Positions 1 through 64,000 of a DNA stretch of 64,000 nucleotides are shown here, one piece after another. The notes below the pieces were generated by a model, which saw only the letters and a program-made list of their open reading frames with translations, ran no database searches and was not told the origin of the DNA. The position numbers and the translations under genes were made by a program. The stretch's first letter is position 1. Each line of letters begins with the position of its first letter. Source of the DNA: an uncultured Pelagibacteraceae bacterium (GTDB taxonomy: Bacteria; Pseudomonadota; Alphaproteobacteria; Pelagibacterales; Pelagibacteraceae); NCBI GenBank assembly GCA_902584685.1, contig CACIAP010000001.1, positions 47,501-111,500 on the forward strand. The letters run 5' to 3'.

Positions 1-130
1 AGGGTTTCCCCATTCGGATATTTTCGGATCAAAACTTGCATACAGCTCCCCGAAACTTATCGCAGTATACCACGTCCTTCGTCGTCTTTTAGTGCCAAGG
101 CATCCGCCACACGCCCTTAAACGCTTGATT
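1..130 (-). rRNA. rrl: 23S rRNA, 5' end only (truncated by window edge)
   Basis: Reverse complement reads ...AAGCGTTTAAGGGCGTGTGGCGGATGCCTTGGCAC...GACGAAGGACGTGGTATACTGCGATAAG, the conserved 23S 5' region. Confidence 0.93.
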
Positions 131-278
131 TATGCACAGAAAAAAATTCTGTGTTTGAATCAAATTTTGTTGGAATGTTCATCTATTCGAACATTCATGA
201 TTGTTCATCTATTCGAACAATCGGATATAGATATTGATAATAATTAAAAAATTTACTTGTAAAATAACTAGGTTTCTC

Positions 279-355
279 ATGGTGGAGGATAGCGGGATCG
301 AACCGCTGACCTCCTGAATGCAAATCAGGCGCTCTCCCAGCTGAGCTAATCCCCC
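279..355 (-). tRNA. tRNA-Ala (anticodon TGC)
   Basis: Cloverleaf GGGGGATTAGCTCAGCTGGGAGAGCGCCTGATTTGCATTCAGGAGGTCAGCGGTTCGATCCCGCTATCCTCCACCA with encoded CCA. Confidence 0.97.
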
Positions 356-363
356 AGATATAT

Positions 364-440
364 TGGTGGGCCGAGATAGACTCGAACTATCGACCCCACC
401 CTTATCAAGGGTGTGCTCTAACCAACTGAGCTACCGGCCC
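364..440 (-). tRNA. tRNA-Ile (anticodon GAT)
   Basis: Cloverleaf GGGCCGGTAGCTCAGTTGGTTAGAGC...CTTGATAAG...GGCCCACCA in the 16S-23S spacer. Confidence 0.97.
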
Positions 441-469
441 TCATTGTTTTTAAGAGAAACACAAAAATT

Positions 470-503
470 AAAAAGAGAAGTGCGGACGGTCAACATTAAC
501 CTG
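470..503 (-). other. 16S pre-rRNA processing-stem 3' arm
   Basis: + strand AAAAAGAGAAGTGCGGACGGTCAACATTAACC; complementary to the 16S leader arm at 2098-2128. Confidence 0.7.
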
Positions 504-545
504 TTAAATATTTAGAATAAAATTATTAAATTTTATTCATCCTTA

Positions 546-2023
<1,478 letters not shown>

Positions 2024-2097
2024 AAACGGCGCACACTAGCTTCTATATAAATCTAAGAACAAATTTATATAATGTTGAAGTGTGTACGACAAATTTT

Positions 2098-2128
2098 GGT
2101 AACCTTAACCGTCCACACTTCTCTTCTT
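2098..2128 (-). other. 16S pre-rRNA processing-stem 5' arm (leader)
   Basis: Minus strand AAGAAGAGAAGTGTGGACGGTTAAGGTTACC pairs with the trailer at 470-503. Confidence 0.7.
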
Positions 2129-2201
2129 AAAATCTTACTTTTTAAATAGCTAATTAGGTTTAACCCTAATAAACAACAATTTTTATTGTTTGGAGAGAAT
2201 G

Positions 2202-2229
2202 CTTATAGTACAAATCATTAGTAAATCAA
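2202..2229 (-). promoter_or_regulatory. Putative sigma70-type promoter of the rRNA operon
   Basis: Minus strand TTGATT-16 nt-TATAAG upstream of the 16S leader. Confidence 0.5.
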
Positions 2230-2320
2230 GGTATTATCAAAGAAAATAGTGTAAAAAAGGCAATAAAAACCTACTCTTTTTGAGCTGGTTTTTTTAAAGA
2301 CAATAAATTATAGAAATCTC

Positions 2321-3628
2321 ATGAAATTTATTCAACTTAAGGTTTTATCGTTCATTAGGAAAAATACTGAAGTGTTCCTTCTATTACTCCTACTAATAGT
2401 TTCGACACTTTTAATTCAAGTTTATAACTCTCAAAACAAAAAAGTTGATAATGAATATTTAAAAATTTTAAGGAATACTTACTTTAAAAAAACAATAAAT
2501 CATATCTTTTTTAATCTTACTCCTAGATACGAACAAATAGATTATTCTGTTAAAAGTGGACAAACTCTTAAAGACATTCTTAAAGAATTCTCAGTGAAAG
2601 ATGAGGAGATAAGAAAAATATTTGCGATTTTAAACAAAAGTGAAACTAGCAAAATCAGATCAAAACAAATTCTAAATATCGTACTTGATAACACAGATAA
2701 AAATAACAAAAAAATATTAAGCCTTTTAATACCTATTTCTAAAACAAGAAAAATACAAATAGTAAAAAATTTAGAGACAGATCAACTCAAAAAAGAAGAG
2801 ATTGTCACTAATCTAACGAAAAAACTTGTTTTAAAAGAAGGTGTTATAAGGTCAAGTCTTTATAAATCTGCTACAAAACAAAAAATAAGTCCTAATGTTA
2901 TAATAGAGTTTGCTAGACTGTATGGTTTTCAAGTAGATTTTCAAAGAGATATAAGAAAAAATGACTCATATCAAATTATCTACGAGACATTTATAGATGA
3001 AAATAATGAAGTTTTTAGCACTGGAGAAATAATTTATGCTAACCTAGTCTTAAGAGGTCAATCAAATCAATTATATTTTTATCCAGATAAAAAATTTTTT
3101 GGACACTATGATGAAAATGGAAAAAGCATTAAGAAAGCTTTAATGAAGACTCCAATAAATGGAGCCAGGTTGTCGTCTCCATTTGGAATGAGAAAACATC
3201 CTATTTTAGGATTTAATAAAATGCATAGAGGGACTGATTTTGCTGCACCGCTAGGAACACCTATTATGGCATCGGGTGATGGTATAATCATAAAAGCTGG
3301 TTGGTGTGGAGGCGGTGGTAATTGTGTAAAAATAAAACACAATACAACTTATCAAACAATTTATGCTCACATGTCTAAGTTTTCAAATCTCGCAGTTCCT
3401 GGATCTAGAGTAAAACAAGGTCAAATTATCGGTTTCGTTGGATCAACGGGAATGTCAACAGGTGCTCATTTACATTATGAAGTCATTGAGAATGGAAAGA
3501 AAATAAATTCACAAACACTAAAATTACCACCAGGTAAATCTCTCAAAGGACCAGTAAGAGAAGATTTTGAAATTGTTAGAATAAAAACAGATGTACTTAA
3601 GTCGGATTTGATTATTAAAATTAATTAA
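2321..3628 (+). CDS. M23 family murein peptidase (LysM-like N-terminal region)
   Basis: HRGTDFAAPLGTPI...YAHMSKF...GSTGMSTGAHLHYEV motifs of LytM/M23 peptidases; N-terminal TM helix. Confidence 0.92.
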   Translation: MKFIQLKVLSFIRKNTEVFLLLLLLIVSTLLIQVYNSQNKKVDNEYLKILRNTYFKKTINHIFFNLTPRYEQIDYSVKSGQTLKDILKEFSVKDEEIRKIFAILNKSETSKIRSKQILNIVLDNTDKNNKKILSLLIPISKTRKIQIVKNLETDQLKKEEIVTNLTKKLVLKEGVIRSSLYKSATKQKISPNVIIEFARLYGFQVDFQRDIRKNDSYQIIYETFIDENNEVFSTGEIIYANLVLRGQSNQLYFYPDKKFFGHYDENGKSIKKALMKTPINGARLSSPFGMRKHPILGFNKMHRGTDFAAPLGTPIMASGDGIIIKAGWCGGGGNCVKIKHNTTYQTIYAHMSKFSNLAVPGSRVKQGQIIGFVGSTGMSTGAHLHYEVIENGKKINSQTLKLPPGKSLKGPVREDFEIVRIKTDVLKSDLIIKIN

Positions 3629-3634
3629 ATATAT

Positions 3635-3928
3635 TTAGGAAACGTCTTTTTCTTTTTTCTCTAAAGAAACTCTTAAAAAGTGGTCAGCATATTGAAAATA
3701 ATTTTCTGACAATATTTTGTCACCATTTGATAAAGCTTCTCTAGCAAGGTCATTATACTTGGAAATTAGTTTTTGAACATTTCCATTGCCTCTATTTATA
3801 CTCCGCCTAAAAGAATTATCATTATTTACAAAATTGCTGTTTAATCTATCCACATCTGAACTTCTTTTAAATAGTCTGTCAGAGTGATTTCTTCTATTTC
3901 TTTTTAAGTTGTTTTTAAATTGTCTCAT
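3635..3928 (-). CDS. DUF4167 domain protein
   Basis: KLISKYNDLAREALSNGDKILSENYFQYADHFLR matches the alphaproteobacterial DUF4167 core; adjacent to prmC/prfA. Confidence 0.8.
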   Translation of the reverse strand: MRQFKNNLKRNRRNHSDRLFKRSSDVDRLNSNFVNNDNSFRRSINRGNGNVQKLISKYNDLAREALSNGDKILSENYFQYADHFLRVSLEKKEKDVS

Positions 3929-3938
3929 TTATAATTTT

Positions 3939-4778
3939 TTAATTTATTTTTGTAGATACTACGCATCTAGTGTTATTTCCATAGTCTTTGATAATATTAT
4001 TAATAAAAAATTTTTTTTCTTTTAAGAATTTAGTCACTTTGTATTTCTGATCATGTCCAATTTCAAGGATAAGTTTACCATTAGTTTTTAATAAATATTT
4101 TGATTTTGAAATAACTTTTTTAATTATTTCTAAACCATCTAATCCACCATCTAAAGCAATTTTTGGTTCATAATTAATTGAGTCCAGATATTTTATTTTA
4201 TGTTTAATAATATATGGAGGATTACTTATAATTAAATCATATTTATCGTTGTAAAAATTGTCAACATCTCTTTTGTAAAATTTAATTCTATTTGATAATT
4301 GATGTAATTTTGCATTAGTTTTGGCTAATTTTATAGCCTTTTTAGATGGATCTATTGCATCAAATTTACAAAATGGTCTTTCTTTTAAGATAGATATTGA
4401 TAAACATCCTGAACCTACACCAACATCTAGAATTCTTTTACCCTGATCTTTTTTTATTAATCTTAATGTTTGCTCCACCAAGTGTTCTGAGTCTGGACGT
4501 GGAATCAGAACATTTTTATCTGCTATAAACTTATCTCTCCAAAAATCTTTATTGTTTATTATATAAGCAATTGGTTCATTTTTTCTTCTTCTATAAATAA
4601 GATTAAAAAATTCTTCCTTTTCCTCTTTTTTTATATTTCTTTCTAAATTTAGAAGAACTTCTTCTCTTGATATATTAAGGGTTTGTGACATTAAAATTTC
4701 ACAGTCAATTTTATAAGAAGATATGTTATTTTTTTTAAGTATTTCACCACCATCTTTTAAACTGTTTATAATTTTCAT
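3939..4778 (-). CDS. prmC: Release factor glutamine methyltransferase PrmC/HemK
   Basis: NPPY motif, SAM-binding [23 protein letters not shown]; upstream prfA. Confidence 0.94.
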
Positions 4779-5848
4779 GATATTTTTTTTAACTCTTCCT
4801 CCTGGGCTTGTAGGCTTAAATTATCAATCATTTCATCAAAAATTTCTCCTTCCATAAACTCTTCAAGTTTGTGCAATGTTAAATTGATCCTATGGTCTGT
4901 GACCCTGCCTTGAGGAAAATTGTATGTCCTTATTCTTTCAGATCTATCACCTGATCCAATTTTACTTTTACGATCTTTTGCTCTTTCCTCATCTCTTTTA
5001 TTTCTTTCAAACTCATAAATTCTTGATCTTAAAATCTTAAGACCCTTTTCTTTATTTCTAATTTGAGATTTTTCATCTTGTTGACTAACAACAATTCCAG
5101 TGGGAATATGAGTAATTCTAACAGCTGAGTCTGTAGTATTAACACTTTGTCCTCCAGGACCACTGCTTCTAAATACATCAATTCTTAAATCTTTTTCCTC
5201 TATCTTAATATCTACCTCCTCTGCTTCTGGTAATACCGCAACTGTAGCTGCTGATGTGTGAACTCTACCTTGTGTTTCAGTGTCAGGAACACGTTGAACT
5301 CTATGAACGCCACTCTCATATTTTAATGAAGAATATATATTTCTTCCTTTTATTGAGGCAATTACTTCTTTTAATCCACCTGCATCACTTTTTGATATAC
5401 TAATTATTTCCAAAGACCATTTTTTCTTTTGGCTTACCTTTTCATACATTTTAAAGAGGTCCGATGCAAACAAACTCGCTTCTAATCCACCTGTACCTGC
5501 TCGTATTTCTATAATTGCATTTTTTGTATCTGCCTCATCTCTTGGTAACAAAAATAATTTAAGTTTACTCTCGTTTTTGCCTTTTTTAACTTCAAGCTCA
5601 TTAAGTTCAATCTTGGCTAATTCTATCATTTCTTTATCGTTGTTTTCGTCGCCAATAATTTTTTTAAGATCATCCCTAGTTTTATCAAACGTTAGATAGT
5701 CCTTCGCGTGACTAATTACTGCGTTTAATTCTGAATATTCTTTTGATTTAGATGCAAATAATTTTTTTTCGATAGCTCCAGAGGATAATTCCTTTTCAAG
5801 AATCTCATGTTTTTTTATTATCTCCCTTACCTTATCAACTGGTATCAT
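4775..5848 (-). CDS. prfA: Peptide chain release factor 1
   Basis: [24 protein letters not shown] (GGQ), [12 protein letters not shown]. Confidence 0.97.
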
Positions 5849-6948
5849 TAAATTTTATTTTTGATGTCTTTTTCTTTTTTCTCTACCAATGCTACAACTT
5901 TGGAAATTATCTCATCATTTTTTAGTTTTTCTTTTTGAACACCATTTAGATATAACATATTGCTATCCTGGCCCCCTCCTGTAATACCAATATCAGTTGA
6001 AGCTGCTTCCCCTGGACCATTAACAACACATCCAATTATTGATAAAGTTAAAGGTGTTTTAATATGGGATAACTTTTCCTCCAGTTTTTTTACTACATCA
6101 ATTACTTCAAAACCTTGGCGAGCACATGAGGGGCATGAAATGATTTTTACACCTCTATTTCTTAAGTTTAGAGATTTTAAAATTTCATTACCTATTTTGA
6201 TTTCTTTAATAGGATCATCTGATAAAGAAACCCTGATTGTGTCGCCAATTCCCTCCATCAAAAGCGAACCTAAACCTATCGAGGTTTTTACACTTCCTGG
6301 CACAAAGCTGCCTGATTCTGTAACACCTAGGTGCAAAGGATAATCTGTTTTGGATGCAAGAAGTCTGTACGACGCTACTGATAAAAATACATCCGATGAT
6401 TTTACACTAACCTTAAAGTTATAAAAATCTTCATCCTCTATAAGCTGGATATTCCTCATCGCACTTTCTACTAAAGCTTCTGGACAGGGTCCTTTATATT
6501 TTTCTAAAATATCTTTTTCTAAAGAACCAGCATTAACTCCAATCCTTAATGCACAATCATAATCTTTAGCTGCTGCTATCACTTGTTTAATTTTTTCTTT
6601 TTGACCAATATTACCTGGATTTATCCTCAAACATTTTGCCCCACTTTTAGCTGCCTCTATAGCTCTTTTGAAGTGAAAATGAATATCTGCAATAATTGGA
6701 ACTTTGCTATTTTTTACTATCTCTTTTAAAGAATTTGTTGACTCCTCGTCTGGACATGAAACTCTTACAAGTTCAGCACCTTCTTCAGCACAATCATTAA
6801 TTTGTTTAATTGTTTCTTTAACATTAGTTGTTAAAGTATTTGTCATTGACTGAACTGAGATAGGGTTATCCCCGCCAATTTTTACATCACCAACGTTTAT
6901 TTCTTTTGTTTTTTTTCTTTTGATATCTCTAAATTCTTTATATCTCAT
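5848..6948 (-). CDS. ispG: 4-hydroxy-3-methylbut-2-en-1-yl diphosphate synthase
   Basis: [29 protein letters not shown] Fe-S motifs of IspG/GcpE. Confidence 0.97.
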
Positions 6949-8159
6949 CTATTTAAACTAAATTCTTTATGTAATAATTCAACTGATTTTTTTAAATTTT
7001 TACTTTGAATTAAAACAGATATTTTTATTTCAGAAGTAGAAATAACAAGAATATTTATTTTTTTATTCGCTAATGCATGGAACATTCGATAAGTTACCCC
7101 TGGTGTTGTGATCATTCCAACGCCCACAATAGAAACTTTTGCAACGTTTTTATCTACAATCAGCTTCTTAAATTTAATTTTTCTATTTTTAGAAATAAGT
7201 CTTTTAGTTTTTAAAAGATCATCAGATTTAATGGTAAAAGTTAAATCAGTTTCTTTACCATCTGAAGAAATATTTTGAACAACCATATCAACATTTATAG
7301 AATTTTTGTATAGTGGCTCAAATATTGCTGCAGCTACACCTGGTTTGTCCTTTACACCAAGAAGACTTACTTTCGCATCATTTTTAGTAAAAGATACACC
7401 TCTAATTATATTTGTGTCTTTAATCTTTTTTCTACCAATTATTTGCGTGCCTGTTTTATTTGTAAATGATGATTTTACATCAATTTTTACTTTATTTAAT
7501 TTTGCATCCTGAATTGAAGCTGGCTGCATTACTTTTGCGCCAAGCGAGGACATTTCGAGCATCTCTTCATAAGATAATGCTTTTATTTTTTTTGCCTTTT
7601 TCGTTAAATTAGGATCAGTCGTATACACACCATCAACATCAGTATAAATTATACATCTTTTGGCTTTAAAAAATTTAGCAAACATAATTGCACTTGCATC
7701 ACTGCCACCTCTTTCTAAAGTTGTAAGTCTGCTTTCTTTATTTAAACCCTGAAAACCAGTTATTATTGGGGTTCCACCTTTTTTTAAATATCTATTTAAC
7801 TGGTCTGTTCCAATCTTTATAATTCTTGCAGCACTATAATTACCTCTTGTTATAATAGGTATCTGCCATGACATCCAAGATCTTGAATTAAAACCTAAGT
7901 CGCATAACTTTCCAGCTATTAAAGCACTAGCCATTTGTTCACCAGTTGATAACAGCACATCTCTCTCAGAGTTTGGAAAATTTTTAGAAATTTTTTCAGA
8001 TTTTTTTATTAGTTCATTTGTAACGCCACTCATTGCTGAAGTTACAACAATAACTTTGTATTTTTTTTTTATATAAGAAACTATTATTTTAGATATTTTT
8101 ACAATTCTGTCTAACGTACCAACTGATGTTCCGCCAAATTTTAAAACAATTATTTTCAT
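6945..8159 (-). CDS. lysC: Aspartate kinase
   Basis: KFGGTSVG start, ERGGSDASA, duplicated C-terminal ACT domains. Confidence 0.96.
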
Positions 8160-8224
8160 TGATATTTTGTATTTAAATTTTTATATTTAGATAAAATACA
8201 TCTAAATTGTAAAGTCAACAACCA

Positions 8225-8953
8225 ATGAAAAAAGATACTATTAATAAAAAGGAAATTGATAAATTTTCAAAGTTAGCTGATGAATGGTGGGATCCCGAGG
8301 GTAAGTTTAAACCATTGCATAATTTTAATCCGGTAAGACTAAAATATATAAAAGACACAATTACTAAAAAATTTGGAAATAAATCAGAAAAATTACCTTT
8401 AAAAGATATTAAGATATTAGATATTGGATGTGGTGGAGGTCTTTTAAGTGAACCTCTTTCAAGATTGGGCGCAACCGTTACAGGTATAGATGCCTCGGAC
8501 AGAAACATCAAAATTGCTAAAATGCATTTAAAAAAAAGTAAATTAGATATTAACTATTACTGTTCATCTCCAGAGAGTTTTGAAGCTAAGGAAAAATTTG
8601 ATGTAGTGTTAAATATGGAGATAGTTGAACACGTAGATAATGTTGATTTTTTTTTATTGAAAAGCTCAGAACTTTTGAAAAAAGATGGTTTAATGTTCAT
8701 TGCAACTTTAAATAAAACACTAAAGTCTTATGTCTTCGCAATTATAGGAGCTGAATATATCTTAAAATGGCTTCCAATAGGTACACATGATTGGAATAAA
8801 TTTTTAAAACCTGAAGATTTAATCAATATTTGTAAAAATAATTCATTAAATTTAAATAACTTAATTGGTGTAAAGTTCGACATTTTGAAAAATGAATGGA
8901 TTGTATCTAATGATAAATCTATAAACTATCTCGCGCAATTTTCTAAAACTTAA
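8225..8953 (+). CDS. ubiG: Ubiquinone biosynthesis O-methyltransferase
   Basis: KFSKLADEWWDPEGKFKPLHNFNPVRLKYI and LDIGCGGGLLSEPLSRLGA. Confidence 0.95.
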   Translation: MKKDTINKKEIDKFSKLADEWWDPEGKFKPLHNFNPVRLKYIKDTITKKFGNKSEKLPLKDIKILDIGCGGGLLSEPLSRLGATVTGIDASDRNIKIAKMHLKKSKLDINYYCSSPESFEAKEKFDVVLNMEIVEHVDNVDFFLLKSSELLKKDGLMFIATLNKTLKSYVFAIIGAEYILKWLPIGTHDWNKFLKPEDLINICKNNSLNLNNLIGVKFDILKNEWIVSNDKSINYLAQFSKT

Positions 8954-9372
8954 TTTTCTTTATCTTCTAACCAAGGAAACTCCTCAGTTTTAATACCCTC
9001 TTGTTTGAGATCTTCTATTTCCTCTCGCGAAGCTTTTCCATAAATTGCTTTATTCTTTTTTTTTGGGTCATAATGGATTGACCTAGCCTCATGGGCAAAA
9101 TTTTCTCCAACGTATTTAAAGTTATTCTTTATGAACTTTTTAAATTCTCTTAGCTTTGATTTAATCTCCTTAATTTTATTTATTTCTTTACTCTTCAATT
9201 CTGAATTACTTAATATATTTGGTGCCATCAAAGCTTTTTCTATTTTACGAGAATCACAAATATGACAGCTCAAATATTTTCTCTTCTTGAGTTTTTCGTA
9301 TTCTTTAGAACTAGAAAACCAGCTATCAAAAATGTTATTACAATCCTTACAAACTAATTTATATTTGATCAT
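8950..9372 (-). CDS. DUF1178 family protein
   Basis: MIKYKLVCKDCNNIFDSWFSSSKEYEKLKK zinc-ribbon-like N-terminus of DUF1178. Confidence 0.85.
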   Translation of the reverse strand: MIKYKLVCKDCNNIFDSWFSSSKEYEKLKKRKYLSCHICDSRKIEKALMAPNILSNSELKSKEINKIKEIKSKLREFKKFIKNNFKYVGENFAHEARSIHYDPKKKNKAIYGKASREEIEDLKQEGIKTEEFPWLEDKEN

Positions 9373-9409
9373 GCACTACAGGTAATAATACTTTACTCTT
9401 TTTCAACCC

Positions 9410-10711
9410 TTAACTTCTATAATCCGAATTGATAGATATATACTTTTGGGTGAAGTCCATCGTGTAACAAGTAAAACTTTTATTGCCGTTATTAATCTCA
9501 ATTGTGATTTCTAAATTAGATTGCTTCATATAATCTGCAACATCTTTTTCAATATAATTTTTATTTAGTTGTCCTTTGTCCAAAATTTTGTACTCTCCTA
9601 TAAATAAATTTACTCGATCTATTTCAAACTCCACACCCGCTTTTCCAGCCGCCATTAATATTCTTCCCCAGTTTGGATCCTCTCCTGAAATAGCTGTTTT
9701 TACTAATGGCGAGTTAGCAATCGAAAATGATATTTTTTTTGCATCGCTTTCATTAGAACACTTCAAAGAATTAATCTTTATAAACTTTGAGGCACCTTCG
9801 CCATCACTCACAACCCTTTTTGCTAAGTTTAACAAAACACTATTTAGAGCTAAATCAAAATCTTTAAGTTTTATATCGTTTACATTGTTAACAGATTTAT
9901 TTTTTGCTTTTCCTGTTGAAAAAATTGTTACCATATCATTTGTGCTGGTATCACCATCGCAACTAATTGCATTGAAAGTGTTTTGAACATTTTTTTTCAA
10001 TATCTTTTTTAATATATTTGAAGAAAGATCTGCATCTGTGAATATATATGCTAAGGTTGTCCCCATATTTGGAAAAATCATTCCAGATCCTTTTGCAAGA
10101 CCATAAATTTTAACTTTTGTATTTCCAATGTTACATTCTTCCATAGCAAGTTTTGGTTTTAAATCAGTAGTTAAAATACCCATAGCAGCTTTTATCCATA
10201 GATACTTGTTTTGAGTATACTTAATCTTGTCTACCAAATTTTTAATTGAAGACTTAATCTTTTCTTTTGGAAAGATTTCTCCTATTGTGCCAGTGCAACC
10301 AAATAAAATCTCGTTTGATTTAATTTTTTTTGGATGATCTTCATCCTCTTTTTGTTTCTTTGTCAGATTTGTTGATATTTCCTCTGAGATTTCCTCAAGA
10401 GCTTCGTACCCTTTTTTTCCTGTAAGTGCGTTTGCATTTCTTGTGTTAACTAAAAGAGCACGAATTTTTTTTGTTTTTATTTTTTTGTTCCACTTAATAT
10501 TTTCAGAAATTACCTGTGATTGAGTATAAACCGATGCGTGTTCGGCACCATGTCTGAAATAAAAAAGAACCAAATCATCTCTATCATTATTATATAAATA
10601 AGCTGAAGTCGTAGATACTGAGACACCATCAATGTGGTCTAAGTCCTGGAAGTCAGCCATTTTCGACTTTTCTTTTTTAGATAATAAGAAATTGCTTAAA
10701 TTTAGAGGCAT
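9410..10711 (-). CDS. argJ: Bifunctional glutamate N-acetyltransferase/amino-acid acetyltransferase
   Basis: KGSGMIFPNMGTTLAYI autoprocessing motif, EDPNWGRILMAAGKAG. Confidence 0.95.
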   Translation of the reverse strand: MPLNLSNFLLSKKEKSKMADFQDLDHIDGVSVSTTSAYLYNNDRDDLVLFYFRHGAEHASVYTQSQVISENIKWNKKIKTKKIRALLVNTRNANALTGKKGYEALEEISEEISTNLTKKQKEDEDHPKKIKSNEILFGCTGTIGEIFPKEKIKSSIKNLVDKIKYTQNKYLWIKAAMGILTTDLKPKLAMEECNIGNTKVKIYGLAKGSGMIFPNMGTTLAYIFTDADLSSNILKKILKKNVQNTFNAISCDGDTSTNDMVTIFSTGKAKNKSVNNVNDIKLKDFDLALNSVLLNLAKRVVSDGEGASKFIKINSLKCSNESDAKKISFSIANSPLVKTAISGEDPNWGRILMAAGKAGVEFEIDRVNLFIGEYKILDKGQLNKNYIEKDVADYMKQSNLEITIEINNGNKSFTCYTMDFTQKYISINSDYRS

Positions 10712-10776
10712 TCTATTTAAAAAAATTAATTTATAACTATATAATGGATAAATAATTAATTATATATCAAAAAAAA

Positions 10777-13185
10777 ATGTTAAATCCATTAAGCTTTATT
10801 AGCAAAATATTTAAGAGCAATAACGATATCGAGCTTGATAAGTTCAGAAAGATTCTTGAAAAAATAAATTCACTCGAAAGTGATGTGGCTAAGATAAAAG
10901 ATAGTGATTTTCCAAACAAAACTGTTGAACTAAAGAATAAAATTAAAAGTGGAAAAACCCTCAATGAGATTTTGCCAGATGCTTTTGCGTATGTAAGAGA
11001 AGCTTCTCATAGATCTAGAAATGAAAGGCACTTTGATGTTCAGTTGTTAGGGGGTATTGCATTACATCAAGGTAAAATAGCAGAAATGAGAACTGGGGAA
11101 GGAAAAACAATCACGATTGCATTGGCAGCTTATTTAAACGCTCTTTCTGGAAAGGGTGTACATGTTGTTACAGTAAACGATTATTTGGCAAAGAGAGATT
11201 GTGAAGATATGTCAAAAATTTATAACTTCCTTGGTCTAAGTGCTGGTTACATCAACAATGATCAATCTGAAGATGTGAGAAGAGAAAATTATTTGAAGGA
11301 TATTACTTATGCAACTAATAGCGAACTTGGTTTCGATTATTTAAAAGATAATATGAAATACTCATCAAACAAATTAGTTCAAAGAGAACATAGTTTTGCT
11401 ATTGTAGATGAAATCGACTCTTGTCTAATAGATGAGGCTAGGACACCATTAGTAATTTCTGGACAATCAGATGAAACTAGTAATCAATATAAAGCTATTA
11501 ATAAACTTGTTACAAAATTAAAATCAAGTGACTATGAATTGGATGAAAAGGATAAAAGTGTCATTTTAACTAATGAAGGAATAGACTCTATAGAAAAGTT
11601 ATTAAATAATATTGGAATACTTAAAAATAATAATTTTTATGATCCAGCTAATTTAAACCTTGTACATCATGTTAATCAAGCCTTAAAAGCAAATCATCTT
11701 TTTTTAAAAGATAAAGATTATGTTGAAGTAGATGGAAAGATCAAAATTGTTGATGAGCTTACTGGAAGAATTCTTGAAGGAAGGAGGTATGGTGATGGGC
11801 TACACCAGGCTCTAGAGGCTAAAGAGAATTTAAAAGTACAAATGGAAAATCAGACACTTGCGTCAATTACTTATCAAAATTACTTCAAACTATATAAAAA
11901 ACTTGCAGGATGTACCGGCACTGCCGTTACAGAAAGTCAAGAGTTTTATGAAATTTACAATCTCAATGTTGTTGTTATTCCAACTAATAAACAAATGATT
12001 AGAAAAGATTGGAATGATCAAATCTTTAGGACAGAAAAAGAAAAACAAGATGCAATTATTTCTAAAGTAAAAATGTTAAATTCAAAAGGGCAACCATTAC
12101 TTATTTTTACATCCAGTGTAGACAAATCTGAGGTCTATTCAAATTTATTTAGAAAAAATAAAATTTCTCATACAGTTTTAAACGCTAAAAATCATGAGAG
12201 AGAGGCTGAGATTATTGCCAATGCAGGAAAATTAAATTCGGTAATAATTACAACAAGTATTTCAGGAAGGGGTGTAGATATTAAATTAGGTGGAAAAGAC
12301 TCAGATAACTTAAAAGAGAATAAAGAAAAAATTAAATCTCTAGGTGGGCTTTTTGTTATTGGTACAGAAAGAATGGAGTCAAGAAGAGTTGACAACCAGG
12401 CCAGAGGAAGAGCTGGGAGACAGGGTGATGAAGGTAATTCAATTTTTTATGTAAGCTTAGAAGATGATTTAATGAGAATTTTTGGATCAGAGTCTATTAA
12501 TAAAATATTAGAAAAACTTGGATTAAAAGATGGAGAAAGTATTGACCATCCTTGGATCAACAAAGCTTTGGAAAGGGCACAACAAAAAGTTGAGACTAGA
12601 AACTTTGATATAAGAAAAACTTTATTAAAGTTTGATGATGTGCTTAATGATCAGCGACATGTAATATTTAGTCAAAGAAAAGAAGTCCTTGAAAAACAAA
12701 ACATATTTGAAACTATTGACAATTTCTTAAAAGATGAAATTGAAGATTTAATTAAGCAAAAAGAAAAATCTCCAACAATTTTTGAAAAAAAAGCTCAGGT
12801 AAATAAAATCAACACTCTTTTTGGTCAAAATATAGAAAATTTAAATGAGAAATTAAGAAATCTAAGTGACAAAGAAATATCGAGCTCCATAATTTCAAAT
12901 TTTAAAAAAAAGAGAGAGGAAAGAAGCGCTTATTTAGGAGAGGAAAGTTCGAAAGAAATAGAAAAGAAAATCTTTTTGCAATTAATTGATTTGAATTGGA
13001 AAAATCATATCCAGTATTTAGAACAGTTGCGTCAAGTAATAGGTTTAAGGTCTTATGGTCAAAGGGATCCTTTAGTTGAATACAAAAAGGAGGCCTTTCA
13101 TTCTTTTGAGACACTATTAAATAAAATAAGGCAGGATATAGTAATGATTTTGCTAAATTTAAAGATACTAGAAAAAAGAAGATAA
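10777..13185 (+). CDS. secA: Preprotein translocase subunit SecA (no C-terminal Zn-binding tail)
   Basis: MRTGEGKT, VDEIDSCLIDEARTPL, GTERMESRRVDNQARGRAGRQGDEG. Confidence 0.97.
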   Translation: MLNPLSFISKIFKSNNDIELDKFRKILEKINSLESDVAKIKDSDFPNKTVELKNKIKSGKTLNEILPDAFAYVREASHRSRNERHFDVQLLGGIALHQGKIAEMRTGEGKTITIALAAYLNALSGKGVHVVTVNDYLAKRDCEDMSKIYNFLGLSAGYINNDQSEDVRRENYLKDITYATNSELGFDYLKDNMKYSSNKLVQREHSFAIVDEIDSCLIDEARTPLVISGQSDETSNQYKAINKLVTKLKSSDYELDEKDKSVILTNEGIDSIEKLLNNIGILKNNNFYDPANLNLVHHVNQALKANHLFLKDKDYVEVDGKIKIVDELTGRILEGRRYGDGLHQALEAKENLKVQMENQTLASITYQNYFKLYKKLAGCTGTAVTESQEFYEIYNLNVVVIPTNKQMIRKDWNDQIFRTEKEKQDAIISKVKMLNSKGQPLLIFTSSVDKSEVYSNLFRKNKISHTVLNAKNHEREAEIIANAGKLNSVIITTSISGRGVDIKLGGKDSDNLKENKEKIKSLGGLFVIGTERMESRRVDNQARGRAGRQGDEGNSIFYVSLEDDLMRIFGSESINKILEKLGLKDGESIDHPWINKALERAQQKVETRNFDIRKTLLKFDDVLNDQRHVIFSQRKEVLEKQNIFETIDNFLKDEIEDLIKQKEKSPTIFEKKAQVNKINTLFGQNIENLNEKLRNLSDKEISSSIISNFKKKREERSAYLGEESSKEIEKKIFLQLIDLNWKNHIQYLEQLRQVIGLRSYGQRDPLVEYKKEAFHSFETLLNKIRQDIVMILLNLKILEKRR

Positions 13186-13205
13186 AATTCCCTTAAGTTT
13201 TAGTT

Positions 13206-14306
13206 TTATCCAAAAAGAAAAAAGGAAATTGCAAAAATGAGTGCCAATCCCATAAAATAATATTTGTATTTTAAAAGGACTTTTTTAAATTTATTTATAC
13301 CTGTTAAATTAAAGGTTAATTTATTGGAAATAGAAACTCCCTTTGTTAAACCTTTATCCCTACCAATTTCTAAAAATTTTTCTTTTTTACGAGATAAAAT
13401 TTCAGCTTTTGAAAGATTACATAACTCATTAAGATTTTTATCAATAGACATTTTTACATTATTTAAAATTAAATTTTTATCTCTATGAGCTCCTCCGGTA
13501 GGTTCGGGAATTATTTCATCAATAATTTTAAGTTTCAACAGATCTTTAGATGTAAGTTTCATTGCTTTTGCAGCTTCAAGGGTTTTTGTTGGATCCCTCC
13601 ATAAAATAGATGCACATCCTTCTGGGGAGATTACTGAATAAATTGCATTTTCTAACATTATAATTTTATTTGATGAAGCTAAAGCTATTGCACCGCCTGA
13701 TCCACCTTCTCCAATAATAATTGAGATAGTAGGAACACTAATTGAAATTGAACACTCAATTGATCTTGCTATTGCTTCTGCTTGACCTCTCTCCTCTGCT
13801 CCTACTCCAGGATAAGCACCAGGTGTATCTATAAATAAAATTACTGGTAAATTAAACTTATCTGCTAGCTTCATCAGTCTAATTGATTTTCTATAACCTT
13901 CAGGCCTCATCATTCCAAAATTTCTTTCAATTCTAGAATTAAGATCCTCACCCTTTTCTTGTCCAATTACCATTACAGATTTATTTCGAAAAGTTGCCAG
14001 ACCGGATATTAAAGATTTGTCTTCCCCAAATAACCGGTCGCCATGGATTGGAAAGAAGTCCTCAAAAAGATTATCAATAAAAAATTTTGACTTGGGGCGG
14101 TCTTCGTGACGAGCTACCATTGTTGTTTGCCATGGATCAAGATTGGAATAAATTTCATTTAGTTTAGAGCTTAAATCATTCTGAAGTTTAGACAATTTTC
14201 CAGTTTCAACTTGTGTGATACCATCCTTAGCGAACGGGTCTTTAAGTTTTTCAATCTCGTTTTCCAGGGATTTAATATCTTTTTCAAAATTCAAATAATT
14301 TTTCAT
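13206..14306 (-). CDS. accA: Acetyl-CoA carboxylase carboxyltransferase subunit alpha with C-terminal TM extension (ORF track start 14351 probably too far upstream)
   Basis: FFIDNLFEDFFPIHGDRLFGED, DTPGAYPGVGAEERGQAEAIA, GEGGSGGAIAL; C-terminal YYFMGLALIFAISFFLFG. Confidence 0.94.
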   Translation of the reverse strand: MKNYLNFEKDIKSLENEIEKLKDPFAKDGITQVETGKLSKLQNDLSSKLNEIYSNLDPWQTTMVARHEDRPKSKFFIDNLFEDFFPIHGDRLFGEDKSLISGLATFRNKSVMVIGQEKGEDLNSRIERNFGMMRPEGYRKSIRLMKLADKFNLPVILFIDTPGAYPGVGAEERGQAEAIARSIECSISISVPTISIIIGEGGSGGAIALASSNKIIMLENAIYSVISPEGCASILWRDPTKTLEAAKAMKLTSKDLLKLKIIDEIIPEPTGGAHRDKNLILNNVKMSIDKNLNELCNLSKAEILSRKKEKFLEIGRDKGLTKGVSISNKLTFNLTGINKFKKVLLKYKYYFMGLALIFAISFFLFG

Positions 14307-14412
14307 AATTAAATATCCACTAATATTTAAAAATGGCAATAAAATGATCACTTTTATTAGTGTGTAACTATTATATATGTTAATTTATTAATTTCTAAGA
14401 TAATTTTTAACT

Positions 14413-16587
14413 ATGAAAACTAAAAATTTAAAAGAGTACACAAATATTGGGAGTCTTTATGTATCAAAAGAACTATTAAAATTTGTAAACAAAGAGGTTC
14501 TTAAGGGCACAAAAATAAAGCCAAAAAATTTTTGGAGTGGGTTTGAGAAATCTTTACACATTTTAAAACCAAAAAATGAAAAGTTGATTGATGTAAGGGA
14601 GAGTATTCAAAAAAAAATTGATGATTGGCATATACAAAACAAAGATAATGAGTTCAATTTAGAAGGATATAAAAAGTTTTTATATTCTATTAACTACCTA
14701 AAAAAAGAAGGAAAAAACTTCAAAATCCAAACAGAAAATGTTGATGAAGAAATATCAAAAACACCAGGTCCCCAACTAGTTGTTCCAATTTCAAATGCAA
14801 GATACGCTTTAAATGCTGCAAATGCGAGATGGGGAAGTTTATATGATGCTTTATATGGAACAGATGCAATCGGCTCTGAAAAACTTGACAACAGATACAA
14901 CCCAGTCCGTGGAGGAAAAGTCATAAATTATTGTAGAAATTTCTTAGATGAAATTTTTCCATTAAAAAATGCTTCATGGAAAAAACTTAGTGAATTAAAA
15001 ATTGTAAAACATAAAATTATTTTAAAAATTGGTAAAAAAACTACATCTTTGAGAGATAAAAAGCAGTTTAAAGGATATCGACAAGATAAAAAAGGTCTTA
15101 AAGGTGTTTTGCTAATTAATAACGGGCTTCACGTGGAATTAATTATTAATCCTTATGCTTTCCATGCAAACAACGATCCAATTGGAATTAGTGATTTAGT
15201 AATAGAGTCTGCAGTCTCAACCATCATAGATCATGAAGATAGCGTTGCTGCAGTTGATGCAAGTGACAAAATACTGGGCTACAGAAATTGGTTAGGTCTT
15301 ATGAAAGGAAATTTACAGGTCAAATTTGAAAAATTAGGAAAAAAATATAAAAGGGTTTTAAACTCAGATAGAAAGTACACTTCTCATAACGGAAAAACAT
15401 TTAAATTGCATGGCAGGGCTCTTTTGCTGAATAGAAATGTTGGGCACTTAATGACAAACCCCTCAATTTTATTATCAGATAAATCAGAGGTTCCAGAAGG
15501 TATTATGGACGCCTTTATCATTTCAGCAGCATGTTTGCATGATTTTATCAAAAAAGGAAACTCAAGAAAAAATTCAATTTATATTGTTAAACCAAAAATG
15601 CATGGACCGGATGAAGTCGCATTTGCTGATGAAATTTTTAGCCATGTTGAAAATGTTTTAAAAATGAAAAAGAATACAATCAAAATTGGGATAATGGATG
15701 AGGAAAGACGCACAAGCGCAAATTTAAAAGAGTGTATTAGAAACGTAAAAAGAAGAGTTGTTTTTATCAATACTGGGTTTTTAGATCGAACTGGAGATGA
15801 AATACATACATCTATGGAGTCGGGTCCAGTGATTAAGAAAGGTGATATAAAAAATTCTGATTGGATTAAAGCGTATGAGAACAATAATGTTGTTGTTGGA
15901 TTGGAATGTGGTTTTTCTGGGAAAGCACAAATTGGAAAAGGAATGTGGGCTGCCCCAGATAGAATGGCAGATATGTTAAAGGAAAAAATAGGCCATCCTT
16001 CCTCAGGAGCGAATTGTGCGTGGACTCCTTCACCTACTGCAGCCACTTTACATGCAACTCATTATCACAAAGTGAACGTTTTCAAAGTTCATAAAAAATT
16101 ATCTAATAAAAACAAATTTGACTTAGACAATCTTTTAAAATTACCAACTATTCGAGGTCCAAACTGGTCAATGGATGAAATTAAAACTGAACTTGAAAAT
16201 AATTGCCAGGGGATATTGGGATACGTAGTGAGATGGATAGATAGTGGTGTAGGTTGTTCAAAAGTTCCCGACATAAACAATATTGGTCTCATGGAGGATC
16301 GTGCAACTTTAAGAATTTCTTCTCAGCATATTGCTAACTGGTTACACCATAATATATGTACTCCTAATCAAGTATTAGAAACATTAAAAAAGATGGCAAA
16401 AATTGTAGATGGTCAAAACAAAAATGATCCTGAATACAAAAACATGTCTGATAATTTTGATAAATCTATTGCTTTTAAGACTGCTTGTGACTTGGTTTTT
16501 AAAGGTAAGGACCAATCATCAGGTTATACAGAACCTTTGTTGCACTTGAACAGATCTATAAAAAAAAATTTAAGTCCCTCTAGATAG
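14413..16587 (+). CDS. glcB: Malate synthase G
   Basis: NARYALNAANARWGSLYDALYGTD, GIMDEERRTSANL, SGANCAWTPSPTAATLHATHYH. Confidence 0.97.
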   Translation: MKTKNLKEYTNIGSLYVSKELLKFVNKEVLKGTKIKPKNFWSGFEKSLHILKPKNEKLIDVRESIQKKIDDWHIQNKDNEFNLEGYKKFLYSINYLKKEGKNFKIQTENVDEEISKTPGPQLVVPISNARYALNAANARWGSLYDALYGTDAIGSEKLDNRYNPVRGGKVINYCRNFLDEIFPLKNASWKKLSELKIVKHKIILKIGKKTTSLRDKKQFKGYRQDKKGLKGVLLINNGLHVELIINPYAFHANNDPIGISDLVIESAVSTIIDHEDSVAAVDASDKILGYRNWLGLMKGNLQVKFEKLGKKYKRVLNSDRKYTSHNGKTFKLHGRALLLNRNVGHLMTNPSILLSDKSEVPEGIMDAFIISAACLHDFIKKGNSRKNSIYIVKPKMHGPDEVAFADEIFSHVENVLKMKKNTIKIGIMDEERRTSANLKECIRNVKRRVVFINTGFLDRTGDEIHTSMESGPVIKKGDIKNSDWIKAYENNNVVVGLECGFSGKAQIGKGMWAAPDRMADMLKEKIGHPSSGANCAWTPSPTAATLHATHYHKVNVFKVHKKLSNKNKFDLDNLLKLPTIRGPNWSMDEIKTELENNCQGILGYVVRWIDSGVGCSKVPDINNIGLMEDRATLRISSQHIANWLHHNICTPNQVLETLKKMAKIVDGQNKNDPEYKNMSDNFDKSIAFKTACDLVFKGKDQSSGYTEPLLHLNRSIKKNLSPSR

Positions 16588-17182
16588 TTGTCCTATTTTT
16601 GAAGGCAGAATTTAGGGTACCATCATCCAAACTTTCAATTTCACCACCCACAGGTAAACCTTGTGCCAGCTTTGTTATTTTAATATTTAAATTTTTTAAA
16701 CTGTCTTGAATATAATATGCGGTCGTTTGACCTTCCACTGTTGCGCTTGTAGCTAAAATAACCTCTTTAATTTTGTCTTTTTTTACCCTTTCCACTAAAG
16801 AGCTGACTAATAAATCCTCTTTATTTTGTCCCGCTGAAGAAATTGTTCCCCCTAAAATGTGGAAATAACCCTTATAAATATTTGAACTTTCAATACTCCA
16901 TTGATCAGAAATATTTTCAACAACACAAATTTTATCAAATTTACTATCAATAAAGTTACAATCGCTGAAACTACATTCTATAGAGTTACTTTTCAAAGTA
17001 CCACAAATTTTACAACGAGATACGTTTTTATAAACCTCCGCTAATGTTTTTGCCATTGGCTTTATTAGCTCCTCACGATTATTAATTAATTTTAAAACTA
17101 TTCTTTTTGCAGATTTTGGCCCAAGTCCTGGAAGTTTAGAAATAATTTTTATTAATTCCTCTATTTCATTAAGATTATTCAT
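16580..17182 (-). CDS. recR: Recombination protein RecR
   Basis: LPGLGPKSAKRIVL, Cys4 zinc finger region, Toprim; downstream of dnaX-ybaB. Confidence 0.95.
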   Translation of the reverse strand: MNNLNEIEELIKIISKLPGLGPKSAKRIVLKLINNREELIKPMAKTLAEVYKNVSRCKICGTLKSNSIECSFSDCNFIDSKFDKICVVENISDQWSIESSNIYKGYFHILGGTISSAGQNKEDLLVSSLVERVKKDKIKEVILATSATVEGQTTAYYIQDSLKNLNIKITKLAQGLPVGGEIESLDDGTLNSAFKNRTTI

Positions 17183-17184
17183 GC

Positions 17185-17502
17185 TCAGAAAGGCCACTTA
17201 AAGCCTGGAATTCCAAAATTACCAGTGGCTTTTGTTATTTCTTCAGTAGTTTTAGTTTTTAAATTTTTTTTTGCTTCATTGTGAGCAGCTACAATTAAAT
17301 CTTCTAACATAGTTTTGTCCTCAGAAAAGATTTTTTCAGAAATATCTATTTTTTCTATTTCACTATTACCGTTCAAGATAACTTTTACTAAACCACCACC
17401 AGATGAACCTTCCACTTTTATTTGTTTAATTTTTTCTTGACTATCCTTTATCTTTTCTTCTATCTCTTTTGCCTTATCTAAAATTTTATTGAAATCAGTC
17501 AT
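17185..17502 (-). CDS. YbaB/EbfC family nucleoid-associated protein
   Basis: MTDFNKILDKAKEIEEK...GLVKVILNGNSEIEKIDIS; dnaX-ybaB-recR order. Confidence 0.93.
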   Translation of the reverse strand: MTDFNKILDKAKEIEEKIKDSQEKIKQIKVEGSSGGGLVKVILNGNSEIEKIDISEKIFSEDKTMLEDLIVAAHNEAKKNLKTKTTEEITKATGNFGIPGFKWPF

Positions 17503-19123
17503 CCTTATTATCTTTAACATCTATCAATTCAGCGTCAGGAAATGATTCTTTAATATTATTAAATATATCTGTTTGTTCAAAATCTTTTAAATTATTTTTC
17601 TTCTCCCCTTCTGATGTTTTTTTAATTGTTTCCTGTCCTTTATTTTGTGAAAGAGAAATAATCCATCTGGTATTAGTCCACTCGTAAAGTTTGGATGATA
17701 ATATTTTTACAAAATCTTTTTTTAGATTTTCATTAAAAGAAATTTCTATGTAACCGTTTTTAAAGTTTATTAAATTTACATTAGTTTCCAACTCATATTT
17801 TAACTCTACTTCCTTTTTCGAATTGCATATGTCGACTAAATCGTTGAAAGATTTAATTTCTAAATTATTTCTAGATTTATTTTCCTCTAAAATCTTTTTT
17901 TGTTTCTCTTGAGAAGAAGATTTTAGTTGATTTACAGCTATTTTCTTTTTCTCAAAATCATTATCGATTTTATTGTTTTGATTTGATGATGGATTATCAG
18001 TTTTTGTTTGATTACCTTTTAAATAAAGCAAGCGTATCAAAAACATCTCTACAGATAAGTTTGGATCGTTTACAATATTAACTTCATCCATTGTCTCTAT
18101 GGCAAATTGCCAGAAAAGAAGTAGTGTATGAGCATCTAATTTCTCAGACATTTCTTTAATTTTTTTAAAATTATTTTCAGTTAAATCGGCAGAAAAACTT
18201 ACTCTTTCTAAATTTTTAAAATTTTTTAAATAATAAATAATTTCCAAAAAACCATTTAAAAAAATTTTTGGTTCTACTCCTTTTTGATAAATCTGCCTGT
18301 ATAGATCTAGAGTTTTGTCTTCATCTCCATCAAATATTTTCTCTATTAGGTTTATGGTAAATTCTTTATCAAAATATCCAAATATTTCCCTTGCGCTTTC
18401 TAAGCTTATATTCACTTTTTGGCTATCATCATTGGTTAGTGATATTCTATCTAATAATGACAATGCATCTCTAACTGAACCTTCTGAAATTTTTGAGATT
18501 AGGTTTAAAACTTCTTGATTGATATCTATTTTCTCCATTTCAGCAACCTTTGCTAAAAATTCACTTAACTCCTCAGGCTTAATTCTTGATAAATCAAATC
18601 TCTGACATCTTGATAAGACTGTTATTGGGATTTTGTTAACCTCAGTTGTTGCAAAAATAAACTTTAAATAACTAGGCGGTTCTTCAAGAGTTTTTAGTAA
18701 GGCATTAAAAGCTTGTTTGCTTAACATATGGACTTCATCAATTATAAAAATTTTAAATTTTGAAGATGTTGGTCCATATCTTGAAAATTCTATTAAATCC
18801 CTTACATCATCAACACCAGTTTTGCTTGCCGCATCCATTTCTAGAACATCGATGTGTCTAGACTCAGATATTTCATCACAATTTTTACACTTATTTTTTA
18901 AACAACTATTTTTTTCAGAATTTCCACAATTTAAAGATTTTGCTAAAATTCTTGCAATTGTCGTTTTGCCCACACCCCTTATTCCTGTAAATAAAAAAGC
19001 ATTGGGAATTTTATTTTGAGAGATGGACTTTTCAATTGTTTCTACAATGATGTCCTGACCTATTAAATCTTTAAAGACTTGTGGTCTGTATTTCAGTGCT
19101 AAAACTTTTGAATTATTACTCAT
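17495..19123 (-). CDS. dnaX: DNA polymerase III subunit gamma/tau
   Basis: KYRPQVFKDLIGQD, GIRGVGKTTIARILAK, Zn module Cys residues, DEVHMLSKQAFNALLKTLEEPP. Confidence 0.96.
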   Translation of the reverse strand: MSNNSKVLALKYRPQVFKDLIGQDIIVETIEKSISQNKIPNAFLFTGIRGVGKTTIARILAKSLNCGNSEKNSCLKNKCKNCDEISESRHIDVLEMDAASKTGVDDVRDLIEFSRYGPTSSKFKIFIIDEVHMLSKQAFNALLKTLEEPPSYLKFIFATTEVNKIPITVLSRCQRFDLSRIKPEELSEFLAKVAEMEKIDINQEVLNLISKISEGSVRDALSLLDRISLTNDDSQKVNISLESAREIFGYFDKEFTINLIEKIFDGDEDKTLDLYRQIYQKGVEPKIFLNGFLEIIYYLKNFKNLERVSFSADLTENNFKKIKEMSEKLDAHTLLLFWQFAIETMDEVNIVNDPNLSVEMFLIRLLYLKGNQTKTDNPSSNQNNKIDNDFEKKKIAVNQLKSSSQEKQKKILEENKSRNNLEIKSFNDLVDICNSKKEVELKYELETNVNLINFKNGYIEISFNENLKKDFVKILSSKLYEWTNTRWIISLSQNKGQETIKKTSEGEKKNNLKDFEQTDIFNNIKESFPDAELIDVKDNKDD

Positions 19124-19129
19124 TTCTTT

Positions 19130-19218
19130 TAGGAGACCAATCAACCTGGAAAATACTCATTACCCTTGCTCTTTTTCAAGCCTGGGGGATTCGTGGTACC
19201 ACCACCTGATTGGCCCCC
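19130..19218 (-). ncRNA. ffs: Signal recognition particle RNA (small bacterial 4.5S type)
   Basis: Minus strand GGGGGCCAATCAGGTGGTGGTACCACGAATCCCCCAGGCTTGAAAAAGAGCAAGGGTAATGAGTATTTTCCAGGTTGATTGGTCTCC: AGG...GNRA tetraloop...AGCA domain IV core and terminal CCAATCA/TGATTGG pairing; upstream of dnaX. Confidence 0.87.
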
Positions 19219-19269
19219 AGTTATTATAACAGTTATATTTTCTAGTCTACAACAAAACTTTGTAAATTT

Positions 19270-20100
19270 TTAGATTTTTCTATATTCGCTTGCTTCGTAA
19301 ACTCCTAGAATATCTAAACTAACAGTATGGAAACCCAGCTCCTCTAAAGATTTTTGGATTTTTGGATCTTCGATATGTCCATAAATATCGCATATAAATA
19401 AATATTGTTCAAAACTATTTTGATCAGAGAAACTTTCTAATTTACTTAAATTAACATTATTGGTAGCAAAGCCACCCAAACATTTGTAAAGAGCAGCAGG
19501 TTTATTTTTTACTTTGAAAATACAACTTGTAATATAATTTTTTTTCTCAAATTCTGGATGGGATGCTTTACTACCCATAATTAAAAACCTCGTCACATTG
19601 CCTTTATTGTCCTCAATATTCTTTTTTACTATTTTCAGATTGTAAATTTCAGCAGCTAGCTCAGATGCGATTGCAGCTTCATTTTTAATTTTGTTATCAC
19701 TAATATATTTTGCACTACCTGCGGTATCAGCTGCAATTATAGGCTCAAGCTTGTTTTCAGTAATAATTTTTTGACATTGTGAAATGGCTTGAGTGTGAGA
19801 TCTTACTGAAGATATGTTTTTCATACTTGAGCTAGGCAGTATCATTAAATTATGGGTGATCGGTTGAAAATGTTCTGCGTAAATTTGAAGTTTATATTTG
19901 TTAATTAAATATTGTATATCTGCAACTCTTCCTGCTATTGAATTTTCTACAGGTATAATAGTTTTATAACTCTCATTTTTTAAGCAAAGATTAAAGCATT
20001 CTTCAAAAGTATTTTGCGAAAGAGGTTCATAATCAGGGTACATTTTTTTTGCCGCTAAATGGGAATATGCTCCTGGTGAACCTTGGTATACAATTTTCAT
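19270..20100 (-). CDS. pheA: Prephenate dehydratase
   Basis: YQGSPGAYSHLAAKKMYP, VENSIAGRV, NVTRFLIMG, C-terminal ACT LESF. Confidence 0.95.
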   Translation of the reverse strand: MKIVYQGSPGAYSHLAAKKMYPDYEPLSQNTFEECFNLCLKNESYKTIIPVENSIAGRVADIQYLINKYKLQIYAEHFQPITHNLMILPSSSMKNISSVRSHTQAISQCQKIITENKLEPIIAADTAGSAKYISDNKIKNEAAIASELAAEIYNLKIVKKNIEDNKGNVTRFLIMGSKASHPEFEKKNYITSCIFKVKNKPAALYKCLGGFATNNVNLSKLESFSDQNSFEQYLFICDIYGHIEDPKIQKSLEELGFHTVSLDILGVYEASEYRKI

Positions 20101-20104
20101 AAAT

Positions 20105-20851
20105 TTAATCTTTTTTATATTCCATTATTTTTTTAATTTCCATAAAATCATCCATTGTATCTACACCTATTGGAAAATTTTGTGTATACATAACATCTAT
20201 TGGGATACCATTATCTAAAGCACGTAGTTGCTCCAATCTAAATTTTTTTTCATTTTCTGTTTGTTTTAAATTTATAAATTTCTTTAAAGTCGAGATTTCA
20301 TACTGATAAATTCCGATGTGGTGATAGGTATTTTTTTCATCAAAATTTTCCGCATTTCTAAAAAAAGTTAAAGCTGGTGAATAATTATTTTTTAGAAAAG
20401 TTTCATATACGGAGACTTTTACAATATTCTTATTACTAAATATTTTTTTGTTCTTAATATCTGTACAAAGTGTACCAATTTTTGAATTTAGTTTTCTAAC
20501 ATTTTTATCAAGATTAATTATATCTTCTGTTGATATTTGGGGTTCGTCTCCCTGTAAATTAATGACATATTTAATATTTTCTATGTCTTTAATTTTTTCT
20601 ACTGCTTCAAAAATTCTATCAGTGCCTGTTTGATGGTTTTTACTAGTCATTATTGAATTGCCACCATTTTTTTTAATTTCGGTCTGAATTTCATCATCTT
20701 CTGTTGCAACATAAACTTTGCCTAAATTTGTTGCCTTAGCTTTATTGTATACGTGCTGAATAATACTTATCCCATTTATTTTTAATAAAGGTTTTCCAGG
20801 CAGCCTTGATGCACTCATTCTAGACGGTATCAAGATAATTGTGTTATTCAT
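20105..20851 (-). CDS. kdsB: 3-deoxy-manno-octulosonate cytidylyltransferase
   Basis: IPSRMSASRLPGKPLLKINGISIIQHVY, INLQGDEPQIS, HHIGIYQYE. Confidence 0.95.
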   Translation of the reverse strand: MNNTIILIPSRMSASRLPGKPLLKINGISIIQHVYNKAKATNLGKVYVATEDDEIQTEIKKNGGNSIMTSKNHQTGTDRIFEAVEKIKDIENIKYVINLQGDEPQISTEDIINLDKNVRKLNSKIGTLCTDIKNKKIFSNKNIVKVSVYETFLKNNYSPALTFFRNAENFDEKNTYHHIGIYQYEISTLKKFINLKQTENEKKFRLEQLRALDNGIPIDVMYTQNFPIGVDTMDDFMEIKKIMEYKKD

Positions 20852-20941
20852 TTCAAAGTTTAATGCGTCTTACAGACGCAAATAATTTTTAATTAGTTTA
20901 TTTTAATATTAACATGTTATATGAGTTCTTAAGAAAAAATA

Positions 20942-21481
20942 ATGGATTCTTTTGAAATAAATAAAATAATTGCAGCAGTACTGTTAGTTGCGCTCTTGGT
21001 CATTGGTATTGGAAAAATCTCTAACTTATTGTTCAATGTAGAAAAGCCGGAAGTTTCTGGTTATAAAGTTGAGGTAACTGAGGATGTTTCAAAAAAATCT
21101 GTGGCTCAAAAAGAAGAAAAGGTCGAAGTTGATATATCGGCTTTAATGGCACAAGCTGATCTAGCTCATGGCGAAAAAATCTTTAAAAAATGTTCAGCAT
21201 GTCACTCGATACAAGCGGGCGGAGGAAATAAAATTGGACCAGCTTTATATAATGTTGTGGGAAGAAAAGTTGCTGCAGTCGAAGATTACAAATATTCAAA
21301 AGCACTTGTTGCCTACAAAAAAAATTGGACTTTTGAGGAGTTAAACGGTTATTTAATTAAACCTCAAGCTTGGATAAAAGGTACAAAAATGTCATTCGCT
21401 GGTTTAAGAAAAGAGAAAGATAGAGCTTCAGTTATTTTATATTTAAACAAAAATTCGAATAGCCCTTTACCGTTACCTTAA
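20942..21481 (+). CDS. Membrane-anchored cytochrome c (CycM-like)
   Basis: N-terminal TM helix, CSACHS heme site, GPALYNVVGRK, TKMSFAGL. Confidence 0.92.
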   Translation: MDSFEINKIIAAVLLVALLVIGIGKISNLLFNVEKPEVSGYKVEVTEDVSKKSVAQKEEKVEVDISALMAQADLAHGEKIFKKCSACHSIQAGGGNKIGPALYNVVGRKVAAVEDYKYSKALVAYKKNWTFEELNGYLIKPQAWIKGTKMSFAGLRKEKDRASVILYLNKNSNSPLPLP

Positions 21482-22402
21482 TTTTCCAAAACAGTATAAT
21501 AAAATACTTTTTTGAACATGAACTCTATTAAGCGCTTGTTGCCAGACATGTGAGTTTTTACTCAAAAAAACGTCTTCCGAAACTTCATTTCCTCTAGGCA
21601 AACAATGTAAAAATATAAAATCCTTTTTTGCTAATCTAGTCAACTTTTTATCTATCTTAAAATTTTTAAACGCGTAGATCTTTTTTTTTTTATTCACTTT
21701 ATCGTTAAGCGAGATTACCTTATCTGAAAATATTACGTCAGCACCAAAAACTGCTTTTTTTGGATCATTATAAATATAAATTTTCTTATTATTTTTTTTA
21801 ACCCAGTTTTTAATTTCTTTTCCAGGTTCAAATTTTTTCGGACATCCAATACTAAGCTTAAATGAAAATTTCACAGAGGCGGCAATTAAGCTATTCAAAA
21901 CATTATTTGAGTCACCAATCCAACAAATACTCAATTTCGAAATAGGTTTTTTTTTAATCTCTTCAACTGTGAAAATATCAGACAATACTTGTGTAGGATG
22001 AGATAAAGGGCTTAAACCATTTATTATAGGTATTGATAAATATTTTTTAAAGTCCTCCATTTTTTTTTCGCTATCAGTTCTCAGCATAAAACCATCTCCA
22101 TAAGTAGAGAGAACTTTGGCTGTATCAGTAATACTTTCTCCCCCTTGGCCTAAATGAAGCTCATTAGATCTTAATGTTAAAGTTCCTCCTCCCAACTGTT
22201 TAATTGCCAAATAAAAACCTATTCTTGTTCTTGAACTTGGTTTTTCAAACATTTGTATTAATATTTTTCCTTTAAGCGGAGACCCTTTGTCAACCTCAAG
22301 TGTGTTAAGCTTTTTTCTTAATCTTTTTCTTTTTTTTGCATCATAGATAATCTTTCTAAGATCTTTGGCTGATATATCTTTTAAATTTATAAAATGTTTC
22401 AT
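21473..22402 (-). CDS. argF: Ornithine carbamoyltransferase
   Basis: FEKPSSRTRIGF (SxRTR), HPTQVLSD, FLHCLPRGNEVSEDVF. Confidence 0.95.
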   Translation of the reverse strand: MKHFINLKDISAKDLRKIIYDAKKRKRLRKKLNTLEVDKGSPLKGKILIQMFEKPSSRTRIGFYLAIKQLGGGTLTLRSNELHLGQGGESITDTAKVLSTYGDGFMLRTDSEKKMEDFKKYLSIPIINGLSPLSHPTQVLSDIFTVEEIKKKPISKLSICWIGDSNNVLNSLIAASVKFSFKLSIGCPKKFEPGKEIKNWVKKNNKKIYIYNDPKKAVFGADVIFSDKVISLNDKVNKKKKIYAFKNFKIDKKLTRLAKKDFIFLHCLPRGNEVSEDVFLSKNSHVWQQALNRVHVQKSILLYCFGKLR

Positions 22403-22406
22403 TAAG

Positions 22407-23570
22407 TTAAGATTCTGAACAAACTTTGTTAATAACTTTTAATGCAATATCGATTTCACTCTTCTTAACATTTAAAGGTGGTAAAATACGAATAACATTT
22501 TCAGCTGCTTTAATAGTCAATAATTTATTTTCCATTAATTTATTTATGAATAAAGTCTGATCTTTATATAATTGAATACCTATTAATAAACCTTTTCCTC
22601 TAATTTGTTTAATTATGTTTGGATATTTATCTTTTATATCATTTAATTTTTTTAAAAAATACTTAGAAAGATTTTTGATGTTATTCAAAAATTTTTTATT
22701 TGAAATTATATCCATTACTTCATTTCCAACAGACATTGCTAACGGATTACCTCCAAATGTTGATCCATGAGTTCCAGGGACCATAGCTTTACTAACCTTT
22801 TTATTCATCAGTACTGCACCAATCGGAAACCCTCCTCCTATACCTTTAGCTATAGGTACAATATCTGGTTTTACTTTTGAGCTTTCAAAAGCAAAAAAAT
22901 CTCCTGATCTTCCAATGCCACATTGAACTTCATCAAGTATAAGTAATATTTTTTTCTTGTTACATAACTTTCTTAAATCTCTTAAACACCAATCAGGTAT
23001 TACTTTTATTCCACCTTCGCCCATAATTGTTTCAACCATAATAGCTGCAGTATTTTTTGATATTTTTTTTTTAAAAGAATTATGATTCCCAAAAGTAAAA
23101 TGATCGAAACCACTTACTTTCGGACCAAAACCTTCAGTCATTTTTTTTGATCCACTGGCAAAAATTGCAGCTATCGTCCGACCATGAAATGAATTTTTTA
23201 CACAAAGTATTCTATTTTTTTTTGGTTTTCCTATTGAGTAAAAGTATCTTCTTGCCACTTTTATAGCAACTTCTGTTGCTTCAGTCCCAGAATTTTGAAA
23301 TATTACTGAGTCTGCAAAAGTTTTTTTGACCAATTTTTTTGCTAACATCTCTCCCTCTGGAATTGTGAAAGCATTTGAAACATGCCAAACTCTTTTAGCT
23401 TGTTTATATAGTGCTTTTACTAATCTTGGATTCGCGTGGCCTAAACTATTAACTGCAATCCCCGAGCAAAAATCTAAATATTTCTTACCGTTTGTGGCAA
23501 CTAAATAGCTTCCAATCCCCTTTTTAAAAGAAATTTTTTTTCTATTATAATTGTTTGCTAAAAATGTCAT
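22407..23570 (-). CDS. argD: Acetylornithine aminotransferase
   Basis: FCSGIAVNSLGHANPRLVKAL, FQNSGTEATEVAIK, LDEVQCGIGRSG, HGSTFGGNPLA. Confidence 0.95.
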   Translation of the reverse strand: MTFLANNYNRKKISFKKGIGSYLVATNGKKYLDFCSGIAVNSLGHANPRLVKALYKQAKRVWHVSNAFTIPEGEMLAKKLVKKTFADSVIFQNSGTEATEVAIKVARRYFYSIGKPKKNRILCVKNSFHGRTIAAIFASGSKKMTEGFGPKVSGFDHFTFGNHNSFKKKISKNTAAIMVETIMGEGGIKVIPDWCLRDLRKLCNKKKILLILDEVQCGIGRSGDFFAFESSKVKPDIVPIAKGIGGGFPIGAVLMNKKVSKAMVPGTHGSTFGGNPLAMSVGNEVMDIISNKKFLNNIKNLSKYFLKKLNDIKDKYPNIIKQIRGKGLLIGIQLYKDQTLFINKLMENKLLTIKAAENVIRILPPLNVKKSEIDIALKVINKVCSES

Positions 23571-24383
23571 TTAACTTCTAATTTTGTATCCTTTTTTATA
23601 AAGGAAAAATGATATGAACCATATAATCAAACTAAATAAAAATAAATATATAAGACCAAATTTAATTGAACCATCGCTATTTCCGATAAAGGAAAATCTC
23701 AACCCGTCAATCATATGAAAGAAGGGATTTAAAAAACTTATTTTCTGTAGGATTTCAGGCAATCTATTTATTGAGTAAAAAGTACCCGACAGAAAGGACA
23801 TTGGAACAATAATGAAGTTAGTTACAGTTGCCATATTCTCCCATTTATCAGACCACATACCTGCTATAAACCCCATTGCTCCCATAGAAAAAGATGACAG
23901 AAATAAGAAAACTGCAAAATACAGAAAGTTTTCAAAACGGATATCTATAAAAATACTAAATACTAAGATTGATAAAAAACTTATCATAATAGATCTAGTA
24001 ATTGAGGCAAAAATTACAGCGAGCGTCACTTCAAGTGCTGAAAGTGGACTTCCTACCAAATCCACAATATTTCCCATAATTTTTCCAGACAGTATTGAAG
24101 ATGAAGAGTGTGCAAAAGATTGTTGAATTATTTGCATACTAATTAATCCTGGCGCTAAAAATTCAATAAAAGGAACCCCAAGAACCATTCCTCTATTTTC
24201 ACCCAATGCAAGAGAAATGACCATTAAAAATAAAATTGCTGTAACGACTGGCCCTAAGATTGTTTGACCAGATACAATTAGAAAACGAAGCGTCTCTTTT
24301 TTATATAATGAGTAAAAGCCTATCCAGTTTATAAAGCTAAATCTTCTTATTCCAATTTTGTATTTTTCATTAAGTTCAACCAT
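23571..24383 (-). CDS. ABC-2 type transporter permease
   Basis: Six-TM ABC-2 permease with LAPGLISMQIIQQSF and FLSGTFYSINRLPEILQKISFLNPFFHMIDGLR. Confidence 0.88.
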   Translation of the reverse strand: MVELNEKYKIGIRRFSFINWIGFYSLYKKETLRFLIVSGQTILGPVVTAILFLMVISLALGENRGMVLGVPFIEFLAPGLISMQIIQQSFAHSSSSILSGKIMGNIVDLVGSPLSALEVTLAVIFASITRSIMISFLSILVFSIFIDIRFENFLYFAVFLFLSSFSMGAMGFIAGMWSDKWENMATVTNFIIVPMSFLSGTFYSINRLPEILQKISFLNPFFHMIDGLRFSFIGNSDGSIKFGLIYLFLFSLIIWFISFFLYKKGYKIRS

Positions 24384-24504
24384 AAGTATTTATAATTTTC
24401 TTTTAATAAAATTGTTAAGAAATAAAAGAAAGTGCTTGTTTTAATAAGTATAATATGAATTACTATATATAGTATTATAAATTAAATAGTAACTAAATAT
24501 TGTA

Positions 24505-25005
24505 ATGAGTTGGACACCTGAAAAAGTTGAAAAATTAAAGGAATTATGGGGCAAAGGAAATACGGCAAGCGAAATTGCGCAAATACTTGGGGGCGTAACT
24601 AGAAATGCCGTAATCGGCAAAGCCCATAGATTAAATTTATCTGGAAAAATCCAAACAAAAAAAAGCTCATCTTTATTAACCAAGAATAATGAGAACGAAA
24701 ATAAAATTTCTCGTAAGAATTTAAGAAGAGGTAAATTCAAATCGTTAATTATAGACAAAGATTTTGAGCCTGAAAATCCCAAGCAACTTGAAGAGCTCGA
24801 TGAAAATTCTTGTAAATGGCCAATAGGACATCCGAATGAGGATAATTTTTACTTTTGTGGCAGAAAATCGTTGAAAGATTTTTCCTATTGTAAACTGCAC
24901 TTATTATATGCGTTCCAACCAAAAAATAGGAAAGAAGATATTTTGGATAAAGACAAAGATAATGAAGTGCCCAAATTTATTAGAAGAAAAATTAAATCAG
25001 CCTAA
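24505..25005 (+). CDS. gcrA: GcrA family cell-cycle regulator
   Basis: MSWTPEKVEKLKELWGKGNTASEIAQILGGVTRNAVIGKAHRL and C-terminal CKWPIGHP...FYFCG. Confidence 0.96.
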   Translation: MSWTPEKVEKLKELWGKGNTASEIAQILGGVTRNAVIGKAHRLNLSGKIQTKKSSSLLTKNNENENKISRKNLRRGKFKSLIIDKDFEPENPKQLEELDENSCKWPIGHPNEDNFYFCGRKSLKDFSYCKLHLLYAFQPKNRKEDILDKDKDNEVPKFIRRKIKSA

Positions 25006-25006
25006 A

Positions 25007-25258
25007 TTACTCGTCTAATATTTTTTTTTTAGCAGCAGCGAATTCTTCATCACTGAGAATTTTTTTTTCGTGTAATTCCTTTAACTCATTTAGTTTACTG
25101 ACTAAGTCTTCTTTATTGTCGAGGTTATTTTCTTTTGTGATATCTAAATTTTTGTTAGCTTTTTTTGCCTCCATGCCAGTATTTATAGCTCTAAAAGCAA
25201 TATATAAAACAAAGCACAACATTAAACCAATTAAAGTATAAATTATAGATATTGCCAT
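25007..25258 (-). CDS. Small membrane protein with C-terminal SHOCT-like domain
   Basis: N-terminal TM helix; KLNELKELHEKKILSDEEFAAAKKKILDE. Confidence 0.78.
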   Translation of the reverse strand: MAISIIYTLIGLMLCFVLYIAFRAINTGMEAKKANKNLDITKENNLDNKEDLVSKLNELKELHEKKILSDEEFAAAKKKILDE

Positions 25259-25262
25259 AAAA

Positions 25263-26216
25263 TTAATTTACTCTTTTTTTAGAATATTCTCCCTCACTCT
25301 TCCACATATAAGAATATTTGTTTACCTCATCTTCAAATCTTGACGAGCAATTAAAGTCAAAATCAGAGTTACTTTTGTGTTTACCAGATAAAACATTGTC
25401 ATATTTTAATAATCTTAGCTGATCATTGGTGATTAGTGGTTTGGGCAAAAGTTCAAAAATGTGCGCAGTCATTCTAGCAAGCGAGATCGGCATTGGAAGT
25501 AATAGTCTTTTTTTTTCTATTAAAGAAAGTAATTTCTCTAAAATATCCTTAAAAGACATTTCTTCTGGTCCAACAAATTCAATAATATTTTCCTTGATAT
25601 CATCAGTGATTATTCTAGTTATAGAATTAGTCAAATCTGAGCAATGTATTGGTCTAAACTTTGTTTTGCCGTTATAGTAAATTGGAAAAATGGGTAATAA
25701 TTTTAGTAAAGTCATTAATTGAGTAGTGAAGTTATCATCAACTGAATATACAATTGATGGTCTTACAATTACAGCTCTGTTGAAATTATCTAAAATTTCT
25801 TTTTCGCCTTTTAATTTACTTTTAGCATAAACTGAGTCTTCCGCATTTTCAATTCCAAGAGCAGATAAATGAACAAATTTTTCTATTTTATATGTTGATG
25901 CCAACTTTGAAATCATTTTTGGAAATTCGACATGAATATTGGTAAAAGTATTTTTTCCTTTTTCAAATAGTATACCAACTAAATTCACACACAAATCAGC
26001 TTTGCTAAATAATTTTTTTATCTGTTCATAATTAAAAATACTTCCTTCAACTATTTCAAGATAACCAGGGTTAGCTTGGGTTTTGAGTATATAGCCTTTT
26101 TGATGAATATTTCTTGTAAATGCCGTTACTTTAATATTATTTTTAGTTAAACTTCTGATTAAATTTCTTCCTATTTGGCCACTCGCGCCAAAAATTAGAC
26201 AATTTTTTGGTTTCAT
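25263..26216 (-). CDS. NAD(P)-binding epimerase/complex I NDUFA9-like protein
   Basis: IFGASGQIGRNLIRSLTKNNIKVTAFTR, VNLVGILFE, RPSIVYSVDDNF. Confidence 0.85.
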   Translation of the reverse strand: MKPKNCLIFGASGQIGRNLIRSLTKNNIKVTAFTRNIHQKGYILKTQANPGYLEIVEGSIFNYEQIKKLFSKADLCVNLVGILFEKGKNTFTNIHVEFPKMISKLASTYKIEKFVHLSALGIENAEDSVYAKSKLKGEKEILDNFNRAVIVRPSIVYSVDDNFTTQLMTLLKLLPIFPIYYNGKTKFRPIHCSDLTNSITRIITDDIKENIIEFVGPEEMSFKDILEKLLSLIEKKRLLLPMPISLARMTAHIFELLPKPLITNDQLRLLKYDNVLSGKHKSNSDFDFNCSSRFEDEVNKYSYMWKSEGEYSKKRVN

Positions 26217-26236
26217 ATATATATAATTAGTTACTT

Positions 26237-26842
26237 ATGGATATAAAAGTTCACAAAATAGACTTACCAGAAGATCTTAATGTTGGCAATAGGGTAGCTG
26301 TCGACTGTGAATTTATGGGATTAAATTTTCAAAGAGATAAGTTGTGTTTAGTGCAAATTTCATCAGGTAATTCTGATGCTCATATAGTTCAACTTGACAG
26401 GGGTGAATACAAGGCTCCTGTTTTAAAAAAAATTTTATCTGATAAAACAATTAAGAAAATTTTTCACTTCGCAAGGGCAGATCTTACTTTTATAAAAAAG
26501 TATCTTTTGATCGATGTAAATAATATTGAGGATACTAAGCTTCAATCAAAGCTAGCGAGATCGTATACTGACAAGCATGGATTAAAAGATCTTATAAAAG
26601 AATTTATTGGCGTTGACATCAGCAAGCAATATCAAAGCTCTGATTTTGGGGGAGAGCTATCACAGGCTCAAATAAAATACTGTGCTAATGATGTTTTATA
26701 TTTACATAAAATTAATGATGCTCTTACAAAAATTCTTAAAAGAGAAAAAAGATATCATTTGTATGAAGATTGCTTAAAATTTATCAACACTAGAGTTAAT
26801 TTGGATTTAGCATCATTTTCTGATGATATTTGGTCACATTAA
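26237..26842 (+). CDS. rnd: Ribonuclease D-like 3'-5' exonuclease (no HRDC domain)
   Basis: VDCEFMGLNFQRDKLCLVQIS, FHFARADLTF, Y-x-x-x-D (YCANDVLYL) DEDDy motifs. Confidence 0.88.
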   Translation: MDIKVHKIDLPEDLNVGNRVAVDCEFMGLNFQRDKLCLVQISSGNSDAHIVQLDRGEYKAPVLKKILSDKTIKKIFHFARADLTFIKKYLLIDVNNIEDTKLQSKLARSYTDKHGLKDLIKEFIGVDISKQYQSSDFGGELSQAQIKYCANDVLYLHKINDALTKILKREKRYHLYEDCLKFINTRVNLDLASFSDDIWSH

Positions 26843-27822
26843 TGAAAAAAGATATTTATAAAAAAATAGCAAAGGATGTTATTAGTACTGAAATAGTCTC
26901 GCTTAATAAGCTGAAAAATTCATTGGATGTGAATTTTAAAAAAGTAGTTGAAAAAATATTAAATTGTAAAAAAGGAAAAGTCATTTTATCTGGAGTTGGT
27001 AAATCAGGAATCATTGCCAAAAAAATTTCATCTACTCTGGCATCAGTTGGTACTCCATCTTTTTTTGTTGATGCGAGTTCTTGCTCCCACGGAGACCTCG
27101 GACAAATAAGTTCAAATGATATTTTGATACTAATTAGCAATAGCGGAGAGTCTATTGAATTAAAAAATATAATTCAATTCGCAAATAGAAATAAGAATAT
27201 TACATTAATTGGCATAGTTTCAAAAAAAAATTCACTCCTTTACAAAGCATCAGATATTAAGATTTTAACACCTGAGGTAAAAGAAGCAGGGCCAGGAGGT
27301 ATAGTTCCAACCTCTTCGACTATTGTTCAATTAGCTATTGGAGATGCGATTGCGATAGCTACAATGAAACAAAAAAAATTTGGTCAAAAAGAATTTAAAA
27401 AATTTCATCCATCTGGAAGTTTAGGATCTAAGTTAAAATCAGTAGAGGATTTGATGTTAACAGGAAAAAAAATACCATTTATTAGTGAAAATTCGAACAT
27501 GAAAAATGCATTAAAGTTTATTTCTCAAAAAAAACTGGGAGTCCTTGTGGCCAGAAATAACAAAAAAAAAACTACAGGGATTATCACTGATGGACAAATA
27601 AGACGTATAAGCGAAAAAGAGGGAAGTCTTCAACAATTAAAAGTAAAAGATGTCATGACCAAAAACCCAATTTCAATTAATTCTGATGTTTTGGCAGCTA
27701 AAGCTCTATCATTGATGAATTCGAACAGAATTACTTTTTTATGTGTTCATAAAAAAAACAAAAAAAATGAAACAATAGGTGTAATTCATATTCATAATAT
27801 TTTAGAGAATAATATTCAATAG
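26842..27822 (+). CDS. kdsD: KpsF/GutQ family arabinose-5-phosphate isomerase
   Basis: SGVGKSGIIAKKISSTLASVGTPSFFVD, SIS domain plus two CBS domains. Confidence 0.94.
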   Translation: MKKDIYKKIAKDVISTEIVSLNKLKNSLDVNFKKVVEKILNCKKGKVILSGVGKSGIIAKKISSTLASVGTPSFFVDASSCSHGDLGQISSNDILILISNSGESIELKNIIQFANRNKNITLIGIVSKKNSLLYKASDIKILTPEVKEAGPGGIVPTSSTIVQLAIGDAIAIATMKQKKFGQKEFKKFHPSGSLGSKLKSVEDLMLTGKKIPFISENSNMKNALKFISQKKLGVLVARNNKKKTTGIITDGQIRRISEKEGSLQQLKVKDVMTKNPISINSDVLAAKALSLMNSNRITFLCVHKKNKKNETIGVIHIHNILENNIQ

Positions 27823-28413
27823 ATGACAAAGAAAACATATATACAATTATTTTTAGTACTTATTTTTTTCATCATCTCTTTTTTTCTTTTTTTTAAGTAT
27901 TTTAAAAAAACAAGCCTTGAAATTAACACTAATGCAAATATCAATCAGACTAATAATACTGGTGAAAGTTTAATAGAAGATCTTAAATATCTCTCAACAG
28001 ATAAAGAAGGAAATGAATATAAAATAGAAGCAAAAAAGGGAAATATAGATAAAAGTAATCCAGATATTATTTATTTAGAAAATGTTAACGCTATCATTTT
28101 GTTAAAAAATTCTGAGAATATTTCGATTAAATCCAATTATGCAAAATATAATACTAAAAACTTTGATACATTGTTCAATAATTCAGTTTCTGTAAATTAT
28201 GGTGAGCATGTTATGAAAAGTGAGTTTTTAGATTTATCTTTTGAAAATAATTTGGTTTCTATATATGATAATGTGCGTTATCTTAGTGGAATCTCGTCCC
28301 TAAAAGCTGATAAAGCTGAGATAGATATTTTAAATAAAAAAACAAAAATTTTTATGGAAGACCCCAAAAAAAAAGTTCAAATAAATAGTACAAAAAAAAA
28401 TGGCAATAATTAA
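27823..28413 (+). CDS. lptC: LPS export protein LptC
   Basis: N-terminal TM helix, LptC-like beta-jellyroll strands (YKIEAKKG, YLENVNAII); adjacent to lptB. Confidence 0.8.
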   Translation: MTKKTYIQLFLVLIFFIISFFLFFKYFKKTSLEINTNANINQTNNTGESLIEDLKYLSTDKEGNEYKIEAKKGNIDKSNPDIIYLENVNAIILLKNSENISIKSNYAKYNTKNFDTLFNNSVSVNYGEHVMKSEFLDLSFENNLVSIYDNVRYLSGISSLKADKAEIDILNKKTKIFMEDPKKKVQINSTKKNGNN

Positions 28414-29176
28414 GAAATTTAGAATTAAAAGTTTTAAACAAAAAAAACCAATTTTGAAATTGGAAGATGTTTCATTATCCTTTGGGAATAGACAGATTTT
28501 AGAAAACATAAACTTTGAAATTAATAAAGGGGAAATTTTTGGTATGCTTGGACCAAACGGGGTTGGAAAATCGACAATTTTTAATTTAGTAACAGGTCTC
28601 ATTTCACCTGAAAAAGGATCTATTTTTATTAAAGGGGAGAAGGTTAACGATTTTCCAATATTCCTTCGTACAACTAAATTTAAAATTGGTTATGTCCCGC
28701 AGTATGGAGGTTATTTCTACGACTTGACATTATTTGAAAACCTTAAGGCAGTAGGTGAAATCCTAATTAATAATCCAAGAGATAGAATTGAAAAAATAAA
28801 TTATCTTACTTCTAAATTTGACCTAGAGTCAATACGAGATATTAAGGCAAAATTTTTATCAGGTGGTCAAAAGAAAAAATTAGTAATTGCTATGGCTCTT
28901 CTAGGAAATCCAGAGTTACTTTTATTGGATGAGTGCTTCGCAGCTTTAGATGTAATGACTATTAAAATGTTACAACAAATCATAGTTAACCTTCAATCTG
29001 AAAATAGAATAACTATTTGTATATGCGATCATCAAGCAAGAGATCTTCTTACTTGTGTAGATGTAGCGGTGGTTTTATCCTACGGCAAGGTAATTGCAAA
29101 AGGAACACCATCGGAGCTAGTAAAAAATCCTAATGCACAAACAGCTTATTTTGGCGACTCATTTAAATTTAATTAA
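28400..29176 (+). CDS. lptB: LPS export ABC transporter ATP-binding protein
   Basis: GMLGPNGVGKSTIFNLVTGLI, LSGGQKKKLVIAMAL, LLLDECFAALD. Confidence 0.94.
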   Translation: MAIIKKFRIKSFKQKKPILKLEDVSLSFGNRQILENINFEINKGEIFGMLGPNGVGKSTIFNLVTGLISPEKGSIFIKGEKVNDFPIFLRTTKFKIGYVPQYGGYFYDLTLFENLKAVGEILINNPRDRIEKINYLTSKFDLESIRDIKAKFLSGGQKKKLVIAMALLGNPELLLLDECFAALDVMTIKMLQQIIVNLQSENRITICICDHQARDLLTCVDVAVVLSYGKVIAKGTPSELVKNPNAQTAYFGDSFKFN

Positions 29177-29181
29177 GGTAG

Positions 29182-30516
29182 ATGGGAAAAAAAATAGTAA
29201 TAAATCATAAATATAATTCATTTAAAGAAACTATTTCAATTGATGGTGACAAAAGTATATCGATAAGAGCGTTATTACTTGGGTCCCAAGCTTATGGAAA
29301 AACTTTCATAGAAAATATTCTTTTATCAGAGGACATAGTAAACTCTATTAAATGTTTAAAAAAATTAGGTATCAAAATCACTTTTGATAAAAAAAATTGC
29401 CATATCTTTGGGAGGGGCCTAAATGGATTTGAATATAAAAAAAATATTGTATTAAACGCTGGAAATTCTGGGACGTTTGCCAGATTGATTTTGGGTCTTT
29501 TAGTAAAGTCTCCATATTACATCAAATTAATTGGCGACAAAAGTTTATCACAAAGAGATTTTGAAAGAGTCATATTGCCACTACAAAAAGTAGGTGCAAA
29601 TTTTAAATCTAATAGTAAAAAAACGTTGCCTTTACAAATTATCGGTTCTAATTTTATTAATCCTATAAATTTTATTGAGAACAGGGGGTCAGCACAATGT
29701 AAAAGTACCGTGATGTTAGCTGCTCTTAATTCCCCAGGGGAAACTGTAATTAAGGCAAAAAAATCTAGAGATCATACTGAAAACTTTTTTAAATATCTTG
29801 GTATACCTATTAATGTAAAAAAAAAGAAAAATAATGATGAAATTAAAGTTAAAGGTCAAAAAACATTTAATGCATTTAAATATAAAGTTCCATCTGATCC
29901 AAGCTCATGTGCTTTCTTTATAGTGCTTACACTCTTATCAAAAAACTGTGAATTAAAAATCAAAAATGTTAATGTAAATCATTCTCGAATTGGATACATA
30001 AAAATTTTAAACAAAATGGGAGCTAAGATTAAAATAAAAAACGTAAAAAAAATTTATGGAGAAAAACAAGCTGATATATTTGTTAAAAGTCAACCAACTT
30101 TAAAAAAAATTAATTGTCCACCAAGTCTTAGTAGTAATCTAATTGATGAATTTCTTATTATATTCTTAGTAGCAGCTAAAGCAGAAGGTATCTCGTACTT
30201 TAAAAATTTAGGAGAACTAAACAAAAAAGAAAGCCCAAGGTTAAAATTGGGATCAAAATTATTAAATCAATTGGGAATAAAAACAAAATTGACAAAAGAT
30301 TCTTTAAGGATCTTTGGAAATCCAGAAATAAGTTTTAAAAAGAATATAATTGTTAAAAATTATTTTAAAGATCATAGAATTTTTATGACCTCAGTAATTG
30401 CAGCATATACGTTTGGCGGGAAATGGAAAATAAATGATGTGGACTCCTACAAAAGCTCATTCCCCTCTTTTTTAAATATTATCAAAAAATTGGGTTACGA
30501 ATTTAAAGTTAATTAA
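29182..30516 (+). CDS. aroA: 3-phosphoshikimate 1-carboxyvinyltransferase
   Basis: GDKSISIRALLLGS, LNAGNSGTFARLILGLL, GDKSLSQRDFERV, VPSDPSSCAFF. Confidence 0.95.
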   Translation: MGKKIVINHKYNSFKETISIDGDKSISIRALLLGSQAYGKTFIENILLSEDIVNSIKCLKKLGIKITFDKKNCHIFGRGLNGFEYKKNIVLNAGNSGTFARLILGLLVKSPYYIKLIGDKSLSQRDFERVILPLQKVGANFKSNSKKTLPLQIIGSNFINPINFIENRGSAQCKSTVMLAALNSPGETVIKAKKSRDHTENFFKYLGIPINVKKKKNNDEIKVKGQKTFNAFKYKVPSDPSSCAFFIVLTLLSKNCELKIKNVNVNHSRIGYIKILNKMGAKIKIKNVKKIYGEKQADIFVKSQPTLKKINCPPSLSSNLIDEFLIIFLVAAKAEGISYFKNLGELNKKESPRLKLGSKLLNQLGIKTKLTKDSLRIFGNPEISFKKNIIVKNYFKDHRIFMTSVIAAYTFGGKWKINDVDSYKSSFPSFLNIIKKLGYEFKVN

Positions 30517-30623
30517 CAATTATTAAATTGGATCGTAAAAACCTTTGAAATCTGTACTTGATTTAATTAATTCTGACTTGATTAATTCTAGTTTTTTATC
30601 TAAAACATCGAAATTTTAAGATT

Positions 30624-32351
30624 ATGGAAATATTTAAAAGCAATGATACTAAAGCGTCTAAAGAATTTGAAAAATTATTAGACAATCAATTTTCAAAAAC
30701 TCAAAGCCTTGTCGAAGGTAAGATAATCGAGGGTATTGTAACTAAAATTACAGAAAAATTTGCTTTTTTAGATTGCGGTCTAAAATCAGAACCAATTTTA
30801 GATATCCACGAATTAAAAACTATTGGACTTGAAAATAAAATTAAAGTTGGCGAAAAGATTCCTGTTCTTCTTGAGCGTTTAGAAGATAGAGAGGGAAATG
30901 TTGTAGTTTCAGCAAGTAAAGCTCAAAAGATTAAAGGCTGGGATGTTTTAGTAAAGGCGTATGAGAATAATGAACCAATAATAGGGAAATTTATTTCAAA
31001 AACTAAAGGAGGAGCAATTGTTGAACATATTGATACAGGTTCCTTAATGTTTTGCCCAGGCAGCCAAATATCGGACTCACCTCTTAAGGACATCTCTCAT
31101 CTTTTTAATGAGCCACAAAAATTTGCTTTAATAAAAATGGATAAAGTACGTGGGAATGCATGCGTATCAAGAAGACAAATAATTTCATCAGGCAAAAAAG
31201 AAGACAAAGCGAAAATTATTGAAAAATATAAAGTCGGAGACATTATTAAGAACGCGATAGTTAAAGGATATAGTTCTTTTGGATGTTTTTTTAATGTTAA
31301 CAATGAAATTGATTGTCTTGTTCATTTACAAGAAATAAGTTACTCGAGGGTAAATCATCCAGAAGAAATTTTCACTATTGGAGACAAACATGATTTGTTG
31401 GTCATTACTGTAGACAAAGAAAAATTACAGGTCGGTTGCTCAATAAAACAACTTTCACCGGACCCTTTTGAAAAAATATCTAACTACGAATTGAATAAAA
31501 AGTATGAAGTAAAAGTAATAAAATTAATGGACTTTGGTGCTTTTTGTGAATTAGAACCTGGTTTAACAACCTTATTACATTCTAGCGAAATTAGTTGGAC
31601 AAGAAAAAACGTATCCCCAAAAAAAACATTTAAGGTGGGTGATAAGATCTCATGTGTTATAACTGAGATTGATAAAGAAAAAAGAAGAATTGCAATCTCC
31701 CATAAACTCACAGTTGATAACCCTTACAAAGTTTTAAATGAAAAAAATCCAGTTGGAAGCATTATTGAAGGTTCAATAAGTAGTTCTAATGATTATGCGC
31801 TTTATGTAAAACTTGAAGGATATGACATTGATGCTTTTTTACATTGTAATGATCTCAGTTATACAAAAGACCCAGAGACTGAGTTAAAAAATTATAAAAT
31901 TCGACAAAAAATAAAAGTAAAAATTCTTGAAATCAAAGATGATCAACAAAAAGTAAGGGTTGGTTTGAAACAAACTCAAAAAGATCCTTTTGATTATTTT
32001 AAAGATAAAAAAATTAACGACACTATAACTGTCAAAATTATATCATCTGACAATAAAGGGTTGATTGTTCAGCCAGAGGGTTGTGAAATGAATATTTTAA
32101 TAAAAAAATCCCAAATTGCAGTAAGTGCTAATGATGCACGTCCATCACGATTTGTTGGCGGGGAACGAATTGACTCTGCGATAGCGGAATTAAATATTGA
32201 GAAAAGAAAAGTATCCTTGAGTATTAAGCTTTTAGAAGAAATTCAAAATAAAGAGGCTGTAACAAAGTTCAGCTCTCCTTTGTCAGGAAAAAATCTACCT
32301 TTTTCAACTTTATCTGATAAACTAAAAAAGAAAGATAAAGAAAAAAAATAG
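30624..32351 (+). CDS. rpsA: 30S ribosomal protein S1
   Basis: Tandem S1 domains (EGIVTKITEKFAFLDCGLKSE, KVIKLMDFGAFCELEPGLTTLLHSSEISW). Confidence 0.96.
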   Translation: MEIFKSNDTKASKEFEKLLDNQFSKTQSLVEGKIIEGIVTKITEKFAFLDCGLKSEPILDIHELKTIGLENKIKVGEKIPVLLERLEDREGNVVVSASKAQKIKGWDVLVKAYENNEPIIGKFISKTKGGAIVEHIDTGSLMFCPGSQISDSPLKDISHLFNEPQKFALIKMDKVRGNACVSRRQIISSGKKEDKAKIIEKYKVGDIIKNAIVKGYSSFGCFFNVNNEIDCLVHLQEISYSRVNHPEEIFTIGDKHDLLVITVDKEKLQVGCSIKQLSPDPFEKISNYELNKKYEVKVIKLMDFGAFCELEPGLTTLLHSSEISWTRKNVSPKKTFKVGDKISCVITEIDKEKRRIAISHKLTVDNPYKVLNEKNPVGSIIEGSISSSNDYALYVKLEGYDIDAFLHCNDLSYTKDPETELKNYKIRQKIKVKILEIKDDQQKVRVGLKQTQKDPFDYFKDKKINDTITVKIISSDNKGLIVQPEGCEMNILIKKSQIAVSANDARPSRFVGGERIDSAIAELNIEKRKVSLSIKLLEEIQNKEAVTKFSSPLSGKNLPFSTLSDKLKKKDKEKK

Positions 32352-32363
32352 GTAAAAAACAAA

Positions 32364-32651
32364 TTGCCGATAACTAAGTCAGAATTAGTAAAACAATTAT
32401 CCAAATCTTACCCAAATCTATTAAAAAAAGATTTAGAAAAATTTTTTAATATATTTATAAACGAAATTAAAATGGCTCTTAAAAATGATGAAAGAGTTGA
32501 GCTTCGTGGATGGGGCATTTTTTCAACCAAAAATCAAAAAAGCAAAACTTCGAGAAATCCAAAAACTGGAGAGAAAGTAATAGTAGATCAAAAAAAAAGT
32601 ATTAATTTTAAAATGTCAAAAGATCTATTTAGCGAGATAAATAATGAATAA
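32364..32651 (+). CDS. ihfB: Integration host factor beta/HU family protein, TTG start
   Basis: ITKSELVKQLSKSYPNLLKKDLEKFF...VELRGWGIFSTKNQKSKTSRNPKTGEKV; downstream of rpsA. Confidence 0.9.
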   Translation: MPITKSELVKQLSKSYPNLLKKDLEKFFNIFINEIKMALKNDERVELRGWGIFSTKNQKSKTSRNPKTGEKVIVDQKKSINFKMSKDLFSEINNE

Positions 32652-33318
32652 AAAAAAAATATTTATTGCGGTAGATACCAATAAAATCTCTAGAGCAAAA
32701 AGAATAATAAAAGACACGCAAACAAATAAAATTAAAGTGGGCTACAAATTTGGTCTTGAATTTTTTTACTCAAAAAATGGAAGAAAATTTCTTTCAAGTT
32801 TAAAAAATCAAACAATTTTCTTGGATTTAAAACTTAACGATATACCAAACACAGTAGTATCAGCTGTAAAATCTTTGAAAAATTTAAAGATTTCTTATTT
32901 GACTGTCCATCTAAGCTCGGGATTGAGTGCCTTAAAAGCTTTAAAAAAAGTGAGTAGAAAAATAAAGATAGTTGGAGTAACTACTTTGACCTCATTAAAT
33001 AATAAAGATTTAAAAGAGGTTGGATATAATAAAAAGGTAAATGAACTGGTTAGGCATCAAGCTAAACTTGCCTCAAAAGCAAAATTAGATGCAATCGTCT
33101 GTAGTGGACATGAAATAAGATCGGTAAAAAGGGTGTTTAAAAAAGAAATAATTACACCTGGTATTAAAATGCACAATACAAAAAATGATCAAAAAAGGGT
33201 TATGAGACCTACTGATGCTTTTGCTGAAGGGAGCAATTGGTTGGTAATCGGTAGATCAATAACAAATGGTAATATTAAAAAAAATATTAAGAATTTATTG
33301 GAAATTTTAGAGGACTGA
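32644..33318 (+). CDS. pyrF: Orotidine 5'-phosphate decarboxylase
   Basis: IFIAVDTN, FLDLKLNDIPNTV, ITPGIKM, WLVIGRSIT. Confidence 0.94.
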   Translation: MNKKKIFIAVDTNKISRAKRIIKDTQTNKIKVGYKFGLEFFYSKNGRKFLSSLKNQTIFLDLKLNDIPNTVVSAVKSLKNLKISYLTVHLSSGLSALKALKKVSRKIKIVGVTTLTSLNNKDLKEVGYNKKVNELVRHQAKLASKAKLDAIVCSGHEIRSVKRVFKKEIITPGIKMHNTKNDQKRVMRPTDAFAEGSNWLVIGRSITNGNIKKNIKNLLEILED

Positions 33319-33962
33319 TGCAATCTAAGATTTGTGGAGTCAAGGATAGTGAAACATTAAATTTTTTAATAAACTATAAATATCCTCCTGAATTAATTGG
33401 CTTTATTTGTAATTATCCAAAATCAAAAAGATTTATTGATATAAATTCCCTTAAGAAACTTCTCAAAGTTGAAAATAAAAAATCTCAATTTGTATCTGTA
33501 CTAGTAAAACCTGGTGAGTTTATTTTAAACGAAATGCAAAAACTTAATTTTGATTATTTTCAAATTTATGACTGTACACCTAATGAAATAATATCAATCA
33601 AAAAGAAATATAACAAAAAGATAATTTCTGCAATTACAGTCGAGACCAAAGAAGATATTCTCAAATATAAGAAATACGAGGATTGTTCTGATATAATATT
33701 ATTTGATAGTAAGGGGTATGAAAAATCGTTAGAATTTGACCACACTTTAATGGAAAACGTGCCAGTCAATGTTAATAGAATGATAGCTGGAAATATTAAA
33801 TACAACGATAATCTTGATAAGTTTATGAAAATTTGTAATTATATTGATATATCTGGGGGCGTAGAGACATCTGGATTAAAAGATATTTCTAAAGTAAAAA
33901 TTTTCTTAGACTCTGTTAAAAAATTAAATGATAAAATTAAAGAAAAAAACTCCTCTTATTGA
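33318..33962 (+). CDS. trpF: Phosphoribosylanthranilate isomerase
   Basis: KICGVKDSETL, FQIYDC, AGNIKYNDN, DISGGVETSGLKD; followed by trpB. Confidence 0.92.
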   Translation: MQSKICGVKDSETLNFLINYKYPPELIGFICNYPKSKRFIDINSLKKLLKVENKKSQFVSVLVKPGEFILNEMQKLNFDYFQIYDCTPNEIISIKKKYNKKIISAITVETKEDILKYKKYEDCSDIILFDSKGYEKSLEFDHTLMENVPVNVNRMIAGNIKYNDNLDKFMKICNYIDISGGVETSGLKDISKVKIFLDSVKKLNDKIKEKNSSY

Positions 33963-35142
33963 CCAGCATGATAAGTTTGGATTTTATGGAAATAAATTTG
34001 GTGGAAACTATTGTGCAGAAACAATGCGAAAACCAATTGAGGATTTATCTAAGCTTTTTGAAAAATTAAGAAAAGATAGGAAATTTCTTAAAAAAAGAGA
34101 TAATTATTTTAAACATTATCTTGGAGGCGAAACACCTTTTTTTAAGTTAGAAAATTTAACTAAACATTTAGGTGGAGCTCAAATTTGGTGCAAAGACGTA
34201 TCAGCTATAAACGGAGATGCGCACAAGGCATATCACGCAACTGTCAATGCACTGATTTGCAAAGAAAGTGGTAAACGTTATATAGCGGGCGATACCGGCG
34301 CAGGAATGTTCGGAAAAAATCTTGCGATGGCAGCAAAAAAAATGAATTTAAAGTGCAAAATTTTTATGGGTACAAAAGATATTTCTAGACAAGCACCTAA
34401 TGTAAAATTCATGCGTGATGCGGGTGCTGAAGTTGTGCCAGTTGATTCAGGTTCAAAGACTTTAGTAGATGCTGTTTCTGAGTGTATGCGCCATTATGTT
34501 TCAAACTGTGATAATACACATCTAGCAGTGGGCTCAGCAATTGGATGCAATATTTTTTTAAAAATTTGTGCATGGTCAACTTCCCAAATTTCAAGAGAAT
34601 TAAAAAAACAACTAATAAAAGAGTTTGGTGAAATACCTAAACTTAAATTAATCAATGTCATAGGTGGGGGAAGTAGCGCTTTAGGATTTTGGAATGAGTT
34701 TATTGAATACGATAAAAAACATGTTGAACTAATCGGTGTTGAGGCAAAGTATGCTGCACCTTTATCTACAAACGCAAGAGTAGCTATTTTACATGGAGCT
34801 GCACAATATTGTTTGACTGATAAAGAAGGTCAAATAGCAGAAACCCATTCATTGAGTGCTGGTTTAGATTATCCAGGTTCGAGTCCCTTACATGGATTGT
34901 TAAAAGACTCTGGAAGAGCGCGATACACTAATGCGTCAGATAAAGAAGCATTGGCTGCTTTCAAGTTAATTACCAAATTAGAAGATATAAGACCAAGTTT
35001 GGAACCAGCACATGCATGGAGTGAATGCATTCGTTTGGCTCCAAAATTAAAAAAAAGTGATGTGATTGTAGTCAACAATTGTGGAAAAGGCTACAAAGAT
35101 AAAAAAATTTATATTGAGCAATTAGGATATTATCCCAAATGA
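33928..35142 (+). CDS. trpB: Tryptophan synthase beta chain
   Basis: FGFYGNKFGGNYCAETM, GDAHKA (PLP Lys region), GGGSSALGFW. Confidence 0.96.
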   Translation: MIKLKKKTPLIDQHDKFGFYGNKFGGNYCAETMRKPIEDLSKLFEKLRKDRKFLKKRDNYFKHYLGGETPFFKLENLTKHLGGAQIWCKDVSAINGDAHKAYHATVNALICKESGKRYIAGDTGAGMFGKNLAMAAKKMNLKCKIFMGTKDISRQAPNVKFMRDAGAEVVPVDSGSKTLVDAVSECMRHYVSNCDNTHLAVGSAIGCNIFLKICAWSTSQISRELKKQLIKEFGEIPKLKLINVIGGGSSALGFWNEFIEYDKKHVELIGVEAKYAAPLSTNARVAILHGAAQYCLTDKEGQIAETHSLSAGLDYPGSSPLHGLLKDSGRARYTNASDKEALAAFKLITKLEDIRPSLEPAHAWSECIRLAPKLKKSDVIVVNNCGKGYKDKKIYIEQLGYYPK

Positions 35143-35939
35143 AAAATTCTATTAACAATGCCTTCAAGGCTGCAAAAAAAGAAAATAGACCTGCATTAAT
35201 ATCTTATACAGTTTGTGGTGATAATACTAAGGATAAATCTCTGCAAATACTTAATTCAATATCAAAGGATTTGGATATTGCAGAATGGGGAATACCACAT
35301 AATTGCCCAACTGCCGATGGTAAAGATATTCAAAATAGTTCTTACAGAGCCTTACAAAATGGGATTCGATTAAATGATATTTTTAAACTTGTAAAAAGAT
35401 TTAAGAAAACAAAACCATCTAAACCAATTATATTAATGGGTTACTACCAGATGATATTTAATTATGGAGAGAAAAAATTTATAAGAAAATGCAAAGTATC
35501 TGGCGTTGATGGGTTGATCGTTGTTGATTTATCATTTCCTGATAATAAAAATTTTGCCAAATTATGTATGAAAAATTCTATTTGCTTTGTTCAATTAATT
35601 GCGCCAACTACAACCGTTAAAAGAATGAAAGAGATAATTAGGAGTTCGCACGAAATGATTTATATGATTTCAACTATATCTACTACGGGATCTGCATTAA
35701 AATATAGTATAAAAAGAATTATTAAAAATTATAATTTTATAAAAAAAATCAAACCTTCAAAAAATGTTGTTATAGGTTTTGGTATTACTGAAAAAACTAT
35801 TTCAAATCTGAAATCTGCAGACGGCTTAGTTGTTGGAAGTGCAATTTGTCGAGAAATAACAAGAAGTTTAAGAGATAGACAAAATCCCGTCACAAATGTA
35901 AGTAAATTAGTAAGAAAACTAAAAAACAAAATTATATGA
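35139..35939 (+). CDS. trpA: Tryptophan synthase alpha chain
   Basis: RPALISYTVCGDNT, PTADGKDIQNSSYRALQNG, VDGLIVVDL. Confidence 0.95.
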   Translation: MKNSINNAFKAAKKENRPALISYTVCGDNTKDKSLQILNSISKDLDIAEWGIPHNCPTADGKDIQNSSYRALQNGIRLNDIFKLVKRFKKTKPSKPIILMGYYQMIFNYGEKKFIRKCKVSGVDGLIVVDLSFPDNKNFAKLCMKNSICFVQLIAPTTTVKRMKEIIRSSHEMIYMISTISTTGSALKYSIKRIIKNYNFIKKIKPSKNVVIGFGITEKTISNLKSADGLVVGSAICREITRSLRDRQNPVTNVSKLVRKLKNKII

Positions 35940-36865
35940 ATTGGCTAAAAAAAACTCTTAGATTTGGTGAGAAGATAAAACAATTTTTAAAAAAAAGACC
36001 ATCAAAAAGTGATATAGACAATAGCGATTGGACTTCTTGTTGCAAAGGTCCAGTTTTGAAAAAAGATTTAGAGGAAAATTTATGGGTCTGTAATGCATGT
36101 GGAAGACATCATCGTATAAATTGTATTCAAAGATTTGATATAATTTTTGGAAAAAATAATTATGAAGTATTAAAAACACCAATACCTGCCGATGATCCTT
36201 TAGAATTTGAAGATTCATCTCCATATAAAAAGAAATTAAACTCTGCGAGAAAAAAAACAAATCAAGATTGTGCAGTCATGATTGCTAAAGGTAAAATTGG
36301 GAACATAGATGCTATAGTTGGTGCAATTAACTTTGCTTTCATGGGTGGTTCAATTGCAACAAGTGAAGGTGAAGCAATTATTTTTGGTATTCAAAAAGCT
36401 GTTGAGGAAAAAAAACCTTTTGTAATTTTTACTTGTGGTGGTGGTCAAAGAATGCATGAAAGTCCACTAGCCCTTGCACAAATGACGAGGACAACTATGG
36501 CCATTAATGATTTAAAAGAAAATAAATTACCTTACATAGTGTGTCTCACAGATCCAACTGCTGGAGGGATCACTGCTTCTTTTGCGATGCTTGGAGACAT
36601 TCAAATATCTGAGCCTGGAGCCTTAATTGCATTTGCAGGAAGAAGAGTTATAGAGGGAACAGTAAAGGAAGAACTACCTGAGAACTTTCAAAAAGCTGAG
36701 CATGTTCTTGATTGTGGATTTGTAGATAACATTATACCTCGTAAAGATTTATCCCAAAAAATTAGTCAGGTATTATCTATGTTGCTTAAGAAAAATTCTG
36801 AAGTAAATTCAGAGAATAATGAACAAACTCCAGAATTTAATATCGGAACTAGAGAAGCATCATAA
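35936..36865 (+). CDS. accD: Acetyl-CoA carboxylase carboxyltransferase subunit beta
   Basis: WTSCCKGPVLKKDLEENLWVCNACGRHHR, FMGGSIATSEGEAI, LTDPTAGGITASFAMLGD, FAGRRVIEGTVKEELPE. Confidence 0.95.
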   Translation: MNWLKKTLRFGEKIKQFLKKRPSKSDIDNSDWTSCCKGPVLKKDLEENLWVCNACGRHHRINCIQRFDIIFGKNNYEVLKTPIPADDPLEFEDSSPYKKKLNSARKKTNQDCAVMIAKGKIGNIDAIVGAINFAFMGGSIATSEGEAIIFGIQKAVEEKKPFVIFTCGGGQRMHESPLALAQMTRTTMAINDLKENKLPYIVCLTDPTAGGITASFAMLGDIQISEPGALIAFAGRRVIEGTVKEELPENFQKAEHVLDCGFVDNIIPRKDLSQKISQVLSMLLKKNSEVNSENNEQTPEFNIGTREAS

Positions 36866-38087
36866 AAAGAAATTAGACCTATCCCTGGGTCGAACTTTCA
36901 ATCTTTTAAAAAAACTTGGAAACCCTCAAGACAAACTTAATAATATAATTACGATAGTAGGTACGAATGCTAAGGCAAGTATGTCATATAGTCTAAAGGC
37001 AATCCTTAATCAAGCTGGATTAAAGTGTAATATGTACACCTCTCCACATCTTCAATCCTATACTGAACGTTTTGTATTTAATGATACTGAAATTGATGAA
37101 GAAAATCTTTTTAAATTGTTAGAGGATACAGAAAAAGTCTTAGGAGATGATAATGCGACTGTTTTTGAAATACTTACATGTGCTTTTTTAAAATATGCGG
37201 AAAGCTTCAAAGGTAATATTAACATAATTGAAGCTGGGTTATTTCACCAATACGATAGTACCAATGTTTTTAAAAAAAATTTAATGACATTAATTGGTGT
37301 AATACATAACGATCATTTTCAATGGCTAGAAAATAAAAGTATTGATGGAGTTATACATGAAAAAACTTGTAAGCTTTTAAACTCTAATATTTTTGTAAAC
37401 AAACAGGTGAATGATGAGATAGGTAAAAAAGTGGAAGAATCTTTAAATCAAAATACATCAAATAAATATTTTTTTGGAAAAAACTTCAATATCTCAAGAT
37501 CAGATAATAGCTTCATTCAATACCAAGATGATATTGGTGAATTAATATTACCAGAACCCAATATTCTAGGAGACCATCAACTTTATAATATTAGCACTTC
37601 AATTGCAGCGTCTAGAAAAATATTTAACGTTAAAGATCAAGATATAAAATCAGGTATTCAAAATATCTCCCTTAAAGGAAGATTACAGGAAATAAAGTCA
37701 GGAAAACTCAAAAAAATTGCAGGTAATAATAGATTGGTAGTTGATGGTGGTCATAATATTTCAAGCAGTTATGTCATTGCAAACTGGATTAAAAACCAAA
37801 ATCAAAAAGTTAATCTCGTTGTAGCTATGATGAAAGATAAGGAACATCAAAAATTTATGAAATCTTTTGAGGGTCTAGTTAATTCAGTTACTTTAATTGA
37901 TATTCCTAATCAGGATGGAGGGATTTCTAAAAATGAATTTAAAGAAAAGATAAGTAATCTCAATTTTAACTTAAAAATTTCAGATAGTATCGACAGTGCA
38001 ATTCATTTAAACTCAAAGGATATAAACACTATTACCTTAGTGTGTGGATCGCTTTATTTAATTGGGGAAGTTCTAAATTTAAATTAA
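36819..38087 (+). CDS. folC: Folylpolyglutamate synthase/dihydrofolate synthase
   Basis: NIITIVGTNAKASMSYSLKAIL, YTSPHLQSYTERF, LGDHQLYNISTSIAA, VDGGHNISS. Confidence 0.93.
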   Translation: MNKLQNLISELEKHHKKKLDLSLGRTFNLLKKLGNPQDKLNNIITIVGTNAKASMSYSLKAILNQAGLKCNMYTSPHLQSYTERFVFNDTEIDEENLFKLLEDTEKVLGDDNATVFEILTCAFLKYAESFKGNINIIEAGLFHQYDSTNVFKKNLMTLIGVIHNDHFQWLENKSIDGVIHEKTCKLLNSNIFVNKQVNDEIGKKVEESLNQNTSNKYFFGKNFNISRSDNSFIQYQDDIGELILPEPNILGDHQLYNISTSIAASRKIFNVKDQDIKSGIQNISLKGRLQEIKSGKLKKIAGNNRLVVDGGHNISSSYVIANWIKNQNQKVNLVVAMMKDKEHQKFMKSFEGLVNSVTLIDIPNQDGGISKNEFKEKISNLNFNLKISDSIDSAIHLNSKDINTITLVCGSLYLIGEVLNLN

Positions 38088-38401
38088 GTATTTTCTTTAA
38101 TCCAAGAAACAATATTAGATTTAGTGGTAGCTCCAACTTTTGTTGCTTTCAATTCTCCACCAGAAAATAAGAGCATAGTAGGAATACCTCTGATTCCGTA
38201 TTTTGTTGGAGTGTTGGGTTCATTATCAATATTGTGTTTAGCAATTACAACATCAGACATCTCGTTAGAAATTTCTTCTAGGATTGGTCCAATTTGTTTA
38301 CAAGGTCCACACCACTCTGCCCAGAAGTCAACTATAACTGGTTTGCCAGCCTTGATAACTTCTGCTTCAAAGTTTTCGTCTGTTACGTTTACGGTAGCCA
38401 T
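38084..38401 (-). CDS. trxA: Thioredoxin
   Basis: VDFWAEWCGPCKQIGPILEEI, YGIRGIPTMLLF. Confidence 0.98.
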   Translation of the reverse strand: MATVNVTDENFEAEVIKAGKPVIVDFWAEWCGPCKQIGPILEEISNEMSDVVIAKHNIDNEPNTPTKYGIRGIPTMLLFSGGELKATKVGATTKSNIVSWIKENT

Positions 38402-38467
38402 AGTATTTATATATAAAGATTAGATTAATATTCAAGCTCAAAATGATTAAAATCTATTTTATCCACA

Positions 38468-39949
38468 TTAAACATTTTGATATTTCTTCTCAATAGACAT
38501 TACAAAATTATTTAGTTGGTCCAAAAATTTGAGATTTTTTTCATCATTTTCATTAGAAAATTTTTCTCTTAAATTGTCGCACTCGAAATAAAATTCTTTG
38601 CATGTCCACCACTTCTCTTTTTTATTGCTAAGAATTCTCTTAGCTATATCTCGCTTTACCTGTTTTAAAATAGATTCGGGCAGAACATGGGGAGCTTCTT
38701 GAAATATTATTTTTTTGCCAAATCCAACAAGTCTTTCATCCTCAAACTTATCTAGCAATCTTAGTTTGTCTGACCAAGATGCCTCGTGCCATTTTGAGAA
38801 TAAATTTGTATCTTTGTTTGGAGTGAACTTTTTATATATACTCTCTTCTGGAAGTATATCTTCTTGAGATTTTGATTGTTCTTTTTCTTCAGCAATTTCT
38901 CTTAAAGCAGTTAATATATTTTCTGAAAATTTTTCGTTACTGTTTACTAATTCAGCTCTTTTTATCAGTATATTTTTATCTATTGCATTATAGGGTTCAA
39001 CATCCATACCAAATTTTTTATCCAAAATTATAGGTGCTTTATTTGATCTGATAGTTCTTAAAAATTTGGGTGATTTTTTCATCTCAGCTTTCAAATCATT
39101 GATCGACATTTTAAGAAGAGGCTCTACATCAATCCTTAGATCGACTGCTTGGCCCCACTGATATATAGGATGGGTACAAAATTTTGGGTGGAGAGGAGCA
39201 CAAAGGTAAAGTCTTGATTTTCCATAAAAATACTCATTTAAAGTAATAATCTTTTCTTTTTTAATAATTGTTTCTGTGTCTAACTTATTTGCAGTCTTTA
39301 AAAAATTGTTCCATGTTTCTGGCTGTTTTTTCTTAATTAAGCCTAGTACTTTAAGTGTGAGCTCAGCATCAAAAATTGCACTATGTGCTCCGCCAGATTC
39401 AAAACCATTCATTCTTGCTAAAGATTCTAATTTCATTACTGCATTACCCTTTTCGTTAATTTCGGTGTTTAATATTTTATTATCAATAGCAAAAGCACCT
39501 CTTGCTATATTTAGTCCATCATGTCTTTTGTTTGGTGAGGCATTAGTAATGTAGGGGTATCTAATACCCTTAAAAAACTCTTTTCTAATCATTTCATCAT
39601 CAAAACCTATGTTTGACCATCCCATGAATATTGCGGGACTCCACTTTTTAAAAATTGCTTCAACTTGATTTAACATCTGATAATGGCTTAGGTTTGTTTT
39701 TGTTAGCAAATCTACGTTTGTTTTATTAACGAGCAGCGCCATACACTGAGGTATTTCACCTTCTGGTAGTCTACATCTTAGATTAAATCTATCTTTTTCT
39801 TTAAAGTTTTCATCAACCAATATTCCTCCAATCTCAATTATGCTACCAAAATCAGTAGATGAACTTGATGACTCAATATCCCAAATAACAATATTCAATT
39901 TTTTTCCTTTTATCTTAATGCTTTTTGTGAAGAGGATATGATCTCGCAT
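38468..39949 (-). CDS. Exonuclease I family protein (DEDDh exonuclease plus ExoI C-terminal region)
   Basis: IWDIESSSSSTDFGSIIEIGGILVDENF, GWSNIGFDDEMIRKEFF, NKRHDGLNIARG, GGAHSAIFDAELTLKV; SbcB-like overall architecture. Confidence 0.88.
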   Translation of the reverse strand: MRDHILFTKSIKIKGKKLNIVIWDIESSSSSTDFGSIIEIGGILVDENFKEKDRFNLRCRLPEGEIPQCMALLVNKTNVDLLTKTNLSHYQMLNQVEAIFKKWSPAIFMGWSNIGFDDEMIRKEFFKGIRYPYITNASPNKRHDGLNIARGAFAIDNKILNTEINEKGNAVMKLESLARMNGFESGGAHSAIFDAELTLKVLGLIKKKQPETWNNFLKTANKLDTETIIKKEKIITLNEYFYGKSRLYLCAPLHPKFCTHPIYQWGQAVDLRIDVEPLLKMSINDLKAEMKKSPKFLRTIRSNKAPIILDKKFGMDVEPYNAIDKNILIKRAELVNSNEKFSENILTALREIAEEKEQSKSQEDILPEESIYKKFTPNKDTNLFSKWHEASWSDKLRLLDKFEDERLVGFGKKIIFQEAPHVLPESILKQVKRDIAKRILSNKKEKWWTCKEFYFECDNLREKFSNENDEKNLKFLDQLNNFVMSIEKKYQNV

Positions 39950-40003
39950 CTAAACAAGTAGCAAGTAAATTTGTTAATATATTAATTTAATAATTTGTCA
40001 ATT

Positions 40004-40687
40004 TCATTTGACAAAAAGGTTGTAAAATTTTTCAACTCTCTCAAGAAATTTATTTTGATAATCTAAAAGTTCATTGCCTTCAATTTTAAAATCTTGAAAT
40101 AGACTGTCTACTGTACACATCAAAACAACTCCCTGTGTGATATTGGAGTTATAAACTGTGTTATGCGCTAATGAATAGGCCCCTATTTGTAAAAAATAGT
40201 CTTCAATATACTCTTTCTTTTTCGGTTTATTACTTTGTTTAAAATCTAAAATTGTCTCTCTACCTTCATAAACACCTATGCAGTCAGCTGTGCCAGCATA
40301 TTTGTTAGGATAATATAGTGTTGCTTCAGCACCCCAAACTTCTGTTAGTTTATTTTTTAGACCATTATCTATAATTTCTTCCGCCATTTTTTTTGAGTGA
40401 TTGTTATCATCAATTAAATCTTGGTTAAGCTTTCCATGTAGAAACTCTTCAATAAACTTGTGAATTGAGCTACCTCTACTTGATGCTTCTTTTTTGATTC
40501 TATCTGCCTCAAGCTTTCCGACTCTTTCCTTCCATGCAGCTAATGCAGCTTTATCCTCTTCACTTTTTGTTGCTGAAAGTATGGTTGTAACAGAAGGTAA
40601 GTTTGATCCATCTAAAGAGTAGTGCCTTTTTCCTTGAATTAATGCTCGAGTAGAACTTGGATAATTAAATTTTTTATTCCATTCCAT
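40004..40687 (-). CDS. PD-(D/E)XK nuclease, MGME1-like
   Basis: GTADCIGVYEGRETILDFKQSNKPKKKEYIEDYFLQIGAYSLAHN (D...DxK...Q motifs); N-terminal LPSVTTILSATK and SSRGSSIHKFIE. Confidence 0.82.
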   Translation of the reverse strand: MEWNKKFNYPSSTRALIQGKRHYSLDGSNLPSVTTILSATKSEEDKAALAAWKERVGKLEADRIKKEASSRGSSIHKFIEEFLHGKLNQDLIDDNNHSKKMAEEIIDNGLKNKLTEVWGAEATLYYPNKYAGTADCIGVYEGRETILDFKQSNKPKKKEYIEDYFLQIGAYSLAHNTVYNSNITQGVVLMCTVDSLFQDFKIEGNELLDYQNKFLERVEKFYNLFVK

Positions 40688-40723
40688 TTGAGCTGTTATA
40701 TTTGTTTTTTAATTTGAAATGAA

Positions 40724-41779
40724 TTAGTTTTTAGCTTGTTTGGGTTGTTTACTTAACTTTTCTACATTCTCTGTATTGATAGCTCTTTCAATCTGCTCTG
40801 GATCTTTTATATTTTCTAGTGTCCGCGTAATAGATCTGGCATCTTTTCCAAAACTGTCAACGACTGTCATAGCCTCCTCTAATTTTTTTCTTAATTTATA
40901 AATATTATCGAAATGAGTTGAAAATCTAGTACTGATTGTTTTTAAATGATCATAGATTTCTGTTGCGTGCTTTTGAACTTTCAAAGTTTGAAATCCCATA
41001 TGAAGAGATTGCAAATAAGCCGAGAGAGTATTTGGTCCTAAAATTACAACTTTATACTTTTTCATTATTTCTTGCGTCAACAGCTCTTTATTAACAGGGT
41101 CTTGATAAGAGCTTAATTCTGAAAATAAACTTTCTGTTGGAGCATAAACAATTGCGAAGTCTGTAGTTTTAGGAGGGTTTATATATTTATCATTAACTGA
41201 TTTTGCTTTGTCCCTAAAAGCTTTTGCTAAATTTTTTCTTGCATCAGCAGCGGCCTTTTTATCCTCATCTTTAAATGCATCCTCTATAGCTTTAAATTTA
41301 TCTACAGGAAAATGACTATCTACTGGTACAAGCACATCCTCTTTAAGTTTGATAGCAAACTCAACATTTTCACTCGTATCTTCTTTCATTTTAACATTAG
41401 ATAAATATTGTGAAGCTGGTAACAAATCCTCTAATAAAGATCCTAAACTGAATTCAGCTAATGTTCCAAATTTTTTCACCCCTGCAAGTATCTTATTAAT
41501 GCCTCTCTGGCTTTCATTTAAATCTTTTACCTGCATATTAAATGCTTCAACTTTTTGATTTACTGATGTTAGTGTCTGAGTCATATCTCTTGTGACATCT
41601 TTAGATAAACTGTTAAAAGATGCACTCATTGTATTAAATGAACTATTAATACTGTCCCTTAAATTATTAATTTCTTGAGAATTATCTTTTGGTTCCGATT
41701 TATTTCTCCTCTGAGTAATTAATAGGTAAATTATTATTACCATTAAAACTAAAATTAAATATAATATCGAATCTTGCAT
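40724..41779 (-). CDS. rmuC: DNA recombination protein RmuC
   Basis: N-terminal TM, coiled coil, DSHFPVDKFKAIEDA, TTDFAIVYAPTESLFSEL, VVILGPNTLSAYLQSLHMGFQTLKVQKHA. Confidence 0.93.
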   Translation of the reverse strand: MQDSILYLILVLMVIIIYLLITQRRNKSEPKDNSQEINNLRDSINSSFNTMSASFNSLSKDVTRDMTQTLTSVNQKVEAFNMQVKDLNESQRGINKILAGVKKFGTLAEFSLGSLLEDLLPASQYLSNVKMKEDTSENVEFAIKLKEDVLVPVDSHFPVDKFKAIEDAFKDEDKKAAADARKNLAKAFRDKAKSVNDKYINPPKTTDFAIVYAPTESLFSELSSYQDPVNKELLTQEIMKKYKVVILGPNTLSAYLQSLHMGFQTLKVQKHATEIYDHLKTISTRFSTHFDNIYKLRKKLEEAMTVVDSFGKDARSITRTLENIKDPEQIERAINTENVEKLSKQPKQAKN

Positions 41780-41870
41780 GCTATCAATTATGAATATTCC
41801 TATTTTATCAAACTATACAAGTAAAAAGATTAAAAAAACAAATGAAATTGTAATATAATTAACTAAAATA

Positions 41871-42002
41871 ATGGAATTTCAATTAACCTTTAAAATAATA
41901 ATTATAGTAGGAGTTTTAATAGCTGTTTATGCAACTTTAAGAAATTTAGATGTAATTAAAATTATTCTTATCTATCTTAAGGACTTGTTACTAAGAAAAT
42001 AG
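41871..42002 (+). CDS. Small hydrophobic single-TM protein (43 aa)
   Basis: ATG...TAG ORF MEFQLTFKIIIIVGVLIAVYATLRNLDVIKIILIYLKDLLLRK; not in the ORF track because of length. Confidence 0.4.
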   Translation: MEFQLTFKIIIIVGVLIAVYATLRNLDVIKIILIYLKDLLLRK

Positions 42003-42674
42003 CTTAATAATATTTTTTAAACCTATTTTTGAAAAACTTTTTTTTGATGAAAAAACACACGCCTGAGATTTCAAAATTTCACCGTCTTTAAGTACACGTA
42101 AATTGTTACTTTTAATCGTTTTCCCAGTAGAGGTGATATCAGAAATCAAATTTGCTGAACCAGTAAAAGGGTAAACTTCCGTAGCGCCCAAACTTTCAAC
42201 AATTTGAAATTGAGTTACACCTTTTGAAAATAAGAAGTCTCTTGTCAGATTGGGATATTTAGTTGCAACTCTAAGTCTTTTCTTTTTTTTATCTCTAAAT
42301 TCAAACGCAATTTCTTCTAAGTCTGCAACTGTTTGAACATCAATCCACGGATCGGGAATAGCAACAACCAGATTTGCTTTTCCGAAATCATATTTTTTAA
42401 CAAGGTTTATTTTTTTTTGCGTATTAAATTCACTTTCTTTAAATAAGTCAAAACCAGAAAAACCCATATCTAGAGAACCATCCCCTAGTCTTTCTATAAT
42501 CTCTCTAGCATGTAAATATAATATTTTTAAATTTTTTTTATTTTTAATTGATCCAATGAGATCCCTTTCCCCTCTTTCTGAAATAAGTTTTAGTTTTTTT
42601 CTTTTAAAAATCTTTAAAACGTCTTTCCTTAATCTTCCTTTGCTTGGTATACCTATGTTAAATGTATTTTTCAT
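41991..42674 (-). CDS. hisG: ATP phosphoribosyltransferase (short form)
   Basis: NIGIPSKGRLRKDVL, DGSLDMGFSGFDLF, VATKYPNLTRDFLF, SLGATEVYPFTGSANLISDITSTG. Confidence 0.94.
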   Translation of the reverse strand: MKNTFNIGIPSKGRLRKDVLKIFKRKKLKLISERGERDLIGSIKNKKNLKILYLHAREIIERLGDGSLDMGFSGFDLFKESEFNTQKKINLVKKYDFGKANLVVAIPDPWIDVQTVADLEEIAFEFRDKKKKRLRVATKYPNLTRDFLFSKGVTQFQIVESLGATEVYPFTGSANLISDITSTGKTIKSNNLRVLKDGEILKSQACVFSSKKSFSKIGLKNIIKLFS

Positions 42675-42677
42675 AAT

Positions 42678-43727
42678 TTACTTTAAGTTTATTGCTGCCC
42701 CAACAGCCGGCACTTTTTTTTTCGATCCTAAATTAGAAATTAATTGATCATATCTTCCACCATTAAATATATTTTTAATTCTATTTTTTGATTTAATGTC
42801 AATTTTAAACACCATGCCTGTGTAGTATTCGAGTTGTCTTCCAAAGGCAGTTGAAAAAATTACATTAAGCTTTGAAACTTTTTTATTTGATAATGGAAAA
42901 TATTTTTGATCGACTGCTAGATTAATTTTATTTTTTTTAAAAAATTTATTTAATTCCTGTGCTGCTTTGTTGATTGGACATTTGATCTTTAAAAACCCTC
43001 TAATAATTTTAGAAACATTTCTACCCTTGCTTGGGCGTCTTGGGTCTTTAATCTTTTTTTCAAACCTCTTTAAAATTTCATCAATGGATCTACCAGCAAT
43101 TATTGATGACTTATTTTCTTTGGTCATTTTTAGATAACGTTTTTTATCAACCTCTACAATTGTTGGATCAACATCTGAGTTTGTCTCTAATCTTTTCAGC
43201 AAGTCGTTGAAATAGCTTTCTCTCCAAAAATGTCTTGAAAGTCTCAACTTCCATCTCTTAGGGATATCCAATTTTGAGATTAAAAGATTAAATATTTCCA
43301 CATTTCCTATTGTCAATGTGCCTGTATAATACTTTAAGTTTTTTATTGATTTAATAGAAGTATCAATTATTTCTTTATCATCTTTTTTCTCATCTTTTGA
43401 ACCAATAATTTCAAATCCAATTTGGTCTCTAATAATTGAGTCTTTTTTATTATTTGATTTTCTATATGCTTGACCGCTATAAAATATTTTTTCTTTAGTT
43501 TTAAGATTATTTTCAAGGTACCTGAGGCAAGAAACTATTGTTAAATCAGGTCTTAAACATAACTCGCTTCCATTTTGATCGATAAATGAAAAGATAAACT
43601 TTCTAAAATTTTCGCCTGATCTTTGAACTATGTGATTAGCTTCAATTACGGATGGTAATTCAATGTATTTAAATCCTTTAGATTTTACAGATCTAAGAAT
43701 TTTTTCAGATAAATTTTTTGATTTCAT
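42678..43727 (-). CDS. hisZ: ATP phosphoribosyltransferase regulatory subunit HisZ
   Basis: Class II aaRS-like fold, CLRPDLTIVSCLRY, FGRQLEYYTGMVFKI, FNGGRYDQLIS; paired with short HisG. Confidence 0.92.
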   Translation of the reverse strand: MKSKNLSEKILRSVKSKGFKYIELPSVIEANHIVQRSGENFRKFIFSFIDQNGSELCLRPDLTIVSCLRYLENNLKTKEKIFYSGQAYRKSNNKKDSIIRDQIGFEIIGSKDEKKDDKEIIDTSIKSIKNLKYYTGTLTIGNVEIFNLLISKLDIPKRWKLRLSRHFWRESYFNDLLKRLETNSDVDPTIVEVDKKRYLKMTKENKSSIIAGRSIDEILKRFEKKIKDPRRPSKGRNVSKIIRGFLKIKCPINKAAQELNKFFKKNKINLAVDQKYFPLSNKKVSKLNVIFSTAFGRQLEYYTGMVFKIDIKSKNRIKNIFNGGRYDQLISNLGSKKKVPAVGAAINLK

Positions 43728-45099
43728 TGATTAAATTTTCTTTTGAAAATGTAACTTGATTATTTTCTCCTTTAATCCCAAGAAGATTTTTCAAGGTAAT
43801 TTTGTTATCTTTAAATTCATTTTCTCCACAAATTATTGCGACCGGACACGCTCTTTTATTGGCATAATTTAATTGTTTCCCGAGATTTTTTTTACTGTCT
43901 AAAAAGATTTCTGAATTAATATTATTTTTTCTCAAAGTTTCTAAAATTTCGTAATAATTTTTTAAATATTTTTCATCCATCACACAAATAATAACCGGTT
44001 TTTGTTCATTGATTTCTGGGTTTAATTGCATCATCGCAAATAACAATCTATCAACACCAATACTTACACCTGTGCCGGGTATATCCACTCCTTTAAATCT
44101 AGATATTAACTTATTGTATTGTCCTCCAGAGCAAATGCTTCCAATATCTACTTCTTTGCCTTTATTATTTTTTGCTTTAAAATTAAGATTAGTTTCAACA
44201 CAGAAACCATCATAATATGCAAGACCTCTAACAATTGTAAAGTTAGTTTTTACTTGATCAGAATAATTCCCAAACTTTAAAATTTCTAGAAGATCTTCTA
44301 ATTCATTTATTCCTTCTTGTGTTAAAGGATTTTTAAAATTTTGTTTAAGTTTATTCAAATCATTAATCTTTAAAAAATCTAAAATCTTAGATACTTGATC
44401 ATCATTTAGATTAGCACCTTTTGTAATTGCACCACTTTTATCTTTTCTCTCTTTTTTTAATAAATCCTCAACACCTCTTAACCCAAAACCAGGTTTATCA
44501 AGCTTATCTATAGCTCTCATAACCTTGGTCTGTTTAGTGTCTGGAATCTTTAGATCTTTGATTAGACCTTGAATTATTTTTCTATTGCTGACGTTAATGA
44601 TAAATTGATCTTTTTTTAAACCACACTCCAATAATGTGCTTGCAATTAAATTACATAATTCTGCATTCGCTTGAGCTGGGTTAACATTTCCCACAATATC
44701 ACAATCTGCTTGCGTAAATTCCCTGTATCGCGCATTTCCAGCTTTCTCATTTCTAAAAACATTTTGGATTGCATATCTTTTATATATTGATGGAAGTTCT
44801 TGATTGTTTAGAGCAACAAATCTCGCTAATGGACTTGATAAATCATAACGAAGGGTAATATCTTTAGTTCCGTCTTTAAAAGAAAATACATCAGACATAG
44901 GATTACTTTCATCCTCTGCGAGAAAGGATCCAATATTTTCTGCAATTTCAAAAGATGGAGTTTCCAAAGGGTCAAACCCGTATTTTATAAAATTATTCTC
45001 TATAACTTTTAAAAGTTTCTTTTTAAGAAGTAATTTTTTATTCCACCTATCTTCAAATCCCTGGGGTAACCCAGGAGTTAATTTATTTTCTTTACTCAT
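43705..45099 (-). CDS. hisS: Histidine--tRNA ligase (true start MSKENK; longer track ORF runs into tRNA-His)
   Basis: PGLPQGFEDRW, ETPSFEIAE, LRYDLSSPLARFVA, GLAYYDGFCVE, CSGGQYNKLI. Confidence 0.96.
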   Translation of the reverse strand: MSKENKLTPGLPQGFEDRWNKKLLLKKKLLKVIENNFIKYGFDPLETPSFEIAENIGSFLAEDESNPMSDVFSFKDGTKDITLRYDLSSPLARFVALNNQELPSIYKRYAIQNVFRNEKAGNARYREFTQADCDIVGNVNPAQANAELCNLIASTLLECGLKKDQFIINVSNRKIIQGLIKDLKIPDTKQTKVMRAIDKLDKPGFGLRGVEDLLKKERKDKSGAITKGANLNDDQVSKILDFLKINDLNKLKQNFKNPLTQEGINELEDLLEILKFGNYSDQVKTNFTIVRGLAYYDGFCVETNLNFKAKNNKGKEVDIGSICSGGQYNKLISRFKGVDIPGTGVSIGVDRLLFAMMQLNPEINEQKPVIICVMDEKYLKNYYEILETLRKNNINSEIFLDSKKNLGKQLNYANKRACPVAIICGENEFKDNKITLKNLLGIKGENNQVTFSKENLINEIKKFI

Positions 45100-45104
45100 T
45101 TTTT

Positions 45105-45179
45105 TGGTACCCTGGCTTGGGATCGAACCAAAAACTGAAGTTCCACAAACTTCCGTGATAACCATTTCACCACCAGGGC
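45105..45179 (-). tRNA. tRNA-His (anticodon GTG)
   Basis: Minus strand GCCCTGGTGGTGAAATGGTTATCACGGAAGTTTGTGGAACTTCAGTTTTTGGTTCGATCCCAAGCCAGGGTACCA; anticodon loop TTGTGGA. Confidence 0.95.
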
Positions 45180-45239
45180 CTATGTTTATTTTATATTAAT
45201 TGTTGTTAAATTTAAATTTATTAAATAATTAAATTGCTA

Positions 45240-45256
45240 GCGTGCAGCCAGCATGT
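45240..45256 (-). other. Short stem-loop GCTGGC-TGCAC-GCTAGC
   Basis: Inverted repeat (one G.U) in an otherwise AT-rich intergenic region. Confidence 0.45.
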
Positions 45257-45343
45257 GTATGATGTCTGTGAAGTGAATTAAACGCATTATTTAATATAAT
45301 CATTATGAATAAATAGCATCTAATTATTAAAATACAAGAATGA

Positions 45344-45389
45344 ATTGTATAGGAATAGTAGCCCTGTGGGCTTCATACTCCTATACAAT
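45344..45389 (-). other. Long stem-loop downstream of cspA (terminator-like or ncRNA element)
   Basis: ATTGTATAGGA ... AGCCC-tgt-GGGCT ... TCCTATACAAT: 11-bp outer stem plus 5-bp inner stem; no immediate poly-U run. Confidence 0.65.
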
Positions 45390-45404
45390 AATGATGAATT
45401 AGAA

Positions 45405-45614
45405 TTAAGAGGTTTTTTGCAGTTTAACTGCTGAAGGACCTTTATCTCCGTCTTCAACTTCAAATGTAATCTCGTCACCTTCGTTTAAAAATCTTAAACC
45501 AGCATCTCTAACAGCAGAAGCATGGACGAACACATCCTTTTCTTTATCTTCACGTTCAATGAAACCATAACCTTTTTTTCCATTAAACCATTTTACTTTA
45601 CCTTTTAGACTCAT
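45405..45614 (-). CDS. Cold-shock domain protein
   Basis: [32 protein letters not shown]. Confidence 0.97.
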
Positions 45615-45636
45615 TTTACTCTTTCCTTATTAGTTA

Positions 45637-45656
45637 TTCTTTGTTTATACAAAGAA
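45637..45656 (-). promoter_or_regulatory. Hairpin in the 5' UTR of the cold-shock gene
   Basis: TTCTTTGT-TTAT-ACAAAGAA perfect 8-bp inverted repeat about 22 nt upstream of the start codon. Confidence 0.45.
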
Positions 45657-45723
45657 GATGATTAAGTATTAGATTTCTAAATGGGATGCAAGTGATTTAA
45701 TTGTCTATTATTGAGCTTTTTGG

Positions 45724-45798
45724 TGGTGGCCTTGGTAAGAATCGCACTTACGACACATACCTTTTCAGGGTACTGCTCTACTACTGAGCTACAAGGCC
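45724..45798 (-). tRNA. tRNA-Phe (anticodon GAA), non-canonical elbow
   Basis: Minus strand GGCCTTGTAGCTCAGTAGTAGAGCAGTACCCTGAAAAGGTATGTGTCGTAAGTGCGATTCTTACCAAGGCCACCA; anticodon loop CTGAAAA; T-loop TGCGATT. Confidence 0.93.
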
Positions 45799-45799
45799 A

Positions 45800-46015
45800 T
45801 TAAAATCTAAATGTTATACGACCCTTTGTAAGATCATATGGAGTTACTTCTACAGTAACATTGTCTCCCTGCAAAACTCTAATTCTGTTTTTTCTTAATT
45901 TTCCAGCTGTATGCGCTGTAACAATGTGATTATTTTCTAATTTGACCCTAAACATTGCATTGGGCAAAAGGTCTATTACCTTTCCTTTAAATTCTAAAGA
46001 GTCTTGTTTTGACAA
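45800..46015 (-). CDS. infA: Translation initiation factor IF-1
   Basis: [69 protein letters not shown]. Confidence 0.98.
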
Positions 46016-46017
46016 AT

Positions 46018-47304
46018 TTATAATTCTCCTAATCTTTTTTTAATTGATTTAGCATGTCCATCTAAACCTTCATTAGTTGCAAGAGTTATAACTGATGGTC
46101 CAAGAGTTTCAATACCCTTTTTTGATAAATTTATGTATGAAATTTTTTTAATGAACTCTGAAACACTTAATCCACTTGAGTATTTACTAGTCATATTAGT
46201 TGGAAGAACATGATTAGTGCCCGGTACTCCATAATCTGTCATTGCCATCACTGCATATTTTCCCAAGCAAATAGAACCAGCATTCTTAATTTTTGGAATT
46301 AAGGACTTATAATTTTTTATATTAAGCTCTAAGTGCTCTGGGCCCACCTTATTAATTATTTCTGCAATTCTATTTTCTGAATTTTCGTAGATTAGTATGC
46401 CATTCGTCATTAAACTTTTTTTTGCAATTGAGCTTCTCGAAATGCTTTTAAGTTGATTTATTATTTCATTTTTAGTTTTTTTTAGAATGTTTTTATCTTT
46501 TGAAATTAAAATACACTGTGCGAGAGAATCATGTTCAGCTTGAGCAATTAAATCACTTGCCAACCATTCTGGATTAGATTTGTTGTCACAGACAACTAAA
46601 ACTTCTGAAGGTCCAGCTGTCATTGACTCAATTCCTATATCCCCAAAGACCTCTTTTTTTGCTGCAGCAACATATGAATTTCCTGGTCCTACAATTTTAT
46701 TTACGGGTTTAATTGATTTAGTTCCATATGCGGCAGCTGCAATTGCTGAAGGGCCGCCAATAGAATAAATTTCCTTAATTTTACATTTTCTTGCAGCGTA
46801 CAAAACTGCAGCGTTTTGCTTTCCCTTATAACCAGGATTAATCATTACAATTCTTTTAACTCCGGCAACAATTGCAGGTATTGTACTCATTAAAACACTA
46901 GATGGATAAGAAACTTTTGAACCTGGAACGTAGATCGCAACTGACTCAAGTGGAACATATTTATATTTCACTTTATTTTGATACTTATCAATATATGAGA
47001 CATCTTTGAACTTTTGAAGAGAATGGAATTTATAAATTCTGTTATAAGCTGCATCTATCGCTTTTTTTACTTTTTGGTCCAATGATTTAATGGATTCTTT
47101 TATTTTTTTTGAGTTCGGGATAATTGTTTTATTTTTATTAAATCTTTTCTCATATTTTACTAGGGCTTTATCTCCATTTTTTCTAACATCTTTAATTATA
47201 TTTTTTACTGAAATATAATCTGATCGAAGTTTATTTTTTCTTTTAGAAAGAAGTTTATCCAACAATTTATCAAAACTCTTATTTTTAGCAGAAATTACTT
47301 TCAT
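46018..47304 (-). CDS. hisD: Histidinol dehydrogenase
   Basis: [59 protein letters not shown]. Confidence 0.96.
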
Positions 47305-47305
47305 T

Positions 47306-47695
47306 TTATTTTTTTTTTAAATCCTCCAATGTTACCTCTATAATTTCAGAATATAGGGTTATAAAACGATTATCTGAAAATAACAAATTAATTTCATATT
47401 GTTTATCTATTTTCATTACATCTATTCCCATCAACTTTAATTTTAGTTTACTATCTTTTTGATCTACATTTTTTGCTACTACATTTTCGATAAATTCAAA
47501 CTTACAAACACTTATAATGTTACTTTTTTTGTTATCTTTCAGAGATTTTCGAGTTAGAGACAGTAAGAATATTTTATTTTTTTCAAGATATTTAATCTCT
47601 GAAACGCTTGTGGTTGAGTCCTCGCAGTATGTAGAAATTATATTTAGACCATTGAGATCTCTTGCTAATATTTTGGATAAAAAATTTTTTACCAT
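47306..47695 (-). CDS. DUF2948-like protein
   Basis: Position between murA and hisD as in other alphaproteobacteria; YCEDSTTSVSEIKYLEKNKIFLLSLTR. Confidence 0.65.
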   Translation of the reverse strand: MVKNFLSKILARDLNGLNIISTYCEDSTTSVSEIKYLEKNKIFLLSLTRKSLKDNKKSNIISVCKFEFIENVVAKNVDQKDSKLKLKLMGIDVMKIDKQYEINLLFSDNRFITLYSEIIEVTLEDLKKK

Positions 47696-48963
47696 TATGT
47701 TTTCATTTTTACTTTAATACCAAGTTTTCTTAATTTAAGTTGAAGATTTGAGTACCCTCTCAATCCATGATAAATTCTTGATATTGTTGATGATCCCTTT
47801 GCTGCGATAGCACCCAATATTATTGAGAAAGTAGTTCTCAGATCAGACGAAATGCAATCAGCAGAGTTCAATTTTTTTTCTCCATTAATTACAGCAAAAT
47901 TTTTTTTAATTTTTATATCTGCTCCCATTCTATTAAGTTCGGGTACAGCCATAAATCTATTGGTAAAAATTGTTTCTATGATTTTACTTTGTCCAAAAAT
48001 TCTTGTTAAAACAGGTATTAAAATTGGTAAACAATCTGTTGCAAATCCAGGCCATGGTCCAGTTTTGACGTTTATAGGTTTTAATTTTTTAATTGTTTTT
48101 AATTTTATATAATTTTTACTTACATCAATTTTAAAACCTATTTTTTTTAATATCTTTAATTCTGAAGGTAAAAATTTGGGATTTATATTCGCCACTTTTA
48201 CACTACCCTTTGTAATTGCTCCTACACATAGATAACTAAATGCTTCTATCCTATCACCAATAATTTTATGATTACCGCTTAATAGCTCTTTAACACCTTT
48301 AATTCTTAAAGATCTTTTGCCAATAAACTTTATATTTGCACCTGAGTTGTTTAGAAATTTAATAAGATCTGTTACCTCAGGTTCTAAAGATATATTTTTT
48401 AAAACATGGGAACCTCTTACAAAAATTGAAGACATGATTAAATTTGACGTGCCTGTAACTGTAATTTTTGGAAACTTATAGCTTTTACCTACCAAACCAT
48501 TCTTTGAAGATATTTTCACATATCCCTTTTCCAAAACATGTTCAGCCCCTAAACTTTTGAACCCTTCGAGATGCCAAGATGTATCGCGAATTCCTAATGC
48601 ACAACCTCCTCCTTGAGCAACTCTTATGTTTTTCTTTGGATATCTTCCAAGTAAGGAACCCATGGTTAGAACTCCTGCTCGCATTGTAGACACCAAGTTA
48701 TAGGGAACAGTTAATTTATGATCCTTTTTATTTGTAATAATCATAATCTTTTTTTTCTCTAAAATTTTTACTTTAGAACCTAAAGAGATTAAAAGATCTT
48801 TCATTGTAAGAACGTCTTGAACCAAAGGAACATTTCTTAAAATTACTTCTTTTTTAAAAAGAATAGATGCCGCCATAAGGGGAAGGCATGAGTTTTTTGC
48901 ACCACTTATATTTACTATTCCATTTACGGCTTTGCTTGGGCCAGTAATTATAAATCTTTTCAT
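47695..48963 (-). CDS. murA: UDP-N-acetylglucosamine 1-carboxyvinyltransferase
   Basis: ISGAKNSCLPLMAASIL, QGGGCALGIRDTSWHLEGFKSLGA, GPWPGFATDCLPILIPVL. Confidence 0.96.
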   Translation of the reverse strand: MKRFIITGPSKAVNGIVNISGAKNSCLPLMAASILFKKEVILRNVPLVQDVLTMKDLLISLGSKVKILEKKKIMIITNKKDHKLTVPYNLVSTMRAGVLTMGSLLGRYPKKNIRVAQGGGCALGIRDTSWHLEGFKSLGAEHVLEKGYVKISSKNGLVGKSYKFPKITVTGTSNLIMSSIFVRGSHVLKNISLEPEVTDLIKFLNNSGANIKFIGKRSLRIKGVKELLSGNHKIIGDRIEAFSYLCVGAITKGSVKVANINPKFLPSELKILKKIGFKIDVSKNYIKLKTIKKLKPINVKTGPWPGFATDCLPILIPVLTRIFGQSKIIETIFTNRFMAVPELNRMGADIKIKKNFAVINGEKKLNSADCISSDLRTTFSIILGAIAAKGSSTISRIYHGLRGYSNLQLKLRKLGIKVKMKT

Positions 48964-48964
48964 A

Positions 48965-49516
48965 CTATTTTGATTTTGCTAAAGTTATACCAACTTGACC
49001 TTGATATTTTCCTTTTCTATCAGAATAGGATACCTCTGGCTGATCTCCACTGAAGAACAAAATTTGCGCTGCCCCACTATTTGCATACAATTTTATGGAG
49101 TTGCTTGTATGATTTGAGAATTCTAAAACTAAGTTGCCATGCCAACCTGCTTCTAAAACCGTTGGGGGAGTTCCAAGTCCACATCTTGCGTAAGTACTTT
49201 TAGCAGTTACTAAACCAGTCACGTTTCTTGGCATTTTAAAATACTCAAGACTACTTGCCAGTGCGAAAGAATTTGGGGGAATTAAAACAGAATCTTCTCC
49301 TTTAATAGTTATAAAATTATCTTCACTAAAATTTTTTGGATCAGCGGTTGCTCCTTTTATATTTGTAAAAATTTTAAATTCAGAACCACATCTTAGGTCA
49401 TAGCCAAATGAGTTAAGTCCATGACTAATGCCTTTAGATATACTTTCACTCACAAATGGACTTATCATCTCCTCCTTTTCTGCAAGTTCCTTAATTTGTT
49501 TATCGTTTAGAATCAT
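48965..49516 (-). CDS. dcd: dCTP deaminase
   Basis: YDLRCGSEFKIF, AKSTYARCGLGTPPTVLEAGWHGNLVLEFSNHT. Confidence 0.96.
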   Translation of the reverse strand: MILNDKQIKELAEKEEMISPFVSESISKGISHGLNSFGYDLRCGSEFKIFTNIKGATADPKNFSEDNFITIKGEDSVLIPPNSFALASSLEYFKMPRNVTGLVTAKSTYARCGLGTPPTVLEAGWHGNLVLEFSNHTSNSIKLYANSGAAQILFFSGDQPEVSYSDRKGKYQGQVGITLAKSK

Positions 49517-49613
49517 TGTTTTGATTTTTTCGTTTGTGAATTTTTCTTTTTCTTAAATTTTTTCTAAGGGCTCTCTCGAGATCAAGCTTAGAAGGCTTTC
49601 TTTTAGAATTCAT
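49500..49613 (-). CDS. Tiny Lys/Arg-rich protein (37 aa)
   Basis: ORF MNSKRKPSKLDLERALRKNLRKRKIHKRKNQNNDSKR overlapping the dcd 5' end by 17 nt; below the ORF-track length limit. Confidence 0.5.
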   Translation of the reverse strand: MNSKRKPSKLDLERALRKNLRKRKIHKRKNQNNDSKR

Positions 49614-49621
49614 TAAAAAGA

Positions 49622-49816
49622 TTATTTTTTCTCAGGATTAGTAAGATGCTCCAAAGTTACAACTTGATCAATTGGTATTGTCTTATCTTCAGATTTATTT
49701 GTTCCCTGCTTAGATTGTTTTTTGGCTCTTCGCTCAGCTAATTTTTTTTCTCTTTTAGCTTGCTTCTCCATGGCTTTAGCCCCTCTTGTAGATTTATAAT
49801 CGTAGTGAATTCCCAT
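49622..49816 (-). CDS. Hypothetical charged small protein (64 aa)
   Basis: MGIHYDYKSTRGAKAMEKQAKREKKLAERRAKKQSKQ...; intact ORF in same-strand cluster. Confidence 0.6.
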   Translation of the reverse strand: MGIHYDYKSTRGAKAMEKQAKREKKLAERRAKKQSKQGTNKSEDKTIPIDQVVTLEHLTNPEKK

Positions 49817-49909
49817 AAAATTACCAAAAAATTATTATAGACTTAATAAAATAAAAAATTAAGTCAAAAATTTGAATTTTATTGGTTTTTACACTATTTT
49901 TATTTGTTC

Positions 49910-49984
49910 GCCCTTGTAGTTTTAGTGTTAAAACAGGCCCTTGGTAAGGGTCAGTCATGAGTTAGATTCTCATCGAGGGCACCA
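49910..49984 (+). tRNA. tRNA-Thr (anticodon GGT), non-canonical elbow
   Basis: GCCCTTGTAGTTTTAGTGTTAAAACAGGCCCTTGGTAAGGGTCAGTCATGAGTTAGATTCTCATCGAGGGCACCA; anticodon loop TTGGTAA, T-loop TTAGATT. Confidence 0.92.
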
Positions 49985-50707
49985 TTACTTTTTAAAGAAA
50001 AATTTTCTTAAAATAAATGTCAGAACGAACAAAAATATTATAGCTGATATTGGTAAGTAAATTTCTTGAGTTTTTAAAAGATCAAATATTTTAGGCAATT
50101 CGTCATTTTCATATATTTTTTTTTCTAAAGCTGATCCTAATGAACAAACAATAAATGCTTGAATAATAACTCCAAGTAAGGTTCCAAAAAAATAGTTTTT
50201 TAATTTTACATCAAATAATACAGGAATTAGATTTTGTATCTGAGTCGGAATTCCACCGAGAAATCTAAGGAGACCAACTGCTAAAAACTGATTGTTCTTT
50301 ATTTTGTCATTTAGATATTGATACTTATTTTGTATTTTTTCAATGATGTAGTTTTTGAAAAAATAATTAGCAACTACAAAAGTTACAGTAGATCCTAAAG
50401 CAAAAGTTAACGAAAAAATTAAAGTTCCAAAGTAAGGTCCAAAAATATATCCACAAATCAACCCTAATGGAGACCCAAAACCTTGAAGTAAAGAAATCCA
50501 AACAATTCCAAATATAATAAATACAAAAGATGAGAATATTATATTATTTTGTTTAAAATTAATTAGATACTCACTATTTGATTTGAGAAAACTATATGAA
50601 GTTAACTCCTCAATACTTATATAAGTTAACAAGAAGTATAAAAACAATCCTAGGAATATAATATAGGCTAAACCTAACCATATTTTTACATTTTTCATAG
50701 TTTGCAT
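49985..50707 (-). CDS. TVP38/TMEM64 (VTT/DedA-like) membrane protein
   Basis: GFGSPLGLICGYIFGPYFGTLIFSLTFALGSTVTFVVANYFFK, LLRFLGGIPTQIQNLIPVL. Confidence 0.85.
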   Translation of the reverse strand: MQTMKNVKIWLGLAYIIFLGLFLYFLLTYISIEELTSYSFLKSNSEYLINFKQNNIIFSSFVFIIFGIVWISLLQGFGSPLGLICGYIFGPYFGTLIFSLTFALGSTVTFVVANYFFKNYIIEKIQNKYQYLNDKIKNNQFLAVGLLRFLGGIPTQIQNLIPVLFDVKLKNYFFGTLLGVIIQAFIVCSLGSALEKKIYENDELPKIFDLLKTQEIYLPISAIIFLFVLTFILRKFFFKK

Positions 50708-50764
50708 ATTATAGATTTTACATTATAAATACTTAAATTTTTAATACTACATAATTAAAATCTT

Positions 50765-50899
50765 ATGAAAAGAACTTATCAGCCAAGTAAACTTGTCAGA
50801 AAAAGACGCCACGGATTTAGATCAAAAATGAAAACAAAAGGTGGAAAAAAGCTTCTAGCCAGAAGAAGAAGAAAAGGTCGAAAAAAACTTACTGTTTAA
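50765..50899 (+). CDS. rpmH: 50S ribosomal protein L34
   Basis: [44 protein letters not shown]; absent from the ORF track (44 aa). Confidence 0.98.
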
Positions 50900-51240
50900 T
50901 GAATATTAAAATCAAAAGTCTCTCAAAGAATGAGGACTTTAAAAAACTTCTTAATGGAAGAAAAATTTCTAATTCTTATTTCACAATTTTTTTTAAAAAG
51001 ATTCCTGATAAAAAAAATACATGTCTCAACATAAGTTTTGTGGCAAAAAAGAAAATGGGTAAAGCTGTTGATAGAAATAAGATAAAAAGAAGGCTCAAAA
51101 ATATGACATATGCAATAACCAAAATAGCTAAATTAAATCTTAACTTTTCTTATTTAGTTCTTGCAAAAAAAAGTGTTTTAGAGGAAAAATACGATGAAAT
51201 TAAAGAGGCATTACAAAAAAGTTTTGAAAAAATAAGCTAA
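50899..51240 (+). CDS. rnpA: Ribonuclease P protein component
   Basis: VAKKKMGKAVDRNKIKRRLKN; between rpmH and yidD. Confidence 0.94.
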   Translation: MNIKIKSLSKNEDFKKLLNGRKISNSYFTIFFKKIPDKKNTCLNISFVAKKKMGKAVDRNKIKRRLKNMTYAITKIAKLNLNFSYLVLAKKSVLEEKYDEIKEALQKSFEKIS

Positions 51241-51482
51241 TGAAAATTTTAACCAAGATTATTATCAAGATAATAAAGTTTTATCAGTACTTAATCTCAC
51301 CTTTGCTGGGTAACAACTGTAGGTATTTGCCAACTTGTTCAGAGTATTTTATAGAATCTTTAAAGGAGTATGGTTTGATTAAAGGTTTTTTCAAAGGTAC
51401 TAGAAGAGTTTTAAGTTGTCATCCCATAAAATTCCTTGGTGGTGGTGAAGGATTTGAACCAGTTAAAAAAAATAAAAATTAA
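51240..51482 (+). CDS. yidD: Membrane protein insertion efficiency factor YidD
   Basis: FYQYLISPLLGNNCRYLPTCSEYFIESLKEYGLIKGFFKGTRRVLSCHP. Confidence 0.96.
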   Translation: MKILTKIIIKIIKFYQYLISPLLGNNCRYLPTCSEYFIESLKEYGLIKGFFKGTRRVLSCHPIKFLGGGEGFEPVKKNKN

Positions 51483-51484
51483 AA

Positions 51485-53170
51485 ATGGACTCAAATAAAA
51501 ATATAATCGCAGCTATATCACTCAGTGCAGCAATAATTGTTTTGTGGGCTTTATTTTTTTCACCTTCACCAGAAGATCGAGAAAAGATAAAGCAAAAAAG
51601 AATAGACTCAGTTAAAAGTTTAGATGCTCCAGAGATAGAAAATTCTGAAACTAATAACCTTCTTTCAAGAAAAGAGGCTTTAAATAAAGATAAAAGAATT
51701 ATATTTGAAAACGATAACATTAATGGTTCAATTTCTTTAAAAGGTGCAATTATAGATGATTTACTTTTTAAAAATTACAATGAAAAACTCGAGGGTAAAA
51801 AAAAGGTAGTACTACTTAATCCAAGAAACGCTTCTGATACATATTACTTAGAAACAGGCTGGGTTAGTAACAATAAAAATATTGATTTACCAAATAATAA
51901 ATCAAAATGGAAAGTAGAAGGAAACACAAAACTTTCCCCAGGAAATGACGTTAAATTAATATGGAAAAATGCTCAAGGACTCACTTTTGAAAAAATTATT
52001 AGTATTGATAATAAATTTTTATTTACTGTTAACCAAAAAATAAAAAATAATACTAACAAAATATATAATTTTTATCCTTATAGCCAAATTATCCGAAAAA
52101 ATATTCCTAGAGATATAGTAAATTTTTTTATTTTACATGAGGGACCACTTGGTGTGTTTGATGATCAGTTAGTGGAAAAAGATTATGATAATGTAATAGA
52201 CAAAAAATATTCTATAAATGCTGAAAAAGGTTTTCTAGGTATTACTGATAAATATTGGCTTACAAGCTTAATACCAGAAAAGAACAAAAATTTTAGAGCA
52301 GACTTTGAGTACAGTGAAAAATTTAAAATTAGTTATATAGAAACTGAGGCTTTAGAGGCACAACCTAATAAGCAAATTAGTAATAAAGTTGATATTGTTA
52401 TTGCCGCAAAAGAAGTAGATGTAATTGATGAATATAATGAGAAATTAGGATTATCAAAATTTGACCTTGTCATTGACTGGGGCTGGTTTTATTGGATTGT
52501 AAAACCTTTATTTTTTTTAAATGATTACTTTTTTAAACTTGCAGGAAATTATGGATTAGCAATTATATTAATAACTGTTTGTTTAAGATTATTGTTCTTT
52601 CCACTCAATAATTATGCATTTAGATCGATGAGTCGTATGAAAATTTTACAACCCGAAATGGCTCGTCTTAAAGAAGTTCATAAAGATGATAAGATGAAAC
52701 TTCAGCAGGCAATTATGCAGCTCTATAAGAAAGAAGGAGTTAATCCTGTAAGTGGTTGTGTGCCAATTTTAATTTCTATACCATTTTTTTTCGCTATTTA
52801 TAAAATGTTGTTCGTAACAATTGAAATGAGACATCAGCCCTTTTTTGGATGGATAAAAGATCTTTCTGAAAAAGACCCCACATCAATTTTTAATTTATTT
52901 GGACTGATACCATGGTCACCACCTGATTTTTTAATCATCGGTGCGTTACCCGTGCTAATGGGTCTAACAATGTGGGCACAACAGAAACTTAATCCAGCTC
53001 CACAAGATGATATACAAAAGAAAATTTTTATGTTTTTTCCTGTCTTCTTAACCGTAATACTTGCACCTTTTCCTTCGGGATTAGTTCTGTATTGGACGGC
53101 CAACAATATTCTTACAATGGCTCAACAGTACGTCATTATGAAGAGAACTACTGTGAAAACCTCTCAATAA
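51485..53170 (+). CDS. yidC: Membrane protein insertase YidC
   Basis: N-terminal TM + periplasmic domain; NYGLAIILITVCLRLLFFPLNNYAFRSMSRMKILQPEM; GCVPILISIPFFFAIYKML. Confidence 0.97.
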   Translation: MDSNKNIIAAISLSAAIIVLWALFFSPSPEDREKIKQKRIDSVKSLDAPEIENSETNNLLSRKEALNKDKRIIFENDNINGSISLKGAIIDDLLFKNYNEKLEGKKKVVLLNPRNASDTYYLETGWVSNNKNIDLPNNKSKWKVEGNTKLSPGNDVKLIWKNAQGLTFEKIISIDNKFLFTVNQKIKNNTNKIYNFYPYSQIIRKNIPRDIVNFFILHEGPLGVFDDQLVEKDYDNVIDKKYSINAEKGFLGITDKYWLTSLIPEKNKNFRADFEYSEKFKISYIETEALEAQPNKQISNKVDIVIAAKEVDVIDEYNEKLGLSKFDLVIDWGWFYWIVKPLFFLNDYFFKLAGNYGLAIILITVCLRLLFFPLNNYAFRSMSRMKILQPEMARLKEVHKDDKMKLQQAIMQLYKKEGVNPVSGCVPILISIPFFFAIYKMLFVTIEMRHQPFFGWIKDLSEKDPTSIFNLFGLIPWSPPDFLIIGALPVLMGLTMWAQQKLNPAPQDDIQKKIFMFFPVFLTVILAPFPSGLVLYWTANNILTMAQQYVIMKRTTVKTSQ

Positions 53171-54018
53171 TGGATTTAAAAAAGATCTTACCTACAGACG
53201 GACCGCCAGTCGAAGAAGTTTTGAAATATGTTGAGAAATACAAAAATGAAATAATAGTTATTAAATATGGGGGAAATGTATTTATTGATAGAAAAATTTT
53301 TGATAATTTCATCAAAGATTTAAGTGTGCTTAACAAGCTTGGTTTGCAAGTGGTTGTTGTGCACGGTGGAGGACCAAGAATAAAAAGGGAGTTAACTAAA
53401 CAAAATATTGAGTCCAAATTTGTTAGAGGTCTAAGAGTCACTGATGAAAAAATTATAAGTGTCGTCGAGACTGTACTTATTGATTTTAATGAAGATATTG
53501 TAAATTCTTTAAAAAAAATTGGGTCCCAGGCAGCCTCACTACATACAAAAAAAGATAATGTTATAGAAATTATTCCTGAACAAAAAGAACTTGGTTTTGT
53601 GGGAATTCCTAATAAAATTAATATAGAGACTATTTTTGGAAAATTAAAAAATAATATTATACCCATTATCTCCCCTTTAGGGCTAGGAGAAAATAAACAG
53701 ACCTATAATATTAACGGAGATCATGCAGCTGGGGCAGTTGCAAAATCTCTTAAATCAAGAAGACTGCTTTTAATGACAAATGTTGAGGGCGTTTTGAATA
53801 GAGAGAAAAAACTTATTTCAGAAATCAATTCTTCAAAAATAACCGAAATGATAGAGGATAAAACAATTACTGAGGGTATGATACCAAAAATTAATACTTG
53901 TCTTGATGCTGTGAAAAACGATGTAACTGCAGTTGGTATAATTGACGGTCGTAAACCTCGTTCAGTTTTATTTGAATTATTTTCCGATAAAGGATCGGGA
54001 ACATTAATAAGAAAATGA
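53170..54018 (+). CDS. argB: Acetylglutamate kinase (start MDLKKILP; ORF track start too far upstream)
   Basis: IVIKYGGNVFID, VVVVHGGGPRIKRELTK, NINGDHAAGAVAKSL, GGMIPK-like EGMIPKINTCLDAV. Confidence 0.95.
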   Translation: MDLKKILPTDGPPVEEVLKYVEKYKNEIIVIKYGGNVFIDRKIFDNFIKDLSVLNKLGLQVVVVHGGGPRIKRELTKQNIESKFVRGLRVTDEKIISVVETVLIDFNEDIVNSLKKIGSQAASLHTKKDNVIEIIPEQKELGFVGIPNKINIETIFGKLKNNIIPIISPLGLGENKQTYNINGDHAAGAVAKSLKSRRLLLMTNVEGVLNREKKLISEINSSKITEMIEDKTITEGMIPKINTCLDAVKNDVTAVGIIDGRKPRSVLFELFSDKGSGTLIRK

Positions 54019-54707
54019 AAAGTTTGAAAGAAATGAAATACCTTCTTTTGGACCTTGATGGGGTTTGTTATGGCTCCCATAATGGTTATCCTTTAGAAAA
54101 AGTCTTTGGTCTTGTATCAAAAAGAATGACTCTTTTTATTCAGGAAAAACTTGGTTTGGATGAAAAAAAAGCAAAAGAACTTCAAACTAATTATTTTTAC
54201 AAATACAATACAAGTCTTAATGGTCTAATGTTACATCATAATGTTATTGGGGATGAGTTTCTTAAATATGTACATGATATTGACATTTCATTTATGAAAG
54301 AAGACAAAATATTGAGAAATGAACTAGAGAATTTAGATATGGAAAAATTTATTTTTACAAATGGTAGCGCTGAACATGCTCAAAATATTTTAACACGATT
54401 AGGTATTTACGATCTTTTTGGAAAAGAAAAAGTATTCGATATAAAAGACGCTGGATATGTTCCTAAACCAGAAGCCCAGACCTTTGATTTAATGGTCAAA
54501 AAATTTGGTATTAAACCCAAAGAAACAATTTATATAGAGGATATAGCTAAAAATTTAAGTATTGGCTTTGAAAAAGGCTGTACAACTGTTTGGTTAATCA
54601 ATGATGAACATTTTGGAAAAATTGACTCTGATAAAGATTATATTTCTCATAAAATTGAAAATCTATCTTTATTTCTTAAGGAAATAAGGTTATTAAAAAG
54701 TAAATAA
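54015..54707 (+). CDS. HAD-superfamily hydrolase, pyrimidine 5'-nucleotidase-like
   Basis: LLLDLDGVCYGS, FTNGSAEHAQNILTRLGI, KPEAQTFDLM, YIEDIAKNLSIG. Confidence 0.88.
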   Translation: MKSLKEMKYLLLDLDGVCYGSHNGYPLEKVFGLVSKRMTLFIQEKLGLDEKKAKELQTNYFYKYNTSLNGLMLHHNVIGDEFLKYVHDIDISFMKEDKILRNELENLDMEKFIFTNGSAEHAQNILTRLGIYDLFGKEKVFDIKDAGYVPKPEAQTFDLMVKKFGIKPKETIYIEDIAKNLSIGFEKGCTTVWLINDEHFGKIDSDKDYISHKIENLSLFLKEIRLLKSK

Positions 54708-54710
54708 ATT

Positions 54711-55514
54711 ATGTCCTTAGAAAAAATAATTAATGACGCTTGGGAAAAAAAAAACCAAGTAAATCAAGATTCAGATCAATCTTTGAAGGATGCAATAAAC
54801 CAAGTAATTAAAGATTTAGATAGTGGTGAGTCTAGAGTAGCAGAAAAAATTAATGGGGAATGGAAAACTCACCAATATCTTAAAAAGGCTATCATGCTTA
54901 GCTTTAGAATTTACCCAATGGATAATTTAAGCGGTCCATATAGTAGCTGGTACGATAAAGCTCACTTATTAAAAGGTAAAACAGCTAATTGGACAAAGGA
55001 ACAACATGAGGCTGCTGGATTTCGAATGACACCAAACAGTCCAGTAAGACCAGGATCTTTCATTGGAAAAAATGCCGTGCTCATGCCTTGTTATGTAAAC
55101 ATAGGAGCGTACATCGGTGCTGGAACAATGATGGATACTTTTAGTAGAGCTGGTAGCTGCTGTCAAATTGGAAAAAATTGTCATATATCTGCTGGTTCAG
55201 GTATTGGTGGAGTCTTAGAACCAGCTCAAGCACTTCCAACTATAATTGAGGATAACGTCTTCGTTGGAGCAATGTCAGAAGTTGTAGAGGGTGTTATAGT
55301 GGGAGAAGGAAGCGTTCTTTCAATGGGATGTTACATTGGTCAAAGTACAAAAATTGTAAATAGATCAAATGGCGAGGTTACAAAAGGGCATGTTCCACCT
55401 TATTCGGTCGTAGTACCTGGCACTCATAAAGATCTTTATGCTGTTCATATAATAAAAACTGTAGACGCAAAGACGAGGTCAAAGACATCAATTAACGATC
55501 TTTTAAGAGACTAA
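54711..55514 (+). CDS. dapD: 2,3,4,5-tetrahydropyridine-2,6-dicarboxylate N-succinyltransferase
   Basis: Left-handed beta-helix hexapeptides; GAYIGAGTMMDTFSRAGSCCQIGKNCHISAGSGIGGVLEP. Confidence 0.96.
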   Translation: MSLEKIINDAWEKKNQVNQDSDQSLKDAINQVIKDLDSGESRVAEKINGEWKTHQYLKKAIMLSFRIYPMDNLSGPYSSWYDKAHLLKGKTANWTKEQHEAAGFRMTPNSPVRPGSFIGKNAVLMPCYVNIGAYIGAGTMMDTFSRAGSCCQIGKNCHISAGSGIGGVLEPAQALPTIIEDNVFVGAMSEVVEGVIVGEGSVLSMGCYIGQSTKIVNRSNGEVTKGHVPPYSVVVPGTHKDLYAVHIIKTVDAKTRSKTSINDLLRD

Positions 55515-55516
55515 TT

Positions 55517-56671
55517 ATGCAAAAAATAAATGAATTACAATTAGCCAAAGAGCTAATGAAGTTTCCATCAATAACACCTAAAGACGCTGGTGTAATGAAA
55601 TTTTTAGAAAAAAAATTAAAGAAAATGGGTTTCAAAACTAAAATTTTAAATTTCAAAGAAAAAAATTTTCAACCGGTGAAAAATTTATATGCTAGACTAG
55701 GAAGTAAAGGGCCTAATTTTTGTTTTGCGGGCCACTTAGATGTTGTACCCCCTGGAGATATTAAAGACTGGACAGTTAATCCTTTCAGACCTTCTGTTAA
55801 GAAAGGTCATTTAATTGGTAGAGGTGCGAATGATATGAAGGGCTCAGTAGCTGCTTTTGTTTCAGCCGTAAGTATTTTTTTGAATAATAATAAAAGTTTC
55901 AATGGATCAATTAGTCTTTTAATAACAGGTGATGAAGAAGGAGATGCGGTAAACGGTACAAAAAAAGTCGTAGATTATTTAAAAAAGAAAAAGGAAAAAA
56001 TTAATTTTTGTTTGGTTGGTGAACCAACGAATCCAAATAAATTAGGAGAAATGATAAAAATTGGTCGAAGAGGAAGTTTAACTGGAAAAATAGAAATAAT
56101 TGGTATGCAAGGGCATGTTGCCTATCCTCATAGAGCAAATAATCCCTCAACAATAATTGTTAAAGTTTTAAATGAATTAAAAAATATAAAGTTTGATAAA
56201 GGTGCCAAAAACTTTCAGCCAACAAATTTAGAAATTACAAAAATAAATATTGATAATAAAGCTGATAATGTTATCCCGAGAGTTGCTAATGCAACTTTTA
56301 ATATAAGATTTAATAACAAGCACTCATCAGGTTCTATCAAAAAAAGAATTAATAAAATTTTAAGTAAAATTAATACAAAGAATAAATCAAAATTTAAAAT
56401 AGATTACAGAGTTTCTGGTGAAGCATTTTTAATAAAACAAAATGCTACAACAAATATGATACAGAATGTTGTAAAAAAAATTACAAAAATTAAACCAAAA
56501 CTTTCGACAACTGGAGGAACATCTGACGCTAGATTTCTAAAAAATATTTCTCCATGTTTAGAATTTGGCCTTGTAGGTAAGACAATGCATAAGGTTGATG
56601 AAGCAGTATCCCTAAATGATCTTAAAAAATTAACAAAAATTTATGCTAACATTCTTAATAACTATTTTTAG
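55517..56671 (+). CDS. dapE: Succinyl-diaminopimelate desuccinylase
   Basis: FAGHLDVVPPGD, GRGANDMKGSVAAFV, TGDEEGDAVNGT, STTGGTSDARF. Confidence 0.95.
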   Translation: MQKINELQLAKELMKFPSITPKDAGVMKFLEKKLKKMGFKTKILNFKEKNFQPVKNLYARLGSKGPNFCFAGHLDVVPPGDIKDWTVNPFRPSVKKGHLIGRGANDMKGSVAAFVSAVSIFLNNNKSFNGSISLLITGDEEGDAVNGTKKVVDYLKKKKEKINFCLVGEPTNPNKLGEMIKIGRRGSLTGKIEIIGMQGHVAYPHRANNPSTIIVKVLNELKNIKFDKGAKNFQPTNLEITKINIDNKADNVIPRVANATFNIRFNNKHSSGSIKKRINKILSKINTKNKSKFKIDYRVSGEAFLIKQNATTNMIQNVVKKITKIKPKLSTTGGTSDARFLKNISPCLEFGLVGKTMHKVDEAVSLNDLKKLTKIYANILNNYF

Positions 56672-57594
56672 TGAAAACTGCGATAATATCTTCAAAAACT
56701 TCGGTTAATCATTTAACAGGTGATGGTCACCCTGAACAACCTAAAAGAGTTACTGCGATAACTGAAAGACTTAAAAAAAATAAAAGTTTAATTTGGGATA
56801 AGCCAATCTCCTTTGATGAAAATATACTAAAAAAAGCACATAGTGAAGATTATGTTAGCATGGTTAAAAAAAGTTTTCCTAATCAAGGATTAAAATTTTT
56901 AGATGGCGACACTATTATTTCACCTGGAAGCAAAGATGCTACAATAGATGCGGTGGGATCAGTAATTAAAGCAGTAGATGGCGTTGAACAGAAGAAATTT
57001 AGAAATGCTTTTTGTGTAGTAAGACCTCCTGGACACCATGCAGAAAAAAATAAAGCGATGGGTTTTTGCATCTATAATAATTGTGCAGTTGCCGCTCATT
57101 ATCTTATTGAAAAGTATAAATATAAAAAAATTGCAATATTCGATCCAGATGTTCATCATGGAAATGGTACACAAGATATTTTTTATGATAATAAAAACGT
57201 TTTATATTTATCTACTCACCAATATCCATTTTATCCAGGAACTGGAAGTGAAAAAGAAAAAGGTAAACACAATAACATTTTCAATGTGCCTCTTCCTGCT
57301 GGGACTACATCAGAAAAATATATGAATGCTTTGGACAGAGTTTTAGATAAAATGGTTGAATTTAAACCTGAATTTTTGATTTTAAGCATGGGTTTCGATG
57401 CTAATATTGCTGATCCTCTAGCACAGTTTGAATTAAAATCTGAAGATTTTTATGAGATTACAAAAAGAACTCTTAAAGCAACAAACGAATTCACTAATGG
57501 AAAAGTTGTATCAGTGTTAGAAGGAGGGTACGACCTCAATGCCCTTGCAGATAGTGCATTTAATCATGTAAATTCTCTCGTAGAAAATAATTAA
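56671..57594 (+). CDS. HDAC/AcuC-family lysine deacetylase, GTG start
   Basis: RPPGHHAEKNKAMGFCIYNNCAVAAHYLI, IFDPDVHHGNGTQDIFY, LSMGFDANIADPLAQ, VLEGGYDLNALA. Confidence 0.94.
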   Translation: MKTAIISSKTSVNHLTGDGHPEQPKRVTAITERLKKNKSLIWDKPISFDENILKKAHSEDYVSMVKKSFPNQGLKFLDGDTIISPGSKDATIDAVGSVIKAVDGVEQKKFRNAFCVVRPPGHHAEKNKAMGFCIYNNCAVAAHYLIEKYKYKKIAIFDPDVHHGNGTQDIFYDNKNVLYLSTHQYPFYPGTGSEKEKGKHNNIFNVPLPAGTTSEKYMNALDRVLDKMVEFKPEFLILSMGFDANIADPLAQFELKSEDFYEITKRTLKATNEFTNGKVVSVLEGGYDLNALADSAFNHVNSLVENN

Positions 57595-58073
57595 TGAAAC
57601 TGTATAAGATTAAAAAGTCTAAAATAGACAACAAGCGAGGTTTATATGCAACAAAAGATATTAAAGAAGGAACAAAAATAATTAATTATATTGGAAAAAT
57701 CATTACAAATAAAGAAGTTGAAGAATCAGCAAAATTTGACAATAATAAACCAATCTATTTATTCACACTTAATAATAGATATACCTTAGATGGAGATTTT
57801 CATTGGAATACTGCAGGTTTGATTAATCATTCATGTAATAATAATTGTGACTATGAGGGAAAAGGTTATAAGGTTTGGGTATCATCAATAAGAGATATTA
57901 AAAAAGGGGAAGAACTCACTTGCGACTATGGTTTTGGATTTGATAAAGACTATAAACAGTTCCCTTGTAAATGTGGTGCAAAAAATTGTTGTGGATATAT
58001 TGTAAGAGCAGGTTCAAGGTTTAGGATAAATAAAAAATTCGCTATTAAAAAAAAAACTAATAAATCACTTTAG
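57594..58073 (+). CDS. SET domain protein-lysine methyltransferase with post-SET Cys cluster
   Basis: KRGLYATKDIKEGTKIINYIGKII, GLINHSCNNNCDYE, GEELTCDYGF, CKCGAKNCCGYIV. Confidence 0.93.
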   Translation: MKLYKIKKSKIDNKRGLYATKDIKEGTKIINYIGKIITNKEVEESAKFDNNKPIYLFTLNNRYTLDGDFHWNTAGLINHSCNNNCDYEGKGYKVWVSSIRDIKKGEELTCDYGFGFDKDYKQFPCKCGAKNCCGYIVRAGSRFRINKKFAIKKKTNKSL

Positions 58074-58797
58074 TCAAATATAGTCCCTCCGCTGGAGCAG
58101 GAGGTGCACAATTAATTCTTTTTTTGGATTTAATTATTTTTTCAAATTTTTGAATACTCCACTTACCCTCACCAATATACTTCAAACAACCAATCATCGA
58201 TCTTACTTGATTTTGGAGGAATGACTGGGCTTTTATCTCAATCTCAATAATGTCTTTTTTAGTTAAAAATTTTATTGATTTAATTGTTCTTACTGGAGTT
58301 TTCGCAGAACAACTAGATGATCTAAATGTTGAAAAATCTTTTGTACCAATTAATTTTTTTGCTCCTTTTTTCATCATTGCTAGATTTAGTTTTTTAATTA
58401 TGTGCCAACACCTTTTATTTTTTAACACAGATCTAGATTTACGATTTAAAATAACATATTTATATACCCTCGCTTTAGCAGAATATCTAGCGTGAAAAGT
58501 AAGCTTCCTTTTTTTTAAGTCTAGAATACTAATGCCGTATCTCGATAAAAAATGATTAATTGATTTTAAAAATTTATAGTTATCTTTTATTTTTGTACTT
58601 GTGTCAAAATGAGCTGATTGTTCTAAAGCATGTACTCCGGAGTCAGTTCTGCCTGATCCTATTATATTTACCTTTTTTTTAAAAATTTTAGAAATAGTGT
58701 TTTGAATTCTCCCTTGAATTGTTTTCCCTTTTCTCTGTACTTGCCATCCATTATGATTAGTACCAACATATTCAATAAGAATTTGATATCTATTCAT
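58057..58797 (-). CDS. truA: tRNA pseudouridine synthase A
   Basis: IEYVGTNHNGWQVQRKGKTIQGRI, GSGRTDSGVHALEQSAHFD, RAYRY-like RVYKYVILNR. Confidence 0.95.
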   Translation of the reverse strand: MNRYQILIEYVGTNHNGWQVQRKGKTIQGRIQNTISKIFKKKVNIIGSGRTDSGVHALEQSAHFDTSTKIKDNYKFLKSINHFLSRYGISILDLKKRKLTFHARYSAKARVYKYVILNRKSRSVLKNKRCWHIIKKLNLAMMKKGAKKLIGTKDFSTFRSSSCSAKTPVRTIKSIKFLTKKDIIEIEIKAQSFLQNQVRSMIGCLKYIGEGKWSIQKFEKIIKSKKRINCAPPAPAEGLYLTKVIY

Positions 58798-59719
58798 TAA
58801 GGATGCAGCCTTTACTTATTTTTGAACCATTCAAAAATTCATTTATTTCTTGAATTTTTTTTCCCTCTTTTTGAATCTCAATAACTTTTATGCTTTCATT
58901 ATTTGAGCATGCTATCTCAAGTTTGTCATTAAGAACTTCACCGTTGGGTCCTGATCCATTTCCAATTTCAGCTTTTAATATTTTATATCTATCTCCTTTA
59001 AACATAAAATACGCTCCTGGATTAGGGTGCAAACCATTTATTTTTCCAATGATTTTTTTGGCACTATCATTCCAAAATATCTTCCCCTCTGCTTTATTTA
59101 TTTTTTCAGCATATGTTGCCCTGGAATGGTCTTGTTCTTTAAAATTCGCTTTACCACTTATAATACTATCTATGTTTTCAATAATTTTTAAGGCTGCTAG
59201 TTGAGATAATTTTTCTTCAAGCTCAGTTGCATTTGAAACTAAGTCAATTTTAATTTTATAAGTTTTAAGAACAGGACCAGCATCTAAATGTTCATTAATT
59301 TTCATAAAACTAATTCCAGTTTCAATATCCTGGCTCATTATTGCTCTCTGTATTGGTGCGGCGCCCCTAAATTTGGGCAAGATAGATGCATGAATATTTA
59401 AAAAACCATTTTTGGAAAGTTCAAAAAATTCCTTAGGTATAATTTGACCATAAGAAATTACTATAACAATTGTTGGCTTTATTTTTTTTATAAAATTATA
59501 TTCGTCGATATTATTTTTAAGACTACTTGGTGTTCTAATTGGTAAGCCAAGCAATTCAGATTTAATTTGGATTGGGGTTTTTTGAACTTTCATTCCCCTA
59601 TTAGATTTTTTTGGCGGTTGCGTGTAAACGACAGAAATATTAAGTTGACTCTCATTTATCTTTTCAAGTATAGGCACAGCAAATTTTGAAGTGCCCATAA
59701 AAATAATATTATCTGACAT
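58790..59719 (-). CDS. fmt: Methionyl-tRNA formyltransferase
   Basis: IIFMGTSKFAVPILEKI, VISYGQIIPKEFFEL, LNIHASILPKFRGAAPIQRAI. Confidence 0.96.
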   Translation of the reverse strand: MSDNIIFMGTSKFAVPILEKINESQLNISVVYTQPPKKSNRGMKVQKTPIQIKSELLGLPIRTPSSLKNNIDEYNFIKKIKPTIVIVISYGQIIPKEFFELSKNGFLNIHASILPKFRGAAPIQRAIMSQDIETGISFMKINEHLDAGPVLKTYKIKIDLVSNATELEEKLSQLAALKIIENIDSIISGKANFKEQDHSRATYAEKINKAEGKIFWNDSAKKIIGKINGLHPNPGAYFMFKGDRYKILKAEIGNGSGPNGEVLNDKLEIACSNNESIKVIEIQKEGKKIQEINEFLNGSKISKGCILNE

Positions 59720-60244
59720 TTACACAATTACTCTATTAGATGTATTTTTGTTTTTAGATAATCTTTTTATTAGAATATCTTTTTTTAGCTTTGACAAAAA
59801 ATCAATGATAAGCTTTCCATCTAAATGATTAATTTCGTGCTGGATACATGTAGATAGTAAACCATCACATTCCATTTTTGTTTTATTTCCTGAAATATCA
59901 ATGTATTCAACAATACAGGTTTTTGGTCTTTCAATTTCAATAAATGTTTCAGGTATCGACAAACAACCCTCTTCATATGTCGACCTATCTTTGCCGAAAG
60001 ATTTTATGGATGGGTTAATTAAACAAAGAGGTTTTTTTTCCTCATCTTTTTTTGAAACATCAATTACAATCATTCTTCTCAAAATACCAACTTGAACAGC
60101 AGCAAGACCTATGCCATTATTATTGTACATTGTTTCAAATAAATCGTCCGCTAACTGTTTTTCTTTATTAGTTATCTTCTCAATCTTTTCAGATTTTTTT
60201 CTAAGGATTTCATCCGGAACCAGTATGATTTTTCTTTTAGTCAT
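59720..60244 (-). CDS. def: Peptide deformylase
   Basis: GIGLAAVQVGI, EEGCLSIPE, QHEINHLDGKL. Confidence 0.96.
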   Translation of the reverse strand: MTKRKIILVPDEILRKKSEKIEKITNKEKQLADDLFETMYNNNGIGLAAVQVGILRRMIVIDVSKKDEEKKPLCLINPSIKSFGKDRSTYEEGCLSIPETFIEIERPKTCIVEYIDISGNKTKMECDGLLSTCIQHEINHLDGKLIIDFLSKLKKDILIKRLSKNKNTSNRVIV

Positions 60245-60252
60245 AGCAAAGT

Positions 60253-61986
60253 TTATACTCTTACTGGCAAGATTTCAGAAAGGATTTCATTTCTTATTAG
60301 GTCTATATCCATTTGGTTTAGTGCATTTATTAAGAAATATAAAGTTTCTGAGCCAAGATTTTTAAGCTCATCTTCTCCAATTATTTCTATAATTCTTAAC
60401 ATTGCTAAACCAATTTCCCCATCATTAATTAAGACCTGAATATCTATAGGCATAGTATTTTCATTAATTGTATAAAGATCACTATATTCCTCATTGATTT
60501 CAATGCCATCAAATTTTAAAGATTCTATAACAATTATATCTTTAGTTATTAAATAATTTTTTTTGCTTTTTTTAATTTTTTTCAAAAAATTATTTAGATC
60601 TTTTTCAGTTTTTTTCTTAGATGGCTTTTGTTCTATAAAATAATTTATAATTTTTGATTGATGCAAAATTTTATTATTGTATTTTATTTTTTTATTTGGA
60701 TTTTCTACTTTTGAATTCAAAATATAAAAGTCTGTTAAATCCGAACTTAATTCACTTTCTTCAATTTCCTCCAAAATAAACCTTAATTCATCTTTAAATG
60801 CATTCTCAAACCCATCTTTAGTAAAAGATGATTTTAAATCTTTGGAAAGTTTCGCTACTTTGTTTGGATCGTCATTCAATAAAATACCTTGATACATTAA
60901 AGCTCGAGCCTTTATGTTTGATAAATCATCTTTTTCCCTGTCTATGTTAAGAAGTTGATCTACAGAAAATTGAAATTTTTTATAAATATTAAGTAAATCT
61001 TTTTCATTGTAATTTCTCTCATGCGTAGCTTTTTCTAATAATGAAATTTTTTCTTCATCATCAGTATCAATATCACTAGTACTATCTAGCAAATTATTAG
61101 ATCTTAAATAAGTCCAAAATAGCTTTGAAGTTTTTTTTGTAGGCACGTATTTAAAATCTTTAATTGTATTGAATGAGATATGTAAATTTAAAAGATTTTT
61201 ATCTGACGAAGTATTATCATCATTTGAAAGACCAATTAAGGAATTAAATTTTTTCTCAAAAAAAGGATCTGAATAACCAGACTCCTTTTCTAAATCAAAA
61301 CGCATTATGGCAAGATCATTTTGCTTACTATGTATCAAGCAGTATATTGAAAAATTTTTCAGATAATTATCATTAAAATTTTGATTAAGCTTTTTAAGCA
61401 AGTTACATGCCTCTTTTATTTCTGCTTTAGATAAATATTCATTTAAAACAAATTTAATCAAATTTTCATTTGAAATTATATCCAGATTTTTAGTTACATA
61501 ATCAATTATTAAATCAAGGTCTCCATTTTTAATCAACCATTCTGCTTTCAGGTTAAAAAATTTTTTTTTATCCAAATTTTCTTTTGGAGGAAAAGTATTT
61601 GTTAAAAGGATTTTTTTATAGATATCGCTTGCATCAGTAGAAAGATTCATAGAATTTATTTTCTTTTTAAGTTCATATATTTTTTTTCCATCTGATTTTG
61701 TCCACATATCTAATTCGAATCCATATTTTTCAGGATCATATATTCCAACTACTAGATCATTTGTGGTGGTGAAATTTTCCTCTGAGACTTTAATGTCATC
61801 TGTTATTCCAGCGTTAATTTTGATTTTCTTATTTTCTGTATCATTTGATGAACTATCAATTTTTATGTTTTCTTCATCGACTTTTTCTTTTTTCTCGAGA
61901 CTCCAAATATCTGTAGGCTCATTACTAATAGCAAATTTCATGATAGATATAAAAATTAAAAAAATTATGAAAAAATTATTTAACAA
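60253..61986 (-). CDS. Hypothetical exported protein, predicted mostly helical
   Basis: Intact 577-aa ORF with N-terminal hydrophobic signal-like segment; no family recognised. Confidence 0.75.
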   Translation of the reverse strand: MLNNFFIIFLIFISIMKFAISNEPTDIWSLEKKEKVDEENIKIDSSSNDTENKKIKINAGITDDIKVSEENFTTTNDLVVGIYDPEKYGFELDMWTKSDGKKIYELKKKINSMNLSTDASDIYKKILLTNTFPPKENLDKKKFFNLKAEWLIKNGDLDLIIDYVTKNLDIISNENLIKFVLNEYLSKAEIKEACNLLKKLNQNFNDNYLKNFSIYCLIHSKQNDLAIMRFDLEKESGYSDPFFEKKFNSLIGLSNDDNTSSDKNLLNLHISFNTIKDFKYVPTKKTSKLFWTYLRSNNLLDSTSDIDTDDEEKISLLEKATHERNYNEKDLLNIYKKFQFSVDQLLNIDREKDDLSNIKARALMYQGILLNDDPNKVAKLSKDLKSSFTKDGFENAFKDELRFILEEIEESELSSDLTDFYILNSKVENPNKKIKYNNKILHQSKIINYFIEQKPSKKKTEKDLNNFLKKIKKSKKNYLITKDIIVIESLKFDGIEINEEYSDLYTINENTMPIDIQVLINDGEIGLAMLRIIEIIGEDELKNLGSETLYFLINALNQMDIDLIRNEILSEILPVRV

Positions 61987-62161
61987 TTTTCAAGTTTTCT
62001 TGCGGTATTTTTTTTTCAATAAGCTGATTTGGTGAGGGGAAATTAATTTTACTAACTACTAATAAAATTCCAAAAATGATTGCTAAAACCACAACTACTT
62101 TTATTATGATTTTTAATGGATTTATAGTACTGCCAATGCTTGTCTTTTTATAAAATTGCAT
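61976..62161 (-). CDS. Hypothetical small single-TM protein (61 aa)
   Basis: One TM segment (IIIKVVVVLAIIFGILLVV); overlaps the start of the 60253-61986 gene. Confidence 0.6.
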   Translation of the reverse strand: MQFYKKTSIGSTINPLKIIIKVVVVLAIIFGILLVVSKINFPSPNQLIEKKIPQENLKIVK

Positions 62162-62218
62162 ATACTTTTTATTAAATTCAAATTAAGACATATTTATGTT
62201 TTTTCAACTTAGAAAATT

Positions 62219-62731
62219 ATGAAAATAAAAAAAAAAATTGTTTTAATAGGTATGATGGGATCAGGAAAATCAACAATTGGTGCATTATTGTCAAAAAAAA
62301 TGAACATGAACTTCATAGATCTAGATACTAAAATTGAGACAATTGAAAAACAAACAGTTAGCCAAATTTTTAAACTCAAAGGTGAAAAATATTTTAGAGC
62401 GATAGAGGTTGAAACAGTTTTATCACTTCTAAATTCTAAAGAAAAAGATTTGGTTTTATCCTTAGGGGGCGGTTCATTTCTAGACGAGAAAATTAGAAAA
62501 TATGTTAAGAATTTTTCATCATCTTTTTGGTTAAATTGGAGACCTTCAACAATAATAAAAAGGATAAGGAAATCTTCCAAAAGACCGCTTATCCAGGGAT
62601 TAAACGATCAGAAAATTAAAAAAATGATATTAGATAGAAATAGATATTATGCCAAATCAGATTTTAAAATAGATTGTGATAATCATAAAAAAAACGAAAT
62701 TGTAGATAAAATAGTTTCAATATTAAAATAA
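62219..62731 (+). CDS. aroK: Shikimate kinase
   Basis: IVLIGMMGSGKSTIGALLSKKM, FIDLDTKIE, LSLGGGSFLDEKIR. Confidence 0.95.
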   Translation: MKIKKKIVLIGMMGSGKSTIGALLSKKMNMNFIDLDTKIETIEKQTVSQIFKLKGEKYFRAIEVETVLSLLNSKEKDLVLSLGGGSFLDEKIRKYVKNFSSSFWLNWRPSTIIKRIRKSSKRPLIQGLNDQKIKKMILDRNRYYAKSDFKIDCDNHKKNEIVDKIVSILK

Positions 62732-62732
62732 A

Positions 62733-63824
62733 ATGAAATTAAAAGTTAAAACTAATATAAGTAATTACTCTGTAATTGTTGGGAATAATCTTTGCCCAAA
62801 GATAAATAATATAATCTTAAATGAAGGAATATACTCTCAAAAATTTTTACTTATTTATGATAGTAAAGTACCAAGTCAAATGATTAAATCTATTATAAGT
62901 AAATTTAATAAGAAAAAAATAGAAAAGAAAAAGATTATTTTTAATGAAAAAAGTAAAAATTTAAAAACCGTTTCTTCTATTGTAAAAATTCTTGAAAAGA
63001 AAAATTTTAGCAGAAATGATTGTTTAATTTCTGTTGGAGGGGGTATTTGTGGAGATGTTTGCGGATTTGCATCAAGTATTTTTAAAAGAGGTTTGAACTT
63101 TGTTAATGTACCCACAACTTTACTTAGTCAAGTTGACTCCGCGATTGGAGGTAAAACAGGAATAAACTCGTTATCAGGAAAAAATATGATAGGATCTTTT
63201 TATCAACCTGCTTTAGTTATTTCGGACATAAATTTTTTAAAGAGTTTACCTAAAAAAGAAATGATATGTGGATATGCCGAGATTTTAAAACATTCTCTTA
63301 TAAAAAATGAAATATTTTTCAACTTTTTAAAAAAAAACTTTATCAAGATTTTGAATCATAATCGTAAATTTTTAGAAAAGGCAATTTATAAAAGTTGCTT
63401 AATAAAAAAAGAGGTGGTTGAGAAAGACGAGAAGGAAAAGAATACCAGAAAGGTTTTAAATCTGGGTCATACTTTTGCTCATGCTTATGAAGCAACAATT
63501 GGTTATAACAAAGGACTAAATCATGGTGAGGCTGTTTTATTAGGAATAATGTCAGCTGTTGAGTTTGGTAAACAAAAAAATATTTTAAAAAAGAATGATT
63601 ATAAAAAAATTATTGAGCACTTAAAAAAATTAAATTACTTTAATTTAAATAAATATTTTAAATCTAAAGATATACCAAGAATTATTTTTTATATGAAACA
63701 AGACAAAAAGAACAAAGATAGTAAAATAAATTTAATTCTTCTAAAAAGAATTGGAAAACCTATTTTAAATAAATCATTTGAAGAAAAAAAAATCAGATCA
63801 TTTTTAAGAGGTTTAATTGATTAA
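62733..63824 (+). CDS. aroB: 3-dehydroquinate synthase
   Basis: VGGGICGDVCGFASSIFKRGLNFVNVPTTLLSQVDSAIGGKTGIN, LNLGHTFAHAYEA, HGEAVLLG. Confidence 0.96.
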   Translation: MKLKVKTNISNYSVIVGNNLCPKINNIILNEGIYSQKFLLIYDSKVPSQMIKSIISKFNKKKIEKKKIIFNEKSKNLKTVSSIVKILEKKNFSRNDCLISVGGGICGDVCGFASSIFKRGLNFVNVPTTLLSQVDSAIGGKTGINSLSGKNMIGSFYQPALVISDINFLKSLPKKEMICGYAEILKHSLIKNEIFFNFLKKNFIKILNHNRKFLEKAIYKSCLIKKEVVEKDEKEKNTRKVLNLGHTFAHAYEATIGYNKGLNHGEAVLLGIMSAVEFGKQKNILKKNDYKKIIEHLKKLNYFNLNKYFKSKDIPRIIFYMKQDKKNKDSKINLILLKRIGKPILNKSFEEKKIRSFLRGLID

Positions 63825-64000
63825 TAATTGAATTGAGTGAATATGATTTTTTAATTCATTTTCTAAAATCTTATAAATTCTTTTAGTTGAATCAATTTTT
63901 TTTTTTGATTTAAGCTCGTCAGAGTTTATTATAATTTTTATATGAAATTTTTTTGGAGAATTGTTTTTATGACCTTTATGCAGAAACGATTTGTCTTCTA
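63813..64000 (-). CDS. BolA family protein, N-terminus cut by window edge
   Basis: Minus-strand translation ...EDKSFLHKGHKNNSPKKFHIKIIINSDELKSKKKIDSTKRIYKILENELKNHIHSIQLLIN*; BolA signature (H-x-GH...F-x-I...R-x-x-Y-x-x-L...IHS). Confidence 0.85.
   Translation of the reverse strand, partial: EDKSFLHKGHKNNSPKKFHIKIIINSDELKSKKKIDSTKRIYKILENELKNHIHSIQLLIN

Follow-up and report, generated by a model that had tools for sequence, protein, structure and literature searches.

What occupies the place of addB and addA in Pelagibacter, and which function does it supply? In other alphaproteobacteria the gene order addB-addA-trxA faces folC-accD-trp. The window, a 64,000-nucleotide stretch of a contig from an uncultured Pelagibacteraceae bacterium, carries three intact ORFs co-directional with trxA (Table 1): rmuC, a gene for a PD-(D/E)XK nuclease and a gene for a DEDDh ExoI homologue. 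They are read from the minus strand in the order rmuC, nuclease, exoI, trxA, with intergenic gaps of 36, 54 and 66 bases, and may be expressed as an operon whose downstream partner is trxA. Both folC and accD are convergent to this block; folC is the neighbour that marks the addBA slot and accD serves as a synteny anchor. A sequence-only reading had picked out the three as same-strand DNA-processing genes near trxA, folC and accD, and the intact ORFs and the family searches bear this out.

Table 1. Features of the window, and a recurrent small protein of related loci
Feature	Coordinates	Strand	Basis
RmuC-family protein, 351 aa	40724..41779	-	PF02646 E 2e-50, 172 bits vs cut-off 26
PD-(D/E)XK exonuclease, stand-alone, MGME1 type / phrog_298, 227 aa	40004..40687	-	family searches, MGME1 alignment, structure model
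ExoI (SbcB)-like 3'-5' ssDNA exonuclease, 493 aa	38468..39949	-	PF08411, PF00929
thioredoxin, trxA	38084..38401	-	PF00085 E 7e-32; synteny
folC	36819..38087	+	position, synteny; PF02875 Mur_ligase_C slightly below its cut-off
accD	35936..36865	+	synteny and sequence reading; blastp 39-41% matches in other alphaproteobacteria
124-144 aa protein, copies in related loci	L201:5311-5685, L205:9250-9636, L211:8839-9243, L212:5910-6284, L214:6033-6449, L216:4933-5328, L218:9564-9998		

The RmuC assignment follows from a PF02646 match over its cut-off. The ExoI homologue has both a DEDDh exonuclease domain (RNase_T, over its cut-off; residues D24, E26, D117, H189 and D194) and an ExoI C-terminal domain (PF08411, E 6e-14, also over its cut-off), and it matches E. 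coli ExoI in the PDB at E 1e-14. It scores below the cut-off of the NCBIfam equivalog NF008746 (E 5e-38, 131 bits vs 260); judged by its sequence, it is a divergent relative of ExoI.

The co-directional block rmuC-nuclease-exoI-trxA is conserved, and its gene order recurs throughout the genus of the window. The usual position of the nuclease gene is between rmuC and exoI. In variant loci it lies after hisG, before rmuC or facing exoI, and always adjoins exoI or is at most one gene away. Because the gene order recurs across the genus and the nuclease is under purifying selection (dN/dS 0.03-0.09 between relatives), the locus is not a product of chance.

Relatives of the 227-residue nuclease

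The nuclease matches PF12705 weakly, yet over the cut-off (E 2e-5), and the phage family phrog_298 ('exonuclease') at E 2.3e-51 over residues 9-222. In the PDB, plain phmmer found human MGME1 at E 1.7e-11; with a profile built from 26 homologues MGME1 was found at E 2.5e-23, and the next matches, at 0.0036 or weaker, were unrelated proteins. MGME1 is thus the sole convincing PDB relative by sequence, and it is also the best structural match. When an AlphaFold model of the nuclease (pLDDT 92.8, pTM 0.89) was compared with the PDB by Foldseek, MGME1 chains took the first nine places (E down to 2e-12, TM 0.74/0.84), followed by other nucleases of the superfamily from E 1.8e-5, with AddA at 1.5e-3. 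Lambda exonuclease was rejected as an assignment on its scores (Foldseek E 7e-3). The resemblance to MGME1 and to phage exonucleases proposed from the sequence alone is therefore upheld by the phrog_298, phmmer, profile and Foldseek searches together.

The predicted catalytic residues H76, D135, D148 and K150 are invariant in the 26 homologues; further residues of the RecB family are E121, Q167 and Y171, and there is an SVT motif at 32-34. Counted in the profile alignment, the four correspond to H180, D238, D251 and K253 of human MGME1, of which H180 and K253 have an established catalytic role (PMC11551736). The protein is an MGME1-type stand-alone PD-(D/E)XK nuclease of the phage family phrog_298. 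It shares with MGME1 the fold over 203 aligned columns, the H/D/D/K site and the stand-alone state without a helicase. It differs from it in sequence (23% identity) and context, the gene being chromosomal, beside rmuC and exoI and non-mitochondrial, and its activity is a predicted one. MGME1 is specific for ssDNA and degrades it in the 5'-3' direction at 6.3 nt/s, against 2.0 nt/s in the 3'-5' direction (PMC11551736). By analogy, the Pelagibacter nuclease should be an ssDNA exonuclease with a 5' preference.

Cas4 has a RecB-like nuclease fold and weak similarity to the protein, but this assignment was rejected: TIGR00372 gives 13.9 bits against a cut-off of 65, the similarity stays below all curated cut-offs, and there is no invariant cysteine among its conserved columns. 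No CRISPR or cas genes were found in the neighbourhood of the nuclease that was examined.

Within the order, the gene is a property of one genus, that which includes Ca. Pelagibacter ubique. A first sample of about 159 genomes of the genus had it in 148, and it is present in 108 of the 117 scored for RecJ and ExoVII; named carriers are Pelagibacteraceae such as Ca. Pelagibacter ubique SCGC AAA795-F16. Most of the sporadic absences match draft incompleteness. One genome of three contigs that is 99% complete (G024) is without the nuclease and keeps RecJ. The other genera of the order yielded no nuclease except for one partial match of 42 residues. This piece lies with an exoI 52% identical to that of the window in a genome of another family (L174 / G087:C25:1846-3423), probably on a stray Pelagibacter contig. 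No full-length homologue was found among 287 other alphaproteobacterial genomes; the four weak matches there lie in ORFs of 962-1186 aa, and three of these genomes have an AddA match at the same place. A full-length homologue was also missing from 399 sampled genomes of the phylum, those listed all being of the same class.

Relatives are instead found in phages. They are encoded in 984 INPHARED phage records and in 38 IMG/VR loci, the latter nearly all at 42-48% identity, and the best named phage relative is 45.6% identical over 98%. The exonucleases of T4-like cyanophages, Ackermannviridae, 121Q-like and marine phages belong to the same sequence family. In Ackermannviridae and PhiW-14-like phages the gene stands beside UvsY and a UvsW-type helicase, and on two marine contigs a relative lies directly 3' of a helicase gene; going by these neighbours, the phage relatives sit in a recombination setting. 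The Pelagibacter gene differs in being a core chromosomal gene at a fixed locus, with a clade of its own, while the phage gene is part of a recombination module. In the tree all 25 Pelagibacter nucleases form one clade (support 98/99) amid phage lineages; one row (ph_AG345F15), with a branch length of 4.19 and apparently the wrong ORF chosen, was ignored. Human MGME1 has a long branch in this tree. The distribution of the family suggests that the transfer ran from phage to host.

The addBA slot

AddA scores over the cut-off in 99 of 142 other alphaproteobacterial genomes, and many more have long ORFs below it. In 16 alphaproteobacterial loci that were inspected, with addA located by profile and addB inferred from size, the full order addB-addA-trxA facing folC-accD/trp was seen in three, and trxA directly follows addA in several more. 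None of 247 Pelagibacterales genomes has a match over the AddA cut-off, and the sub-threshold matches listed lie in ORFs of at most 755 aa, fitting UvrD. The genome of the window itself gave no match to AddA/RecB in an assembly that is only 70% complete. The absence of UvrD and PF12705 from that genome was set aside as evidence of loss, because of this incompleteness and because the PF12705 search of the genome missed the nuclease itself. According to the literature, SAR11 is without RecBCD and MutSL, and RecF is missing in P. ubique and subclade Ic (PMC12374537). Two parts of the sequence-only reading, that the cluster occupies the slot of addBA and that addBA is absent, therefore hold.

The pair rmuC-exoI is in the addBA slot in every Pelagibacterales genus examined at that locus. 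In the sister genera and in a second family exoI, usually with rmuC, adjoins trxA in the slot without the nuclease, so that exoI and rmuC had either refilled the slot or stayed behind in it before the nuclease arrived. Likewise, because rmuC-exoI is order-wide and the nuclease is limited to a single genus, the loss of AddAB was an earlier and independent event. This bears on the proposal that ExoI, the nuclease and RmuC together form a streamlined module replacing AddAB in DNA-end resection. Its position exactly in the slot, the order-wide absence of AddA/RecB and the reported lack of RecBCD and partly of RecF in SAR11 (PMC12374537) fit such a module, and these elements of the proposal stand. 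A replacement in a single event is rejected, since AddAB was already gone from the whole order when the nuclease arrived in a single genus, and the sister genera manage with rmuC-exoI alone. The block has no helicase, whereas AddAB and RecBCD require helicase motors on duplex ends, and its location may be a positional coincidence after deletion. The nuclease does share its domain superfamily with these enzymes, but at 227 aa against about 1100 it is the nuclease domain only, and no UvrD-type helicase domain is fused to it or paired with it. On this evidence a takeover of resection from AddAB seems improbable.

Variant loci

In some genomes the nuclease/exoI locus is a defence hot spot. At L216:7699-14350 (G122) DrmA and DrmB of DISARM and an AspBHI-like methyl-directed restriction enzyme adjoin the nuclease and exoI, and homologues of MzaB/MzaC and of PbeA lie near them at L219:8889-13310 (G159) and L214:10979-13099 (G026). 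Strongly diverged ExoI proteins, 27-28% identical to that of the window, are encoded at L212:4270-5412, L213:4803-5945 and L219:4611-6095. Each is directly preceded by a protein of 380-494 aa, and the copy in L212 has a Peptidase_S24 (LexA/CI-like) domain; possibly these are damage-controlled exonucleases. A protein of 124-144 aa recurs near exoI (Table 1), most copies ending in TIH, and its L218 copy has no Pfam match. The region 33318-45165 of the window, compared with loci L086-L165 and L197-L232, shows strong allele mosaicism: trxA at the same position is either 28-40% or 47-100% identical to that of the window, and similar jumps in identity occur in hisG, hisZ, folC and rmuC.

Could the locus then be a defence or phage-conflict cassette, its phage-type nuclease, ExoI and RmuC being directed against invading DNA or against the recombination of phages? 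The DISARM, MzaBC or PbeA genes beside the nuclease or exoI in variant loci, the match of ExoI to the PADLOC model RTasSbcB (E 4e-69) and the highly mosaic alleles all point that way. The locus of the window, however, is without any defence gene, and the nuclease, present in nearly all genomes of the genus, in a fixed gene order and under strong purifying selection, looks like a housekeeping gene. Mosaicism, moreover, is general in SAR11 (PMC12374537). We regard a defence function as an unlikely account of the locus.

RecJ, ExoVII and the role of the nuclease

RecJ is a DHH-type protein and ExoVII consists of XseA and XseB. ExoVII (XseA) was found in none of the 117 genomes of the genus; the nearest sister genera lack it as well, and more distant genera have it. 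RecJ is kept in 23 of the 117, versus 26 of 27 genomes in sister genera of the family (Fisher P 4e-14, a value that is only descriptive because related genomes were treated as independent). On the polA tree XseA changes once, before the gain of the nuclease, and RecJ changes at least six times within the genus, or up to 12 times if only losses are allowed. In three complete genomes, each a single contig (G003, G015 and G020), the nuclease is present and both RecJ and ExoVII are missing. These losses are not mere shrinkage, since the sister genus g5 keeps RecJ with smaller genomes (about 1.0 Mb). The xseA gene of one sister genome, itself a single contig, appears broken into two pieces with stops (G158:C1:581900-583059), which is either a loss of ExoVII underway or a sequencing error.

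Within the genus, nuclease and RecJ do not strictly exclude each other. Both are present in 21 genomes, that of the window and 20 others, and in seven the nuclease, RecJ and ExoVII all appear to be missing, so that, unless these are assembly gaps, the nuclease is not strictly required. Since it was gained only once, the RecJ losses are a weak test of correlation. Other 5' processing exists, because all ten genera of the order keep a Pol I that includes the 5'-3' exonuclease domain (184 of 197 genomes); loss of this domain was accordingly rejected as an explanation for the gain of the nuclease. Its kinship to MGME1, which is described as processing flaps together with POLG (title of Uhler et al. 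2016, cited in PMC11551736), could suggest that the nuclease removes flaps in replication as in mitochondria, but this is the least probable of the roles considered, as the retained Pol I domain already covers that function across the order.

The reading that we favour, with modest confidence, is that a captured phage-type nuclease most likely does the work of RecJ and ExoVII as a 5' ssDNA exonuclease. Because the genus is distinguished by the loss of ExoVII and, mostly, of RecJ, such a replacement fits better than that of a helicase-nuclease like AddAB. The rmuC-nuclease-exoI cluster has no helicase partner. The nuclease and RecJ/ExoVII are unrelated proteins; they would share the role of trimming 5' ssDNA beside ExoI, and the nuclease is present where the other two have been lost. 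According to this proposal, the ancestor of one SAR11 genus would have acquired a phrog_298-type exonuclease in a single capture, and the gene would have entered an rmuC-exoI-trxA block that already stood in the place of addBA. By analogy with MGME1, it would trim ssDNA from free ends, preferring 5' ends, with a two-metal H/D/D/K site, and would work beside the 3'-directed ExoI. ExoVII was already gone when the nuclease was gained, and RecJ was then lost repeatedly within the genus. A bolder version can be put forward only tentatively: the MGME1-type enzyme may be the only dedicated 5' ssDNA exonuclease in most Pelagibacter, having displaced ExoVII and RecJ, and would then be the bacterial counterpart of the nuclease that maintains mitochondrial DNA; mitochondrial MGME1 may have its origin in the same family of phage enzymes.

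One of the most abundant groups of bacteria in the ocean, SAR11 recombines promiscuously without RecBCD, MutSL and, in part, RecF (PMC12374537). In the literature covered by an incomplete search, we found no description of the nuclease gene in SAR11 or of the RecJ and ExoVII losses. The protein family is already known from phages and mitochondria; what would be new is that it serves a bacterial genus as a core gene, in combination with the loss of RecJ and ExoVII. If the captured phage nuclease supplies 5' end processing, a missing component of the SAR11 recombination machinery would be named, and a phage enzyme would have become a core housekeeping gene while two textbook nucleases were lost. 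It would also provide a simple bacterial enzyme for studying the chemistry and origin of MGME1.
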